Source: Richelia sp. CSU_2_1 (lineage in GTDB: Bacteria > Cyanobacteriota > Cyanobacteriia > Cyanobacteriales > Microcoleaceae). Taken from it: a stretch of 64,000 bases of DNA. Below, piece by piece: positions 1-64,000 of this stretch. Both the position numbers and the translations under genes were made by a program. The notes below the pieces were generated by a model. The model did not search any database and was not told where the DNA came from. It saw nothing but the letters and a program-made list of their open reading frames with translations. Each line of letters begins with the position of its first letter. The stretch's first letter is position 1. The stretch covers positions 1 to 64,000 of the forward strand of contig JAAUPF010000011.1 of the NCBI GenBank assembly GCA_012034575.1, read 5' to 3'.

Positions 1-554
1 AAGGTTTGATTCCGATGCGTCCCGAAGATGAGGAATTGAAGGAGGGAATTGAAGAGTTTAAGAAACTGTTCGATTATTTAGCAACTTTGCCCAGCTATCA
101 AAGGATTGAAAGTGGGGAATCAACGGCCGAATTGCGCCGATTTAGTTTTGAAAAACCTGGCGGCGAGGGAAATGTTTTGTTCCGCCCAGTCGGTCAAATT
201 GCTTTAGCTAATGCTTTAGGGATTCTCGCATTTAGAAAGCAACTTTCGCTAAAATCAATTTTTGAAAAACTCCGCAGGTACGATGTTGATGAAGGATTCA
301 GTCACATGGAAAATTCCGAGTCAGCTTGGTACGGGATTTTGTACGATCCGAACAAAAAGCGGATGCTGGTTTCTGGAAGGGAGTTAGCCTCGAAGTTAAT
401 TGTATATTTGGTAGCGGGAATTGAGGACGATATGGATCGAGCTCATTTGCGGCAAGCGGTGGCCCAAGCGAGAACTTTTGAGGGGAAAGCTATTAGTTTT
501 AATGGCAGGTTTGTGCGGCCGCAAGAGGTGGGATTGCCGCAGGTTCTGAGTTAG
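1..554 (+). CDS. DGQHR/DndB-like protein, C-terminal part (runs off left edge)
   Basis: The frame is open to the first base of the window, so this is the C-terminal ~184 residues of a longer protein; the TTG at 6 is probably not the start. The fragment is soluble, with alternating acidic and basic helices and a segment reading GEGNVLFRPVGQIALANAL that resembles the 'LFRP.G' stretch of DGQHR-domain proteins, the family that includes DndB, regulator of DNA phosphorothioation loci. That assignment rests on memory of the family, not a search, and the DGQHR motif itself would lie upstream. The gene converges on the minus-strand cluster that begins 29 bases beyond its stop, and that cluster contains DndD-like and Dnd-associated genes, which supports the call. 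Alternative: a ParB/DGQHR protein of another modification system such as Dpd. Confidence 0.5.
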   Translation, partial: GLIPMRPEDEELKEGIEEFKKLFDYLATLPSYQRIESGESTAELRRFSFEKPGGEGNVLFRPVGQIALANALGILAFRKQLSLKSIFEKLRRYDVDEGFSHMENSESAWYGILYDPNKKRMLVSGRELASKLIVYLVAGIEDDMDRAHLRQAVAQARTFEGKAISFNGRFVRPQEVGLPQVLS

Positions 555-582
555 CAGCGAAGCTCCATAGTACATTAGTGAA

Positions 583-987
583 CTATTGGCTAATAATTTT
601 ACGGATATCATCTTGGATTTGAACACCAGTTTTTCCTTGCCATCTTTCTTTCAACAGCTTCAGTCCAGCTTCGGCATATTGCATTACAATTTCCAAAACT
701 TCCCTGCTATCTTTGGGCTCTGGTTTACCATTGCGTTTTTGAACAGTATGGACACCCGCCTCAAGTGCAAGGCGGACATCTTCGTCTACAATGCCCATAT
801 AGACTAGATCCTGACGACCGCGAGGTAGAACTGGGGAAATCTCCACATTATTTTTGAGGGCGTAAGCTGCTGCAAAGACATAAGCATCTACCATACGACC
901 AAATGCGCCGTTATTTTTGAGTGTGTCGAGATAACCCTTTGCTTCTGGAGTCGGGCGAATTGTTGCTTGAGGGTCTAGATGTTTCAT
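583..987 (-). CDS. Dnd-associated protein 4-like small protein (cassette B)
   Basis: A 134-residue, mostly helical protein. Its first half contains GAFGRMVDAYVFAAAYALK, which matches the pattern seen at 7050-7520 (GPFQTYADVIAFAAALGNK) and recalls the 'DNA phosphorothioation-associated protein 4' family. Both copies then have a helical segment ending in a YAEAGLKLL/YANGGLEIL motif followed by a basic stretch, so I infer they are distant paralogues. The ATG overlaps the stop of the upstream ATPase gene by four bases (ATGA), so the two are translationally coupled, and it is the last gene of a four-gene operon. No catalytic motif is visible; a structural or DNA-binding role beside the ATPase is a guess. 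Confidence 0.6.
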   Translation of the reverse strand: MKHLDPQATIRPTPEAKGYLDTLKNNGAFGRMVDAYVFAAAYALKNNVEISPVLPRGRQDLVYMGIVDEDVRLALEAGVHTVQKRNGKPEPKDSREVLEIVMQYAEAGLKLLKERWQGKTGVQIQDDIRKIISQ

Positions 988-2915
988 TCTGCCACCTCCA
1001 CTGTGGAAGCGTCTTCAGTTGCACCCAGCCGTTTGATTTTGAGAATTCCCGTAACATGAGATCGCACACCTTGCAACAAATAATCTGGGAAATCGCGGTC
1101 TGTTGCTAGGACTATCACCTGTGAAGGAAGATCGGGAAGTGCATTAATCAGGTTTCTCTGATGGCCGGTATCGAGATGACCAAATGGGGTATCCATAATT
1201 AATGGTGCAGCCGTACCTGATTCTAGATTCAACCCAGCAATAAAGGCAAATGCAAGCGCTTCTTTTTCACCAGCACTTAAGGTTTCTGGATTGATAATTT
1301 CACCAATTGCATTTTTTATCCCTAGTGTATAGTCTTCCCTAATTTCTACTCCTACGTACTCCTGCGGCTTGTTGGTAACGCTGCGAAGTATCTGGGATGT
1401 ACGCTCTTCAATTGTTTTCTTGCGCTCTGTAATGCGCCACTCAATCAACTCTTTTGCTGCCTGATGAAGACCATGAGCCAGAGTAACTTGGCGAGCGAGA
1501 TTAGCCGTTTCTTCGTTGCAACTGGCTAATTTTTCCATCTCCCGACGCAGCTCGTTTTCTTGTTGCAACAAAACATCGCTCTCCCCCTTTAAACGATCTA
1601 TTTTCTGTTGGTGTTCTCTGACTTTTTGTTGGGCTTCACTAACTTTTTTCCAAATGTCTTCCGCTTCTTCCTGATTTAATCCCTGTGTTTCTTTTTTCAA
1701 GCGATCGGCTGCTTTCTCAATTTGATCCAGTTCTTCGCGCAAGCGATCGCGTCTCGACAAAAGTGAGTCAAAGTTGGGAGTTTGAAAGCGGGAAAGAGCC
1801 ACAAGTCGATCGCGCAAATCATCCTGCTGCAAGGCATCTTTAGTCTTATTGGCACCGCTCATTTCCAATCGTTGAAGTTCCTGAAGAATATATTGACGCG
1901 AACTTTCATCAATACAGCGACCGCACACACAGGCCTCCGATTCAAGTATTTCCCTAAGTTGGGAAATAGAACCTGAACGTCGTGCAGTAATCAGTGTAGT
2001 GCTTTGCATATCCTCTGCAACTCCGCGAACAAATTCAATCAGTAGTGGAATAGGCGCTTGTTCTAAACCTTTTTCAACCAGCTTTTTTGCTTCGCTCCAA
2101 TCTTCCTGTTTGCGTGATTTGTTGCTCTCCAAATTATTCATATCTTTTAACTTGTCGCGCAACTCTTCAATCTGACTTGCTCGTTCTTCCGTTCCCTTGC
2201 GAATTTCGATCGCAGCCTGATACTCTTCCTTTGCCTTTTGGAATTGCTCTTTTTTAATCTCGATCTTTTCTTGAACCTCTTCTAACTTGCTCGTTACTTG
2301 ATTGAGTGACTCGTTAATTGAGGCTGCCTCCTTCAGTCTTTTTTCAATTGAGCGCAGCGCGCGTTCTGAATCTTCACGCAGGTTTCTTAACTCAGGGATG
2401 CCCAGAATTCGCTCGATCGCATCCAGGGTTTCTTTCGTATGGAGGCGTTGGGCATAACGTTTTATTTCCACACCATCGAAAAAAAAGAAATCCTTACACG
2501 CTCTGGGCAAAAGTTCCTCAATGCGTTCGCGAGAGTCAGCTTGATGAATACCGTTTTTCTGGACAATCGCTTCACTTGTTTGAGCAGAAGCAGTTATTCC
2601 GCGCACCACTCTCTTAGCTGTACGACTAATGTCATAAATATCACCGTTGCGATCGAATTTAAGTTGTACACACAGTTCTAAATTAGGGTCTTTCTTTAAG
2701 ACAATACGATTAAAGCTATCAAGTAATGCCGAGGACTTAAGTTCATCACCCCCGTAGAGGCACCATTGGATAGCTTCTAGAATAGATGTCTTACCAAATC
2801 CATTCTGACCGAAAACTATCCAAATGTGCTGTTGGGTATCGAGGTTAAATTCGATTTCCTCATTTTGATAGCACTTCCAGTTTTTTAGACGGATACTTTT
2901 CAGCTTAAGTGCCAT
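984..2915 (-). CDS. DndD-like SMC/Rad50-type ATPase (cassette B)
   Basis: About 643 residues from the chosen ATG at 2915 (MALKLKSIRLKNW). An in-frame ATG three codons upstream is possible, but spacing from the weak TTGAGA site favours 2915. Visible features in order: an N-terminal ABC-type Walker A (FGQNGFGKTSILEAI), the FFFFDGVEIKR stretch typical of DndD/RecF-like ATPases, a long coiled coil broken near the middle by a Rad50-like cysteine turn (ACVCGRC), a second coiled coil, then the signature LSAGEKEAL and a Walker B/D-loop IMDTPFGHLD near the C terminus. This is the layout of DndD-type ATPases, which work on DNA with the sulfur-modification or restriction machinery. It lies between a small helical protein upstream and a Dnd-associated-4-like gene downstream. 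It could also be a generic AAA_23 defence ATPase. Confidence 0.75.
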   Translation of the reverse strand: MALKLKSIRLKNWKCYQNEEIEFNLDTQQHIWIVFGQNGFGKTSILEAIQWCLYGGDELKSSALLDSFNRIVLKKDPNLELCVQLKFDRNGDIYDISRTAKRVVRGITASAQTSEAIVQKNGIHQADSRERIEELLPRACKDFFFFDGVEIKRYAQRLHTKETLDAIERILGIPELRNLREDSERALRSIEKRLKEAASINESLNQVTSKLEEVQEKIEIKKEQFQKAKEEYQAAIEIRKGTEERASQIEELRDKLKDMNNLESNKSRKQEDWSEAKKLVEKGLEQAPIPLLIEFVRGVAEDMQSTTLITARRSGSISQLREILESEACVCGRCIDESSRQYILQELQRLEMSGANKTKDALQQDDLRDRLVALSRFQTPNFDSLLSRRDRLREELDQIEKAADRLKKETQGLNQEEAEDIWKKVSEAQQKVREHQQKIDRLKGESDVLLQQENELRREMEKLASCNEETANLARQVTLAHGLHQAAKELIEWRITERKKTIEERTSQILRSVTNKPQEYVGVEIREDYTLGIKNAIGEIINPETLSAGEKEALAFAFIAGLNLESGTAAPLIMDTPFGHLDTGHQRNLINALPDLPSQVIVLATDRDFPDYLLQGVRSHVTGILKIKRLGATEDASTVEVAE

Positions 2916-2931
2916 AATTATCATTCTCAAT

Positions 2932-3096
2932 TCATGAATTTGGTGAATCAGCGTACCGTTCAATCATTGTTATTAAAATAGGAACCATCCTGCGCTTTTG
3001 CAAGACAACCTTTTCTTTTTCCTGCTGAATAGCCTCTTTTAGTAATTGTTCCGGGATTTTATATTTAGCCACCAGTTCTTGCAGCTTTTCTTCCAT
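2932..3096 (-). CDS. Small helical protein, 'DNA modification system-associated' type (cassette B)
   Basis: A 54-residue protein beginning MEEKLQELVAKYKIPEQLL and ending MIERYADSPNS. It fills exactly the space between the helicase (stop 17 bases upstream) and the ATPase start, and has a clear ribosome site (AAGGAG, seven bases before the ATG). The core pattern, a hydrophobic helix with EKEKVVLQKRR, matches the C-terminal part of the 103-residue protein at 10835-11143 (EIEKDKLYMKSPR) and recalls small proteins annotated as associated with DNA modification systems. The conserved position directly before a DndD-like ATPase in both cassettes argues that it is a real gene and perhaps a subunit of that ATPase. 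No catalytic residues are evident. Confidence 0.65.
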   Translation of the reverse strand: MEEKLQELVAKYKIPEQLLKEAIQQEKEKVVLQKRRMVPILITMIERYADSPNS

Positions 3097-3112
3097 TTGC
3101 TCTCCTTTATTC

Positions 3113-5242
3113 CTACATTAAATCTGAATGGGTAATTCCATAGGGTGCAAGCTCATCTACAAGTTTTGTGATGAGTGACATCCGATTGCGTGCAGCACGG
3201 GCAAACAGAATTACCCGTTTAATTTCAGATGCAATCGGTTCGACTAACGAATCACCTAGTGGAGGAACGACAACAACATCGACAACTTTTGCGAGCGCTT
3301 TTTTGGATGCAGCGCGGAGAACTCTGCCACGTCGCTGGATAAACTGCCGTTCAGATGTGTCGCTTGCCAGGATAATGGCAAGGTCAGCCGCTGGAATATC
3401 TATTCCTTCATCTAAGCATTTTACAGCAACGAGAGCATCAAAGTTGCCACGGGCAAATTCAGACAAGAGATGTTTGCGATTAACATCATCTGAGGAATAT
3501 CGTGCAATGCGGAAGCCGCGCTGGGCCAGTAGACGACTTACTTCTGTAGCTTGTGCTATATCAGCACAGTAAATCATGCCTGTGCGCGGTGGATAATCGC
3601 TGAGAATGCGGCCGAGTGCCGTGAGTTTTGATGCAGCAGATTTGATGATACGAGAGCGCTGAATAGTCAGACGTTTTGCTTGAGCGATCGCATCTTCTTC
3701 TTTATTATTGAGTAAACGACCTATCTTGGTTGTTAAGTTTGTAAATTTAGCATACTCACTACCCGTCAACGGCGTGATATATACCTGATAATCATACTCG
3801 CAAAGAATGCCCGCCTCGATCGCCTGTTCTAATGTAAATTCATAGACAACTCCGCCAAAATATTCCAGCACTAATTCTGTACCTTCTTCATCGTAAGCAC
3901 GCATAGGAGTAGCAGAAAGACCGAGGCGATACTGGAAGTCATCTCTGAGAATGCGTCTGTAGATAGCTGCACCTGTAGCGTGAACTTCATCAGCAATTAG
4001 CAAAGAACGAGGTGGTAAACCTCCAGCATCAGCAATTAGAGTAGTTACCTTGGATTTTGAAAATTCGCTGTAGCTGCCAACCACTATAATAGGAAGTAGT
4101 TCGCTAGACAACTCTCGGCTGTTTGCCAAACGGAGTTTCCGAAAAAGTGACTCCATCCAAAGTGTTGCGGTGCCTGTAGCAATCAATGGGGATCGAAATG
4201 TTGTCCTATTTGCCAGCTCGTCAACCCATTGCTGTACGATTTCGTTTGTTGGAGCGCCAATAACAATAACATTAATATTTTCAATACTGGCTGCACAAGC
4301 TAATCCTGTTATCGTCTTTCCGGCCCCAGTTGCCATAGATAAAATTCCACAATTATTAGCCGATTGCCAAGCGTTAAGTGCATCAACTTGCCGCAACCTT
4401 AGCTCTACTTTTAGAGAGTTATTCAATGGAAAGCTGGGATTTTGACACTCAGTTTGATTAACTCGATCGTTATTATGACCGTAACTACTGCCTTGTTCAG
4501 CTAACCTCTTAGATTTTCTGGTCTTGTTGATTTCAGGTTCGATCGCGACAGGTCGATCGGGACACAGGCGCAAGAGCTCTCGCGCCGCCGCTTCGGGAAA
4601 CTCCATTACCTCCACATTCGGCGTCTCGTTCTCCCACAACTTCTGAAAATTTTCGGCTTTTTTTAATGCCCGTTCTCTCACTCCCAGATGCCAGGAACAA
4701 AAGACATCAATACATTCAAAATTGTCAATTAAAGCAGTTGAACTTTCGTTAGCAGAACCTGTAAAAGCAATAATATTGTTTTCCCGATCGCCAAAGAGCC
4801 CTAATTTTTCGTGATAAATGCCTTGGCGGCGAATCTCTTTAGTAACAGCCAGTTTGATTTCGAGGATATTTTGGCTCAACAACCAAGCCAAACAAGCCAA
4901 GCGATCGCGCACAATGTCCTCAAATTCTTTATCTAATTCTTGCTGCAGTGCACTGACAATAACCTCTTCTTTTTGTCGCATTCCTTGCTCGATAGCCTCT
5001 GCATCCGTTTCCGACAAATAAGGAGAAGCTACTAACTGCATCTTGCCGCCAACTCGAATCAATGCAGTCAATCCTTTGGCGGCGGCGGCCATTGAAGTGC
5101 TGGAAAAAAAACCTACAGCTCGCTTGTAGACTGTAGCTTTTTCCAAACAAGGAATGTAAAATTCTTGGATTAGATCGCAGCGATCGCTCCGGTACTCATC
5201 TTGAATCGCTAAATCTCTCAAGCTCAACGCCGCACCCCCCAA
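3113..5242 (-). CDS. PLD-like nuclease / SF2 DEAD-DEAH helicase fusion (cassette B)
   Basis: 709 residues. The N-terminal ~200 form a phospholipase-D-like domain with one HxK...D type motif (YHEKLGLFGD) followed by FTGSANES, the arrangement of PLD-family nucleases. After a charged linker (~230-275) comes a superfamily-2 helicase with Walker A MATGAGKT, DEVH box (LIADEVHATG), motif III SATP, and motif VI QFIQRRGRVLRA near residue 615. The helicase half resembles the stand-alone helicase at 11414-12817 (same SATP, RCLDEG/KCLDEG and QFIQRRGR blocks), a family annotated as restriction enzyme of phosphorothioation systems. Inference: a DNA-cleaving and unwinding effector. No ATG lies near the N terminus; a TTG at 5242 or just inside it must serve. 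First gene of the cassette B operon. Confidence 0.8.
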   Translation of the reverse strand: MGGAALSLRDLAIQDEYRSDRCDLIQEFYIPCLEKATVYKRAVGFFSSTSMAAAAKGLTALIRVGGKMQLVASPYLSETDAEAIEQGMRQKEEVIVSALQQELDKEFEDIVRDRLACLAWLLSQNILEIKLAVTKEIRRQGIYHEKLGLFGDRENNIIAFTGSANESSTALIDNFECIDVFCSWHLGVRERALKKAENFQKLWENETPNVEVMEFPEAAARELLRLCPDRPVAIEPEINKTRKSKRLAEQGSSYGHNNDRVNQTECQNPSFPLNNSLKVELRLRQVDALNAWQSANNCGILSMATGAGKTITGLACAASIENINVIVIGAPTNEIVQQWVDELANRTTFRSPLIATGTATLWMESLFRKLRLANSRELSSELLPIIVVGSYSEFSKSKVTTLIADAGGLPPRSLLIADEVHATGAAIYRRILRDDFQYRLGLSATPMRAYDEEGTELVLEYFGGVVYEFTLEQAIEAGILCEYDYQVYITPLTGSEYAKFTNLTTKIGRLLNNKEEDAIAQAKRLTIQRSRIIKSAASKLTALGRILSDYPPRTGMIYCADIAQATEVSRLLAQRGFRIARYSSDDVNRKHLLSEFARGNFDALVAVKCLDEGIDIPAADLAIILASDTSERQFIQRRGRVLRAASKKALAKVVDVVVVPPLGDSLVEPIASEIKRVILFARAARNRMSLITKLVDELAPYGITHSDLM

Positions 5243-5387
5243 ATGCCAGCTATTTTTTATAGTATAGAGTAATTCTTACCATCGGGCAAAACTTAATAAA
5301 ATGAGTTCGGCAGCGCGCCAACCCTCGGATGCCACTGCCTTTAAAACCGAACTTGATATTTACCTTTCAATTTAGATGTCTTAATTA

Positions 5388-5744
5388 TCATTGTTTTCGC
5401 TCGCGAAAGCTATCGATAACTTCTTGTATTTCTTCTACCGCAACCGTTTCTTGCTCTGATTTGGCATAGATAATAAGTAAGATGAAACAAGTGCTTGATG
5501 TAACTTGATAAATAATGCGATAGCCTCCGCTTTTCCCTTTACCGATGTCGCTGTTTTTGACTCTTTCTTTGAAGACGGTATAACCCGTACCAGAAATGCG
5601 ATCGCCCGGACATTCACCTGCTTGCAACTGCTGTAAAAGGGGTTGCAAGTCGCTTTGAATCTGGCGATAGCGTTTTGCAAGGGTTCGGAGTTGTCGCTTG
5701 AATCGATCTGCAAATAGAACTTCGATATTGGGTGTTTCAGACAT
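5388..5744 (-). CDS. RelE/ParE-family toxin
   Basis: A 118-residue protein of the RelE/ParE fold. It has a basic N-terminal helix pair (DRFKRQLRTLAKRYRQI), a central GYRIIYQV strand typical of the family, and a hydrophobic strand before a YAKSEQE turn. Family members are mRNA interferases or gyrase inhibitors; which applies here cannot be told from sequence. The ATG overlaps the end of the antitoxin gene by eight bases (ATGTCTGA), the usual coupling of type II modules, with antitoxin first. The same junction recurs at 19290, where only a toxin remnant is left. The pair sits between the two Dnd-like cassettes and probably stabilises the island. Confidence 0.85.
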   Translation of the reverse strand: MSETPNIEVLFADRFKRQLRTLAKRYRQIQSDLQPLLQQLQAGECPGDRISGTGYTVFKERVKNSDIGKGKSGGYRIIYQVTSSTCFILLIIYAKSEQETVAVEEIQEVIDSFRERKQ

Positions 5745-5973
5745 CTATACCATCCCAAAGTTCTGCGATGGGGTGAACTTTGCCGTCTTCTACTTCCTGA
5801 AGCGCAATCCGCAGGCTGTTGAGAATATCTTCTTTTGATAATTCTTCTTCGTCTTCTTGAAACAGTTGGCTTAGGGATTGCAAAATCAGGATTTCGATCG
5901 GCAGGTTGAGTTGGCTAGCTTTCTCAATAAGCTGCTGTTCTAAGCGATCGGGAATGGTAAGGATAATTTGCAT
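5737..5973 (-). CDS. Type II antitoxin partner of RelE-type toxin
   Basis: A 78-residue acidic protein. It starts with a short strand-turn segment (MQIILTIPDRLEQQL), followed by helices and an acidic stretch (EDEEELSKEDIL), and ends in HPIAELWDGIDV. The same ending (VAQIWEGIDDV) is found in the antitoxin at 19055-19297, so this C-terminal block likely contacts the toxin. It overlaps the downstream toxin gene by eight bases. The N-terminal part is probably the DNA-binding and dimerisation region that autoregulates the pair (family expectation, not seen directly). No operator could be identified in the 41-base gap before the nuclease-fold gene upstream. Confidence 0.8.
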   Translation of the reverse strand: MQIILTIPDRLEQQLIEKASQLNLPIEILILQSLSQLFQEDEEELSKEDILNSLRIALQEVEDGKVHPIAELWDGIDV

Positions 5974-6014
5974 GAGGTTTGGCTCTAACTTTTAATATTA
6001 TACACTAATCTTCC

Positions 6015-7040
6015 TCATTTTACCGCACTCAATAAAACCAATTCCGCTGCTACAGGCAAGTGATCTGACTCCGCCGCCTCTAAAACCAAACTCGATCGAG
6101 CATCCCAATCTTTTGAATGCCAAATATAATCTATTCTGCACACCGGATAGGATAATTTCATATTAATCCTTTTGGCAAAGAAACCGTGAGGCCAGGTAAA
6201 ACCAAATCCCAACCCAGATTTTAGGAAAGCATCTTGCAAAACTTGCTGTACGCTGTAATAGTCTTGAGTTTCGTCTGTCATGTTAAAATCACCCGCGACA
6301 ATTACTGGCAAAGTTTCTCGCTGAATTCGCTCTACTAAATCTTGAATTTCTGGAGTGCGTTTGTCATATTTATAAACGGGGATTTTGATAAATTTCAAGA
6401 ATTTATATATTCTAAACCACGGCCCGGTAGCTTGCATATTGTAAATAACTATTTCTCGTTCTTGAAATTTCATTATGGCCCGCTGTTGCGTTTCTCGATG
6501 ATTTGCTAAGTGCAATATTTCGCTGGATACAATTGGATATTTACTGAGAATGCCTACAGGTGGAGTACCAATTTGATAAGGATATTCTGCTTTTAACATT
6601 CTGAAAGCTCTGAGGGTGTGTTTGCGAACGATTTCTTGTAAAAATATAATATCTGGTTGCTCTCTCTCTATCAATTTAACTATGGTTGGCGACTGGGTTG
6701 CATACCAACCAACATTGTGAGATAAAATTTTGAGGCTGGGGGGCGAACCTGCAATACTTGTTGTTTCGGGAGAAAAGTATTTGAGGTGCAGCCAACTCAA
6801 GAGTAAAATACAGGCAATTGATGAAATAATAGAGAACCAGCGGTTTTTGATAATTAAAAATCCGAGAAATGGCAACAATAAAGTTGGCAAGAAAATTAGG
6901 GGAGAGAAAGTGCCAATTAATGCCACAATCCACAGCCGATCCCAAAAAATCAACCGCAGGATAAAATAGCAGAAAATGAATGCACAATAGCTGCAAGCGA
7001 AAAAACTTACAGCTTGTTTTAAGTATTTGTGAATCATCAT
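6015..7040 (-). CDS. Membrane-anchored endonuclease/exonuclease/phosphatase-fold protein
   Basis: 341 residues. Three hydrophobic segments in the first ~90 residues anchor the protein in the membrane, followed by an EEP (DNase I-like) domain. The domain shows SHNVGWY at its start, a metal-binding glutamate in DIIFLQEIV, a GDFNMTD motif, and the terminal catalytic SDHLPV. Members with this layout are usually annotated as endonuclease/exonuclease/phosphatase family proteins; the substrate could be nucleic acid or a phospholipid head group. The active domain most likely faces the outside, as in related cyanobacterial proteins (inference). It follows the Dnd-associated-4 gene on the same strand with a 10-base gap, so it may be co-transcribed with cassette A. 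Confidence 0.8.
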   Translation of the reverse strand: MMIHKYLKQAVSFFACSYCAFIFCYFILRLIFWDRLWIVALIGTFSPLIFLPTLLLPFLGFLIIKNRWFSIISSIACILLLSWLHLKYFSPETTSIAGSPPSLKILSHNVGWYATQSPTIVKLIEREQPDIIFLQEIVRKHTLRAFRMLKAEYPYQIGTPPVGILSKYPIVSSEILHLANHRETQQRAIMKFQEREIVIYNMQATGPWFRIYKFLKFIKIPVYKYDKRTPEIQDLVERIQRETLPVIVAGDFNMTDETQDYYSVQQVLQDAFLKSGLGFGFTWPHGFFAKRINMKLSYPVCRIDYIWHSKDWDARSSLVLEAAESDHLPVAAELVLLSAVK

Positions 7041-7049
7041 TTAGTTAAC

Positions 7050-7520
7050 TCAAAATAAGAACTTGCTCAAGTCGAATTCTTCATTCGATCGCTCTCGATC
7101 GTCCCTTTCTGCTATTAGAAATAACAACAGTCGATCGGTATAATCCGCTGCACCACGAAACTCTTCTCGCAATATTTCTAGACCGCCATTAGCATATTCT
7201 TCAAAAATTTGCAACCTTTTTGTCTCTAATTCTCCGTCAAGATGGGAGAGAATTTGCGGATTTTTGGTTTCGGCGATCGCAATTAATTTAATAGCTAGAT
7301 CGTAACCTCTAGATACAAAAATATCAACATCTATGGAACCGGGTTCTCGTTTAGAAATTTCCCCCAAGGGCGATCGTTTTTTGCGCTTATTTCCCAGGGC
7401 GGCGGCAAAGGCTATGACATCGGCGTAAGTTTGGAAAGGCCCGCTTTTGTTATCTGATAAAGTTAGGGATTTAACTAACTCGGCTTTATCTTTGGCAATT
7501 CTAATTCTGTTAGAACTCAT
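7050..7520 (-). CDS. DNA phosphorothioation-associated protein 4 (cassette A)
   Basis: 156 residues. The opening, RIRIAKDKAELVKSLT, followed by GPFQTYADVIAFAAALGNKR, is what I recognise as the dnd system-associated protein 4 family. Later parts include an acidic helix (YANGGLEILREEFRG) and a hydrophobic LLLFLIAE segment. The family is found next to dnd genes in many cyanobacteria but has no assigned activity that I know of. It is the presumed paralogue of the 134-residue gene at 583-987. It stands apart from the cassette A ATPase by two inserted genes (Uma2 nuclease and NTP pyrophosphohydrolase) and a repeat-filled spacer. Confidence 0.75.
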   Translation of the reverse strand: MSSNRIRIAKDKAELVKSLTLSDNKSGPFQTYADVIAFAAALGNKRKKRSPLGEISKREPGSIDVDIFVSRGYDLAIKLIAIAETKNPQILSHLDGELETKRLQIFEEYANGGLEILREEFRGAADYTDRLLLFLIAERDDRERSNEEFDLSKFLF

Positions 7521-7539
7521 TTAGATTAGATGGGGAATG

Positions 7540-7632
7540 GGTAATTGGTAACTGTCAACTGTTAACCGCAGATAAGTGCAGATAAACGCGGATAAACGCA
7601 GATAATTTCTTTAACTGTCAACTGTCAACAGC
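7540..7632. repeat. Intergenic short tandem repeats (CAACTGT and GCAGATAA types)
   Basis: The spacer holds an AACTGTCAACTGTTAACC stretch, then four imperfect copies of GCAGATAA(A/G)(C/T)GCG, then TTAACTGTCAACTGTCAACAG. The same two repeat types occur together in reverse order at 10670-10800, 50700-50890, 60640-60740 and 61435-61530, so they form a dispersed composite. The last heptamer supplies the stop codon of the gene that ends at 7625. Confidence 0.85.
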
Positions 7633-7933
7633 ATAATTTTTTGCGCAAACCGCCTCTTGTTTCCCTGCGCTTGGCTTGTGCGTTCAAAACCCGATCGCCC
7701 TTAATTCCATAACTGGCAATCAACGCATCTATTACCTCATATAAATCTGCTAATTCTGTTATCAAATCTTCTCCCTCTGCTTCTGCAACTTCTTTGGCTT
7801 CTTCAATCAATTTTACTCGCAAAGCTTGACAGTATTCTGTATTCGACAAAACAGCAGTTTCGCATTTGCTACCGCTTTGACGGATAATTTCAGGAATGCG
7901 ATCGCGCACTAATTTATTGTACTCTTTACCCAC
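7625..7933 (-). CDS. MazG-like/phosphoribosyl-ATP-pyrophosphohydrolase-fold NTP pyrophosphatase
   Basis: About 102 residues. The start KEYNKLVRDRIPEII and the helical core KLIEEAKEVAEAEGEDLITELADLYEVIDAL match the all-alpha NTP pyrophosphatase fold, with the metal-binding EExxE and ExxD pattern visible (EEAKE, ELADLYE). Such enzymes hydrolyse (d)NTPs to monophosphates; a house-cleaning or nucleotide-depleting defence role is inferred. I prefer the GTG at 7933, eight bases after an AAGGAG site, over the GTG three codons upstream at 7942. The last Cys codon and the TGA stop lie in the adjacent CAACTGT-type repeat, suggesting the 3' end was reshaped by repeat spread. It follows the Uma2 gene closely. 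Confidence 0.8.
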   Translation of the reverse strand: MGKEYNKLVRDRIPEIIRQSGSKCETAVLSNTEYCQALRVKLIEEAKEVAEAEGEDLITELADLYEVIDALIASYGIKGDRVLNAQAKRRETRGGLRKKLCC

Positions 7934-7946
7934 AGCAAACACTCCT

Positions 7947-8603
7947 TCAATCTTGACTAAAAGTTTGAATCAACCAGCGATTAATTTCTCCGTCATTTTG
8001 AGTTTGACTTCGAGTCAAAGCTTCTTGAACTACAGCTATCTCCAAACCAGGTAACACGCGGGATTGTTGAATTCTACCACTACCTCCATTATTAATTGCA
8101 AAGGCAAAAACTTCCCGCGCGTTAGCACGTTCCACCCAATATTCACTTATTCCTGCACCTTCATACAACAAACGCTTTGTACCCAAATCATCATTAAAAG
8201 AAGATGCTCCAATTTCAATTATCAAATTTGGCGGATCGTATTCATTCAAATTAACAGGTGAATTGCTGTCGTCGGGAGGTACTCTCAAACCCGAACCAAT
8301 GTAGTAAGCTAAATCGGGTTGAAATTCTCGAATACCTGATTTGCGAAAACTGGTATTAGTAAATTGAACTACTGGAATATTTCGCAAAGTGGCAAACAAA
8401 ATAACTACATAAATCATAATTGAATTTTGACGCCCGTGAGATGGTCCTACTGGTGACATTTCAACCCTCATTTGTTCTTCGTAATAATAGAAATTGCCTT
8501 TTTCCCAAGCTAAATCCTCAGAGAAATCTAGAAATTCTTCCCATGTTGCCTTTACCCAAACATCCGTTTCCAAAAACTGCGTAATTGCCGAATTAGAAGC
8601 CAT
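7947..8603 (-). CDS. Uma2-family PD-(D/E)XK endonuclease
   Basis: 218 residues of the Uma2 (formerly DUF820) family, extremely expanded in cyanobacteria. Visible landmarks: SPVGPSHGRQN, a FQPDLAYY strand with the first acidic residue, PPNLIIEIGASS with the second, and the closing TKRLLYEGAGISEYWV. The usual family motif is EVLSPST where this has EIGASSF. The ATG overlaps the end of the upstream ATPase gene by 11 bases, so it is probably translated with it. Biological targets of Uma2 proteins are poorly known. Coupling to a DndD-like ATPase suggests recruitment to the defence cassette, but Uma2 genes are so common that chance placement is possible. Confidence 0.85.
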   Translation of the reverse strand: MASNSAITQFLETDVWVKATWEEFLDFSEDLAWEKGNFYYYEEQMRVEMSPVGPSHGRQNSIMIYVVILFATLRNIPVVQFTNTSFRKSGIREFQPDLAYYIGSGLRVPPDDSNSPVNLNEYDPPNLIIEIGASSFNDDLGTKRLLYEGAGISEYWVERANAREVFAFAINNGGSGRIQQSRVLPGLEIAVVQEALTRSQTQNDGEINRWLIQTFSQD

Positions 8604-10657
8604 AATCCACCTCTACAATCTCTGTATATTCAAATTCATTCGGGCTGCGCTTAACTAAAGGATAGCGCGAACCGCCAAGTTCGATCGCATCTTCTTCGCA
8701 ATCAGCTTTCGGAGAGTTGTACACCAGCACGTATTCTCTACCGATGCAGCTTTCCATCTCTCTAGCAACTTCTCCCCGCCACTGAGTTTTAGTTACCAAA
8801 ACTATTAATTGATTTGCCAACTTTGGTATTATTGGCAATTTGCTTGCGATAAATTTCGTCCAAACTGCCAAAAGGAGAATCCATCACGATCGGAAATGTA
8901 CTGCTATCGGGCCCCATCAAAGTATTCTTTTGACTCCACTCGCGCACGCCGTCAATAATTCCCCCGATAAATGACAAACTGAGAATTTGATTTTCCCCTG
9001 TAGAAGCAGCGACTAAAGCTTCTTTTCCCGAAGTAGTTTCTACTAATGTCAGTTCGTATTTATCGCTCAGCTTGGGAATGTAAGGAGTAAAAGAAATTTG
9101 ACTGAAAATATCCTGTACTCGCTTTTCTAACTGCGAACAAAACTGTTTTTCCAAGCGCGATCGCACTTCAATTAAACGGTCGATCGCATCTTGAGTTGCA
9201 GCAATCCGGCGTTGGGCTAATATTTGCCTTTCTTCATTCATTTGCTGCTTGTCAATTTGCTTGTTTAAAGCTGCAAACTGTACCTTCAAACTCTCTATTT
9301 GCTGCTGGTTAGAGCCAGTTTCTCTGTGCAAATCGCCAATTTTAATCTCAATTTCATCCAAATTTCTTTGCAAGCCGCTAACATCACCGTTAGGATAATT
9401 TCGCAGCTTATTATTAATATCTTCCAACTGATTTTCCATCCGAGCAAGTTCGGTACGATCGCGCCTAATATTGCTTTGCAGCCGATCGATTTCTTCCCAA
9501 AAATCAGCAACTTGCCTGTCTATTTCATTAACTCGATCGCTAATCCGAATTGTAGCTTCATCCACATCTCCAAATCCCGCTTTATCCAGCCATCCCCTAA
9601 CATTTTCGCAAGCTTCAGAATCCTCAATTAATTCTGTTCCGCAAATGCACTGCTGCTGGGCTAATAACTTTTCCAAAAACGGTTTCTGAATCCCAGATAG
9701 CAACTCACCTTTTTCTCGCAATCCTGCAAACACAGCTTGAAATTCAGCCGCAGCATCCGACAAAAACATCCCGTAGGCGCGCCCGGAAATCGCTTTTTTG
9801 ATAGCATCACCAGCCCTTACTAATTGTTCTTTAAATAAAGCTTTCTGTATTTCCAATTCATCGCGCAACTTTTGCAATTCTCCAGCACCGCTGAGTTCCA
9901 ATAAACTAGCGTTAATCGTTCTTTTGACTTCTCCTAAATTTGCCAACTCTTGCTCGATTTCAGCTTGTCTTTTCCCCAATTGTTCTAATTCTTTTTCGCA
10001 TTTATTTTTATCACCCAACAACTTTTTACTTTCCGCATCGCCGACTAAGATCAAATCGGTTTCTAAAGATTTTCTGGAATCATTTAAATGCCGGATCGAT
10101 CGATTCAACACCTCTACGCCCAGCAATTCCTTAGTAGCTTCAGCAATTTCTGCTCTTTTATCGTACCGAACAATTTGCTCGATGCGTTCCCCATCAAAAA
10201 AGAAATATTGATGCAAACTCTCCGGCAAAATCCGCCCGATAATATCCTCGGGATGCTGCGCCGTCGGCATCCAACGACCGTCATCTTTGGCTAAAGTTAG
10301 TGATAGTTCGCTGGGACTTTGTTCTACAGAATTTTCGGTTTTGTAAGCGCGGCAAACGCGATAAGCTTTGTAGCGATTGCTGTCATGTTCAAACACGATT
10401 TCCGCCCAACAAGCCACAGCTTTGCCAATTTCTGCTTCAGCAAGAGCGCGCTTATTTACTAATCGTTCTCCCGCTGCAAAAGCTGCACTAAATTTTTCGT
10501 AAAGTACCCAAGTAAAAGCATTCATCAAAGCAGTTTTTCCAGCACCATTATTGCCGTGAATCACTGTAGTGTTTTGTATCCCGCAGGCTAACTTAATTTC
10601 GGGAGTTTTGCCGTAAAACTGTCTAAAGTTACACAGAATAATTGAAATTAACCTCAT
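8593..10657 (-). CDS. DndD-like SMC/Rad50-type ATPase, frameshifted near C terminus (cassette A)
   Basis: About 688 residues if the break is repaired. Walker A is HGNNGAGKTALMNAF; then ESLHQYFFFDGERIEQ, the FFFDGE stretch characteristic of DndD-type ATPases; a coiled coil with a Rad50-like CICG turn near residue 335; a second coiled coil; the signature AASTGENQILSLSF; and Walker B IVMDSPFGSLDEIYRKQIA. The frame then ends after a short out-of-frame tail, while the expected continuation (IPKLANQLIVLVTKTQW...) is in the next frame down to 8593. The break is at about 8828-8833, where two bases appear missing (or one added). Given the many similar breaks in this window, a sequence error is as likely as a mutation. 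A 103-residue partner lies upstream; the Uma2 gene overlaps its end. Confidence 0.8.
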
Positions 10658-10834
10658 AGGAAAAGTTGATAGTTGACAGTTGACAGTTGACAGTTGACAG
10701 TCGAGAGTTGAGAGTTGAGAATTGAGAGTTGACAGTTAGGGAAATTATCTGCGTTTATCCGCGTTTATCTGCACTTATCTGCGGTTAACAGTTGACAGTC
10801 ACCTTCGAGAATCTTCTCACTGTCAAAGCGATTG
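10658..10834. repeat. Repeat-filled spacer (GTTGACA, GAGAGTT and GCGTTTATC types)
   Basis: Holds about four tandem GTTGACA heptamers, then GAGTCGAGAGTTGAGAG variants, then four copies of a TCTGCGTTTATC-like unit and GGTTAACAGTTGACAG. It is the reverse complement of the composite in the 7540-7632 spacer. No gene or promoter could be distinguished in it. Confidence 0.85.
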
Positions 10835-11143
10835 CTATACAACCGCTTCCTTAATAATTTTTAAAATGTCATCGCTGATGTAGCGGGGAGATTTCATGTA
10901 TAATTTATCTTTCTCTATTTCCAAGACTCGCTCGATAATTTGCCGCACTTCCGGCGGCGCGGTAGTAATCGGTTCTTGGATGCTAGTCAAATCTCGATCG
11001 ACTTGATAAGATGCGCGTTTTTCTGCTAAGATATCTGTGGATATATTGGGAATTGCATTGTTGCCGTATCTAAAAATCGGTGTTTCTTTGGCTATCTCAC
11101 GTGCGGTCGGATATTCCAGCCAATTTTCTAGGGAACTTTCCAT
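10835..11143 (-). CDS. Small 'DNA modification system-associated' protein with N-terminal extension (cassette A)
   Basis: 102 residues from the ATG at 11143 (a TTG precedes it directly). The C-terminal ~45 residues (PPEVRQIIERVLEIEKDKLY, then SPRYISDDILKII) match in pattern the 54-residue protein at 2932-3096. The N-terminal half (LENWLEYPTAREIAKETPIF) has no counterpart there. It precedes the DndD-like ATPase gene, as its relative does in cassette B. The ATG overlaps, as TGATG, the stop of a 29-codon open frame made of 12-base repeats, so its translation may depend on that leader. No enzymatic motif; a subunit or adaptor role is inferred from position only. Confidence 0.65.
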   Translation of the reverse strand: MESSLENWLEYPTAREIAKETPIFRYGNNAIPNISTDILAEKRASYQVDRDLTSIQEPITTAPPEVRQIIERVLEIEKDKLYMKSPRYISDDILKIIKEAVV

Positions 11144-11243
11144 CAAATTTTACCTCTCATTTTTTCAGATATTTTTTCAGACATTTTTTCAGACATTTTT
11201 TCAGGCATTTTTTCAGGCATTTTTTCAGGCATTTTTTCAGAAT
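11143..11243 (-). repeat. 12-bp minisatellite encoding an (M-P/S-E-K) leader ORF
   Basis: Read on the minus strand, ATG(C/T)CTGAAAAA is repeated six to seven times with small changes. The unit is 12 bases, so it keeps one frame: from the ATG at 11232 it encodes MPEK x3, MSEK x2, ISEK, then MRGKI and stops at TGA 11145-11143, overlapping the ATG of the next gene (TGATG). The 29-codon frame is preceded by an in-frame TAA. It may be a translated, copy-number-variable leader or simply an A-rich repeat before the ribosome site of the downstream gene. Several internal ATGs could act as starts. Confidence 0.6.
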
Positions 11244-11413
11244 CTTTTTAAGAATTTTTCAGTCTAGCAACTCACGCAAATCTAGAATATAGCAATTCTC
11301 AAGCAACTGAAGGCATATTACCAATTACTAATTACCAACTACCCAGAATAACTCATTTTCCAGAAAATTGCTAAAATTATCTATTCTCAACATAAACCCA
11401 ACCAGAACAAATG

Positions 11414-12817
11414 TCAAATATCTAACAGCCCGTAACGCTTTTGCAATTGCAACAATTTCACTCTAGCTTCCCCAGCATTGTCAGCTAAATCGGCAAATTC
11501 CAAGAAGCGTTTCAACTCTTTTCTGAGCAAATTGCGCTCGACTTCTAAGGTTTCCCTACCCAAATCGGGAGGTAAAACTATCATGTCAAATAAAGTCGCC
11601 CTTTCCTTTCCCGGATGCGGCCGCAAAATCCGCCCGCGACGCTGAATAAACTGGCGCGGATTGCTGCTGCTAGCTAAAATTACAGCATGGCGAATTGCGG
11701 GAATATCAACGCCTTCATCCAAACAGCGAATTGCTACCAAACCTTGCAATTCTCCCGTTTCAAATTGTTTGCGCAATTTTTCTCTTTCTGCTACAGAAGT
11801 CGCCGCCGTATAAGTGTTAATGCGATATCCCAATTCTGCACCCAATAACTTTGCAGTTTCTGTTAGCTGGCGGTGGTTGTGGCGGCGAGTTCCAGATTCG
11901 ATCGCGCCGTCACCGCAGTAGAATAAAGTATGCGTCGTATCGAGACGGCGAACCATCAAATCCCGCAAAGCATTTAACTTATTTGCCGCCGCCCCAATCA
12001 ACCGCGCCCGCTGCATTAATAAAGGCGTTAAAGCATCCTTATCTGCTACTTTTTCATCGCCCCACAACGCCCAACCAATCTTTTGAGTCAAGCGGGAATA
12101 TTTGCGAGTTTCAACTTCAGTCAATTCGACTAAAATCGGATAGTATAAATAATGGACTAATGCTTTTTGGCGGATGGCATCGGCTAAAGTAAGTTCCGGC
12201 TGCAAAACCGGGCCGAAATAATCTAAAATCGCCTCAGTTCCCTCTCCGTCAAAATGCCTTTCCGGCGTTGCGGAAAGGGCGAGACGCAATCCGATATTGC
12301 GCGGCAAACTTTGTTCCAAACGCGGCGCGCCCAAATTGTGAACTTCGTCTCCGACAATCAAAGTTTTTTCGGGAAAATAGCGCAGTTGCGATTGCAAACT
12401 CTCTGACATTAACGTAGCATTGGTAGTGATAATTGTCAGAAACGGTCGATCGCCCGCCAGGACTTCATACAAACTCGCAGCTAGTTTATTTTGCCAGCTC
12501 TGAGCGCGATCGAATGCTAAAATAGGTTGCAAACCAAATTTTTCCGACTCGCGCGCCCACTGATTTACCAAATGACAGTAAGGGCAAATTACCAGCAGAA
12601 CTTGCAGGTTAATTTTATGGTATAATTCAGTGGCGATCGCCAGTGCAGTAATCGTCTTGCCGCTACCCGTCGCCATTTTCAACGTACCGCGTCCCCGATG
12701 CGCAAACCAATTAGCAACCGCCTCTCGCTGGTACTGCCGCAATTGCAACGCTGGCGGCATTTTCGGAAAACCAAATTGCAAATTAGCGGATTGCTTCATA
12801 TCATTGCTTGATATCAT
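11414..12817 (-). CDS. SF2 helicase, phosphorothioation-system restriction enzyme type (cassette A)
   Basis: 467 residues from ATG 12817 (ATG 12799 is equally plausible; a TTG at 12874 is less so). The order is LRQYQREAVANWF (Q-motif region), Walker A MATGSGKT near residue 50, a CPYCH segment, DEVH box VGDEVHNLG, SATPERHFDGEG, then the second RecA domain with RCLDEGVDIPA and motif VI QFIQRRGRILRPH. I recognise this compact DEAD/DEAH form as the family annotated 'DNA phosphorothioation system restriction enzyme', thought to supply the restriction side of Dnd loci in cyanobacteria. No nuclease domain is obvious, so cleavage activity is not shown by the sequence. It heads cassette A and has a paralogue fused to a PLD domain at 3113-5242. 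Confidence 0.8.
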   Translation of the reverse strand: MISSNDMKQSANLQFGFPKMPPALQLRQYQREAVANWFAHRGRGTLKMATGSGKTITALAIATELYHKINLQVLLVICPYCHLVNQWARESEKFGLQPILAFDRAQSWQNKLAASLYEVLAGDRPFLTIITTNATLMSESLQSQLRYFPEKTLIVGDEVHNLGAPRLEQSLPRNIGLRLALSATPERHFDGEGTEAILDYFGPVLQPELTLADAIRQKALVHYLYYPILVELTEVETRKYSRLTQKIGWALWGDEKVADKDALTPLLMQRARLIGAAANKLNALRDLMVRRLDTTHTLFYCGDGAIESGTRRHNHRQLTETAKLLGAELGYRINTYTAATSVAEREKLRKQFETGELQGLVAIRCLDEGVDIPAIRHAVILASSSNPRQFIQRRGRILRPHPGKERATLFDMIVLPPDLGRETLEVERNLLRKELKRFLEFADLADNAGEARVKLLQLQKRYGLLDI

Positions 12818-12818
12818 A

Positions 12819-12838
12819 TAGATGCCACTAGATGCCAC
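12819..12838 (-). promoter_or_regulatory. Direct 10-bp repeat just upstream of the cassette A helicase start
   Basis: Two adjacent perfect copies of TAGATGCCAC (plus-strand reading) abut the ATG at 12817. If transcription starts farther upstream they would lie in the 5' leader, where they could bind a regulator or simply be a small duplication. Nothing else identifies a function. Confidence 0.25.
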
Positions 12839-12902
12839 ATTCCTAAAATTCAACAGCAACTCATTTCTAACCAAAACTTAACAGCTAGAACAAATTTTCC
12901 GC

Positions 12903-12944
12903 CGACAGTTGCAAATCGACAGTTGCAAATCGACAGTTGCAAAT
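12903..12944. repeat. Three tandem 14-bp repeats (CGACAGTTGCAAAT)
   Basis: Three perfect head-to-tail copies, with a partial fourth (CCGACAG), lie in the 220-base spacer between the cassette A helicase and the Cys-motif protein gene. This unit is not repeated elsewhere in the window as far as I can see. Confidence 0.8.
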
Positions 12945-13038
12945 CCGACAGCACATCGATTACGGGTCAAACATCTTCCTTCTCTTTAATTTCAGGCTGC
13001 TGTTACTGAATTGAAATTACCATCAGCAATTAACTCCT

Positions 13039-13449
13039 TTAAAATTCCATATCGCTATCAGCTTCCCAATCAGGACAGCTATCCGATTCCACGCCAGTAG
13101 GGTGCATCGCGCAAACCAACAAATTTCCCCCGTAAACTTGACCGTGATAATTGCGACAGCCTCGACAAGCCGGCTGCTGCATCGGCGACGGTTCTACATA
13201 AGTAACCAACGACAAATCAATCTGGTCAAACTCCGGGTCGAACTCCCGACAAACTTCAATTATCGGTTCTATAAATTCATTAAATAAACCGTCAAATTCA
13301 TTGAAATAACCGTCAATATCGTTAATCAGATTGTTTTGTACTTGTTCTGCAAACTCTTCGGACATTTTTGCCAAAACATCGAGCATTTCGACAAATTCAT
13401 CGCTCACGTCGCTGAAAAAATGCTCTACTTCAGACACAGCATTTTCCAT
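13039..13449 (-). CDS. Conserved cyanobacterial hypothetical protein with C-terminal Cys motif
   Basis: 136 residues from the ATG at 13449; a TTG at 13491 would add 14 residues. The first ~90 are acidic amphipathic helices rich in Phe, Glu and Asp (EHFFSDVSDEFVEMLDV). The C-terminal ~45 hold four cysteines in the pattern CRGCRNYHGQ, LLVCAMHP, DSCPDWE, which looks like a small metal- or redox-binding knuckle. I recognise this Cys block from cyanobacterial hypothetical proteins but know no function. It is flanked by repeats on the helicase side and by an inverted repeat upstream. It does not appear to be part of the defence cassettes. Confidence 0.7.
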   Translation of the reverse strand: MENAVSEVEHFFSDVSDEFVEMLDVLAKMSEEFAEQVQNNLINDIDGYFNEFDGLFNEFIEPIIEVCREFDPEFDQIDLSLVTYVEPSPMQQPACRGCRNYHGQVYGGNLLVCAMHPTGVESDSCPDWEADSDMEF

Positions 13450-13612
13450 TACTTCAAAAAACCTTTTGACCAATCTTCCATTGATTTGCAAGCTTAATGT
13501 TGAGAAATGTTTAACACAGATGCGCGGCCAGCCTCAAGCGCAGTGCTTTAGGCTACTTTCAATTCTATTACCTATTGCCCTAGATCCGTCCATATTTGCA
13601 CGGGCAGCCAGT

Positions 13613-13674
13613 AATCGGGTTTTTTTACTACCATACTTCGCGCTTACCCGCAGAGCAGCCTCAAAAACCCGATT
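13613..13674. repeat. 12-bp perfect inverted repeat with 38-nt loop
   Basis: AATCGGGTTTTT at 13613-13624 pairs with AAAAACCCGATT at 13663-13674; both arms are followed by T runs on one strand or the other. It may act as a bidirectional terminator, or be a small dispersed palindromic element. It lies in the 290-base gap between the Cys-motif gene and the terminator of the phasin-like gene. Confidence 0.55.
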
Positions 13675-13695
13675 TTTTTGATTTCTAAAAAGGAA

Positions 13696-13727
13696 AACCT
13701 AGAGACTGCCTCTAGGTTCCCTTAATG
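13696..13727 (-). terminator. Rho-independent terminator of the phasin-like gene
   Basis: On the minus strand, AACCTAGAG-GCAGT-CTCTAGGTT forms a perfect nine-base-pair stem with a five-base loop, followed by TTCCTTTTT. It lies about 65 bases after the stop codon of the gene ending at 13783, in the right orientation for that gene. Confidence 0.7.
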
Positions 13728-13782
13728 AAGTACGATCGAACTTTTTACCGTCCCGAGTTCAATCTGGAGTTCAATCCGGAGT

Positions 13783-14163
13783 TCAATCCCGCTTTAAATT
13801 TCGCAGTTCTTCTTGTAAATTCTGCACCTGTTCCCGCAGCTTGTCTACGCCCCCAGTATCTTTAGCCTCTTTTTTGGGAGAATCTTCTTCTTCAGACACA
13901 ATTTCAATGCGACGGGGTTCGGCAGGTTTTTCATCTTTAACTGGTGTTACCGGCTGTTGCTGCTGGGCTTGCTGCACCATATCTTCAACAAAACGGCGGG
14001 CTTCTTCCGTTGACATTTCCCCCCGCTTCACCAATTCATCTGCCAGCTTTTGGGCTTCAGCACGCAATTCATTCAGCTTGTTACCTGCTTTCTCACCAGC
14101 GTAGGAAGCTAGTCCGACGCCCAGATAAACTGCTTTTTGTAAAATATCTCCAAAACCAGGCAT
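13783..14163 (-). CDS. Phasin-family-like protein
   Basis: 126 residues. The N-terminal half (MPGFGDILQKAVYLGVGLAS, then a helical run ending GEMSTEEARRFVEDMVQQ) matches cyanobacterial proteins annotated as phasin family or polyhydroxyalkanoate-granule associated. A Gln/Pro-rich linker and an acidic stretch follow. The C terminus is a heptad coiled coil (VDKLREQVQNLQEELRNLK). Such proteins coat storage granules or act as coiled-coil scaffolds; the former role is by family only. It is followed by a good terminator, so it is likely transcribed alone, just downstream of the SRP RNA gene on the same strand. Confidence 0.65.
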   Translation of the reverse strand: MPGFGDILQKAVYLGVGLASYAGEKAGNKLNELRAEAQKLADELVKRGEMSTEEARRFVEDMVQQAQQQQPVTPVKDEKPAEPRRIEIVSEEEDSPKKEAKDTGGVDKLREQVQNLQEELRNLKRD

Positions 14164-14186
14164 AGGAACTACACCTCATAAAACAG

Positions 14187-14285
14187 GGTGAACCGGAGAC
14201 CACGCCTATTACAAGCATCCCGTGTTGCTGCTACCTTCCGGTCCTGACAAGGTTTGGGCGTTGGAATCGCATGGGTCCAGTTCAC
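14187..14285 (-). ncRNA. ffs: Small bacterial signal recognition particle RNA (4.5S type)
   Basis: Read on the minus strand, the segment contains GTCAGGACCGGAAGGTAGCAG, the invariant apical domain of bacterial SRP RNA. The ends pair as expected: GTGAACTGGACC at the 5' side with GGTCTCCGGTTCAC at the 3' side. The length of about 99 bases is normal for the small bacterial form. The RNA binds Ffh and directs membrane-protein ribosomes to the translocon. It stands alone between yciI and the phasin-like gene; the exact ends are inferred from the stem. Confidence 0.95.
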
Positions 14286-14307
14286 TTACGAGTATAACAC
14301 AATTAAT

Positions 14308-14574
14308 TTATTCTTCAACAACACACCAGTGATAAATTTCGTAAGTAACGCAGCCGTTCTTCACCAGGGGGTCTTCAGCGACGATCGCCCTTGCCTCATC
14401 CATCGAAGCCGCTTCAAACAGCAGCATACCGCCGCCCCGCCTTGCCCAGTAGCCAGTTTTCGCTCGGTGTCCTTTAGAAATCAACTCTCGGACATAAGCC
14501 CTGTGGGCTGGCACGTACTGGTCAAATACGGGCTTTTCGACAATTCCTCGCTCTATTTTGACAAACCAAGGCAT
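14308..14574 (-). CDS. YciI-family protein
   Basis: 88 residues, the full length of the YciI fold. Visible features are MPWFVKIERG, the family histidine in VPAHRAYVREL, and the Asp in EDPLVKNGCVTYEIY. YciI proteins adopt a ferredoxin-like fold; some are dehalogenase-like or bind small molecules, but most have no known activity. In cyanobacteria the gene often sits near the SRP RNA gene, as here, though that is from memory. The upstream spacer contains a long direct repeat and no obvious ribosome site. Confidence 0.85.
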   Translation of the reverse strand: MPWFVKIERGIVEKPVFDQYVPAHRAYVRELISKGHRAKTGYWARRGGGMLLFEAASMDEARAIVAEDPLVKNGCVTYEIYHWCVVEE

Positions 14575-14978
14575 CTTGTGTGATTTTAGATTTTAGATTT
14601 TAGATTTTAGATTGCAAATTATACGATTTGCAATTGGGGAGAGGACGATTTTCGATGTTTGATTTTAGATTTTAGATTTTAGATTGCAAATTATACGATT
14701 TGCAATTGGGGAGAGGACGATAAGATACATGGGTACGCCTTCAAGGGGCAAAAAGGCAATTGTTCCTTGTAGTGCAAGGGTTTGCGAGATTTGAACATCC
14801 CCTCTACGGGGGTAACTTCAGATTAATAGCCGATCGCTCGCAATTTTGGTAAGCGCGATCGCCCTTGTCCTACTATTCCCAATAGAGAAGAAGCGCAATC
14901 TCAAAAAATACACCACACTCAATTCTCGATCGCCAATTACCAATTACCAATTACCGATTACCAATTACCAATTCCCAA
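14575..14978. repeat. Repeat-rich spacer with a ~55-bp direct duplication
   Basis: Two near-identical blocks (about 14583-14648 and 14660-14720) each hold three to four TTTTAGAT octamers, the small palindrome GCAAATTATACGATTTGC and the sequence CAATTGGGGAGAGGACGA. The right end (14930-14978) is a run of ATTACCA heptamers that reaches the stop codon of cdsA. HIP1 sites lie between. No gene was found in the middle part. Confidence 0.8.
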
Positions 14979-15896
14979 TTAACGAATGATAAAATTAGAG
15001 TCGATCGCGGGCAACAGCATGGTAACAAAATAGTAAACCAACGGCGCGGTAAAAACATAGCTATCAGTGCGATCGAGAATGCCGCCGTGGCCGGGAATTA
15101 ACTGTCCCGAATCCTTGACTCCCGCATCTCGCTTCATCATCGACTCGGTTAAATCTCCTAACAAACTAGCAATGCCAATTAGCAGCCCGAAAATAGCGCC
15201 AGTATAGGGCCAGCCCGGCCAATTCAAATACCAAGCCCCGGCTGCTGCAACTGCGATGCTGCCGCAAACTCCAAAAACTGCGCCTTCTACAGTCTTTTTC
15301 GGGCTGATGTGGGACAGGCTGGTGCGCCCGAAGAATTTGCCCACAAAATAGGCCCCGATGTCCGCCGCCCAGATGCAGCCGAAAGCTAGCAGCAGCGATG
15401 TCAATCCCACAAATAGATTGCTGGGAGTTATCCAAGACTGGGGCGAATAAATGTCGATCGGTGTGTTGCTGGCTACGGCTTGCGAAAGTCCGGTTGTCGC
15501 TTGATAAACTGGGTCGAGGCCCACTCGCAGGCGCACCCAATAGCTGGGCAAGTAACCGCCGTAGAACAGCCCTAAAATTGAGGAGGAAATATCCGCGATC
15601 GTCGATAATTTAGGCAGGAAAAGCAGGTAAAAACAAATTAAAGTTCCGGCTAAGGGAAACATCGCATCGACGAATTGCGGCGCAACGGCGGCACTAATTA
15701 GCAAAACCTGACTGACGGCTAAGGTTGTTTTGGCAGCGGGTGCGATACCTTTCGCCCTGGCTAGCTGAAAATATTCCAGTTGGCCCAGGTACACGATGAT
15801 TCCGAGACCGACGGTAAAGTACCATCCTCCCAAAACAATCATTCCCAAGGCAAGGGCGATCGCAACAATTCCACTGAGGATACGAGACCAAGGCAT
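14979..15896 (-). CDS. cdsA: Phosphatidate cytidylyltransferase
   Basis: 305 residues, a polytopic membrane enzyme that makes CDP-diacylglycerol from phosphatidate and CTP for phosphatidylglycerol synthesis. At least seven hydrophobic segments are visible. The family signature near the C terminus is present: SHISPKKTVEGAVFG, GDLTESMMKRDAGVKD, and PGHGGILDRTDSYVF with the catalytic and metal-binding acidic residues. The start at 15896 gives a normal N terminus (MPWSRILSGIV). The TAA stop overlaps the first unit of an ATTACCA/TTGGTAA repeat run. It lies upstream of neither cbiT nor a lipid operon; a 234-base spacer separates it from cbiT on the same strand. Confidence 0.95.
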   Translation of the reverse strand: MPWSRILSGIVAIALALGMIVLGGWYFTVGLGIIVYLGQLEYFQLARAKGIAPAAKTTLAVSQVLLISAAVAPQFVDAMFPLAGTLICFYLLFLPKLSTIADISSSILGLFYGGYLPSYWVRLRVGLDPVYQATTGLSQAVASNTPIDIYSPQSWITPSNLFVGLTSLLLAFGCIWAADIGAYFVGKFFGRTSLSHISPKKTVEGAVFGVCGSIAVAAAGAWYLNWPGWPYTGAIFGLLIGIASLLGDLTESMMKRDAGVKDSGQLIPGHGGILDRTDSYVFTAPLVYYFVTMLLPAIDSNFIIR

Positions 15897-16130
15897 AAAA
15901 TGAAGTTCTCTTGCAGACGGCGGCGGGTCAATCCAGCTATTGAAACCCTATCTTTAAGTATGAAGGTTAACCGAACTTAAACAAGGTTAAGAATTGCATT
16001 CAGCCAGCACGGACATTGGGCGGCACTGTGCGATTCCTTCACAGTCTAGGAATTGGGCAGTTGGAAATTGGCAATATTTTATTGACTGATGACAACTGAC
16101 AACTGTCAACTGTCAACTGTCAACTAATTT

Positions 16131-16724
16131 CTAATCTAATTTTTCTCCACTAAGAATAAATGTGGGACTGACGGCAGCGAAGACTTGATGGAGGCCGCGA
16201 GTTTCCAGGCGGTTAACGGCAGACTGAACGACTTCAATGTTGCGGGCTTGCAATTCGGCGAAGCTTTCGGAAAGTGCGTAAAGACTCTCTAAGTTGCCGG
16301 CTGTGGCGACAACTCGACCTTGGGGCGGCAAGTAATCCCAGACTTCTCGGACAATATTTTTAATGGGGCGGCCTCCTTCGATGCAAACTCGGTGGGGAGG
16401 GCCGGATAAGTCTTTGAGGCATTCCGGGGCGCTGCCTTCGATGACTTCTACGTTGTCGAGTTCGAATAACTCGCAATTTCTGCGGATCAGGCTTGCTACT
16501 TCTTCATCCCTTTCGACAGCGATAATCCGACCTTTAGGACACAGTAAACCTGTTTCTACCGCGATCGTACCAGTACCCGCGCCGATGTCCCAAACTACGG
16601 AGTCTGCTTGCAGTCGCAGGTGGGAGATTAACATCAGTCGGATTTCTCGCTTACTCATGGGAATTCCCGGTAAACGTTCAAATAATTCATCCGGAATTCC
16701 GGGAGTAACGTAGGGCCAAAGCAT
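16131..16724 (-). CDS. cbiT: Precorrin-6B C15-methyltransferase/decarboxylase CbiT
   Basis: 197 residues, the size of stand-alone CbiT. It opens with PGIPDELFERLPGIPMSKRE, typical of the family, followed by the SAM-binding motif VWDIGAGTGTIAVE near residue 45, the acidic VERDEE and the IEGGRPIKNI region. It methylates C15 and decarboxylates the C12 acetate of the corrin ring during cobalamin synthesis. The partner methyltransferase CbiE is not in the window, so cobalamin genes are dispersed, as is usual in cyanobacteria. The spacers on both sides are made of CAACTGT-type repeats. Confidence 0.9.
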   Translation of the reverse strand: MLWPYVTPGIPDELFERLPGIPMSKREIRLMLISHLRLQADSVVWDIGAGTGTIAVETGLLCPKGRIIAVERDEEVASLIRRNCELFELDNVEVIEGSAPECLKDLSGPPHRVCIEGGRPIKNIVREVWDYLPPQGRVVATAGNLESLYALSESFAELQARNIEVVQSAVNRLETRGLHQVFAAVSPTFILSGEKLD

Positions 16725-16901
16725 AATTAGATTTTAGATAGAAGGAAGAGTTGACAGTTGACAGTTGACAGTTGACAGTTGTCTCGAAGGAAGGAAGAAA
16801 GAAGAGTTGACATTTGATATTTGACAGTTGACTCGATCGAAGTTGGAAGAATTATCCGCCTCTCCCACTCTCCCTTTCTCTCTTCCTCCAAGCCTTTACC
16901 T

Positions 16902-18364
16902 TCACTGTCGCACAACCTTGAGAGTTTTGAGGTTTGGATCGCTGCAACCTGTAATTTTTCCGCCGGCTGCTTGGATTTGTTGCAGGTATTCCACAGCCGT
17001 TTGAGTAATGATTTCACCGGGCATCAGAACTGGTATTCCTGGGGGGTAAGGACAGATGAGTTCGGCACTGGGTCGATCGACTGCTTTGTCTGCTGCTACT
17101 GTTTCTGTTGGGGAAAAGTATGCTTCGCGAGGAGAAAGGAGAGGGGGGGAGAGGGAGAGGGGGAGATAGGGAGATGGCAAAACTCTGTTTCTTCCTTCTT
17201 CCTTCTTCGTTCTAAAATAGTAAATGCTCGAACTAGATTGTCAATATCCGATTCGATATTTCCCAAGCTGATAATAAATGTGAGATGTTGCGGCATTGGC
17301 AATTCTGCGGTGACACCAAAATCACAGTGCAAAATTTCATCCGCCGCAAATCCCGTGATTCCCAATTCCGATACTTTGACGGTCAATCGCGATCGATCTA
17401 ATGCGGTAAAACCGGGGGTATTTAAGGATTCTAAAACTGATATTCCGGGGATTTTGCTGAGGTTCGATCGCGCTTGTTTTGCTAGCAGCAATGTCTTCTC
17501 GATTAACTGTTCGCCGAAAATTGCCATTTGCTGGCGGGCGGCGTCTAAGGATGCCAACAATAAATAGCTGGGACTGGTGGATTGTACGAGTTGCAATGCT
17601 CGATCGAGTTTGCAAACATCTACGCGCGAACCTTGGACGTGTAGCATCGAAGCCTGGGTCATGGCACCGAGAGTTTTGTGAGTTGATTGTACCGTTAAAT
17701 CTGCTCCTGCTGATAGGGCTGTTTCGGGTAATTCTGAATGAAAATTAAAGTGCGCGCCGTGGGCTTCGTCTGTTAATAATGGAATGTTATATTGGTGAGT
17801 AATTTGAGCGATCGCCCTTAAATTTCCGCAAACTCCGTGATAAGTTGGGTAAACTACCATTACTGCTTTGGCATCGGGATGCTGTTGCAATGCTGCTGCT
17901 GCGGATTCTGGAGTAATGCAGTTAGCGATATCCCAATCGCGATCGTATTCTGGATTGACAAAAATTGGAATTGCACCGGATAAAATCAAGCCGGAAATTG
18001 CCGATTGATGGATGTTGCGAGGCAAGATAATTTTATCGCCGGGATTGCAAACAGCTAAGATTGCTGCAATAATTCCGCAAGTAGAACCGTTGGCTAAAAA
18101 CCAAGTACGATCGGCTCCAAAAGCTGCGGCTGCTAACTGTTGTGCTTCAAAAATTGCAGCTTCTGGATTGAATAGATTATCCAATTCTGGCAGTTCCGGC
18201 AAGTCCGATCGAAAGACTTTTTCACCTAACAATTCTACCAAAGGTTGAGGTATTCCCCGTCCTTGCTTGTGTCCGGGCGCGTAAAATGGCGAGTGCGATC
18301 GATTTGCGCATTTTTGCAAAGCATCTAGCAGCGGAGTTTGGAGTTGGCGATTGGTTGCTGGCAC
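16902..18364 (-). CDS. Orn/Lys/Arg decarboxylase-family PLP enzyme, frameshifted
   Basis: About 485 residues when joined. The main part starts PLLDALQKCANRSHSPFYAPGHKQGRG, typical of aspartate-aminotransferase-fold basic amino acid decarboxylases. The PLP lysine lies in QSTHKTLGAMTQ, with DEAHGAH before it. The conserved C-terminal segment (REAYFSPTETV, ELICPYPPGIPVLMPGE, GCSDPNLKTLKVV) lies in another frame from 17180 to 16902. The frames switch at a G7 run (17143-17149 on the plus strand) inside a low-complexity CCCTCTCC tract, so one base is gained or lost there. That tract looks like intergenic repeat material inserted into the gene. The product would make a polyamine precursor; the substrate cannot be assigned. 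Confidence 0.85.
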
Positions 18365-18673
18365 GGGAAATTGGGGCGATCGATCGACTTAATATTTTTA
18401 TTGTAATACTAAAGGGGTAATTTTGGGCGATCGCTATCGTTATTTGGATAGATGCCTGATTCAAGGATTTTCATTTAAAGTAATAATATTGAAATGTATT
18501 ACTTGTCAGTCGCTCTTGATGGTTGATTTTAACAAAAAGTGACGTAAAAGATAATTTAAATAGCGAGAATTAACTCTTGTCAACTATCAATCGATCGCGA
18601 GCGGGGACGCTCGCACTACTAACTATCAACTGTCAACGATCGACTGTCAACGATCAACTGTCAACTGTCAACT
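18365..18673. other. Spacer of ~309 bases
   Basis: Holds HIP1-related GATCG sites, an AT-rich part around 18470-18560 that could contain promoters for either side, and a final run of CAACTATCAACTGTCAACGATC heptamers (18630-18673) that touches the start codon of the Pro-rich ORF. No gene recognised. Confidence 0.6.
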
Positions 18674-18922
18674 ATGATTAATCCCTACCCCACTCCTTTT
18701 CCCGGCCCGCAGATTCCGAATCCCGAACCGGGGCTGCCGGAAATTCCCGCATCGCCGCCCGTACCGGGCCCGGTTCCCGAACCGATTCCCAGACCAATTC
18801 CCGAACCCGTACCGGCACCAATTCCGCAACCGAATCCCGAACCTGTACCGGAAACTGTACCGGCCCCAATTCCTCAAACCGTACCGGGTCCAATTCCTCA
18901 AACCATCCCCGAACCGGTGTAA
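18674..18922 (+). CDS. Proline-rich repeat protein (possible)
   Basis: 82 residues almost entirely built of PEP/PIP units: [11 protein letters not shown], then [15 protein letters not shown] repeated about four times, then [10 protein letters not shown]. More than a third of the residues are proline. There is no signal peptide and no further domain. The ATG follows directly on a CAACTGT repeat run and no ribosome site is seen. All three relevant frames, including two on the other strand, stay open through this hexamer-like repeat, so the coding status is uncertain. If expressed, an extended polyproline spacer or cell-wall-type protein is likely. Confidence 0.4.
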
Positions 18923-19054
18923 ACAAAACTTGCGCGATTGAACTTCTGCAATAATATTTGTCGGGTAGGTATGTTGCCTGCCCTTTAGTTTTTTATGGGG
19001 ATAATTCTAGTCGATTCAGTTTCTTTCTTACACCCTAGATTACCAGGAGTAACT

Positions 19055-19297
19055 ATGAAAGCAATTAAAGTGATGGCAACGATCGACAACGGACAATTAT
19101 ACGTTGATGAACCGCTAAATTTAGAGCAAAACAGCAGAGTAGAAGTAATTGTGCTGGTTCCTGAAGTCACAGAAAGTAATGAAGATGAGCAATCTAAAGC
19201 AGCAATTTTAGCAGATTTCCGTCAAGCTTGGCATGAAGCAATGACTGGTAAAACAATTCCTGTTGCCCAAATCTGGGAGGGAATTGATGATGTCTGA
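19055..19297 (+). CDS. Type II antitoxin-like protein (toxin partner degraded)
   Basis: 80 residues from the ATG at 19055, which has an AGGAG site seven bases upstream; an upstream in-frame start at 18995 lacks one. The N-terminal half (MKAIKVMATIDNGQLYVDEP, then LNLEQNSRVEVIVLV) is a small beta domain shared almost exactly with the first 50 residues of the protein at 20110-20625. The C-terminal half ends TIPVAQIWEGIDDV, like the RelE antitoxin at 5737-5973. Hence the toxin partner should be RelE-like, and directly overlapping the stop is a short remnant of such a toxin (19290-19343). It is now probably an orphan antitoxin. Confidence 0.7.
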   Translation: MKAIKVMATIDNGQLYVDEPLNLEQNSRVEVIVLVPEVTESNEDEQSKAAILADFRQAWHEAMTGKTIPVAQIWEGIDDV

Positions 19298-19343
19298 GCA
19301 ACCATCTATCCAATCTGAATTTGGGGGCGATCGCCCTTGTTAA
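19290..19343 (+). pseudogene. Remnant of a RelE-type toxin gene
   Basis: An 18-codon frame, MSEQPSIQSEFGGDRPC, overlaps the antitoxin stop through ATGTCTGA, the same eight-base junction as in the intact pair at 5737-5744. The intact toxin begins MSETPNIEVLFADRF, so residues 1-11 here correspond to its N terminus. The homology stops at a GGCGATCGCC (HIP1-type) site, beyond which a different minus-strand gene ends. The rest of the toxin gene is absent. Confidence 0.6.
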
Positions 19344-19999
19344 GCTAACTGTAACTGCACGTTTTGTAACTTGCAAATTGCTTTCAAAACTTGCGCTAAC
19401 AAGATCGATCGCTCTCGATCGATCAAATTAACTTCAGGTAAAATCTGATAAGTACAAGGATTTCCCCGCGTCACCCGCACAAATCGATAACTTTCGCCAT
19501 TCGTTGTCAATCCCCAAACTGAGGATTGTTGTTGCAAACTTTTATAAGCATAAGTCAGCAATTGTGGCAAACCTGTTAAAGGAGCGATCGCGCTATTTTT
19601 CGCCTCAACTACCAAAATCCAAAACTGCGTCGTCGCTATCTCTGAATTCGGCTGATTTACAGCTAAAATATCCAGCCGTCCTTTAATTAAAGTATCTTTA
19701 TCCTCAACTTCGATCGGGATGCTATCTTCCATTGTCAGCACCACTGGTACTTTAAAAAATCCCGTCAATCTCATCAAGGGTGAAAGCGATAAAAATTTAA
19801 CCAATTCTTCTGAAACCTTCCCTACTTCTAGATAGCGACAAAAGTCATTACTGATTTCTAACAATTGCTGCTGTTCAAAGTCCGTGAGAGGTTCCACAGA
19901 TAAAAATTCATCAAAAGAACCTCCTGGCTGTCTTTCCAATTTGAGAAGGCGGCGAACGTCGTTTAGTGAAAGTCTGCTGGCGTCTATATCTTGAGTCAT
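19340..19999 (-). CDS. PD-(D/E)XK-type restriction endonuclease-like protein
   Basis: 219 residues. The nuclease core is visible as KGRLDILAV (first acidic residue) followed 15-20 residues later by WILVVEAKNS (the ExK element), the arrangement of PD-(D/E)XK enzymes. Then come a TGLPQLLTYAY helix and a WGLTTNGESYRFV strand. Similar cyanobacterial proteins are often labelled type I restriction subunit R-like, from the N-terminal nuclease domain of HsdR, but no helicase or HsdM/S partner is present. It lies between two antitoxin loci and its 3' end overlaps the toxin remnant by four bases. Confidence 0.7.
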   Translation of the reverse strand: MTQDIDASRLSLNDVRRLLKLERQPGGSFDEFLSVEPLTDFEQQQLLEISNDFCRYLEVGKVSEELVKFLSLSPLMRLTGFFKVPVVLTMEDSIPIEVEDKDTLIKGRLDILAVNQPNSEIATTQFWILVVEAKNSAIAPLTGLPQLLTYAYKSLQQQSSVWGLTTNGESYRFVRVTRGNPCTYQILPEVNLIDRERSILLAQVLKAICKLQNVQLQLA

Positions 20000-20109
20000 G
20001 GGTTTAGCGCGATCGACTGTCTCTACTATTTATATTATAAAAGCATTACAGTTGGATTTGCTATGCTACAATTTGACGAGATATTCCTTTTGGAAACTGG
20101 GTAAATTTT

Positions 20110-20625
20110 ATGAAAGCAATTAAAGCGATCGCAACGATCGACGATCGAGGGCAATTGTGCGTTAACGAACCGCTAAATTTAGAACCAAACAGCCGAGTTG
20201 AAATAATCGTGCTGGCTCCAGAAGTAACAGAAATTAAAGAAGAAAAACAACCTCATGAAACCAAACAGCAAGTCACGTCGCTAGAAGACTACTTCAACTT
20301 TCTCAGACATGATGATATTCGGCTCAAAGGTTCCCGCATCGGCATCGAAACCATTCTTTATGAATACCTGTTTCGCGCGCGCACTCCTGAAGAAATTGCC
20401 AACATTTATACATCTCTCACCCTCGAACAAGTTTATGCGACGATTTTGTACTACTTACACAACAAAGAAGCAGTCGGTAAGTACATAACTGAATGGCTGG
20501 AATGGGGCGAAAAAATGCAAGAAGAACAGCGCCGCAATCCTCGTCCAGTGTATGAAAAAATCCGCAAACTGAGAGCCGCAAGAGATGCAATGAGAAAAGC
20601 TGATGGCAATCCAGTATCTATTTGA
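20110..20625 (+). CDS. Antitoxin with DUF433 domain fused to an N-terminal beta module
   Basis: 171 residues in two parts. Residues 1-50 (MKAIKAIATIDDRGQLCVNE, LNLEPNSRVEIIVLAPEVTE) are nearly the same as the antitoxin at 19055. Residues ~58-171 contain a DUF433 domain (GSRIGIETILYEYLFRARTPEEIANIYTSL reading across two helices, with VYATILYYLHNKEAV). DUF433 proteins are winged-helix antitoxins paired with DUF5615 PIN-like toxins, and such a toxin overlaps the 3' end by 23 bases. The usual DUF433 antitoxin lacks this N-terminal part, so this is a domain fusion, probably by recombination with the neighbouring locus. Confidence 0.8.
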   Translation: MKAIKAIATIDDRGQLCVNEPLNLEPNSRVEIIVLAPEVTEIKEEKQPHETKQQVTSLEDYFNFLRHDDIRLKGSRIGIETILYEYLFRARTPEEIANIYTSLTLEQVYATILYYLHNKEAVGKYITEWLEWGEKMQEEQRRNPRPVYEKIRKLRAARDAMRKADGNPVSI

Positions 20626-20965
20626 TGAAAATGTCAATCCTGCGTATGTTAACCAACTTCGCAGAGGCAATCCGGATGTAGTTGTTCTAGCAGTGGGAGA
20701 ACTAACAGCACCTGCTAAAGGCACTCTCGATCCAGAAATTCTCATTTGGTGCGAAATTCACAATTTTATTCTCGTTACCAACAACCGCCGATCGATGCCC
20801 GTTCATTTAACAGATCATCTAGCGCAAAATCGCCATATTCCGGGAATATTTATCTTGAATTCCAAGCTGAGTATCGGTCAAAATATTGATGAACTGATTT
20901 TGATTCATCAAGGCTCGTTTGATGATGAATATCGAGATAGAATTGAGCATTTACCGCTACCATAA
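20603..20965 (+). CDS. DUF5615 PIN-like toxin
   Basis: 120 residues. The opening IQYLFDENVNPAYVNQLRR contains the DEN motif of DUF5615, and the middle FILVTNNRRSMP matches the second acidic/Asn element of PIN-like folds (commonly TxDxDF or TNN here). These are VapC-related ribonuclease folds found as partners of DUF433 antitoxins. The gene starts inside the 3' end of the DUF433 gene and is surely co-translated with it. The TNN in place of the more usual T(N/R)D(R/K)DF should be noted when judging activity. Confidence 0.8.
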   Translation: MAIQYLFDENVNPAYVNQLRRGNPDVVVLAVGELTAPAKGTLDPEILIWCEIHNFILVTNNRRSMPVHLTDHLAQNRHIPGIFILNSKLSIGQNIDELILIHQGSFDDEYRDRIEHLPLP

Positions 20966-21086
20966 TTTACAATCCATCCCCAACAGTTACAAATTTTCCT
21001 TAAGTCTTAAGGAAAATAAACATTCTTTTGCCCCAAGTTGCGTGCAAAATAGCTAAAAAGAGTATGTTAACTAAAAACTAACAGCA

Positions 21087-23055
21087 ATGTCACAAGATAC
21101 GATCGAATCAATTCTCCAAGAAAAACGCCTGTTTCAGCCGCCTGCTGAATTCTCCGCAACAGCCCGCATCAAAAGCCTGCAAGAATACCAAGCCCTCTAC
21201 AACAAAGCCAAAGCAGACCCCCAAGCATTCTGGGCCGAACTGGCCGATCGAGAGTTAGACTGGTTTCAAAAATGGGATGCCGTGCTCGACTGGCAGCCGC
21301 CTTTTGCTAAATGGTTTGTTAACGGTAAAATTAACATTTCTTACAACTGTTTGGATAGGCACTTAACCACTTGGAGAAAAAATAAAGCTGCCTTAATTTG
21401 GGAAGGCGAACCCGGAGATTCGCGCACGCTTACTTACGCGCAACTTCACCGAGAAGTTTGCCAAATGGCGAATGTTATCAAGGATTTAGGAGTGCAAAAA
21501 GGCGATCGGGTTGGCATCTATATGCCGATGATTCCTGAAGCCGCGATCGCCATGTTAGCTTGCGCTAGAATCGGTGCAGTACACAGCGTTGTTTTTGGCG
21601 GATTCAGTGCCGAAGCTTTGCGCGATCGACTTGTTGACGGGCAAGCAAAACTGGTAATTACTGCTGATGGAGGATTCCGCAAAGATGCAGCAGTCGGCCT
21701 CAAAGCACAAGTCGATAAAGCACTAGCAAATAACGCCGTCCCTACTGTTACCAATGTCCTCGTAGTTCAGCGGACAAAACAGCAAATTGATATGGAATCC
21801 GGGCGCGATGTTTGGTGGCACGAACTGCAAAAAACTGCCTCGCCAAATTGTCCCGCCGAACCGATGGATAGCGAAGATATGCTATTCATTCTCTACACTT
21901 CTGGCAGTACCGGCAAACCCAAAGGTGTCGTCCATACAACGGGCGGTTACAACCTGTACACCCACATGACAACTCAGTGGATTTTTGACTTACAAGATAC
22001 CGATGTTTATTGGTGTACCGCCGATGTCGGCTGGATTACCGGACACAGTTACATCGTCTACGGGCCGCTGTCTAACGGTGCGACAACTTTAATGTATGAA
22101 GGTGCTCCCCGTCCTTCAAATCCCGGCTGTTTTTGGGATGTAATTGCCAAATACGGCGTCACTGTTTTCTACACGGCACCGACAGCAATTCGCACGTTTA
22201 TGAAAATGGGCGAAGACTTGCCGAAAGCCCGAGATTTGTCTTCATTGCGATTGTTGGGAACTGTCGGCGAACCGATCAATCCCGAAGCTTGGATGTGGTA
22301 TTATCGAGTAATTGGTAACACGAATTGTCCGATCGTCGATACTTGGTGGCAAACAGAAACAGGGGGAATTATGATTACTGCTTTGCCCGGTGCGATTCCT
22401 GCGAAACCGGGTTCTGCTACTCTACCTTTCCCCGGAATTGTTGCCGATGTCGTTAACCAAGATGGCGAACCTGTAACTAATGAAAGCGGCGGTTATTTAG
22501 TTGTCAAACATCCTTGGCCGGGCATGATGCGAACTCTGTTTAATGACCCCGATCGATTCCGCCGTACTTATTGGGAATATTTGCGCCCGAAAGACGGTCA
22601 ATTTATCTATTTGCCGGGGATGGCGCGCACAAGGATAAAGACGGTTATTTTTGGGTAATGGGTCGCGTTGATGATGTAATTAATGTGGCCGGACACCGAC
22701 TCGGAACGATGGAAGTTGAATCGGCTTAGTATCTCATCCGGCGGTGGCGGAAGCTGCGGTTGTTGGCAAGCCGGATGAGATTAAAGGTGAGGAAATTGTG
22801 GCTTTTGTGACGCTGGAAAATACTCAGCAACCTAGTCCTGAATTGGAGAAGGAATTGAAGCAGCACGTTGTTAAGGAAATTGGGGCGATCGCGCGTCCGG
22901 GTGAAATTCGATTTACTGATGCTTTGCCGAAGACTCGTAGCGGGAAGATTATGCGGCGTTTGTTGCGTTCTTTGGCTGCGGGACAGGAGGTGACGGGTGA
23001 TACTTCGACTTTGGAAGATCGGACTGTTTTGGATAAGTTGCGGGGTGGTTCGTAG
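21087..23055 (+). CDS. acs: Acetyl-CoA synthetase, two single-base frameshifts
   Basis: About 656 residues when repaired, the normal length. It activates acetate to acetyl-CoA through acetyl-AMP. Seen in order: the N-terminal [33 protein letters not shown], the adenylate P-loop [41 protein letters not shown], then after a frame change [11 protein letters not shown] and, in a further frame, the C-terminal lysine motif [12 protein letters not shown]. The first break is at a G4 run (22616-22619), the second at CTTAG (22725-22729); adding one G and one T restores the frame. Both look like sequence errors rather than decay because all flanking residues are conserved. A hairpin follows the stop. 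Confidence 0.9.
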
Positions 23056-23367
23056 GGGTAGTTTTGCAACCGCTGATGTCGGCTGATTAACGCAGATGAA
23101 CGCAGATAAGATGACATCTGCGTTCGTCATTACTGAGTGTATTTTAGTTAACTAAAAAGGCTAGAATTAAGATATATTGCTAAAAACTTCCGTACAATTA
23201 CTTAATGACTTTGTGTAGCTTTGAAAAATAATCCGCACGATCGACAGTTAGTTAGAACTCGAAAAAAGTTAGCTGAAGCAGTTGAAAATAATCTGTTAAA
23301 TGTTAAACTAAAAGTTGATTGACAGGCGATCGATCGCAAGATATATAGCGCGAGCCAAATCAAACCT
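23056..23367. other. Spacer with hairpin downstream of acs
   Basis: GATGAACGCAGAT at 23095-23107 pairs with ATCTGCGTTCGTC at 23116-23128 (12 of 13). This is built from the GCAGATAA repeat unit and could end acs transcription, though no T run follows. The rest is AT-rich and may hold the promoter of the giant kinase gene; short open frames here are not convincing. Confidence 0.55.
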
Positions 23368-26300
23368 ATGCACAAACAAATAACTTCGATCGGCGATTCA
23401 GCCGAAACAGCTTGCCATAACAATGCAAATGCTTGGAGCAGCACTCTCGCCCCATCGGGATATCAAATTACCGAGCAACTATACGCAGGTTCCAGAACAG
23501 TAGTTTATCGAGCAATTCAGGAATCCAGCCGCCAGCAGGTGGTTTTGAAATTGCTGCGCAACGAAATGCCAACTTTTAACGAGTTGGTGCAGTTTCGCAA
23601 TCAGTACGCGATTATGCGTGGAATTACTGACAGTAGCAATAGCAATATATCGGGAGTAATCCAACCCTATAGCTTGGAAGATTGCGGCAATGGCTGCGCG
23701 CTGGTGATGGAAGATTTTGGCGGGATTTCTCTGTCGCAATTTACTCAAAGACAATCGCTGGAAATTCCTGATTTTCTAGACATTGCACTGCAACTTGCAG
23801 GCATTTTGCACCGCCTGTACCAGCACCGCGTTATTCATAAAGATATTAAACCTGCTAATATCCTGATTCAACCACAAACTAAAAAGGTTAAATTAATCGA
23901 CTTTTCTATCTCGTCATTGTTACCGAGAGAAACTCAAGAAATTCAAAATCTTAACGTTTTAGAAGGAACTCTTGCCTATTTATCGCCAGAACAAACCGGA
24001 CGCATGAATCGCGGCATTGATTATCGCAGCGACTTTTATTCTTTGGGCGTGACGTTCTATCAACTGCTGGCCGGTCAACTGCCATTTCAGTCCGACGATC
24101 CGATGGAATTGATTCACTGTCACCTCGCAAAAACTCCACCGCCGCTGCACGAAGCTAATCCATCAGCGCCTGTCGTACTATCGCAAATTGTGGCAAGATT
24201 GATGGCGAAAAATGCTGAAGAACGCTATCAAAGTGCCAAGGGATTGCAGCGCGATTTAGAGATTTGCTGGCAACAATGGCATGAAACGGGAACGATCGCG
24301 AGATTTGAAATCGGGCAAGAAGATAGGTGCGATCGCTTCATTATTCCCGAAAAACTTTACGGTAGAGAAACTGAAGTTGCTGCTTTATTAGCTGCGTTCG
24401 ATCGAGTCGCTAACCCCCCCCAACCGGGGCGGGTACGGGGGCACCGCCCCTACAAGGGTGGACGAGGAGGTGGGGTCGAACTAATGCTAGTGGCAGGATT
24501 TTCCGGCATTGGTAAAACCGCAGCTATCAATGAAGTTCACAAACCAATTGTGCGCCAGCGCGGCTATTTTATTAAAGGGAAATACGACCAATTCGGGCGC
24601 AACATTCCTTTCTCAGCTTTTGTCCAATCTTTCCGCGATTTGATGGCGCAATTGTTGGGCGAAACTAAGACTAAACTCGAACAGTGGCGCAGCAAAATAC
24701 TGCAAGCTGTCGGCGAAAACGGACAAGTAATTATTGATGTCATTCCCGAACTCGAACGGATTATTGGCAAGCAGCCGCCCGTACCGGAATTATCGGGAAG
24801 TGCGGCTCAGAATCGCTTTAATTTGTTATTCCAAAAATTTATCCAAGTTTTTACGGCAAAAGAGCATCCGTTGGTGATATTTTTGGATGACTTGCAGTGG
24901 GCAGATTCCGCATCGCTGGCTTTGCTGAAACTGTTGTTGACTGAAATGGAAACTGGATATTTGCTAGTGTTGGGTGCTTATCGAGATAATGAAGTGTTTC
25001 CGGCGCATCCGTTGATGTTGGTATTAGAAGAAATCAAAAAAGCAGCAGCAAAAGTTAACACAATTACTCTCACTCCTCTGGAGGTAACAGAACTCAATCG
25101 GTTGGTAGCAGATACGCTCAAATGCTCGCCAGAATTAGCACGACCTTTGACGGATTTAATTTATCAGAAAACTCAGGGAAATCCATTTTTTGCCACGCAG
25201 TTTCTCAAGGCTTTGCACGACGATCGCATGATTGCCTTCAACTTCAACGAACACTACTGGGAATGCGATCTAGCCCAGGTAAAAGCAGCAGCCCTCACGG
25301 ATGATGTGGTGGAGTTTATGGCAGCGCAGTTACAAAAATTGCCCGATCGAACGCAAGAAATGCTGAAGTTAGCTGCTTGTATTGGCAACTCTTTCGATTT
25401 AACGACGCTGGCAATTGTGTCAGAAATATCGCCCGTTGATGCGGCGGCAGATTTGTGGAAAGCGTTGCAGTCAGGTTTGATTTTGCCGGTGAGTGAAACT
25501 TACAAATTCTTCCAGTCAGGCGATGCAGTTTCAACTCAAGAAATAGTGCCGTATCGGTTTTTGCACGATCGCGTTCAACAAGCTGCCTATTCACTGATTC
25601 CCGAAGACCAAAAACAGGCAACTCATCTCAAAATCGGACGGTTGCTGCAACAAAATTTATCAGCAATCGAACAAGAAGAAAAGCTATTCGATACGATCGG
25701 GCATTTGAATTTAGGTCGGGATTTAATTACTCAACCTGCGGAACGGGAAGCTTTGGCCAAACTTAACTATTCTGCGGCACAGAAAGCCAGACATTCTACA
25801 GCCTATGCTGCTGCCAGAAATTTTGTGCGATCGGGACTGGAATTGCTGACTGCAAATTGTTGGCAAAATCAGTATGAATTAACTCTAAATCTTTATGTGG
25901 CTGCGGCGGAAACTGCTTACTTAAATGGCGATTTTGAAGATATGGAGCAAATGGCAGATCTGGTGTTGCGATCGGGCAAAACTACACTCGATAACGTGAA
26001 GATTTACGAGCTGCAAATCAGCGCGCTAACAGCCCAGAGTCGGATGTTAGAAGCGATATCCGCAGGACAAAATGCCCTGACACAATTGGGAGTGGAATTC
26101 TCATCTGAAGCTGACGCAGCTTACACGGAAAAAGCACTGCAAACCCTGGCAAATCAACTTGAGGGTCAACAGATTGAAGAACTGGTTAACCTCCCGGTGA
26201 TGAGCGATCGAAAGATAATTGTGGCGATGCAATTGCTAGCCCTGTTATTTGCTCCCATTTTTCAAGGCAATCCTAGCTTGCTACCGCTGCTTGGTTCCAC

Positions 26301-28914
26301 AATGGTGAGTTTATCTTATCAATTTGGCAATGCACCTGCATCGGCAATTGGTTATACAAATTATGGCATAGTTCTGTCTGCCTTTTTAGGAGATATAGAA
26401 AGGGGCTATTGCTTTGGGCGAATGGCAATGAACGTACTTGAAAGGTTGAATGTTCGGGAATTCAAGTGCCTAACTTTACTTTTGTTTGGCACTTGTCTCC
26501 AGCACCGCCAAGAACCACTGAGGGCAACAATTCCCACGCTGAAAGAGGGATATCTGGCAGGAATGGAAACCGGTGATTTCCTTGGTGCTGGCTACAATAT
26601 CAATAATTATTGCTGCAATCATTTATTGGCTGGAGTATCTTTAGATGATTGGGAACTGGAAATCGAAAATTATTGTGTTGTCTTAACGGCTGTGAAGCAA
26701 GATTCTTCTCTGGCTTACTTGAAGATGATACAACAGACGGTACGTAACCTGAGGGAAATTGTCGATCGACCGGATTTGTTAATCGGCACTGCCTATGATG
26801 AAACGGTGATGGTTCCCAAGCACGATCGGGATAACGAACTCACGGCACTTGCTTTTTTATACACCTACAAACTCCTGCTTGCCTATTTTTTTGGCAACTA
26901 CATTAACGCCGGAGAATGCGTTGCACGAGCCAATCTCTATTTGATGGGAGTATCGGGACAAGTTCATACTCCTGTTTTCCATTTTTTTGCTGCATTAACT
27001 TACTTGGCACTATGCTGCGGGCAGTCAGAAATCGATCGAGCTAACACGCTTTCCCTGGTAGAGACCCATCAAAATGCTCTCGCTAAATGGGCGCACGACA
27101 CCCCGATGAATCACCAACATAAAGTTGACTTAATCGAGGCAGAAAAATGCCGGGTTTTCGGCAAGAATTATGAAGCAGGCGATTGGTACGATCGCGCCAT
27201 TGCTGGAGCCAAAGCCAACGAATACATCCATGAAGCAGCCCTCGCTAACGAACTTGCTGCTAAATTCTACTTCGACTGGGGCAAAGAAAAAGTTGCCGCA
27301 GGTTATATGCAAGAAGCTTATTATGGCTACGCCCGATGGGGAGCAAAAGCAAAAATTGTAGATTTGGAAACTCGCTATCCCCAACTGTTAACTCCAATTT
27401 TGCAGCGATCGCAGATTGCCGATCTCAACCAGCCGTTGACTACTATAAATACTCTCATTTCCACAGAGCAAACTGTTGCCAGCAATTCCAGTTCTTCGAT
27501 TTCTAATTTCTTAGATCTCCACACTGTCCTTAAAGCAGCTCAAGCCCTTTACAGCGAAATTAATCTCGATAAACTACAAGCTACTTTAATGCAAATTATC
27601 GTCGAAAACTCCGGCGCGGATAAAGCTGCTTTATTTCTCGATCGCGATGGCGAATTAGAAACCGCTGTTGAATATTTAGAGCATACCATACATTGTTGGT
27701 CTCCCCAGGCTGTAGATGAGTGCCGGGATTTTCCAACCAGCATAATTCACTATGTCGAACGCACTTTAGAAACAGTTATTACCGACGATCGAACCCATCC
27801 CAGCATTGCGGGCGATCGCTATTTCATCCAACATCAACCCCAAAGTTTGTTGTGCACTCCCATTCTCGATCGGGGTCAACTAATTGGCGTGTTATATCTA
27901 GAAAATTCTTTGGTCAAAGACGCATTTACCAAGGAGCGACTTGAGCTGCTCAAAATACTTTGTTCTCAAGCAGCAATTTCCCTGAAAAATGCCCAACTTT
28001 ACCAACAATCGCAAACCTATGCCCGACAATTATACCGCAATTCCCAACAATTAGAGCAGACTTTAACAGAACTTAAAACAATGCAACTGCAACTCGTGCA
28101 GCACGAAAAAATGTCGGCTTTAGGCAATTTAGTAGCAGGTATCGCCCACGAAATCAACAATCCCGTTGCCTTCCTGGCAGGCAACATCCAACCTGCTCTC
28201 GATTATATTACAGATTTGTTTGGTTTAATCGATTTATATCAGAAAAAATACCCAAATTTCGAGGCAGAAATAGCAGAAGAAATCTCAGCAATCGATTTAG
28301 AATTCATCCGCGAAGATTTACCCAACTTGGTAGGTTCGATGCAAGCAGGAGTCGATCGCATTGCCAATATCAGCACTTCCTTGCGCACCTTCTCCCGCGC
28401 CGATAGTGATACTCCCGTTACTTTTAACCTGCATGAAGGACTCGACAGCACGCTTTTGATTCTCAAACACCGCCTCAAAGCCAACGAACAACGGCCCGAG
28501 ATTCAAGTAATCAAAAATTACGGTAAAATTCCCAATATTGAATGCTTTGCCGGACAGTTAAATCAGGTATTTATGAATATTTTGGCTAACGCGATCGACG
28601 CCCTGGAAGAGTCGAATGCCGGACGCAGTTTTGCCGAGCTTCAATCCCATCCAGATCGAATTACAATTCGGACGATGGTGGAAGGAAATTGCGTCAAAAT
28701 TGCGATCGCCGATAACGGTTCTGGTATGCGAGAAGAAGTAAAAAACCGCATCTTCGACCATCTATTTACTACCAAAGCTGTAGGAAAAGGCACGGGCTTG
28801 GGATTGGCGATCGCCCGTCAAATTATTGTAGCAAAACATGGAGGTAAAATCCAGGTAGATTCTGTGTTAGGGCAAGGCACAACCTTCACTCTGCAACTCC
28901 CCATCGCAGCTTAG
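23368..28914 (+). CDS. HstK-like Ser/Thr kinase - AAA ATPase - GAF - histidine kinase (1)
   Basis: 1848 residues, soluble. A Ser/Thr kinase domain covers ~33-300, with VVLK (ATP lysine), [10 protein letters not shown] near 157, IDFS in place of DFG near 177, and EGTLAYLSPEQTGR. An AAA_16-type ATPase follows, with GFSGIGKT near 377 and FLDDLQWAD near 505. Then a long TPR-like helical region (~640-1370), a GAF domain (~1380-1540), an H-box AGIAHEINNP near 1590, and an ATPase domain with N-box NQVFMNILANAIDAL and IADNGSGM. This is the layout of HstK-family proteins in filamentous cyanobacteria. They combine two phosphorylation chemistries with an unknown ligand. A GC-rich repeat is inserted in frame before the P-loop. 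First of three paralogues in the window. Confidence 0.93.
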   Translation: MHKQITSIGDSAETACHNNANAWSSTLAPSGYQITEQLYAGSRTVVYRAIQESSRQQVVLKLLRNEMPTFNELVQFRNQYAIMRGITDSSNSNISGVIQPYSLEDCGNGCALVMEDFGGISLSQFTQRQSLEIPDFLDIALQLAGILHRLYQHRVIHKDIKPANILIQPQTKKVKLIDFSISSLLPRETQEIQNLNVLEGTLAYLSPEQTGRMNRGIDYRSDFYSLGVTFYQLLAGQLPFQSDDPMELIHCHLAKTPPPLHEANPSAPVVLSQIVARLMAKNAEERYQSAKGLQRDLEICWQQWHETGTIARFEIGQEDRCDRFIIPEKLYGRETEVAALLAAFDRVANPPQPGRVRGHRPYKGGRGGGVELMLVAGFSGIGKTAAINEVHKPIVRQRGYFIKGKYDQFGRNIPFSAFVQSFRDLMAQLLGETKTKLEQWRSKILQAVGENGQVIIDVIPELERIIGKQPPVPELSGSAAQNRFNLLFQKFIQVFTAKEHPLVIFLDDLQWADSASLALLKLLLTEMETGYLLVLGAYRDNEVFPAHPLMLVLEEIKKAAAKVNTITLTPLEVTELNRLVADTLKCSPELARPLTDLIYQKTQGNPFFATQFLKALHDDRMIAFNFNEHYWECDLAQVKAAALTDDVVEFMAAQLQKLPDRTQEMLKLAACIGNSFDLTTLAIVSEISPVDAAADLWKALQSGLILPVSETYKFFQSGDAVSTQEIVPYRFLHDRVQQAAYSLIPEDQKQATHLKIGRLLQQNLSAIEQEEKLFDTIGHLNLGRDLITQPAEREALAKLNYSAAQKARHSTAYAAARNFVRSGLELLTANCWQNQYELTLNLYVAAAETAYLNGDFEDMEQMADLVLRSGKTTLDNVKIYELQISALTAQSRMLEAISAGQNALTQLGVEFSSEADAAYTEKALQTLANQLEGQQIEELVNLPVMSDRKIIVAMQLLALLFAPIFQGNPSLLPLLGSTMVSLSYQFGNAPASAIGYTNYGIVLSAFLGDIERGYCFGRMAMNVLERLNVREFKCLTLLLFGTCLQHRQEPLRATIPTLKEGYLAGMETGDFLGAGYNINNYCCNHLLAGVSLDDWELEIENYCVVLTAVKQDSSLAYLKMIQQTVRNLREIVDRPDLLIGTAYDETVMVPKHDRDNELTALAFLYTYKLLLAYFFGNYINAGECVARANLYLMGVSGQVHTPVFHFFAALTYLALCCGQSEIDRANTLSLVETHQNALAKWAHDTPMNHQHKVDLIEAEKCRVFGKNYEAGDWYDRAIAGAKANEYIHEAALANELAAKFYFDWGKEKVAAGYMQEAYYGYARWGAKAKIVDLETRYPQLLTPILQRSQIADLNQPLTTINTLISTEQTVASNSSSSISNFLDLHTVLKAAQALYSEINLDKLQATLMQIIVENSGADKAALFLDRDGELETAVEYLEHTIHCWSPQAVDECRDFPTSIIHYVERTLETVITDDRTHPSIAGDRYFIQHQPQSLLCTPILDRGQLIGVLYLENSLVKDAFTKERLELLKILCSQAAISLKNAQLYQQSQTYARQLYRNSQQLEQTLTELKTMQLQLVQHEKMSALGNLVAGIAHEINNPVAFLAGNIQPALDYITDLFGLIDLYQKKYPNFEAEIAEEISAIDLEFIREDLPNLVGSMQAGVDRIANISTSLRTFSRADSDTPVTFNLHEGLDSTLLILKHRLKANEQRPEIQVIKNYGKIPNIECFAGQLNQVFMNILANAIDALEESNAGRSFAELQSHPDRITIRTMVEGNCVKIAIADNGSGMREEVKNRIFDHLFTTKAVGKGTGLGLAIARQIIVAKHGGKIQVDSVLGQGTTFTLQLPIAA
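24412..24476 (+). repeat. GC-rich palindromic repeat inserted in frame in the kinase gene
   Basis: Encodes residues ~349-371 (NPPQPGRVRGHRPYKGGR and a little more) between the kinase and AAA domains. The two paralogues have only six to eight residues there. The DNA contains GGGGCGG...CCGCCCC arms and a run of eight C, unlike the flanking ~43% GC coding sequence. Dispersed repeats of this kind (GTAGGGGCGGTGCCCCC type) are common between genes of related cyanobacteria (from memory). Confidence 0.65.
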
Positions 28915-28975
28915 CAAAGAAGTATCGAGAATCAAAAACGCTCGCCATCGCACTCGATCTCACCTGTCAGCCAGT

Positions 28976-29590
28976 ATGATAAGAATAAGTCGCGCGATCG
29001 AGAACGATCGCCCTGGAACAGATTCTGAAAGGGAAATCTACCGTCAATACAATTACTCCAACACCATTGCGAGAAATGACGTTGAACTAGAAAAAGCAGA
29101 AAAGTTATTCGATGCTGTAGATTTACACAGCGGGATTGACAGCACTTTGTTGATTTTGCAGCATCGCTTGTCAGCGACGGAAAATAGCCCCGAAATTCGA
29201 GCGATTCGAGAGTATGGCAACCTACCGCTGATTACTTGCTATCCGAGCCAGCTAAATCAAGTATTTCTAAATATTATCAACAACGCGATCGACGCCATTC
29301 GCCATAATCCCGAATGCAGCCAAGAACCAGAAATTAGGATTTGCACCGAAGCCTGCGATCGAGAAAGGATACGCATCGCAATCGCCAATACAGATAGTAC
29401 AATTCTCCCTCGGATTCAAAGCCGCATTTTTGAACCATTTTTTACAACAAAATCTGTCGGTCGCGGCACGGGTTTAGGGTTATTTGTTAGTTATTCGATC
29501 GTCCAGAAACATGGCGGTATTTTGAAAGTGCGATCGCACCCCAAAGCAGGAACTGAATTTGAGATAATTCTCCCTCACGAATGCGCATAG
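28976..29590 (+). CDS. Histidine-kinase ATPase-domain fragment without H-box
   Basis: 204 residues. From ~60 onward it matches the C-terminal part of the neighbouring kinases (LHSGIDSTLLILQHRL, NQVFLNIINNAIDAI, FFTTKSVGRGTGLGLFV). There is no AxxxHEINNP phosphoacceptor helix, and the first ~55 residues match nothing here. The G1 box, normally DNGxG, reads ANTDSTI, so ATP binding may be impaired. It could be a decayed kinase remnant or a stand-alone regulator that competes for dimerisation. It lies between giant kinase 1 and the PhnD-like gene on the same strand. Confidence 0.6.
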   Translation: MIRISRAIENDRPGTDSEREIYRQYNYSNTIARNDVELEKAEKLFDAVDLHSGIDSTLLILQHRLSATENSPEIRAIREYGNLPLITCYPSQLNQVFLNIINNAIDAIRHNPECSQEPEIRICTEACDRERIRIAIANTDSTILPRIQSRIFEPFFTTKSVGRGTGLGLFVSYSIVQKHGGILKVRSHPKAGTEFEIILPHECA

Positions 29591-29744
29591 AGCGAATAAA
29601 TAGCTTGAGACAGGGCCTTTGGGGGCGATCGGTATAAAATAAGAATAAATCGACTTCAGCATCGCCTCACTATTGCTGTTATTCTACCTCATTGAGCTGA
29701 GAAAAGCTATAGTACAAGACGTACACAATTCGCTAAATTTTAAG

Positions 29745-30605
29745 ATGAATCGTCGTTGGTTTCTGGGGAATTCATTACTTTTTGTTACAGGATGCGCTGC
29801 ACCTCAAGTTTTTAATTCAGGCGAGAGCGATCGCATTACCAAAATTCGCTTTGCTGTTACAGATGGCAATACCTTGGAAAACCTCAAAGCAGATTACGAT
29901 TTGTTTCGGGTTGCCCTAGCAGAAATCCTGGAAATGGAAGTTGATTTTTTGCCTCTTAAGAATCAAGTAGCCGCTGCGATCGAACTCAAACAGGGGCAAG
30001 TAGATCTCCTGCTTGCGGGGCCTTCAGAATATGTCATTGCTCGTTCCCGAACCAATGCAGTTCCCGTCGTTAGCATTACTCGTCCTAACTATTATTCTAT
30101 TATTGCTGTTCCTCCAAATAGCGAGATTAAAATAGTTGCAGATTTGCGAGGAAAAACGATCGCCATGTCTGATATCGGCTCGACTAGCGGACACGTGGGC
30201 CCTACTCAAATGCTGATTGCAGCCGGATTAGATCCGAAAACTGATGTTAAAATTCAGATGTTAGGTGATGAAGGAAGTATTGCTGCCCTGCAAAAAGGGG
30301 AGGTGGATGCTTGGGCCGGTAGTACCAGCAATTATCAAGAAATATTGCAGGGTAAGTTCCCAACGATCGCCCAAAGTGAGCTCCTTCCCGGTGATGTTTT
30401 CGTTGCGGGCAGCAGTTTAGAACCAAATATTGTCGAATTTATTCGCAGTCGCATGGTGGAGCATCAAAATAAGCTAATTCAAGCGATATCAGCCAGAAAA
30501 AGTAAGTATCGAGGCTCAACTTTTACACTCGTTCAAGACTCGGACTACGATTTAATCCGCAAAGCTTATCAGGCGATAGGTCAAGATGATTTCATTATTA
30601 AATAG
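29745..30605 (+). CDS. PhnD-like substrate-binding lipoprotein
   Basis: 286 residues from ATG 29745. The N terminus MNRRWFLGNSLLFVTGCAAP is a lipoprotein signal with the cysteine in VTGC. The body is a periplasmic binding domain of the phosphate/phosphonate (PhnD) type: ITKIRFAVTDG, QVDLLLAGPSEYVI, RGKTIAMSDIGSTSGHVGPT and VDAWAGSTSNY. No permease or ATPase gene is near. Instead, a membrane histidine kinase follows 141 bases later, an arrangement in which the binding protein serves as an extracellular sensor subunit (inference from neighbourhood). The ligand may be phosphate, phosphonate or another oxyanion. The stop TAG lies at the edge of a GTTGAGA repeat run. Confidence 0.85.
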   Translation: MNRRWFLGNSLLFVTGCAAPQVFNSGESDRITKIRFAVTDGNTLENLKADYDLFRVALAEILEMEVDFLPLKNQVAAAIELKQGQVDLLLAGPSEYVIARSRTNAVPVVSITRPNYYSIIAVPPNSEIKIVADLRGKTIAMSDIGSTSGHVGPTQMLIAAGLDPKTDVKIQMLGDEGSIAALQKGEVDAWAGSTSNYQEILQGKFPTIAQSELLPGDVFVAGSSLEPNIVEFIRSRMVEHQNKLIQAISARKSKYRGSTFTLVQDSDYDLIRKAYQAIGQDDFIIK

Positions 30606-30746
30606 TTGAGAGTTGAGAGTTGTTCGGGAGTTTTGAGTTTTGAGTTAAAGAAAAGTTTTGAGTGGAGAGTTGATAGTTGAGAGTCGAGCGCCAGATTTGA
30701 GCTGCGAGTCAGGGACTTTAAGAGTAATTGAGTGGGGATTTTTTGC

Positions 30747-32540
30747 ATGAAAATTAGTCATAAAATAGCCTGCGGTTATGCTGCGGCGATCGGAGTCGCT
30801 CTTTTGGGAACTGCTACCGGATTGTTTGTCGGAGACAGCTACCAAAGCAGCGCGCGGCAACAACTCGATCGATCGCTTCAGCAAGAGGCTTTATACCATC
30901 AATTAGAAGTTGCCGTCTTGGAAGTGCGATCGCATCCCCAACGACTCGCTACTGTTTTAGGAAACTCCATCTGGTTTGATTTTGAGGTAAGTAAATTTCG
31001 GGATGATACTGCCCGCGTTCTCGCCCTGTCGGCCGAAATTCAAGCTTTTATTCGCGATCGACCCAGCGGTCAACTCCTCAACGATACCCAGATTCTAGAG
31101 CTATCTGAAGGCTATATTAAAACGACTAAATTGTTAATCGAACAGATTGAATCGATGTGGCAACAGATTCAACCGGCTAATCTCACACAGGCTGAAATTG
31201 AAACTGCCCGGCAAAAACTATCATCAGCAACTGCGACAAAAACACTAAATCGAATTCAGGTTCATTTTGAACGTCTTGGCGAGCAACTGGAGCAAAATCA
31301 AAGACGGATTCAAAAACAAAAAATAGCAGCCGATCGAGCATTAGATAATGCTGAAAAATTACGGTTGTCGATCGTCATCTGCAGTATGGTATTATCTGCC
31401 ACCATCTCTTCTATCCTATCATATTTTACCAGCCGTACCATCGTTCGTCCCATTAGCAGCCTCACCCAACTCGCTGCCCGAGTTACCCAAACATCAGACT
31501 TTAAGATGCAAATTCCCGTGACAACTCGAGATGAAATCGGCTCGCTAACAACTTCTTTCAACCAACTGCTAAGAGAGATCGGAAAGTACACTCGCGAGTT
31601 AGAAGCCTCGAACGCAACCTTAGAACAGCGCACTCAAATACTCACAAAAACTCTCACAGATTTAAAGCACACTCAATTTCAATTAATTCAAGCTGAAAAA
31701 ATGTCGAGTTTGGGACAACTCGTCGCGGGCATTGCCCATGAAATTAACAATCCTGCTAACTTTATTTACGGCAACCTCACTCATGCAAATGAATACACTG
31801 GCAGCTTAATGAAACTGCTGCTTCTTTACCACCAACTTTGGGAGAATCCCCCACCAGAAATTGCCGAAATCGAGCACGATATAGATATTGAGTTTTTACA
31901 AGCGGATTTACCCAAAATATTTACTTCAATGGAGACGGGAGTCAAGCGGATTCAAAAGATTGTCACATCCTTGAGAACCTTTGCTTGTTTGGATGAAGCG
32001 GAATTAAAACGAGCCAACATTCACGAAGGATTAGACAGCACTTTGATGATTTTGCAGCATCGTTTGAAGCCAAAATCGCTGCAAGTCGGAGGGAGAGCTT
32101 ACAGCCAGCCAGAAATTAAAGTCGTTAAGGATTATAGCGATTCTCTACCGATTGTAGAGTGCTATGCCGGACAAATTAACCAAGTATTTCTCAATATTTT
32201 GAATAATGCTATTGATGCGATCGATGAAAAACAGTTACAGCGGACTGGAAAAGAGCGAGAGGAAAATCCAGGACAGATTGCGATCCTGACAAAGGCGATC
32301 GATTCTCAATGGGTACAGATCGCGATCGCCGACAACGGTACGGGCATTCCCGAACACATTCAGAAATACATCTTCGATCCGTTTTTTACGATGAAACCCG
32401 TAGGCAAAGGTACGGGTTTGGGTATGTCGATCTGCTATCAAATTGTTGCCGAAAAACATGGAGGCAAACTTGACTGTTTCTCAACTGCCGAGCGAGGTAC
32501 GGAGTTTGTAATCCAGATTCCCATTCAGCAAAATCACTGA
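30747..32540 (+). CDS. Membrane sensor histidine kinase with HAMP domain
   Basis: 597 residues from ATG 30747, which has a GGGGA stretch upstream; an in-frame TTG at 30732 is less likely. Transmembrane helix 1 is at ~7-28 (YAAAIGVALLGTATGLFVG) and helix 2 near 210-233, bracketing a mostly helical periplasmic sensor. HAMP follows (RPISSLTQLAARV ... TRDEIGSLTTSFNQLL), then a coiled coil, H-box AGIAHEINNPANF near 330, N-box NQVFLNILNNAIDAI, IADNGTGIP and KGTGLGMSI. All catalytic motifs are intact. Its periplasmic domain probably works with the PhnD-like lipoprotein encoded just upstream. No receiver is adjacent; output could pass to the receivers at 48-49 kb. Confidence 0.9.
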   Translation: MKISHKIACGYAAAIGVALLGTATGLFVGDSYQSSARQQLDRSLQQEALYHQLEVAVLEVRSHPQRLATVLGNSIWFDFEVSKFRDDTARVLALSAEIQAFIRDRPSGQLLNDTQILELSEGYIKTTKLLIEQIESMWQQIQPANLTQAEIETARQKLSSATATKTLNRIQVHFERLGEQLEQNQRRIQKQKIAADRALDNAEKLRLSIVICSMVLSATISSILSYFTSRTIVRPISSLTQLAARVTQTSDFKMQIPVTTRDEIGSLTTSFNQLLREIGKYTRELEASNATLEQRTQILTKTLTDLKHTQFQLIQAEKMSSLGQLVAGIAHEINNPANFIYGNLTHANEYTGSLMKLLLLYHQLWENPPPEIAEIEHDIDIEFLQADLPKIFTSMETGVKRIQKIVTSLRTFACLDEAELKRANIHEGLDSTLMILQHRLKPKSLQVGGRAYSQPEIKVVKDYSDSLPIVECYAGQINQVFLNILNNAIDAIDEKQLQRTGKEREENPGQIAILTKAIDSQWVQIAIADNGTGIPEHIQKYIFDPFFTMKPVGKGTGLGMSICYQIVAEKHGGKLDCFSTAERGTEFVIQIPIQQNH

Positions 32541-32945
32541 TAGTATTTATAGCAAATTTGAGCTAACATAAGATGCGCCATCGCGATCGGCGATCGATAA
32601 TCAATAAACCGTATTTTCACTATATTTTCACTATGTTTTGAGTGTTTTCACTTAGGTAAATACCTAATATTTTCGGTAATTCTACTGATAGATTACCGGA
32701 AAATCGACAATCAAAAATGACGCTCGAAAATGACGATCGAAAGCGATCGAGATCGCAGCATCTCCCAGACCCCAAACATTATAAAATAAATAAAAGCATG
32801 GCAATTGAGGAATTCGGAATTTGCGATTTCAATTCCAATGCCAGTGCGTAAGTTCTAATAGCAATACAGGATCTCGATCGGAGAGATTCGGATGTGCCAG
32901 CCCGTATAATTGAAAAATAAGTAGTACGATCGAGGTGTTATAAAT
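32541..32945. promoter_or_regulatory. Spacer with two inverted repeats upstream of giant kinase 2
   Basis: TAGGTA-AA-TACCTA at 32653-32666 is a short operator-like palindrome. Seven bases on, TTTTCGGTAAT (32670-32680) and ATTACCGGAAAA (32692-32703) form a stem with an 11-base loop that could terminate the upstream gene or bind a protein. Further on are HIP1-like sites and AT-rich DNA up to the ATG. No gene seen. Confidence 0.4.
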
Positions 32946-35900
32946 ATGACCCTAGCATTGTCGGGTTACAAAATTGGGCAAGCCATTTATACGGGGACGA
33001 GAACTCTCGTCTATCGAGGGCAGCGAGAGTCCGACAACCAGCCCGTTGTCATCAAATTCTCCGGTAACGCCTACCCCACATTCAGCGAACTATTGCAGTT
33101 CCGCAATCAATATACTATTGCTAAAAATCTCAATATTCCTGGCATTATCCACCCTTTAAGCCTCGAAGTCTGCGGTAATAGTTATGCTTTAGTGATGGCA
33201 GATGATGGTGCGATCTCGCTGCAGGATTATGCTAAAACCCATTCTTTAGAACTGAGAGAATTATTAGCAATTGCCCTGGAACTAGCTGATATCTTGCACG
33301 ACTTACATCAAAATCGCATCATTCACAAAGATATCAAACCCGCCAATATTCTCATCCATCCAGATACAAAAAAAGTTAAATTAATCGATTTTAGCATCGC
33401 CTCGCTATTGCCTAAAGAAACCCAAGAGATTAAAAATCCCAACGTACTTGAAGGAACGCTAGCGTATTTAGCCCCAGAACAAACCGGACGGATGAATCGA
33501 GGCATTGACTACCGCAGCGATTTCTATGCTTTGGGTGTGACATTATTTGAATTATTAGCCGGACAATTACCATTTGAATCTGATGACGCGATGGAGTTGA
33601 TTCACAGTCACATCGCCAAACAACCGCCTTCTCCAGCACAATTCAACATTCCCGAAACCATCGCAAATATTGTAATGAAACTGATGGCAAAGAATGCCGA
33701 AAATCGCTATCAAAGTGCGTTAGGTTTTAAATATGACTTAGAGATTTGCCTGCATCAATTGTCGGAAACTGGTAAGATTGAAACCTTTGAAATTGGCACG
33801 CGGGATAGGTGCGATCGCTTCATGATTCCCGAAAAACTCTACGGACGCGAAACCGAAGTTCAAACCTTACTAGATGCGTTCGATCGCGCGGCTAATGGCA
33901 GTTCAGAATTGATGTTAGTAGCGGGTTTTTCGGGTATTGGAAAAACCGCCGCCGTCAGCGAAGTTCACAAACCAATTGTCCGGCAACGCGGCTATTTTAT
34001 CAAAGGTAAATTCGACCAATTTCAAAGAAATATTCCCTTCAGCGGTTTCGTGCAAGCCTTCCGAGATTTAATGGGACAATTGAGTTCGGAAAGTGACGAT
34101 CGACTGCAAGTTTGGAAAACAAAAATTCTCAAAGCTGTGGGCGACAGCGGACAAGTTTTGATTGATGTAATTCCCGAATTAGATCAGATTATCGGCACTC
34201 AACCCCCAGCTACTGAACTATCAGGAACTGCTGCTCAAAATCGCTTCAATCTTCTGATGCAGAAATTCGTGCAAGTTTTCACAAGTATCGAACATCCTTT
34301 AGCGATATTTTTGGATGACTTGCAGTGGGCAGATTCGGCATCGCTAAAATTGCTGCAATTGTTGATGGATGAAACCGGATATTTATTAATCTTGGGAGCG
34401 TATCGGGATAATGAAGTGTCACCCGCTCACCCATTCATTCTAACTGTTGATGAGATTGTCAAAACTGGGGCGACAGTTAATACGATCGACTTGCAAGCGT
34501 TAAGTCTAGCCGATCTGAATCATTTGGTAGCAGATACACTCAATTGCGAACTATCGATCGCTCAACCCTTGACCGAATTAGTGTACCAAAAAACCAAGGG
34601 CAATCCCTTCTTTGCCACCCAGTTTCTCAAAGCATTGCATGAAAATGGGCTAATTACTTTTAACCCCCCTCAGTCTCCCCTTGCTAAGGAGGGAAGAGAA
34701 TGGGGGTGGCAATGCGATATTGCTGGAGTTAGATCTTTGGCAATTACTGATGATGTGGTGGAGTTTATGGCACTGCAACTGTTGAAATTGCCGCCACAAA
34801 CTCAGGATGTGCTTAAACTAGCAGCTTGTATTGGGGCTCAGTTCGATTTAAATACCTTGGCAATTGTTTCAAAACAATCCCAAGCAGACGTAGCTACTGC
34901 GTTATGGAAAGCTTTGCAAGAAGGTTTAATTTTACCGATTACTGAAACCTACAAGTTCTTCCAGAGTGCCGATTTAGAAACATCAGCACAAGAGATTGCC
35001 GTATCCTACAAATTTTTGCACGATCGCGTGCAACAAGCTGCTTATTCATTGATTCCTGACGATCGAAAACAGGTGACGCATCTTGAAATCGGTCAACTTA
35101 TGCTCGCAAAAATCCCCCAATCAACTTTAAAAGAGAAAATTTTCAATGTTGTCAACCATCTGAATATTGGCTCTGAACTTATCTACGATCCAACTCAACG
35201 GGAGCAACTGGTAGTTTTGAACTTGATGGCAGGTCAGAAGGCTAAAGTCGCTACAGCTTATGCAGATGCAGTTAGATACTTCAACGTTTGTTTGGCATTG
35301 TTAGAAGCTGAAAAGTGGCAGAGTCAGTACGATCTAATGCTATCAGTTCATCTTGAAGCCGCAGAAGCAGAATACCTTAATACTAATTTTCAGAAATTAG
35401 CTATTTTGGCACAGATAGTCTTAGAAAACGCCAAGACAGTCCTCGATGAGATGAAGATATACGAATTACAAATTCAGTCGTATCAGTTACAAAGCATGAT
35501 GTTGAAAGCGATCGATACTGGATTAAAAGCACTAGAAAAACTGGGGATCTTCCTTTCTACAAGTATTTGCGATCGCCCGATGCCAGACTTGCCAATAATT
35601 GAGGATTTAGACAGTATTCCTGAAATGAAAGATCCGTGTAAATTAACAGCTTTGAGAATTATGATGGCACTCTATCCACCGATTTATATTGCCAAACCGG
35701 ATTCGATCGAACCGCTCATTTTAACGATGGTTCAACTTTGCATTGAGGGCGGCCATTCCCCATTGGCAGCTTACAGTTACGTCCTGTATGGCATTATTTT
35801 ATGTGGAATAAAAGGAAGCATCGATCGGGGATATCATGCAGGTAAAATAGCACTAAAATTATTAGATAAATTTCAAAATGTCGAATTAAAAAGCAAAATT

Positions 35901-38375
35901 TATAATTTATTTAATGCTCATATTCGTGTTTGGAAAGAACCAGTACAGTCAACTCTTAAGGCGTATTTGGAAGGATATCAAAGCGGACTAGAAACAGGTG
36001 ATATAGAATGGGCTAGTTATAATTGTATGCACTATTGTAAAAATTTATTTATTAGTGGCAAAGAGTTAGAATTAGTAGAAAAAGAACAAGCATCGTATCA
36101 ATCTGTCATCGTCAAAAACAATCATGAATTCGCGTTATACTATGCACAAATTTGGATGCAGGCAGCGCTAAATTTGCAGGGGAAAGCGACCGATCGTTTA
36201 AAACTGATAGGCAATGATTTTGACGAATCGCTACTAATTCCTCTGTGGAAAAGTAACAATAATTATATGTCGTTGTTTGCACTGTATCTTGTTAAAGCTA
36301 ATTTAGCTTATCTCTTTGACGATGTGACAGCGGCTCTCGATTATGCTTCGATGGCTAGAGAATATATAGGAGCATCGCTCGGATTAATCACCGTCGGAGT
36401 TTACAAATTTTACCTGTCGCTGATCCTGCTTGCTGCTTATCCGCACGTAGAAACTAGCAAGCAGCAACAATATTTATCTGATGTTAAAGAAAATCAACAA
36501 AACCTTAAAGAATGGTCGGTTCATGCTCCACAAAATTTTCACCATAAGTATCTACTCATTCAGGCTGAAAGGGCAAGAGTTCTAGGACAAAAGCTGAAAG
36601 CAGTAGATTTGTACGATCGCGCTATCTCCCTTGCTAAAGAAAACGAATACATTCAAGAAGAAGCCTTAGCTAACGAACTCGCCGCTAAATTTTATCGAGA
36701 TTGGGGAAAAGAAAAAATTGCTCAAAGCTACATGACTGAGGCGTATTACTGTTATGCTCGCTGGGGAGCAAAAGCCAAAGTTGTCGATCTAGAAACCCGC
36801 TATCCCCAACTACTCGTAACAATTTTGCAGAAACAGCAACCATCTTTTAAAACGATGGAAACGTTGATTTCTGTCGGCTCTAAAAAAATCCAATCTTCCA
36901 CCTTCAGTCATAGTAGCTTCTCAGAAGCCCTCGATCTGGCAAGCATTCTTAAAGCTTCTCAATTGTTGTCGGGTGAAATTGAGTTGGAAAAATTACTCTC
37001 AAGTTTACTTGATGTGAGCCTCAAAATTGCGGGCGCGCAGAAATGTGCGTTACTAATGCCAAAAGGATCTCGCTGGGTAATTGAAGCATTATCCCAACTA
37101 GAACAGCCAGATCTAATCTTGCAGTCGCTGCCTTTTGAGGAGGGTCAAACAGTCCCAGTTGCTCTCATTAATCGAGTTAAAAATACCCTCACCTTGGTTG
37201 CGATCGAGAATGCAGCAAACGATCTAACCCTAGCGGCTGACCCCTATATTCTGCGCCATTTACCCAAGAGTATTTTCTGTGCGCCGATTCTCGATCGAGG
37301 CAAGTTAATTGGCATTTTGTACCTAGAAAATAACCTGACGCTGGGAGCATTTACGTGCGAGCGCCTAGAAGTTTTGCGTTTATTAATGTCCCAAGCTGCC
37401 ATCTCCTTAGAGAATGCTCGGTTGTACGCCCAATTAGAAGACAGGGTGAGAGAACGCACCCAAGAATTAAACCAAAAAATCACCAATTGCAAGCAGCATT
37501 AACAGAATTGCATCGCACCCAAGCACAGATGGTGCAAACTGAAAAAATGTCGGCTTTGGGACAACTGGTAGCAGGAATTGCCCACGAAGTTAACAACCCG
37601 ATTAATTTTATTCACGGCAACCTGCATTACATTCACCAACACGCACAAGATTTATTGCACTTATTAAGCGCCTATCAATCCCACTATCCCCATCCACCTG
37701 AATCTTTGCTTGCTGAAATAGAAAATGCAGAATTTGACTTCTTGAAAGAGGATTTACCTAACATCCTGAAATCGATGAAAGTGGGTTCCGATCGAGTCCG
37801 ACAAATTGTTTTATCTTTACGTAACTTTTCGCGATTGGATGAATCAGAATACAAGGCGGTGAATCTCCACGAAGGTCTTGATAACACCTTAATGATTTTG
37901 CAGCATCGATTCAAAGCACAAGCCGAACGTTCGGCGATTGAAATCGTGAAGCAATATGGCGAACTGCCGTTAGTAGAATGCTACGCTAGAGATATTAACC
38001 AGGTGTTTATGAATTTGCTCGTGAATGCGATCGATGCCTTAGAAGAGAGCGATCGCAAATGCCGTTCTCAGGAGATTGCTACCAAACAGAATCGGATTTC
38101 AATTAGTACAGTTTTGACCGCACAAAACCAGGTGCAGATTATCATTATGATAGCGGAATCGGGATTCCCGACAATATTAGAGATCGCTTGTTCGATCCTT
38201 TTTTACTACCAAACCTGTGGGGAAAGGAACCGGATTGGGATTGGCGATCGCGCGTCAAATTATAGTAGAAAAACACGGCGGCGCGATCGAAGTCAATTCT
38301 CAATTAGGGCAAGGCACTGCTTTTACAATTCTACTTCCGATCGAGGTCGAAAAAATAAGTAAGTTCGCCTATTAA
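32946..38375 (+). CDS. HstK-like Ser/Thr kinase - AAA ATPase - GAF - histidine kinase (2), three frame breaks
   Basis: About 1810 residues when joined. Kinase domain: [18 protein letters not shown] near 127, IDFSIAS. AAA domain: GFSGIGKT near 327, [12 protein letters not shown]-like middle, GAF at ~1325-1495, ELNQKNHQLQ coiled coil, H-box [14 protein letters not shown]-box [15 protein letters not shown], and C-terminal [13 protein letters not shown]. Frame breaks lie at an A6 run (37474-37479), near 38144-38149, and at a T6 run (38199-38204). One added base at each restores the conserved DSGIGIP and FDPFFTTKP motifs and a stop at 38375. Such clean repair points to sequencing error. A second in-frame repeat-derived insertion occurs at 34663-34707. 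Closely related to the gene at 23368. Confidence 0.88.
34663..34707 (+). repeat. Repeat-derived in-frame insertion in giant kinase 2
   Basis: The DNA ACCCCCCTCAGTCTCCCCTTGCTAAGG... encodes [15 protein letters not shown], which paralogue 1 lacks (it reads FNFNEHYWECDLA there). The C-rich half and the G-rich half form imperfect arms. It resembles a common cyanobacterial intergenic repeat with CCCCCTTGCTAAGGGGG cores (from memory). Confidence 0.55.
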
Positions 38376-38556
38376 ATTCCTTTCCATTCTCCAGGGTAAA
38401 AATTAGAATATGACTTATACGGTTAATAGCAAATTCGAGTTATACCAAGTTCGGGTTAGATATCCCTGCTATGACTCGATCGACCTAGAATTTGCTGTAT
38501 ATGTAGGGAGTCAAACTTGTTTTTTAGTAATTTTTGTTAAATTTTAGGAAATAGTC

Positions 38557-41500
38557 ATGAAAAACGCTAGAGATCTCCATCATTCCTTCCCTAATTATGA
38601 ATTAACAGAAACACTTTACCAAAGTTCTAAAACCGAAGTTTATCGCGCTGTAAGATCGATCGATAAACAAGCGGTTGTCATTAAGAAACTGTTACGATCG
38701 GAATCCGCCACCTGCGACGAAATTTTGCATTTTCGCAATCAGTACGAAATCGCCAAAAATCTGCACATTCCTAGCATCGTCCGTCCTTTGTCTCTGGAAG
38801 CCTGCGGTAACAGCTATGCCTTAGTCATGGAAGATTGCGGCAGCGTTTCTTTGAGGCAGTACATTCAATCGCAATCGCTATCTATACGACAGACAATCGC
38901 GATCGCCCTGCAACTTAGCAAAACTCTGGGATACCTGCATCACAACCGCATCATTCACAAAGATATTAAGCCGAGTAATATTTTAATTCACCCCCTATCG
39001 CAGCAGATCAAACTAATTGATTTTAGCATTGCCTTGCAGTTAGATCGAGAAACAACTTCTCTCGCCGATCCCAGCCAATTAGAAGGAACTCTGGCTTATA
39101 TGTCGCCGGAACAAACGGGGCGGATGAATCGCATATTAGATTACCGTACCGATTTTTATTCCTTGGGCGTGACGCTGTACCAACTGCTAGCGAGACAGTT
39201 ACCATTTCCCGGACAAGATGCGTTGGAGTTGGTTTGCTGTCACTTATCCAAACAACCGATACCGCTGCAAGAATTGAACCCAGAAATACCGCAGCCGATC
39301 GCGCAAATTACTGCTAAATTGATGGCAAAAAACGCCGAAGAGCGCTATCAAAGCGCGGCGGGATTGCAAGCAGATTTGCAGCATTGTTTGGCAGAAATTA
39401 AAACTACAGGAACAGTTCGAGATTTTGAAATTGGCAAGCTCGATCGCGTTTCCCAACTCAACATCCCGCAAAAATTGTACGGGCGAGAAACCCAAATCCA
39501 GCAATTACTGGCAGCCTTCTATCGAGCCAGTAAAGGCAAAGGCGAATTGGTGGTGATTTCTGGCTATTCAGGTATCGGTAAAACCGCCTTAGTGCGGGAA
39601 TTATTTAAGCCACTAACGCAGCAGCGCGCCTATTTTGTTGCAGGCAAATTCGACCAATTCAAGCGAGATATTCCCTATGCTAGCTTATCAGAAGCTTATC
39701 GGGGTTTGATCCGGCAAATCTTGACAGAAGGAGACGATCGCATTGCCGCGTGGCGCGATCGGTTTCAAGCTGCTGTCGGTGAAAACGGACAATTAGTAAT
39801 TGATGTGATTCCCGAATTAGAATTGCTAATCGGCAAGCAGCCGCCCGTACCAGACTTAAATGGAACAGCAGCAGAAAATCGCTTTTTTCAAACGATGGTG
39901 CAATTCGTGTTTGCTTCTTTCAGCCCGGAATGCCCGCAAATTTCCTTTATGGATGACGTGCAATGGGCGGATTTAACGACGATTCTCAGCTTGCGATCGA
40001 TTTTGAATTTACCGGAACATCAAAATCGCCTGTTGGTAGTTGCTTACCGGGATAATGAAGTAGATGCCAGCCATCCTTTGATGCAGGTTTTTGCGCAATT
40101 GCAAGCCGACGGCATTGCGGTAACGCAAATTACTTTAGAACCGCTTTCTGTGGAAGATGCGACACAATTTTTAATGGATGCGTTGAATGCCGATCTGTTA
40201 AATATAGCAGCGGAAGTGGTGCAGCCTTTGGCTCAGTTACTGTACGACAAAACGCAAGGAAATCCTTTCTTTCTGACGCAATTATTAAAATCTCTGCATT
40301 CAGAAGGCTCGATCTGGTTTGATTTTGAGTCGAATATTTGGCAGTGGGATATTGACAAAATTCAACAGCAAAATATTACCGACAATGTGGTAGAATTAAC
40401 GATCGGCAAACTGCAAAAATTGCCGCCTGAAACGCAAACGCAATTGCAACTTGCAGCCTGCATCGGGAATCAATTCGATTTGCAAACACTAGCAACTGTC
40501 AGCCAGCAATCGGCTTTTCAAACAATGCGATCGCTCTGGGATGCCCTACAGCAAGGATTTATCGCAGCCCTCGATCGCAATTACCGCGCTTTTTAGGAGA
40601 TAGCGAAATTGCTATCTCCAAAATTCAAAATTCACAATTCAAGTTTTTGCACGATCGGGTGCAGCAAGCCGCTTACGCTTTAATTTCTGAAGATCGCAAA
40701 CAAAAAACGCATTTAGCGATCGGGCAATTATTGTGGCAAAACCTGACACCAGAAGAATTAGAATCCTGCATTTTTGAAGTCGTCAACCACTTAAATGCTG
40801 GCATCAATTTAGTGAAAAACCTAGAAGAACGCCTAAAACTTGCCCGACTAAATCTCAGTGCGGGATGCAAAGCTCAAACAGTCGTTGCCTGGGATACGGC
40901 TTTGAAATATTATCAAATAGGGCTAGATTTATTGCCTGCAGATAGTTGGCGATCGCACTATTCCTTAACTCTAGCACTGCAGGAAGCGATCGCCCAAGCA
41001 GGCTATCTCACTGGTAATTTTGACCTAGCAACATCCGCGATCGCAACCGTGCTAGAAAAAGCAACAAAACTGTTAGATCGTGCCAAAGTTTACGAACTCA
41101 GAATCCAGATTTATCTTGCCAAAAATCAAGCTTGGGAAGCCGTCGCCGCTACCTGCGAAGCCATGACAGAATTTGGTGTTAGTATTCCCGCCCAGCCCGC
41201 CCCAACCGATATCGATCGAGCCTTGCAAGAAGTCTGCACGCTGCTAGCAGATAAAACGCCAGCAGACTTACTCGATTTGCCCCAAATGACAGATGCTATT
41301 CAGTTAGCAATTCTACGCATCGCTGCTGCGGGAATACCTGCTGCTTATCTCTCAGGTTCGCCCGCGTTTCCGTTATTAGTCCTCGCCAGCGTTAAAGTTT
41401 CTGCCAATTATGGCAATACAATTCTATCGCCAGGGGCCTATGCAGTCTATGGTATTTTTCTCAGCGGTCACTTGAATGATGTCGCCAACGCCTATCAGTT

Positions 41501-44500
41501 TGGACAGTTAGCATTAACACTCACCGAACGGTTAAACGCGCGGGAAACTCAACCCAGAACCTGTTTTGTGGTGGGGATATTCCTGACTCATATTAAAACG
41601 CATTTACAAGCAGCATTGCCCTTACTCCTGCAAGCTTACCAGTACGGTAGAGAAGTAGGATCGGCTGTTGATTCCGCTTATGGAGCATCAGAATATTGCG
41701 GGATTGCCTTCTCTCTCGGTCGCGAGATTTCCTTGCTGATTGCTGAGGCAAAAGCTTACAGTCAAGCACTATTACCCCTCCGGCAATTTGCTTCAACTAA
41801 TATGTGTCAAATGACCGAGCAAGTCGCCTTAAATTTGGCCGATCGCAGTCAAGAACCGACGGTTTTATCAGGCGATGCTTTTAATGAAGCAGAATCTCTA
41901 CCGCTGTTAGAACAAGGGGGAGATTTTAACAATCTTTACTGGTACTGTGCCTTTAAATTAATTCTATGTACCGTGTTTGGAGAATTCACTGAGGCGATCG
42001 AACGCGCGGAGCAAGCCCAACTTTATCTCCCAGGAGTTCGAGGTAAAGCAATCGTACCGACAGTTCAATTCTACGAATCACTGGCAATTTTGGCATCGCG
42101 ATCGCCCGATGCAAAAACACCCCAAGCGTTAATCGATCGGGTTGTTGAGAATCAAGCACAATTGCAATTTTATGCAACTCATTCTCCCATGAATTTCCAG
42201 CATAAATACGACTCGATCGAAGCAGAACGATCGCGCCTGTCCGGTAAAACTTACGAAGCAATGGAACTGTACGATCGCGCGATTGCAGGGGCGATCGCTA
42301 ACAATTACATTCAAGAAGCTGCCTTAGCAAACGAACGCGCTGCCGAATTTTACTTCGGTTTGTGCAAACCAAAAATTGCCCAAGCTTACCTCAAAGAAGC
42401 TTATTTACAATACCGACAATGGGGAGCAATTGCTAAAGTTAAGCAACTAGAAAATCTTTATCCAGAGTGGTTGGATTCTCCTGAAAAAAATGCAGATTTC
42501 AAACGATATAATTCAACGTCACCAGACTCGACTATCAGCAAAAGCAGTAGCAGCACGGGTGGTGAATTTCTCGATTTAGCTGCGGTGATTAAAGCAACCG
42601 AAGCAATTTCTAGCGAACTCGTATTTGATAAGTTGCTCGATCGCCTGTTGCAAATTCTGTTAGAAAATGCCGGAGCGCAAACAGGTTGTATTGTTTTAAA
42701 TAGAGAAGGCAAACTGTTTGTTGAAGTTGCAAATCCTGTCCCGGATATTTCAGGGGCGATCGCCCTCACCGAAAGTAAAAATGTTCCCGTGACAGTGTTG
42801 CAATATATTGCCCGCACCCAAGAATCTTTAGTCATCGCCAACGCTACCGCCGACGAGATTTGCGCCACCGATCCTTACGTCTTAAAACACCGTCCTAAAT
42901 CCATACTTTGCAGTCCGATCGTCCGTCAAGGCAAGTTTATCGGGTTAGTATATTTAGAAAATAACCTGGTGGCGGCAGCATTTACCAGCGAGCGGTTAGA
43001 AGTAGTAAAAATTTTAATGGGACAAGCCGCGATCGCCCTAGAAAATACTCGCCTTTATCAAACACTCCAACAAAGTGAGATTAAATTTCGAGCCTTTGTT
43101 GAAAATGTCAACGACTTAATTTATTCAGTCAATAAAGATGCAATATTTACCTATCTTTCTCCACAGTTTAAGGATATGTGGGGCTACGAAGTTGCAGACT
43201 ATTTAGATCGATCTTTTGTACCGCTAGTTCATCCTGAGGATTTACCGAAAGTTATCGCTTCCAATCAAAAGCTGTTAGAAACTGGAGAGAAACAAGCAGG
43301 ACTTGAATTTCGCACTCAGCATCGAGATGGATCGTGGTTTTGGATTACTTGCAACAACTCGCCGATTAAAGACGCGCGGGGACAAATCGTCGGTTTTCGC
43401 GGAATTGCACGGGATATTAGCGATCGCAAAGCAGCAGAAATTAAGTTACGAGATCGCGAATTATTCCTGCGCAGTACCTACGAAGGAGTCAGTCAGGGAA
43501 TCTGCGTTGTTGAAGTCACTCCCTCCCGCGATTTTCGCTTTGTCGGTTGGAATCCATTACTTGAAAAACTCACGGGAATTCCCAGTACGGATATTGTCGG
43601 TAAAAATCCCGAAGAATTATTGGGTGCTAGCTATGGTGCGACAATCAGGCAAAACTACGAACGCTGTTTGGAGGCAGAAACGACAATTTCCTATGAAGAA
43701 TTTCTGCCATTTCAAGGAAAAGATATCTGGTGGCTGACAACATTAAATCCAATCAAAAATGAGATGGGTTGTATTTACAGAATTATTATTACCACGATCG
43801 AAATTAGCGATCGCAAAGCTGCTGAAGCTCAAATTCAACAGAAAAACCAAGAATTAGAACAAGCCTTCACTCAACTCCAACACAGTCAAGCACAAGTCGT
43901 ACAATCGGAAAAAATGTCAGCCTTGGGTAATTTAGTTGCCGGAGTAGCCCACGAAATCAACAATCCGATCGGCTTTCTCAACGGCAGTATTAACAATGCT
44001 AAAGAACAGGTTGAAGACTTACTCGCACATCTCGAACTTTACCAGCAACATTATCCCAATCCTGTGTTGCAAATTCAAGAGCACGAAGCAGATATCGATC
44101 TAGAATTTACGATCGAAGATTTGCCAAAATTACTCAATGCCATGACAAAAGCGAGCGATCGCATTAAAGGCATTAGCAAAAGCCTCCGCACCTTCTCTCG
44201 GGCCGACACCGAATACAAAGTTAGCGCTGACTTGCACGACGGAATTGATAGCACTCTGTTAATTCTGAAATACCGCCTGAAAGCCAACCAATATCGCCCC
44301 GCGATCGAAGTTATTCAAGAATACGGCGATCTACCTCAAATCGAATGCTTCCCCGGTCAATTAAACCAAGTATTTATGAATATCTTAGCCAATGCGATCG
44401 ATATGTTTGATGAGATGACTCAAACTTTAAGTTTTGCCGAAATCAAGGCCAATCCCCAACAAATTACGATCGGCACGGAAGTTATTGCCGATCGAGTTGA

Positions 44501-44717
44501 GATTCGGATTCGAGATAATGGAAAAGGCATGACTGAAGCTGTGCAAGCCAAAATCTTCGACCATTTATTTACTACAAAACCTGTAGGCAAAGGTACGGGT
44601 TTGGGATTGGCGATCGCCCGTCAAATTGTTGTCGAGAAACATGGCGGGGCGATCGATGTCAATTCTGTATTGGGTCAAGGCACAACTTTTACAATTCAAA
44701 TGCCGATCGCAGCTTAG
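38557..44717 (+). CDS. HstK-like Ser/Thr kinase - AAA ATPase - GAF - PAS-PAS - histidine kinase (3), one frame break
   Basis: About 2053 residues when joined. Kinase domain with HKDIKPSNIL near 134 and IDFSIAL; AAA domain with GYSGIGKT near 336 and a FMDDVQWAD Walker B; TPR-like region; GAF (~42560-43050); two PAS domains (first with YLSPQFKDMWGYE and HRDGSWFWITCN, second beginning near 43480); H-box AGVAHEINNPIGF; N-box [34 protein letters not shown]. The frame breaks at a T5 run (40590-40594), where one more T restores AFLGDSEIA and leads into [12 protein letters not shown]. It differs from its two neighbours by the added PAS pair. The PAS domains suggest a second sensory input. Confidence 0.9.
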
Positions 44718-45181
44718 CCAGCAACTATAATAGCAGAAGTAGCGCGATCGAGACATTGACAAATATCATAGCATTTGCGAAAACCCATGCAACACTACCA
44801 AAAGTTAGTTGATTGTTTGAAATAAATCCTGTTACGATCGAATTTAACTCAACGAGCTGCCATTTGTAGCAGAATTTCAGTGTGAAATCTGAGCCCAATT
44901 CACCAACGCCAGCAATGATAATGGTTTGATATGGTATGTGAGATATTTGTCTGTTAGGTCTGTAACTATAGCAATCTTTGCAGGAGTCGTAAATTTTTTA
45001 CCCCACCCCAACCCTCCCCGAACTCAAGGTCCGGGAGTAAGAAATTCACAAATTTTGATTGAGGATTGCTATAGAAGTTATCGAGTAAACGAGATGTACT
45101 TGTTCAAACGATCGCCGATTACCGATTACCAATTACCGAAATATCTTTGCAGAAATTCAGTTTGAATTCCCAACCTCTTAA
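44718..45181. other. Spacer of ~464 bases
   Basis: Mostly AT-rich. At 44998-45040 there is a GC-rich dispersed-repeat-like block (CCCCACCCCAACCCTCCCCG ... GGTCCGGGAG). Near 45115-45135 there are ATTACCA heptamers. A promoter for the triple-GAF kinase is expected here but no element is clear. No convincing gene. Confidence 0.55.
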
Positions 45182-47890
45182 ATGATGATGTCTAACTTAC
45201 CTCTACCCAACAAACAATTTAATGCACTGCAACAAGCTGCCTACCAACTGGCATCCTGTACCGACCAAATTTTCCAGCAAATCGAGCAGCAACAAACCTT
45301 AACCAGCATCATTGACAAAATTCGCTCGTCTCTAGATTTAGACACCATCCTCAACACGACAGCAACAGAAATTCGGCAATTGCTCAATGCCGATCGAGTC
45401 GGCGTATTCCGCTTTACCCCCGGTAGCGGTTGGGATGAAGGGGAGTTTGTAGCAGAAGATGTGGCAGCAGAATATCCTTCAGCCTTGGCAGCTAAAGTAT
45501 ACGACCATTGTTTTGGTTCCCAATTTGCCGATCGTTACATTCAAGGGCGAGTGCAAGCAGTTGCCGATATCTACGATGCACAATTGAGCGATTGTCATAT
45601 TAAAATTCTCGAACAATTTCAGATTCGCGCCAATCTGATCGTGCCCGTTCTCAAGGGGGAGGATTTGTGGGGCTTGCTGTGCATCCATCAGTGCAGCAAC
45701 CCGCGACGCTGGCAACTCTCAGAAATTGAATTTATCAAAAAAATTGCCGCTTATTTCGCGGTGGCATTGCAACAAGCCGAACATTTAGAACAAATCAAAT
45801 ATCAAGCAACCTTGTTGGCTCAAACCCAGGCGCAAGAGAAAGCTTTAATGCGTCAAAAAGCCTTGGTCAAAATTACGAATCGGATCAGACAATCGCTGGA
45901 TTGGGAAGCAATTTGTCAAACAGCAACCGAAGAAGTGCACCAGTTACTAGAAGCCGATCGCGTCACCATCTACCGCTTCAATCCAGACTGGAGTGGGGAA
46001 TTTATCTTTGAGTCGGTTTCTCTTGGCTGGCAGCCTTTGGTAGCCTTTATCCCAAACGTTGCAGATACGCACCTGATGGAAACGAAAGGCGGGCGCTACG
46101 CCAGAAATGAAACCTTCGCCGTCTCGGATATTTACCAAGCCGGACACTCGGATTGCCACATAGCTTTGCTCGAAGAATTTCAAGCCAAAGCCTACGCCAT
46201 CGCCCCAATTTTTCAAGACGATCGTTTGTGGGGATTGCTGGCAGCTTTTCAAAATTCTGCCCCCCGCAACTGGCAAGCTGATGAAATCGAATTGCTGGCG
46301 CAAATTGGCGAACAACTTGGAATTGCCCTGCAACAAGCCAAAGAACAAAAACGAGCGATCGAGCGCCAACAATCCCTGGTCAAAATAGTCAGTAAAATTC
46401 GTCACTCCCTCGATCTGGCCGACATTTGTCAAACTGCCACCGATGAAGTGCGTCAGTTGCTAGAAGTCGATCGCGTCACCATCTATCGCTTCAATCCAGA
46501 CTGGAGTGGAAATTTTCTGTTTGAGTCCTTAGCAGGTGGATGGAAACCCTTAGTTGGATCTTTTTCAAGCATTGAAGATACCTACTTAATGGAAACTAAA
46601 GGCGGGCGCTACGCGGCGAATGAAACTTTTGCCGTCTCAGATATCTATCAAGTCGGACACTCCGATTGTCATATAGCTTTGCTCGAAGAATTTCAAGCCA
46701 AAGCCTATGCAGTGGCCCCAATTTTTGACGGCGATCGCCTGTGGGGACTGCTAACTGCCTTCCAAAATACTGCACCTCGGAACTGGAATACTGATGAAAT
46801 CCAGCTATTGGCTCAAATTGGCGAACAACTGGGGATCGCTCTCAAACAATCAGAATCCCTGCGCCAAATTGAAGCTCGATCTTCAGAACTGAAGCAAGCG
46901 CTAAAACAATTGCAGCAGTCTCAAATCGAGCTAATTCAACAAGAAAAAATGGCAGCTTTAGGGCAACTGATTGCGGGAGTGGCTCATGAAATCAATAATC
47001 CCTTGGGCGCGATCAAAGCTGCAGCCAGCAACACTCAAAAGGCACTGCAAGAAGCTCTCGACGAATTCCCCGAATTGCAGCAGCGTTTGAGCACTCAAGA
47101 ACAAACAATCTTTTTTCAGTTAGTCAATCGGGCGATCTGCAGCCAACCGTTGGTTGTTTCTCAAGAAAACCGCGCCCTCAAACGCCAAATTACCGCTTGC
47201 CTTCAAGAGCGCGACATTCAAGATGCCAGAAATATTGCTGATGTCTTGATGGACATGGGCATCTGTGAAGATTTTGACTTTTTGCTGCCCCTGTTAAAGG
47301 GCGAACACAGTCAATGGGTTTTGCATTTTGCGTACAACCTAAGTTGTACCTTTCTGAACAATCAGATGATTCTGCGGGCAGTCGATCGCTCCTCCAAAAT
47401 TGTGTTTGCCCTCAAAAGCTATGCTCGCGTCGAGCAAAGTGAAGTCAAGCAGTTAATCAAAGTAACTGACGGGCTAGAGACTACCATCGAAATCTATTAC
47501 AATCAAATCAAACGCAACATCGATTTAATCCGAGATTATCAAGATATTCCCGCTATTTTTGCCTACCCCGACGAACTCATTCAGATCTGGACAAATTTGA
47601 TTCACAACGCTATCCAGGCAATGGAATCAGGGGGGACGCTGACGGTTGCAGTCCGCCCGCAGGACAATGGCATTGAGGTGAGCATTACTGACAGCGGACC
47701 CGGTATTTCGATCGAAATACAGTCAAAAATCTTTGATGCTTTTTTCACCACTAAACCTGTGGGTAAGGGCAGCGGCTTGGGGTTAAGCATTTGTCAGAAA
47801 ATCGTTGACAAACACGAGGGACGCATACAAGTAGATAGTCGGCCAGGACATACTCAATTCCGTGTTTGGTTGCCTGCAGAATCAGTGTAA
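45182..47890 (+). CDS. Triple-GAF (phytochrome/CBCR-like) sensor histidine kinase
   Basis: 902 residues, soluble. GAF1 (~46-203) has the cyanobacteriochrome-like blocks DRVGVFRF, VYDHCFG, ADIYDAQLSDCHI and FQIRANLIVPVL. GAF2 (~229-390) and GAF3 (~396-560) are near duplicates of each other (ETKGGRYA, ETFAVSDIYQ, GHSDCHIALLEEFQAKAYA). Each GAF carries a Cys-His pair (C138, C325, C496) where bilin-binding Cys-His occurs in CBCRs. Then comes an H-box, AGVAHEINNPLGA near 600. A ~150-residue helical insert follows, with FALKSYARV before the ATPase part (LIHNAIQAM, ITDSGPGI, KGSGLGLSICQ). Light sensing is plausible but bilin binding is not proven. It heads a set with two receiver genes. Confidence 0.88.
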   Translation: MMMSNLPLPNKQFNALQQAAYQLASCTDQIFQQIEQQQTLTSIIDKIRSSLDLDTILNTTATEIRQLLNADRVGVFRFTPGSGWDEGEFVAEDVAAEYPSALAAKVYDHCFGSQFADRYIQGRVQAVADIYDAQLSDCHIKILEQFQIRANLIVPVLKGEDLWGLLCIHQCSNPRRWQLSEIEFIKKIAAYFAVALQQAEHLEQIKYQATLLAQTQAQEKALMRQKALVKITNRIRQSLDWEAICQTATEEVHQLLEADRVTIYRFNPDWSGEFIFESVSLGWQPLVAFIPNVADTHLMETKGGRYARNETFAVSDIYQAGHSDCHIALLEEFQAKAYAIAPIFQDDRLWGLLAAFQNSAPRNWQADEIELLAQIGEQLGIALQQAKEQKRAIERQQSLVKIVSKIRHSLDLADICQTATDEVRQLLEVDRVTIYRFNPDWSGNFLFESLAGGWKPLVGSFSSIEDTYLMETKGGRYAANETFAVSDIYQVGHSDCHIALLEEFQAKAYAVAPIFDGDRLWGLLTAFQNTAPRNWNTDEIQLLAQIGEQLGIALKQSESLRQIEARSSELKQALKQLQQSQIELIQQEKMAALGQLIAGVAHEINNPLGAIKAAASNTQKALQEALDEFPELQQRLSTQEQTIFFQLVNRAICSQPLVVSQENRALKRQITACLQERDIQDARNIADVLMDMGICEDFDFLLPLLKGEHSQWVLHFAYNLSCTFLNNQMILRAVDRSSKIVFALKSYARVEQSEVKQLIKVTDGLETTIEIYYNQIKRNIDLIRDYQDIPAIFAYPDELIQIWTNLIHNAIQAMESGGTLTVAVRPQDNGIEVSITDSGPGISIEIQSKIFDAFFTTKPVGKGSGLGLSICQKIVDKHEGRIQVDSRPGHTQFRVWLPAESV

Positions 47891-48059
47891 ACAAGGAGAG
47901 CAGAAAGACGAACAACATATTACCAATTACCGACCCCCGTGGTGTACCTCATATTACTGAGAAAGGCTATATATGATGAGTATGCTATATTTGGATTTGA
48001 CCCGGATGTCTGGGATAGACTGACTTAAAAGTATCAGAAAAGGATCGGGGAATTTAACC

Positions 48060-48454
48060 ATGTCTCAAGCAGCTATTCTCTGTGTAGACGATGAAGCTCC
48101 TATTTTGAAGGTGCTTAAGGAACAATTGAAACGTTGTTTCGGCAATCAATATATCTATGAATTAGCCCAAAGTGCTGAAGAAGCCTGGATGCGATCGATG
48201 AATTAGAAGCAGAGGGAATCCAAATTCTGACGATTGTCTCTGATTGGTTGATGCCCAATGTTAAAGGCGATGAATTTTTAGCTGAAGTTCACCGCCGATT
48301 TCCCCATGTGGTGACTGTGATGCTCACCGGACAGGCCGACGAATCAGCGATCGAGCGTGCTAAAAAAGAAGCCAATCTTTATGCTTGCATCTACAAACCT
48401 TGGGCCGAGGAAGACTTACATCAAGTTATTCGTACAGCACTCAGTCAATTTTAG
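48060..48454 (+). CDS. CheY-like response regulator, one frame break
   Basis: About 131 residues when repaired. It begins [19 protein letters not shown] (acidic pair intact), breaks at GAAGCCTGGAT (48180-48190), and continues after one added T as [13 protein letters not shown], then [14 protein letters not shown] with the phospho-acceptor Asp, VMLTGQAD and YKPWAEEDL with the conserved Lys. It is a single receiver without an output domain. It lies 170 bases after the triple-GAF kinase and before the GGDEF receiver protein, so it is probably a relay partner for that kinase. The receiver is related to that of the next gene (LTGQAD, KPW). Confidence 0.85.
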
Positions 48455-48620
48455 ATTTTAGATTTTAGATTTTAGATTTTAGATTGTTCGATCGAGGGAT
48501 TGGGAGATGGAGAGAATTACCAATTACCAACTATCAACTATCAACTATCAACTGTCAACTGTCAACTGTCAACTATCAACTGTCAACTGTCAACTGTCAA
48601 CTGTCAACTGTAAATAGAAG
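48455..48620. repeat. Tandem TTTAGATT and CAACTGT repeat runs
   Basis: Four TTTTAGAT octamers follow the stop of the receiver gene directly, then a unique 45-base part, then about ten CAACTGTC/CAACTATC heptamers (48535-48611) that end ten bases before the next ATG. These replace any normal ribosome site for that gene. Confidence 0.9.
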
Positions 48621-49982
48621 ATGCGATCGGTAATTATTTGTGTGGATGATGAGCCGGATATTCTCAGGAGTTTGGGCGATCGACTCAAGCGTCACTTTGG
48701 CAAAGACTATGACATCGAGCTAGCCAGTGACGGGGAAGATGCTATTTCGCTCTGTGCTGAATTAACCGCAGAAGGCAAAGATATTGCTCTGATAATTTCC
48801 GATCGGAAAATGCAGGGAATGGGAGGAGATACCTTATTGATTCGACTCCACGCCCTCTATCCCAAAGCGCTAAAAATCATGCTCACCGGCCAAGCTGATG
48901 CTAATTCTGTGGGCAATGTTGTCAATGCAGGCGCTTTATATCGATACATTGCCAAACCCTGGGATGAAACCGACCTGATTTTAACCGTTGCTGAAGCCGT
49001 GCGGCGCTTTAAGCAAGACAAACAATTAGCCGAGCAAAATGAATTGCTCAGGAAAACTAACGCTAAGTTAAACAGTTCTTTGGCATTGTTGCTAGCATCT
49101 TTAGAAGCTACAGCCGATGGGATTCTCGTGCTCGATCGGGCTGGAAAAATAGTGAGTTACAATCAAAAGTTTGCTAGTATTTGGAACCTGTTAGATCCGA
49201 ATTCAACAGCTAGTGAAGACGCTGTGCTAGATGTCATCTTAGAGCAGTTAACTGAGCCAGATGCCGTCAGCTTTCAGATAGCGATCGCCCAACATAACAT
49301 CGAAAAACACAATTTTTTAAAATTAAAAAATGGGAAAATCATCGAGTATTACTTGCGTCCCCAACAGCTTATGGGGGAAATTGTCGGTAAGCTGTGGAGT
49401 TTTCGAGACGTTACTCAGCAAAAGCAAATAGAAGCCCTATCCCAACATCAAGCATTACATGATGCTCTCACCAACCTCCCCAATCGCATTTTGTTCAATC
49501 AAAAATTGGCTGCTGCTTTGAGCGATGCCGCCGACTATTCCAAACTGCTCGCCGTGATGTTTCTGGATGTAGATCGTTTTAAGGAGGTTAATGATACTTT
49601 AGGTCACTTGATTGGCGATCTTTTGTTGCAAAATGTTGTGCAACGTCTGATGCGTTGTCTGAGAGGAACAGATGTACTTGCTCGTTGGGGAGGAGATGAA
49701 TTCGTACTATTCCTACCAGGAATTCGCCGGCGAGAAGATGCTAGCGACATTGCTTGCAGGCTCGTTGAAGAACTTCAACCTCAGTTTCGCTTGAACGGAC
49801 ATTGTGTAAATGTCACGGCTAGTATCGGTATTGCAATATATCCTGACGATGGTGCAGATAGCAATACATTGCTCCACAATGCTGATGTGGCTTTATATAA
49901 AGCAAAAAGGTCCGGGCGAAACAACTATCAATACTATTCTGCGAGAGAACAGGAAATGGAAAATAATATAATGTTTGGATAA
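48621..49982 (+). CDS. Response regulator - PAS - GGDEF diguanylate cyclase
   Basis: 453 residues. The receiver (1-125) has ICVDDEPD, the acceptor Asp at 61 in LIISDRKMQ, LTGQAD and AKPWDETDL. A PAS-like domain (~155-275) begins ASLEATADGILVLDRAGKIV. The GGDEF domain (~290-440) has the intact active site RWGGDEFVLF (357-361) and a product-inhibition I-site RGTD exactly five residues before it. It should make cyclic di-GMP under control of phosphorylation, with feedback inhibition. The likely donor is the triple-GAF kinase upstream, which would link a GAF-sensed cue, possibly light, to c-di-GMP. That link is an inference from gene order. Confidence 0.92.
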   Translation: MRSVIICVDDEPDILRSLGDRLKRHFGKDYDIELASDGEDAISLCAELTAEGKDIALIISDRKMQGMGGDTLLIRLHALYPKALKIMLTGQADANSVGNVVNAGALYRYIAKPWDETDLILTVAEAVRRFKQDKQLAEQNELLRKTNAKLNSSLALLLASLEATADGILVLDRAGKIVSYNQKFASIWNLLDPNSTASEDAVLDVILEQLTEPDAVSFQIAIAQHNIEKHNFLKLKNGKIIEYYLRPQQLMGEIVGKLWSFRDVTQQKQIEALSQHQALHDALTNLPNRILFNQKLAAALSDAADYSKLLAVMFLDVDRFKEVNDTLGHLIGDLLLQNVVQRLMRCLRGTDVLARWGGDEFVLFLPGIRRREDASDIACRLVEELQPQFRLNGHCVNVTASIGIAIYPDDGADSNTLLHNADVALYKAKRSGRNNYQYYSAREQEMENNIMFG

Positions 49983-50105
49983 GCATTCCAGAAATTAAGG
50001 ACACGGCAGTGCCGTGTCCCTAAGTTTTCCAGGCGATCGCAGTTTGTATTGTTCGCATCCCAAATTATCTGAATTTGCAATTATTCTGCGATCGACAGCA
50101 GGCTG

Positions 50106-50639
50106 TTAAAGTAGATTGACAATTTGCTTTTGGTACTCATCCTCTGACATCAATTCTTCGGTGCTTTCCACTCTATCTAAAAATATAATTCCCTCTAAAT
50201 GGTCGTATTCATGTTGAAAAATCCGAGCCACAAAATCTGTCAATTCTTGTCGGTGAATTTTCCCATCTTTGCTCGTGTATTCAATTTCGATCGCCCGACT
50301 TCTCGGTACCAATCCGCGAATTCCCGGCACGCTCAAACAGCCTTCCCAGTCTTTGGCTGTTTCAGTCGAACGCGCCATAATTCGGGGATTTATCATCGCT
50401 GTCGGCTCCATTTGCGGTGCGTTAGGATAGCGCAAATTGGGACGGGAGGCGACGATAAACAGTCGATCGGACTTCGCAGTTTGAGGGGCGGCAATTCCGA
50501 CTCCGTGCGCGTGTTTGACTGTAGCAATCAGGCTGTCGATTAGCTGTTGGATGCGATCGTCCTTAACATTTTCCACAACTTGCGATCGACGGCGCAATAC
50601 AGGATTTCCTAATTGAGAAATTTGCAAGATTTCTGACAT
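50106..50639 (-). CDS. def: Peptide deformylase
   Basis: 177 residues from ATG 50639 (MSEILQISQLGNPVLRRRSQ). The open frame continues upstream, but only through repeat DNA encoding low-complexity Ser/Phe/Leu and YQLPITN repeats, so that extension is rejected. All three metal-enzyme motifs are present: GVGIAAPQ, EGCLSVPG with the metal Cys, and QHEYDHLEG with the two His and the catalytic Glu. It removes the formyl group from nascent proteins. The gene stands between a + strand signalling gene and a minus-strand HtrA gene, with a 250-base repeat spacer upstream. Confidence 0.95.
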   Translation of the reverse strand: MSEILQISQLGNPVLRRRSQVVENVKDDRIQQLIDSLIATVKHAHGVGIAAPQTAKSDRLFIVASRPNLRYPNAPQMEPTAMINPRIMARSTETAKDWEGCLSVPGIRGLVPRSRAIEIEYTSKDGKIHRQELTDFVARIFQHEYDHLEGIIFLDRVESTEELMSEDEYQKQIVNLL

Positions 50640-50890
50640 ATTAAGGAATTGGTAATTGGTAATTGGTAATTGGGAATTGGTAATTGGTAATTGGTAATTG
50701 GGAATTGTCAACTTGCAACCGCAGATAAAGGCGGATAAACACAGATAAACGCAGATAAGTGGAAGGAAGAAGGAAGAGGGAAGAAGGAAGAAGGAAGAAG
50801 GAGTCAGAAGAGGAAAGAAGGAAGAAGAGAAATAACAACTGTCAACTGTCAACTGTCAACTGTCAACTATCAACTGTCAACTATCAACTA
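50640..50890. repeat. Composite repeat spacer (GGTAATT, GCGGATAAA, GGAAGAA, CAACTGT)
   Basis: In order on the plus strand: about eight GGTAATTG/GGGAATTG heptamers, three GCAGATAAA-like units, about eight GGAAGAAGGA units, then about seven CAACTGTC/CAACTATC heptamers running into the stop codon of the HtrA gene. Four repeat families in one gap make this the densest repeat site of the window. Confidence 0.9.
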
Positions 50891-52125
50891 TCAACTGACT
50901 TTTTGCACTGGCAAACTGCCCGGTCTTACGTTCAAAATAACTATTTTTCCGTTGCGGTTGATTTCCATTTGCAAATTGCCACCTACTTTAGCATTTTGCA
51001 CTAATTCCTGAACGGCTTCCGACTGAATTATCGGGCGATTGTTGATTTTTTGGATCGCATCTCCAGGGCGCAAACCGGCGGCGGCGGCGGGAGAATTGGG
51101 AACAACGCTCACGATCGCAACTCCCCGATCGACTGCAACTCGCACGCTGCTGTTAGGATTGTTATTAATTTGATTTTTCACATCCGGCGTCAGCGTCGCC
51201 ATTTCAATACCCAAATAGGCGTGTTCGGCTTTTCCCGTCGAAATCAATTCCTTAGCAATTTGTTGGGCCGTTTTAATGGGAATTGCAAAGCCCAATCCTT
51301 GAGCTCCTTGAATAATTGCTGTATTCATCCCGATTACTTGGCCCGAAGCATTCAGTAGCGGGCCTCCAGAATTCCCCGGATTGATCGCCGCATCTGTTTG
51401 AATGAAACCCACTCGCTTGTCGGGAACGCCCACATCCGAACTCGATCGCCCTGTAGCGCTGATAATTCCCGCCGTTACCGAATTGTCCAAGCCTAAAGGA
51501 TTCCCGATCGCGATCGCCCATTCCCCAGATAGCAACTTGTCCGAATCTCCGATCGCAGCTACCGGTAAGTCGTTCGCCTCAATCTTCACCACAGCGACAT
51601 CCGTCACCCCATCTTCTCCCAACACCCGGCCCTGAAAGCTGCGACCGTCCCGCAGAGTTACATTTACCGTATCTGCCCCGTCAACAACGTGAGCGTTAGT
51701 GAGAATCAGTCCGTCGGAGCCGATCGCAAAACCCGAACCCGTGCCCCGTTCCAACCCTCCCCTACCGGAATTCGGATCTAGTCCAAAAAATCCCGCGGCG
51801 ACGCGCTATTTCCCGGCTTCACCCGTCGCGAAGAGTCGATGCGAACGACAGCCGGGCCGACTTTTTCCACCGCAGCCACAATAAAATTCACGTTCCCCCC
51901 ACCGCCGCCAAAAGAATTCGGCAGCGGCGCTTTCGCAGCTTGAGGCTTGGCCGGCACGGGCAGTTGCAATTTCGGTTGCGGCGTTTTTTCCTTAGATTCG
52001 CTGGAATTTGAAGGTAATTGAGAAACCATCAGGCGATCGCCCAACATTGCCGCTCCCGCTCCCATTACCAGCAGCAAGACGTAAATTGCCGGTTGCTTCC
52101 AAAATTTGCCAGTTGTACTCTTCAT
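50891..52125 (-). CDS. HtrA/Deg-family serine protease with PDZ domain, one frame break
   Basis: About 411 residues when joined. A membrane anchor sits at 12-33 ([20 protein letters not shown]), followed by a Pro/Lys-rich linker. The trypsin-like domain has LTNAHVVD (His), DVAVVKIEA (Asp) and [12 protein letters not shown] (Ser). One PDZ domain ([19 protein letters not shown]) follows. It is a periplasmic or thylakoid-lumen quality-control protease; three paralogues (HtrA, HhoA, HhoB) are usual in cyanobacteria and I cannot say which this is. The break is at an A6 run (51785-51790, plus strand). One more base turns PRDFLD-stop into [11 protein letters not shown] and joins the two parts. The TGA stop lies in the adjacent CAACTGT repeat. 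Confidence 0.9.
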
Positions 52126-52477
52126 CGCAATATTTTCAGGCTTGCCTGCAATTTTAAAAGATTTGTCGGGCAGATGTCCCCGGAGAACCTCGATCGAGCT
52201 GGCACAAATATCTTGCGCTATACAGTTGGCTATTTTGGCGCGATCGGGAAGCCCTTTTAAAGTGTAACACTTGAGAGGTCGAAAATACAGTTGACAGTTG
52301 ACAGTTGACAGTTGACAGCGAAGTTTTTAAGACCGATCGCAAACCGTTTTTACCTCCGGGACTGATATTGTACCGATCGGTCTTGCTGTTTTGCCGGTGC
52401 AGTTGCCTCTGGTTCCTTCTCGTGCGACAATTTGTGAAGTAATGTTAATTTAATGAGAATGACAGGAGTTGCCGATC
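52126..52477. other. Intergenic region between divergent htrA-like gene and sbtA
   Basis: Contains a short CAACTGT-type run (52288-52318) and then a stretch of about 150 bases without repeats before sbtA, which must hold its promoter. AT-rich TAATGTTAATTTAATGAGAATG lies just before the start, and AGGAG at 52463-52467 serves as ribosome site. I could not identify a regulator site with confidence. Confidence 0.5.
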
Positions 52478-53449
52478 GTGGATTTAAGTCTCGTAGCCTC
52501 AAATATTTTAAATCCACCAGTATTAGCTTTTTTCATTGGCATGGTAGCAGTGTTCGTCAAATCCGACTTAGAAATACCTGCGCCGCTTCCCAAATTGTTT
52601 TCGCTGTATTTGCTATTTGCGATCGGATTTAAAGGCGGCGTCGAACTCGTCAAAAGCGGTATCAACCAGCAAGTCGCCCTCACAATTTTAGCGGCAATGT
52701 TAATGTCAGCAATTGTACCTATTTATACTTTCTTCATCCTGAAAGTGAAATTAGACTCCTACAATGCAGCGGCAATTGCTGCCACCTACGGCTCGATAAG
52801 TGCCGTCACATTTATCACCGCAAGTTCTTTTCTCGAACAACTGGGAATTGACTTTGACGGTTACATGGTAGCAGCGCTAGCCTTGATGGAATCCCCTGCA
52901 ATTATCGTCGGTCTCATCCTCGTCAACCTCTTCGCCGGCGAAGCAGGAAAACGCGAAGTAGTTTGGTCGGAAGTGCTGCGAGAAGCCTGTCTTAACAGTT
53001 CCGTATTCCTGTTAGTCAGCAGCCTAATTATGGGAGTATTAACCGGAGAACACGGTTGGGAAGTGTTGAGCCCTTTTACCCAAGATATGTTTTACGGAGT
53101 CCTCACTTTTTTCTTGCTAGATATGGGGCTACTGGCTGCCAGCAGAATTAAAGATTTGCAAAAAACAGGGTTTTTCTTGATATTATTTGCCATACTAATT
53201 CCCGTAGTTAATGCAGGAGTCGGTTTGTTAATAGCTAAATCGATCGGAATGCCGCGGGGAGACACCTTGCTGTTTGCCGTACTGTGCGCCAGTGCTTCTT
53301 ACATTGCAGTTCCCGCAGCCATGCGGTTGACAGTACCCGAAGCCAATCCCAGCTTGTACGTTTCAACAGCTTTAGCAGTGACGTTTCCTTTTAACATCAT
53401 TGTCGGCATTCCCCTGTATCAATACGGAATCAATATGTTGTGGAGGTGA
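52478..53449 (+). CDS. sbtA: Sodium-dependent bicarbonate transporter SbtA
   Basis: 323 residues from GTG 52478 (DLSLVASNILNPPVLAFFIG); a TTG at 52469 is too near the AGGAG site. The protein has about ten hydrophobic segments, including VFVKSDLEIPAPLPKLFS, FAIGFKGGVELVKSG, the YGSISAVTFITASSF motif and, in the second half, CASASYIAVPAAMRLTVPEA, all typical of SbtA. It imports bicarbonate with sodium at the plasma membrane as part of the CO2-concentrating mechanism, usually induced at low inorganic carbon. The sbtB gene follows four bases after the stop, as in most cyanobacteria. Confidence 0.95.
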   Translation: MDLSLVASNILNPPVLAFFIGMVAVFVKSDLEIPAPLPKLFSLYLLFAIGFKGGVELVKSGINQQVALTILAAMLMSAIVPIYTFFILKVKLDSYNAAAIAATYGSISAVTFITASSFLEQLGIDFDGYMVAALALMESPAIIVGLILVNLFAGEAGKREVVWSEVLREACLNSSVFLLVSSLIMGVLTGEHGWEVLSPFTQDMFYGVLTFFLLDMGLLAASRIKDLQKTGFFLILFAILIPVVNAGVGLLIAKSIGMPRGDTLLFAVLCASASYIAVPAAMRLTVPEANPSLYVSTALAVTFPFNIIVGIPLYQYGINMLWR

Positions 53450-53453
53450 GATT

Positions 53454-53762
53454 GTGGAGCAAGTCAAAAGAGTAGAAATTATCGCCAACTCGGTAGAACT
53501 CGGCAAGATTTTAGACGGATTGGAAAAAGCCGGTGTCCCCGGTTATTCCGTAATTCGCGATGTAGCTGGAAAAAGCACCAGGGGTAATAAATCGCGAGAT
53601 TTAGCAATGACTATGCTGGATAACGTTTATATCTTGGCATTCTGTTCTCCCGACAAAATATCGGCGGTTGCTGAAAATATCAGACCGATCCTCAATAAAT
53701 TTGGAGGTTCATGTTTTATATCGGATGCAGTAGAATTGCTAATTACTAGATGCGTCGGTTAA
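53454..53762 (+). CDS. sbtB: PII-like regulatory protein SbtB
   Basis: 102 residues from GTG 53454, which follows TGGAGGTGAGATT with a good ribosome site overlapping the sbtA stop. Reading: VEQVKRVEIIANSVELGKIL, AGVPGYSVIRDVAGKSTRG (T-loop region), LDNVYILAFCSP and a final VELLITRCVG. SbtB trimers bind adenine nucleotides and control SbtA. The protein ends just after the last strand and so lacks the C-terminal Cys-containing loop (CGPxGC type) described for some SbtB proteins. It may therefore lack that redox response. Confidence 0.93.
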   Translation: MEQVKRVEIIANSVELGKILDGLEKAGVPGYSVIRDVAGKSTRGNKSRDLAMTMLDNVYILAFCSPDKISAVAENIRPILNKFGGSCFISDAVELLITRCVG

Positions 53763-55162
<1,400 letters not shown>

Positions 55163-55490
55163 TTGTTTGGGAGTTTTGAGTTTTGAGTTTTAAGTTTTGA
55201 GTTTTTCTCAAGTGCGTGATTTTTGAGTATGTAGGGTGCGCACTGCGCACCTTACCGCTAGTAATAGCGTGTCAAATTACTTGAGGCGTAAGTCCTGAGA
55301 CATTTCAAAATTCACGCACTCACGCACTCCCCGAAGTTGACCACAGTAAACTGTCAACAGTCAATTACCAACTACCAACTATCAATTACCAATTACCAAT
55401 TACCAATTACCAACTACCAATTACCAATTACCAATTACCAATTACCAATTACCAATTACCAATTCCCAATTCCCAATTCCCTAATAATAT
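55163..55490. repeat. Spacer with hairpin and a long ATTACCA heptamer run
   Basis: After gap come GAGTTTT octamers, then the perfect palindrome GGTGCGCA-C-TGCGCACC (55235-55251). This hairpin could terminate gap but has no T run, and its GTAGGGTGCGC context looks like a dispersed repeat. From 55362 to 55483 about 17 ATTACCA-type heptamers run up to the start of the DUF1823 gene. No gene found. Confidence 0.85.
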
Positions 55491-55856
55491 ATGTCTGAAT
55501 TGCCGCCGTTAAATAATGAAACTCTTTGGGCTATTCTCAACGAAGAAATCGATGATGCCACTGTAAATCAATTAGTTTGGCACTATCTGGGCTACCGCTG
55601 GGATGCCGAGACTGGCAAGTGGAACAGTGCTGAAGTCGCTAGCGAGTGGCGCGCAGAGTATCCCGAACCGCCGGATTTTATCGATTCTCGACCCGCAACG
55701 GTAAAATTGACTCGATCGATCCCTCAGGAAAACAAGCAGTTGTTGAAAGAAAAACTGGGGTTTAAGGGTTATAAAATCGGGGAATTCGGGCCGAGACAGA
55801 CTCGCAGGGCGACGATGGCTAACTGGCTGATGGGTGTCATGGAAGGTGGGGCCTAG
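55491..55856 (+). CDS. DUF1823-family cyanobacterial protein
   Basis: 121 residues. The start MSELPPLNNETLWAILNEEI and the blocks NQLVWHYLGYRWD, YPEPPDFIDSRPATVKLTRS and LGFKGYKIGEFGPRQTRRAT match what I know of DUF1823, a soluble protein conserved in cyanobacteria and plastid lineages, without known function. The ATG follows the repeat run with no evident ribosome site. The spacer downstream contains HIP1 sites and CAACTGT repeats. Confidence 0.85.
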   Translation: MSELPPLNNETLWAILNEEIDDATVNQLVWHYLGYRWDAETGKWNSAEVASEWRAEYPEPPDFIDSRPATVKLTRSIPQENKQLLKEKLGFKGYKIGEFGPRQTRRATMANWLMGVMEGGA

Positions 55857-56079
55857 GGCATGGATTTCCCTTTCTTTTAAGTGTCCGGGAGATGATTGCA
55901 ATAAACAACACTCCCTACTAGGAATTAAAAAAAATCCGATCGCCCAAAATCCAAGATTTCAAGCGATCGCACTTTTCCCATTCTTCCCAAAGATTAGGTT
56001 TCGTAAAACCTCACTGTTAAGAATTAACTGTCAACTGTCAACTGTCAACTGTCAACTATCAACTGTCAACTGTCAACTA

Positions 56080-58965
56080 TCAACTGTCAACTATTCTAGC
56101 GCGCCGCTGCCGCACAAAAATTGCCCCCAGCCCGATCGCACTTATTCCCAAAAGCAGCCATTCTTCCGGTTCGGGAACTCCTGAAACATTCAGAGGATTG
56201 TTCGGTTTAGTTAACTCTTCCTTACCCGATTCTACCTCGCGATCGAATCGATCTGCCTTAGCTTCTGCCTCTTTTAACTGCCGCCTTTGAGCGTCATTAA
56301 CCAACACGATAGCCGAAGAATAGGGCGTCACTACTTGATAGTTTTTTGCCAGGGCGTGCATCGCATCCAACTGACTCAATTGATTCGCACTTTTCTCCTT
56401 ACTGAGGGCTGCGATTAACTGCCGCGCTGCTATCGGTTGAAAACCCTTATTTTCCGCAGTGATTAACCCTCCAACTGCTGTCGGTTGTGCTGTTTTTTCC
56501 GGCTGCGGAGTTTTAGCATAACTCCAAACGTAACCGTCAACAACTGCGATCGTCGATTTCCCGGAAGTTGCTGTTGTCGCAACTCGCTGCATCGCTGCTT
56601 TTAGATCCGTAGCAACTCCCCCGCCACTATCTTGAATTACTTTCAAAGTTGCATCGTCGTAACCGGGTGGCAAACCTCCTAAATGCACTGCCCACAGCGG
56701 CGCAGTTAGAGAAATTTCAGTTTTGCGATCGTCCGACAATTCGTAACTGCGCCGATCGCTCACCAAGAATACTGTATCGTAAGTTTTGTCGCCGCGCAAC
56801 CGAGCAAATTGTTGCAGCATATCCTTCAATTGGACGGTGCCGTAAAACGTTAACTTGCCCGCGTCGAAATTGCTCAAATCTGTTACCAACTTAGCAGGTA
56901 TTCCCGGCGCGCTGGATAGATACAAATCCACAGCATTGCTGCCCAAACTGTTCGCTTGCAACCAAGCAAAAGTCTCTTTTACCTGCTTGCTTTCCGCCGC
57001 CATGCTGCGGGAAGTATCTAAAATTACTGCAAACTTTTTGCCCTGCGGTAGCGCATAGTTAGCATCAGCTATTGGTTTCGCCGTCACAGTATTTCCTCCA
57101 GCAAACTTCGCCACTTGTTGTGTCGGTTGTTGCTGTGAAACTGCGGGTACAAAAGCAGGAAGCCAAATTTCTTTCGCATCTTTCCCGCTGTATTTTACCT
57201 CTTTTCCCGCGATCGATCGGCGAGTATTTTGATTCCAAAAAATGTTGCGTTTTTCCGCTAAATTCGGCATCGCCCAACCCTGCGGCTGCCGCATGACTTT
57301 ATACGTCAGCCACAAGTGCATTTCTGTCGGCCCTTCACCGTTAGTCATGAATTCCCGTTTCGCCGGAATCGGAAACGCCCGCAAGCGGTATTGTTTCGGG
57401 CCGATTTGTTCTAATAAAGCCGGATCTACGCTTTCTCTAACTTGCTGGTTGTAAACTTGTTGGGCGGCACCTCGCGGCGATATTGTAAAGACAAAACGCT
57501 TTTTCAAATCCGCCGTATCGCCCAGCCAAACTCCCGTTACGGCCGCACTTTCCGGCAGCGAGAAGTAGTAGAATACTTCTTGCAAATTTGGCGTTTGATT
57601 TTTGTAAACTTCATAGAGTTGAACGTCAGCCCAATCGCCGTTTTCTCTGACAGTAACTTCTTGCGACTCCAACCATACTTTTTCCTGGTTGACATTCAGT
57701 AACCCCGCTTTCGCTTCTTCACGATTCGAGGTAGATTGCACCGCGTGTTTGACTGCTGCTGTATCGCCTTTTTGAATTTCGGTATCGAAGAATCCGGCGT
57801 AGAGTTTTTCCGCTTTTTTCACATCGCCAGTCGAACCTTGATACAAAAACGGTGACATTAAAATATTGTAGCTGTTTTGCAGTGATTTAGCCGCTCCATC
57901 CGGCAAATTCAACGTACTTTTGTACATTGCAAAAATGTGGTTGTTTTCGCCTACCGTACTCAGGTAGCGGTAGGGAGATAAATAAGCATTAACTAAGCCC
58001 GATCGAATTCGATCGGATTTAGCTAATAAACTTTGCCGCACCGCATCGCTAGCTGGTGGATTTGCCAGCAATTTTAATGCTTCAACCTGCGGCTGCTGCT
58101 GCAAAACTGCAAACACAGTCAGCCAAGTTGCGATGACTCCCAAACTGCCGAATATTGCCAGATTTTTCCCGTATTGGGAACTAAAATTGTGGAGGATTTT
58201 GCGCCCGGATTGAACGTACAGAAAGCCGAACAACGAAGGCATTGCTACAAACAAGGTGCAACTCAAACAAAACAGCAAGAAAGATAACAGCAGCCACGTA
58301 GCGCCGTTCCAAATCCCGCTGTATTTGAAAGAATCCAAAAGTGGCTGCACCCAGGCAAAAGATAAAAATCCTACAACTGAAAATACTGCTACGGGCACGG
58401 CATAAAACAGCAGCAAAGTTGCAGCCCAAGCCCCTACCAACAGCATCAAACTGTGGCATCCCAACTGCAACCAAGCTAGTTGCTTGGGTCCGATTGATTG
58501 GTGGCCTCTGGATTGAGTTTTGCTTGCAGTTTGAGAATCCGATTTGAGGCGATCGTTTGCTTGTTTACCTAAATATCCGTACAGCATTTCCGCGAAAAAT
58601 GCGGCGATGCACAATACAATTGTACCGATAACTAAGGAACTAGCCGGAGTCAGTTCTCGCAGCACGAACAGGCGGAGCAAACCGAGTAAAAATAGCGGGG
58701 CTTCGACGGCGTAAAACAGGCGCATTAGTTGCAGCGGCTGCCTTCTAAAATATCTCGCGCCGAGTAGCGTGCAAACCGTCGGTACTGCGATTAAAATTGC
58801 CGTTGTTACCAAGAATTCCCACGGCACAATACCGTCGATCGTTGCCTGAATTAACGGCACAGCAATTAATGGCAAAATTCCCAAATAAACAAGTGACAAG
58901 AATTGCAAATTCCACAGCCAAAAAACGATCTGAAAGATGGCATTAAATACCTGCTTGACTTTCAT
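56080..58965 (-). CDS. PEP-CTERM integral membrane protein with VIT and vWA domains (TIGR02921 type)
   Basis: 961 residues. About eight transmembrane helices fill the first ~310. A VIT-like domain (~430-560, LESQEVTVRENGDWADVQL, YYFSLPESAAVTGVWLGD) and a von Willebrand A domain with MIDAS DTSRS (~645-800) follow. The end carries a PEP-CTERM sorting signal: VPEPEEW, a hydrophobic helix LLLGISAIGLGAIFV, then RQRRAR. This matches the large PEP-CTERM membrane protein family found with exosortase genes in cyanobacteria. Its ATG overlaps the exosortase gene by 23 bases, so the two are co-translated and the protein is probably its substrate. The last residues (IVDS) and the stop come from the adjacent CAACTGT repeat. 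Confidence 0.88.
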   Translation of the reverse strand: MKVKQVFNAIFQIVFWLWNLQFLSLVYLGILPLIAVPLIQATIDGIVPWEFLVTTAILIAVPTVCTLLGARYFRRQPLQLMRLFYAVEAPLFLLGLLRLFVLRELTPASSLVIGTIVLCIAAFFAEMLYGYLGKQANDRLKSDSQTASKTQSRGHQSIGPKQLAWLQLGCHSLMLLVGAWAATLLLFYAVPVAVFSVVGFLSFAWVQPLLDSFKYSGIWNGATWLLLSFLLFCLSCTLFVAMPSLFGFLYVQSGRKILHNFSSQYGKNLAIFGSLGVIATWLTVFAVLQQQPQVEALKLLANPPASDAVRQSLLAKSDRIRSGLVNAYLSPYRYLSTVGENNHIFAMYKSTLNLPDGAAKSLQNSYNILMSPFLYQGSTGDVKKAEKLYAGFFDTEIQKGDTAAVKHAVQSTSNREEAKAGLLNVNQEKVWLESQEVTVRENGDWADVQLYEVYKNQTPNLQEVFYYFSLPESAAVTGVWLGDTADLKKRFVFTISPRGAAQQVYNQQVRESVDPALLEQIGPKQYRLRAFPIPAKREFMTNGEGPTEMHLWLTYKVMRQPQGWAMPNLAEKRNIFWNQNTRRSIAGKEVKYSGKDAKEIWLPAFVPAVSQQQPTQQVAKFAGGNTVTAKPIADANYALPQGKKFAVILDTSRSMAAESKQVKETFAWLQANSLGSNAVDLYLSSAPGIPAKLVTDLSNFDAGKLTFYGTVQLKDMLQQFARLRGDKTYDTVFLVSDRRSYELSDDRKTEISLTAPLWAVHLGGLPPGYDDATLKVIQDSGGGVATDLKAAMQRVATTATSGKSTIAVVDGYVWSYAKTPQPEKTAQPTAVGGLITAENKGFQPIAARQLIAALSKEKSANQLSQLDAMHALAKNYQVVTPYSSAIVLVNDAQRRQLKEAEAKADRFDREVESGKEELTKPNNPLNVSGVPEPEEWLLLGISAIGLGAIFVRQRRARIVDS

Positions 58966-60531
58966 GGTTGGCTCCCTTTAAGCTTTGTTTTACGGTTGCG
59001 TGGATGCTGGCGGTAAAGTCTTTTACCTCCTGACTTGCTGAATTTACGGGACTGTCAAATAGAATCGAAACTAGCACCCAAGTCCGATCTTTGTGAGTGA
59101 GATCGCTGGCAATGCGCGCCAAAAAGTTGTCGGTTGTTTGTTGGGAAGATTGCAGCCAGTAGGTAGCCGATAGTTGGTTGTCTTGGAGGGACAGCCAGCG
59201 GCCGGTGACAGCAGGAGTTAGCTGTTTTTTTTCTATGCTATTTACGGGAATTCCGCTCGCTAAAAAACACAGTTCCGGTGCGTGATAAGTTTGCCAAGAT
59301 GTGCTGGCTACAGTTAGCAGGGAACCGCGCAAATTGCCTGAGACAAATCTCTTTTTTTCTGTTTGGGCATCTGGGTAGTTGCCGAAGAATTTTTGTTCGC
59401 CGGGATTCAGCGGGATTGCTTCAGAAATTATTGGTGCTGGGAGTTGCAAGGGACCGATCGCGACTTGTTCGTTTCCCGTGGCAGACAGTAGAGAAATTGC
59501 TGCTAAAACCGCCAACAAACCAACAATTCCCGGCTTTGCCCACCGCCGATTTTTGAATATTTCTGCATCGCGTGGGGAGTTAAAATCGGTTTTTTTGCTG
59601 TTTTGAATTTTCGGAACTTTTTGCAGCATCAACCAACTTAAGAAACCAGCGCCAACTAATCCGACAATTCCCAAAGGTACGTGCAGGATTTTGGCATAAG
59701 CCGGTTGCTGCCAAACATCAGCAACCACCACTAACACGAGAACCCGCAAAGCGTTAGCGGCTACTAACATTAAGAAGTTAGTCGCGCATACTGCCAGCCA
59801 TTTAAAACCGAGTTGGCGCTTTTCCAACCAAGTAGCAGCCAGCAAAAATAGCGTCCCCACCAAAAGAGTTTTAATGCCGCTGCAAGGCACATCAACGCGA
59901 GCGATGCCGTTTTCCAAAATGATAATATCGTAAGAAGAAATAGCTCCAATTTGCCAGAATGAAAGTAACTTTTCGACTGCCCCAGCAGTCAGCACCGCGC
60001 GGGCAAACCCAATCCGCTGTTCAACTGGCTGCTGCATGGTAAAATGCAAGCTAGCAACCCCGCAATTGGCAAGTTTTTCCGCCAAAAAACCGGATCGGCA
60101 AACAAGCCGCACAGCCCGTAAGTTCCGAGGATAAAGAGCAAGACAGTCAGTTGTTTGAGATCGATTATCCACTGCAGAGCGATCGAACTAATACCCGCAC
60201 CGAACATTAATAACAGCGGGTAGCGCCTCAGCACTAAATTCGGCGAAAATAGAGGCGGGCGATGGGAATCGCGATCGTCCTGAAGAGAGAAATTTAAGCT
60301 CGATCGGACTACCAGTGCTAAAATCGAAAAACCAATTACTATTTTGTAGGATGTGGGTATTTCGTTCGATAAGGAGAACAACCATTTTACTGCCGAGATA
60401 TTCGCCAAACACCAGGCGATCGCGAGCAATAAAGGAGTTAGCCAAACCAAATTAACCGCAGGATATCGACTGCCAGAATCGGCAATGCCAGCACTAGGAA
60501 TGCCGGCACCAGAAATATTGGTGCGCTGCAT
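58943..60531 (-). CDS. Exosortase (XrtO-like) fused to an EpsI-type domain, one frame break
   Basis: About 530 residues when joined. The N-terminal two thirds are a polytopic exosortase: several helices, the catalytic Cys in RVDVPCSGIKT, the Arg in ANALRVLVLVV, and the His in ILHVPLGIVGL. The C-terminal third has an EpsI/DUF3485-like domain with TYHAPELCFLASG. It cleaves PEP-CTERM proteins at the plasma membrane and probably transfers them to a carrier. The frame breaks at an A3 run (60005-60007, plus strand). One more base joins NSGLG and FARAVLTAGAVEKLL. The type (XrtO or another cyanobacterial class) is judged by neighbourhood and fusion, not by search. Confidence 0.85.
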
Positions 60532-60960
60532 GATATCGCTAGATCTTTACGTTGGTCACATCTTAGCTCAGCAAAATTGCTAATGCCTAGACCTGTTATT
60601 TAAAGTTTTGGTCAAGTTTCCATTTTCTCTGTAAAAGTTGAGAGTTGACAGTTGACAGTTGACAGTTGACAGTTGATGAAATTTATCTGCGTTGATCTGC
60701 GTCAATCAGCCTTTATCTGCGGTTGCAAGTTGACAGTTGACCTGGGACAGTTAATATTGTGTCCTATGTATATATTTGTAGGGTGAAGCATTTGGGTGAT
60801 AACTTTTGTTATAAATTTTAAGATTCATACCCGAATGCTTTACCCTGGGTTCGCGCGATCGATACAAAGGAACGCAATCTCATTCCCCATTCTCCATTCC
60901 CCATTACCCATTACCTAGCCTAACGAAAAAAAAGTTATAATGTTTTTATCGGAGGTAAAG
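60532..60960. other. Spacer between exosortase gene and smpB
   Basis: Holds four GTTGACA heptamers (60638-60672), GCGTTGATCTGCG units, then the inverted-repeat element at 60780-60846 and a CCCCATTCC run. The last ~40 bases carry the smpB ribosome site. No gene found. Confidence 0.6.
60780..60846. repeat. 67-bp inverted-repeat element (MITE-like)
   Basis: AGGGTGAAGCATTTGGG (60780-60796) and CCCGAATGCTTTACCCT (60830-60846) pair at 15 of 17 positions around an AT-rich loop. I have seen closely similar GGGTGAAGCATTCGGG palindromes in cyanobacterial intergenic DNA. No target duplication could be made out. Confidence 0.65.
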
Positions 60961-61428
60961 ATGAAAGAAAAAAGCGAAGGATACAAAATTGTTAGCGACA
61001 ACCGACAAGCACGCCACCTTTATGAAATTTTAGAAACCTACCAAGTGGGAATCGAACTCAAGGGAACGGAAGTCAAATCTATTCGGGAAGGCAAAGCCAA
61101 TTTGCGAGACGGTTATGCTTTAGTTCGGAATGGTGAATTGTGGCTGATTAACGTTCACATTTCGCCCTGGGGAACGGCAAGTGCCTATTTCAATCACGAG
61201 GCGCGACGCACCCGCAAACTGCTAATGCACAAACAGGAAATTCGCAAGTTAATCGGGAAAGTAGAAGAAAAAGGTTTGACTTTAGTGCCGTTAAAAATGT
61301 ATTTGAAAAACGGCTGGGTAAAACTCGATATCGGCTTGGGTAAAGGTAAAAAACTTTTCGACAAGCGCGAAGATATGAAGAAACGCGATGACAAACGAGA
61401 TATGGAACGGGCGATGAAACAATTTTAA
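60961..61428 (+). CDS. smpB: SsrA (tmRNA)-binding protein
   Basis: 155 residues from ATG 60961, which has a GGAGGT site six bases upstream; the open frame starts earlier but without such a site. SmpB landmarks are complete: the [20 protein letters not shown] beta-barrel start, [42 protein letters not shown], and the C-terminal basic tail [14 protein letters not shown]. It binds tmRNA to rescue stalled ribosomes. The length and tail are normal. Monocistronic, with a GTTGACA repeat run after the stop. Confidence 0.96.
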
Positions 61429-61622
61429 TTAGTTGATAGTTGACAGTTGACAGTTGACAGTTGACAGTTGATGCAATTTATCTGCGTTTATCTGCGTCTA
61501 TCCGCCTTTATCTGCGGTTGCAAGTTGACGAAAGGACAGTTATAAATGGGGAATTGGTAATAAGTTTTGAGTTAAGAAAATTCTTAATTCAAAACTCAAA
61601 ACTCAAAACTCAAAACTATTCC

Positions 61623-64000
61623 TTACTCTGCTTCGCCGATCGAGATAAAAGCGGCCCAATTGCTAGGTTGAGGGTGGCGTTTCATTGTTGCTAGCATCGC
61701 CTGCCGCAAGGCTGCGGCTTTATTGGAATTCTGCTGCAATTGACGGTAAAATTCTACCATCAAATCCGCTGTCGGCGCGTCGGGAACAAACCACAGCGAC
61801 ACCACAATACTCGACACTCCCGCAGCAATAAACGATCGCGACAATCCCAATACTCCATCCCCCGAAATCTTTCCCCTACCCGTATTGCAAGCGCTCAAAA
61901 CTACCAATTCCGCATTTAATTTCAGGTTGAGAATCTCCCGAGAAGTCAGCAAACCGTCACCTGCTGCATCGCCTGAATCGAAGGAAATCGCACTTTGCAC
62001 GCCATTTTGGTAAGGGGAAATTGGGGGGACAAAATCGGGTGCTAGGGCGATCGCCCCCGGTACTCCAAAATCTCGATCGGGAAGTTCGTTAAGCAATCCG
62101 TGACTCGCTAAATGAATGATTTTCGCTTGCGGCATCTCCCGGACGATCGCCCTTTCTGTGGCATCTTTACCTACAATAGCTCGGGTTCCGAGGATGTTGC
62201 TAATGGCGATCGCTTCTGTTTCCGCAGCGGGTAAGGGACTTAAAGGAGTTGGCATTTCAGTCGGAGTCATCCTAATGCTGGGCATTGTCGGATTTCCCAC
62301 TACTAATACTTGCGATTTCGGGCGCGATCGCTGTCGCTGCCGCTGCTGGCGAGTTAAATCCAATATTTGAATTGAAGGCGCGATCGAGACTGTATGTTTT
62401 TCTATTATATAATTTCCTGCTGCATCTTGTAAAGCCGCAAAGGGAATTAAAAATAGCACGCCTTGAGGCACAAAAATTACTCGATCGTCAGGATTTTTGG
62501 GAAGCAGATTTGCAATCGGTTCTATCAATAATTTATAGCTTTGACGCAAGCGGTAATTAATTTTTCTTGGTGAAACCCCGATCGAATTATTTGCTCTTTC
62601 CCTGGCGCGAGTATCCGGTGCTAAATTAGCTGGGGTTGGGGCTGCACTGCCGCGACTTCTGCCCGTAGCTGCTGCTACTAGCGTTTGCTTCGCCAGATCG
62701 GATAGGGAATTTTCTAAATTGCTGGTATCTATCTGGCGGAATGCTATATTTCCATCCGGTGCGATCGCCCAAATATAAAGTTTGCCACCGACAATTGAAT
62801 ATTCAATTATTGTCGCTTTTTGTGCCGCAGCAATGCGCTTAATTTCCGCGATCGTTGGCGGTTTCACCAACTGCAATTGCTCGGATTTATTATTGTCCAA
62901 GCGCGAAGCTAGCAAGTCGGCAAATGCTCGCGCTCTACCTCTTTCTGCAATTTCTAAAGCTGCCGTTATTTGGTTGGTAGCAATTAAAGCTTGTTGCAAC
63001 AAACTGTAAGTTTCCGCTTGCTTTTCAAACAGCGATACTTTATTCTCGTCAGTCAATCCCGGCCGCAGCGATTCCCAAACTTCCACAGCAGCAATTAATT
63101 GCTTTGTGGCCTCGATAAATTTGCCGCTTTTTAATAAAGTCGCGCCGATATTGCTGAGAGTATAGCCGGCACCGGGGCGATTGTTTACTTCCTGAAAAAT
63201 CCTTAAAGCTCGATCGTAAAATTGCAGCGCTGCGGGATAATTTTGGCGATCGCGGTAAACTGTTCCCATGCGATCGAGGGTAACAGCTTCTCCGGGACGA
63301 TCGCCAATTTCCCGGCGAACTTTCAAAGCGCGATTGAGAAATTCCAAAGCTGTTCGATATTCAGTTAAATTGCTGTAAGCAAAACCGATATTAGTTAAAG
63401 TTCGACCTACTCCCATGCGATCGCCCGCTGTTTCCAAAATAGCCAAAGCTTGTTTGTAGTACGATAAAGCTTCTCGATCGGCTCCTTGAATGCCGTAATT
63501 TAATCCTATATTATTGAGAGTCGTACCTTTACCCCTGCTGTCCTTAACTTTCTCAAAAATTGCCAAAGCTTGCTGGTAAAATTCCAGAGCTTTTTGATAC
63601 TGGCCGAGATTGTCATAAACTGCCGCCATATTATTGAGAGTTACTGCTTGACATCTAATATCTTTCATTTCGCAGCGGAGTGCAGCAGCTTGCTGGTAAA
63701 ATTCCAAAGCTTTTTGATACTGACCGAGATTGCGGTAAACTGCAGCGATATTTATTAAAGTTGTGCCTTGCTCTTTCCGAGCTTTTTGCTGTTGAAAAAT
63801 TGTCAGTGCTTGTCGGTAGTAACTCAGGGCTTTTTGAAATTCGCCTAAATTGTTGTAAACTAAGCCAATCTGATTGATAGTTGCCGCTTCTGCCTGAGGA
63901 TAGTTAATTTGCCTGATGGTGGCTAAAACCTGCTCGAATGTTTTCAAAGCTGCCAGGAATTCACCTCTGTTTAATTGCTCGGTAGCGGCTTGATAGAGCT
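61623..64000 (-). CDS. TPR-CHAT domain protein (N terminus beyond right edge)
   Basis: The frame is open to the right edge, so the start is missing; at least 792 residues are seen. About eight tetratricopeptide repeats of the TTLNNIGxxYxxxGxYxxALxxYxxAL kind cover the first ~300. A helical linker with AERGRARAFADLLASRL follows, then a CHAT caspase-like domain. The His of the catalytic pair is in KIIHLASHGLLNE and the Cys in VVLSACNTGRGK, followed by GLSRSFIAAGVSSIVVSLW. Both catalytic residues are intact, so this is a candidate protease. CHAT-TPR proteins are numerous in filamentous cyanobacteria; targets are unknown. A Pro/Ala linker (SAAPTPANLAPD) interrupts the CHAT domain N-terminal part. 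Confidence 0.9.
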   Translation of the reverse strand, partial: LYQAATEQLNRGEFLAALKTFEQVLATIRQINYPQAEAATINQIGLVYNNLGEFQKALSYYRQALTIFQQQKARKEQGTTLINIAAVYRNLGQYQKALEFYQQAAALRCEMKDIRCQAVTLNNMAAVYDNLGQYQKALEFYQQALAIFEKVKDSRGKGTTLNNIGLNYGIQGADREALSYYKQALAILETAGDRMGVGRTLTNIGFAYSNLTEYRTALEFLNRALKVRREIGDRPGEAVTLDRMGTVYRDRQNYPAALQFYDRALRIFQEVNNRPGAGYTLSNIGATLLKSGKFIEATKQLIAAVEVWESLRPGLTDENKVSLFEKQAETYSLLQQALIATNQITAALEIAERGRARAFADLLASRLDNNKSEQLQLVKPPTIAEIKRIAAAQKATIIEYSIVGGKLYIWAIAPDGNIAFRQIDTSNLENSLSDLAKQTLVAAATGRSRGSAAPTPANLAPDTRARERANNSIGVSPRKINYRLRQSYKLLIEPIANLLPKNPDDRVIFVPQGVLFLIPFAALQDAAGNYIIEKHTVSIAPSIQILDLTRQQRQRQRSRPKSQVLVVGNPTMPSIRMTPTEMPTPLSPLPAAETEAIAISNILGTRAIVGKDATERAIVREMPQAKIIHLASHGLLNELPDRDFGVPGAIALAPDFVPPISPYQNGVQSAISFDSGDAAGDGLLTSREILNLKLNAELVVLSACNTGRGKISGDGVLGLSRSFIAAGVSSIVVSLWFVPDAPTADLMVEFYRQLQQNSNKAAALRQAMLATMKRHPQPSNWAAFISIGEAE

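Follow-up and report, generated by a model that had tools for sequence, protein, structure and literature searches.

The 54-residue open frame between a helicase gene and an ATPase gene near the start of the 64,000-nucleotide stretch of Richelia sp. CSU_2_1 DNA analysed here (hereafter the window) is almost certainly pbeB, which encodes the small subunit of the PbeABCD (CxC ABC-ATPase) antiviral cassette, and the 102-residue gene in front of the other ATPase of the window is pbeB of a second, cyanobacterial type. PbeB as such is already known; the window proteins are new, divergent members. The new observations are that four types of PbeB, from cyanobacteria, haloarchaea and other bacteria, appear at the sequence level to share one core, that type-2 PbeB tracks its ATPase, and that the core-only form of this protein is the commoner one. 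The smallest, essential part of PbeABCD, previously described as mostly disordered, thus gains a definite candidate partner, the ATPase over the helicase.

The pbeABCD genes were named by Xiong et al. 2019 (PMC6459918). According to that paper, deletion of pbeB completely abolished protection, pbeB is too small for annotation in some genomes, and 320 of the 553 PbeAC are solitary. PT-modification genes are a frequent, non-obligate genome partner of PbeABCD. A paper of 2024 in NAR (PMC10853773) describes the small protein (SP) of CxC ABC-ATPase systems as rapidly evolving and mostly disordered, equates it with PbeB and regards it as a possible negative regulator. In a 2025 review (PMC12707154), the section on PbeABCD calls its restriction event obscure. 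A search covering part of the literature on PbeABCD found no structure of PbeB or of its complex.

Two cassettes and their small genes

Two PbeABCD-type cassettes are located on the minus strand in the first 13 kb of the window (Table 1), and PT-modification genes are present elsewhere in the genome in the form of two dndC genes over the cut-off, on contigs C3 and C86. PADLOC assigns both helicases to PbeA as best model and both ATPases to PbeC, ahead of DndD. Accordingly, the statement of the preliminary description that a small gene occupies a conserved place before each DndD-like ATPase stands with regard to the position, whereas the label of the ATPase has to be corrected, given that PADLOC ranks PbeC over DndD.

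Table 1. Genes of the two PbeABCD-type cassettes in the window
Feature	Positions	Strand	Description
PbeD-like small protein, copy 1	583..987	-	134 aa, ATG overlapping PbeC stop
PbeC copy 1	984..2915	-	Rad50/DndD-like ABC ATPase, CVCGRC hook
pbeB copy 1	2932..3096	-	54 codons, ATG start, AAGGAG 5 nt upstream of ATG
PbeA copy 1	3113..5227	-	PLD/HKD-like N-terminus and SF2 (ResIII) helicase
PbeD copy 2 (dnd_assoc_4)	7050..7520	-	TIGR04062 E=1.3e-58, above cut-off
PbeC copy 2	8789..10657	-	622 aa; PADLOC PbeC E=8.8e-295
pbeB copy 2	10835..11143	-	ATG, 102 aa: N-terminal extension of ~55 residues and conserved core
PbeA copy 2	11414..12805	-	Helicase; TIGR04095 6.8e-197, above cut-off; PADLOC PbeA

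In the first cassette, PbeA is recognized by PADLOC (PbeA, E=1.7e-212), by Pfam (ResIII and Helicase_C, with a weak PLDc_2 match, 0.0024) and, under the cut-off of the model, by TIGR04095 (3.5e-99); its frame is listed from TTG 5242, and the start position is provisional. The ATPase of this cassette (PADLOC PbeC, E=3.5e-254; AAA_23) has Rad50 proteins as its best PDB sequence matches, and the CVCGRC hook of PbeC is invariant across the three aligned proteins. The PbeD-like protein matches TIGR04062 weakly (0.0024), and its gene is present after PbeC in relatives. A contig-edge frame at 3-554 on the plus strand, which faces the PbeD-like gene, shows a weak DGQHR likeness (TIGR03187, E=0.035, far under the cut-off).

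In the second cassette, a domain search of PbeA detected the helicase only and no HKD domain; the frame is listed from TTG 12874, again with a provisional start. Many cyanobacteria and six haloarchaeal loci (L247-L252) match this type of PbeA over the helicase part only, and long frames are found in L082 and L084; the nuclease part of copy-2 type PbeA may have been lost or replaced. Compared with a 688-residue relative, PbeC copy 2 is frame-broken near the C-terminus, with two frames at about 8831-10657 and 8596-8865; the pieces (8596-10657) correspond to residues 1-609 and 602-688 of the relative, with 80% and 86% identity, respectively, so that the gene either was recently broken or reflects an assembly error. 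The PbeD gene of this cassette is separated from PbeC by other frames. The 177 bases between PbeB2 and PbeC2 (10658-10834) contain short GTTGACA-type repeats, and repeated TTTTTTCAGGCA-like units lie directly upstream of pbeB copy 2 (11150-11260).

The first pbeB gene fills the gap between helicase and ATPase, as the preliminary description had stated: 16 bases separate it from the PbeA frame (end 3113) and another 16 from the ATG of PbeC (2915), a start that agrees with homologues, and its start region on the minus strand reads AATAAAGGAGAGCAAATG, with a 5-nt spacing between AAGGAG and ATG. At E<=1, this protein has no match within its genome other than itself. No stop interrupts the frame in any of the 16 other genomes in which the copy-1 type of PbeC was found, namely 12 of the 15 loci of one search (L032-L043) and four further genomes (L077-L080); a type-1 PbeB search gave no match in the three remaining, distant PbeC-type loci (L044-L046). 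In L080, ~400 nt lie between PbeB and PbeC, and in L043 PbeC extends past the contig end. Among the pairs listed, which include only those that are >60% identical, pN is ~0.1-0.4 of pS for this type of pbeB; between the window and Laspinema (L035), for example, pS is 0.59 and pN is 0.19. Stops or non-synonymous drift in related genomes had been named as what would discredit the gene; the frame is open throughout, with pN well below pS. Judged by these sequence comparisons, the 54-residue frame is a real conserved gene, beyond chance. That it is a chance open frame without function might be suggested by its shortness and by the chance-level pairwise similarity of the two window proteins, but the conserved frame, the predominance of synonymous changes and the co-occurrence with PbeC leave this explanation with a negligible probability.

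A type-1 profile search of 377 genomes of the phylum yielded 12 matches at E<=0.001, two of which (G295, G314) are weak, partial and inside long frames. G276:C95 carries, around 51074-51822, what remains of a PbeA gene interrupted by several stops; an intact type-1 PbeB frame lies ~100 bases away. The contig of L041, labelled Candidatus Gracilibacteria, carries a type-1 cassette so close to that of Hydrococcus (L040) that a binning error is probable.

In seven assemblies, all of them drafts (L032, L033, L034, L036, L038, L041 and L042), the copy-1 kind of PbeA was not found; each of these genomes has the helicase-only PbeA type, and L034 also encodes a full-length PbeA-like protein (32%). PbeB is open in all seven, whereas PbeC is intact in L032, L036 and L038 and frame-broken in L033, L034, L041 and L042. 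Across the 16 type-1 relatives, PbeC is intact in 11, broken in four and cut by a contig end in one; of the nine outside this group of seven, eight have an intact PbeC, and in L043 the gene is truncated by the contig end. Because PbeC is broken in four of the seven, the cassettes that lack PbeA may be decaying rather than working B-C-D units, that is, loss of PbeA may be accompanied by decay of the cassette; and as broken PbeC is confined to genomes without a matching PbeA, the notion that PbeA is freely dispensable is weakened.

A shared core in four types of PbeB

Recognition of the window proteins by existing models is poor: neither matches a PADLOC or Pfam model at E<=0.1, NCBIfam yields only PhnF for copy 1 (0.0059, below the cut-off) and no match for copy 2, and the best match in PHROGs is only at 0.033. 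Among the Pfam families of small proteins, PF20306 (Sp-DndD) recognizes, at E<=1, 11 of the 12 sequences in the type-1 alignment, with 1.7e-4 as the best value; two type-1 proteins from haloarchaea exceed its cut-off (8e-8 and 2.5e-10), whereas the window type-1 protein has no match to it at E<=1. PF20304 (Sp-CxC) matches neither window protein nor the scanned members of alignments A3 and A4, and none of the 15 type-2 members and four type-3 proteins scanned matches a Pfam small-protein model. The PhnF match of the window protein (GntR family), together with HTH_60 (0.055) and GntR (0.11) matches in single type-1 relatives, all in the first part of type 1, could be taken to indicate a small, HTH-like DNA-binding regulator of the operon. 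However, all these matches are below the cut-offs, the shared core is downstream of the matched part, and the predicted long second helix (residues 16-50) is unlike an HTH, which makes such a regulator very improbable.

The PbeB variants were assigned to types by eye and by profile matches. Type 1 includes the copy-1-like proteins and two haloarchaeal ones; type 2 includes the copy-2-like proteins along with proteins from haloarchaea and an Arthrobacter plasmid; type 3 comes from haloarchaea and Chlorohelix; and type 4 comes from four ~2 Mb genomes of the same phylum, probably non-photosynthetic relatives of cyanobacteria, and from Ruegeria. The test of the core covered these four types, with the plasmid variants from Priestia, Halorubrum, both Rhizobium, Sphingomonadaceae, Aurantiacibacter, Lactiplantibacillus and Leuconostoc kept outside it. 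Despite the strong sequence divergence between the types, profile comparison brings out a common core of ~35 residues, in register, that consists of a hydrophobic helix, E[KR]xx[hydrophobic], a short loop and a second hydrophobic stretch. All six pairs of types align in a single register around the E-[KR] motif, with E values of 1.8e-6 for types 2 and 3, 2.8e-4 for types 1 and 2, and 0.002-0.012 for the remaining pairs; five of the six pairs beat all 150 column-shuffled controls, and the score of types 1 and 4 was reached by two of the 150.

The match between the EKEKVVLQKRR core of the 54-residue protein and the C-terminal half of the 102-residue one, noted in the preliminary description, is borne out in its register (EKEKV/EKDKL) but not as a pairwise similarity, which is at chance level: 200 of 2000 shuffled versions of the short protein do equally well. 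A direct pairwise case for homology between the window proteins was accordingly abandoned, and homology was assessed by profile comparison alone. The profiles of the two families align with a score of 21.4, which none of the 150 column shuffles reaches (maximum 16.9; reversed control 11.4), whereas a smaller profile comparison is weak (probability 5%, E 0.0076). Alignment of the small proteins with their homologues, which had been suggested as a check, therefore supports homology at the profile level only. The core alignment unites PbeB subgroups that are kept apart in databases and flags a large cyanobacterial type-2 group for which the Pfam scan turned up no model.

In 62 of the 82 relatives of the long protein, the longest Met-started frame has <=65 residues, and an AEKRSSY-like motif, which marks the long N-terminal extension, is present in 15 of the 82 type-2 frames; beyond these 15, G255 appears by eye to have a similar extension. 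Proteins that consist of the core only outnumber the long ones, the extension being an addition in part of the family. The idea that the short form represents the minimal domain gains support from these counts, and the 54-residue protein comes close to such a unit. The further expectation that such genes are easily missed in annotation failed in the plasmid sample: a small CDS before the ATPase is annotated in all 16 annotated stretches (18 were chosen from the 72 records with a PbeA match, and two have no annotation in the stretch). Three of the plasmid loci are exceptional in arrangement, with a transposase between the small CDS and the ATPase (L201), a transposase preceding the small CDS (L206) or an ATPase that is a short fragment (L203). 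The protein in the PbeB position of the Priestia plasmid (L208:6333-6500) weakly matches T4 RIIA.1 (PF24210, E=1.4e-4, below the cut-off; phrog_1683, E=1.6e-4), possibly by chance or possibly as a phage relative.

In a tree of PbeC N-termini with 59 rows (57 of the 59 labelled loci and two window rows), the seven PbeB groups require 9 label changes compared to a mean of 32.9 for shuffled labels, indicating that the PbeB type follows the PbeC clade, although haloarchaeal type 1 is placed apart from cyanobacterial type 1, and types 1, 2 and 4 need two changes each. A search of 145 genomes from one haloarchaeal class matched PbeA at E<=1e-60 in 19, and in 17 of these 19 loci, inspected by eye, PbeA is followed by a small frame of ~50-80 residues and then by an ATPase-like frame; in the other two (L247 and L249), neither frame was seen within 1.5 kb. 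We consider it possible, but would not yet favour the view, that bacterial and archaeal CxC ABC-ATPases widely possess PbeB as a folded subunit, a single ancient helical clip, such that PbeB-PbeC(-PbeD) is the defining unit and PbeA an exchangeable effector. If true, this would put one clip behind unrelated-looking PbeB types for which databases have separate models or none.

Association of type-2 PbeB with the ATPase

PbeC2 was detected in 92 of 377 genomes (E<=1e-60) and PbeB2 in 92 of 377 (E<=1e-4), with both found in 91; the two 377-genome samples are of equal size with matching lists, their sameness being unproven, and the PbeB2 profile, which was built mostly from PbeC neighbours, favours finding such neighbours. 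The two genomes that break the pattern are G111, whose PbeC2 is a fragment containing a stop, and G309, whose PbeB2 match is weak and partial. Within 2 kb of PbeB2, there are both PbeC2 and PbeA2 in 40 genomes, PbeC2 only in 44, PbeA2 only in five and neither in two; in 27 of the 92 genomes with PbeC2, the assembly places PbeA2 on a separate contig, and because certain of these contigs (e.g. in G303) end just upstream, 44 is an upper figure. After exclusion of the window and G111, 90 PbeC2 loci were examined, in 82 of which the stretch covered includes a same-strand PbeB frame upstream of PbeC, and in 69 of these 82 the stop of the upstream frame overlaps the PbeC start as ATGA. Compared with this overlap, the 177-base gap in the window implies that the coupling seems to be lost in copy 2.

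These data bear on the possibility that PbeB serves the helicase PbeA as an adaptor, its place before PbeC being merely operon order. PbeB2 lies no more than ~500 bases from PbeA2 in five genomes, four of them of one genus, in which PbeC2 is 16-132 kb distant or belongs to a different contig, as this explanation would have it. Conversely, in 20 genomes a single contig carries PbeA2 and PbeC2 separated by at least 16 kb; PbeB2 accompanies PbeC2 in 15 of them, PbeA2 in four and neither gene in one, although these genomes are related and the counts do not represent independent events. Moreover, G104 and G146 have PbeA2 with no PbeC2 match and no PbeB2 match, whereas G366 contains PbeC2 (with a stop) and PbeB2 and has no PbeA2 match; a third genome with PbeA2 and no PbeC2 match, G420, is absent from the later samples. 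On this evidence, a PbeA adaptor is quite improbable: both the presence and the position of type-2 PbeB follow PbeC. On a Rhizobium plasmid, the gene order is B-C-D-A, and the small protein is a sub-threshold PF20306 match. In an unsystematic look, no fusions of PbeB to PbeA or PbeC were noticed.

Predicted structure, possible role and known systems

For the 54-residue protein, AlphaFold2 (12 sequences) predicts helices at residues 2-12 and 16-50 with a mean pLDDT of 88 and a pTM of 0.51, so type-1 PbeB is predicted to consist of ordered helices. The 102-residue PbeB2 modelled alone reaches a pLDDT of only 49, with helices 64-84 and 91-101 in the core; because of this difference, the description of the protein as mostly disordered is contradicted for type 1 only. 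Searches of the PDB for a relative with the type-1 profile gave TM0613 (1o3u; E 0.0042, residues 5-30) and one further match at 0.25, and with the type-2 profile CdbA as the best match (0.47), none of which was accepted as a relative; a ribbon-helix-helix reading based on CdbA was dropped because no strand is predicted. Foldseek against the PDB returned a single match (E 9.1), and neither the sequence nor the fold searches of the PDB produced a partner structure or a solved Rad50/SMC-binding segment. The comparison of many genomes suggests that PbeB is a short, helical companion of the adjacent ATPase and not a loose, unstructured add-on.

The alternative proposed in the 2024 paper (PMC10853773) is that PbeB is a mostly disordered negative regulator that restrains the nuclease and is released by a viral trigger. 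The strong divergence between the types and the low pLDDT of PbeB2 alone agree with this proposal, as does the broken PbeC in four of the seven genomes without a matching PbeA, which implies that the parts depend on the nuclease-helicase. Yet the core is conserved and type 1 is predicted to be helical, and, if PbeB were a brake, its removal should set the system free, whereas the reported effect of deleting pbeB is loss of protection (PMC6459918), which makes a negative regulator the less likely reading; we regard it as unlikely.

Under the reading that we prefer, and that as a complete mechanism we hold to be somewhat probable, PbeB is a helical subunit of PbeC, a clip on the Rad50-like ATPase that bridges to PbeA. 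PbeB would be a dedicated subunit of PbeC, probably made at levels matching those of the ATPase through translational coupling; its helices would dock onto PbeC, the coiled-coil base or the ATPase head being the most likely sites, and would help to couple DNA scanning by PbeC-PbeD to the helicase/nuclease PbeA. Short helical partners of Rad50/SMC-type ATPases are represented by the Rad50-binding helices of Mre11 and by kleisin. In its action PbeB would resemble these Mre11 helices or a kleisin in minimal form, a functional analogy only, without a sequence or fold match.

The closest described counterpart is PbeB of Haloterrigena jeotgali A29 (PMC6459918), which, in the account of that cassette, is likewise a small gene in a four-gene cassette with a PbeA helicase and a PbeC ATPase; the protein has 66 residues and is likened to those of the window by position, size and neighbouring families, not by sequence, and the window differs in being cyanobacterial and in holding two cassettes. 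By its neighbourhood, the window gene also equals the SP of CxC ABC-ATPase systems as treated in PMC10853773; that protein is described there as mostly disordered, whereas in the window proteins the core is conserved and type 1 is predicted to be helical.
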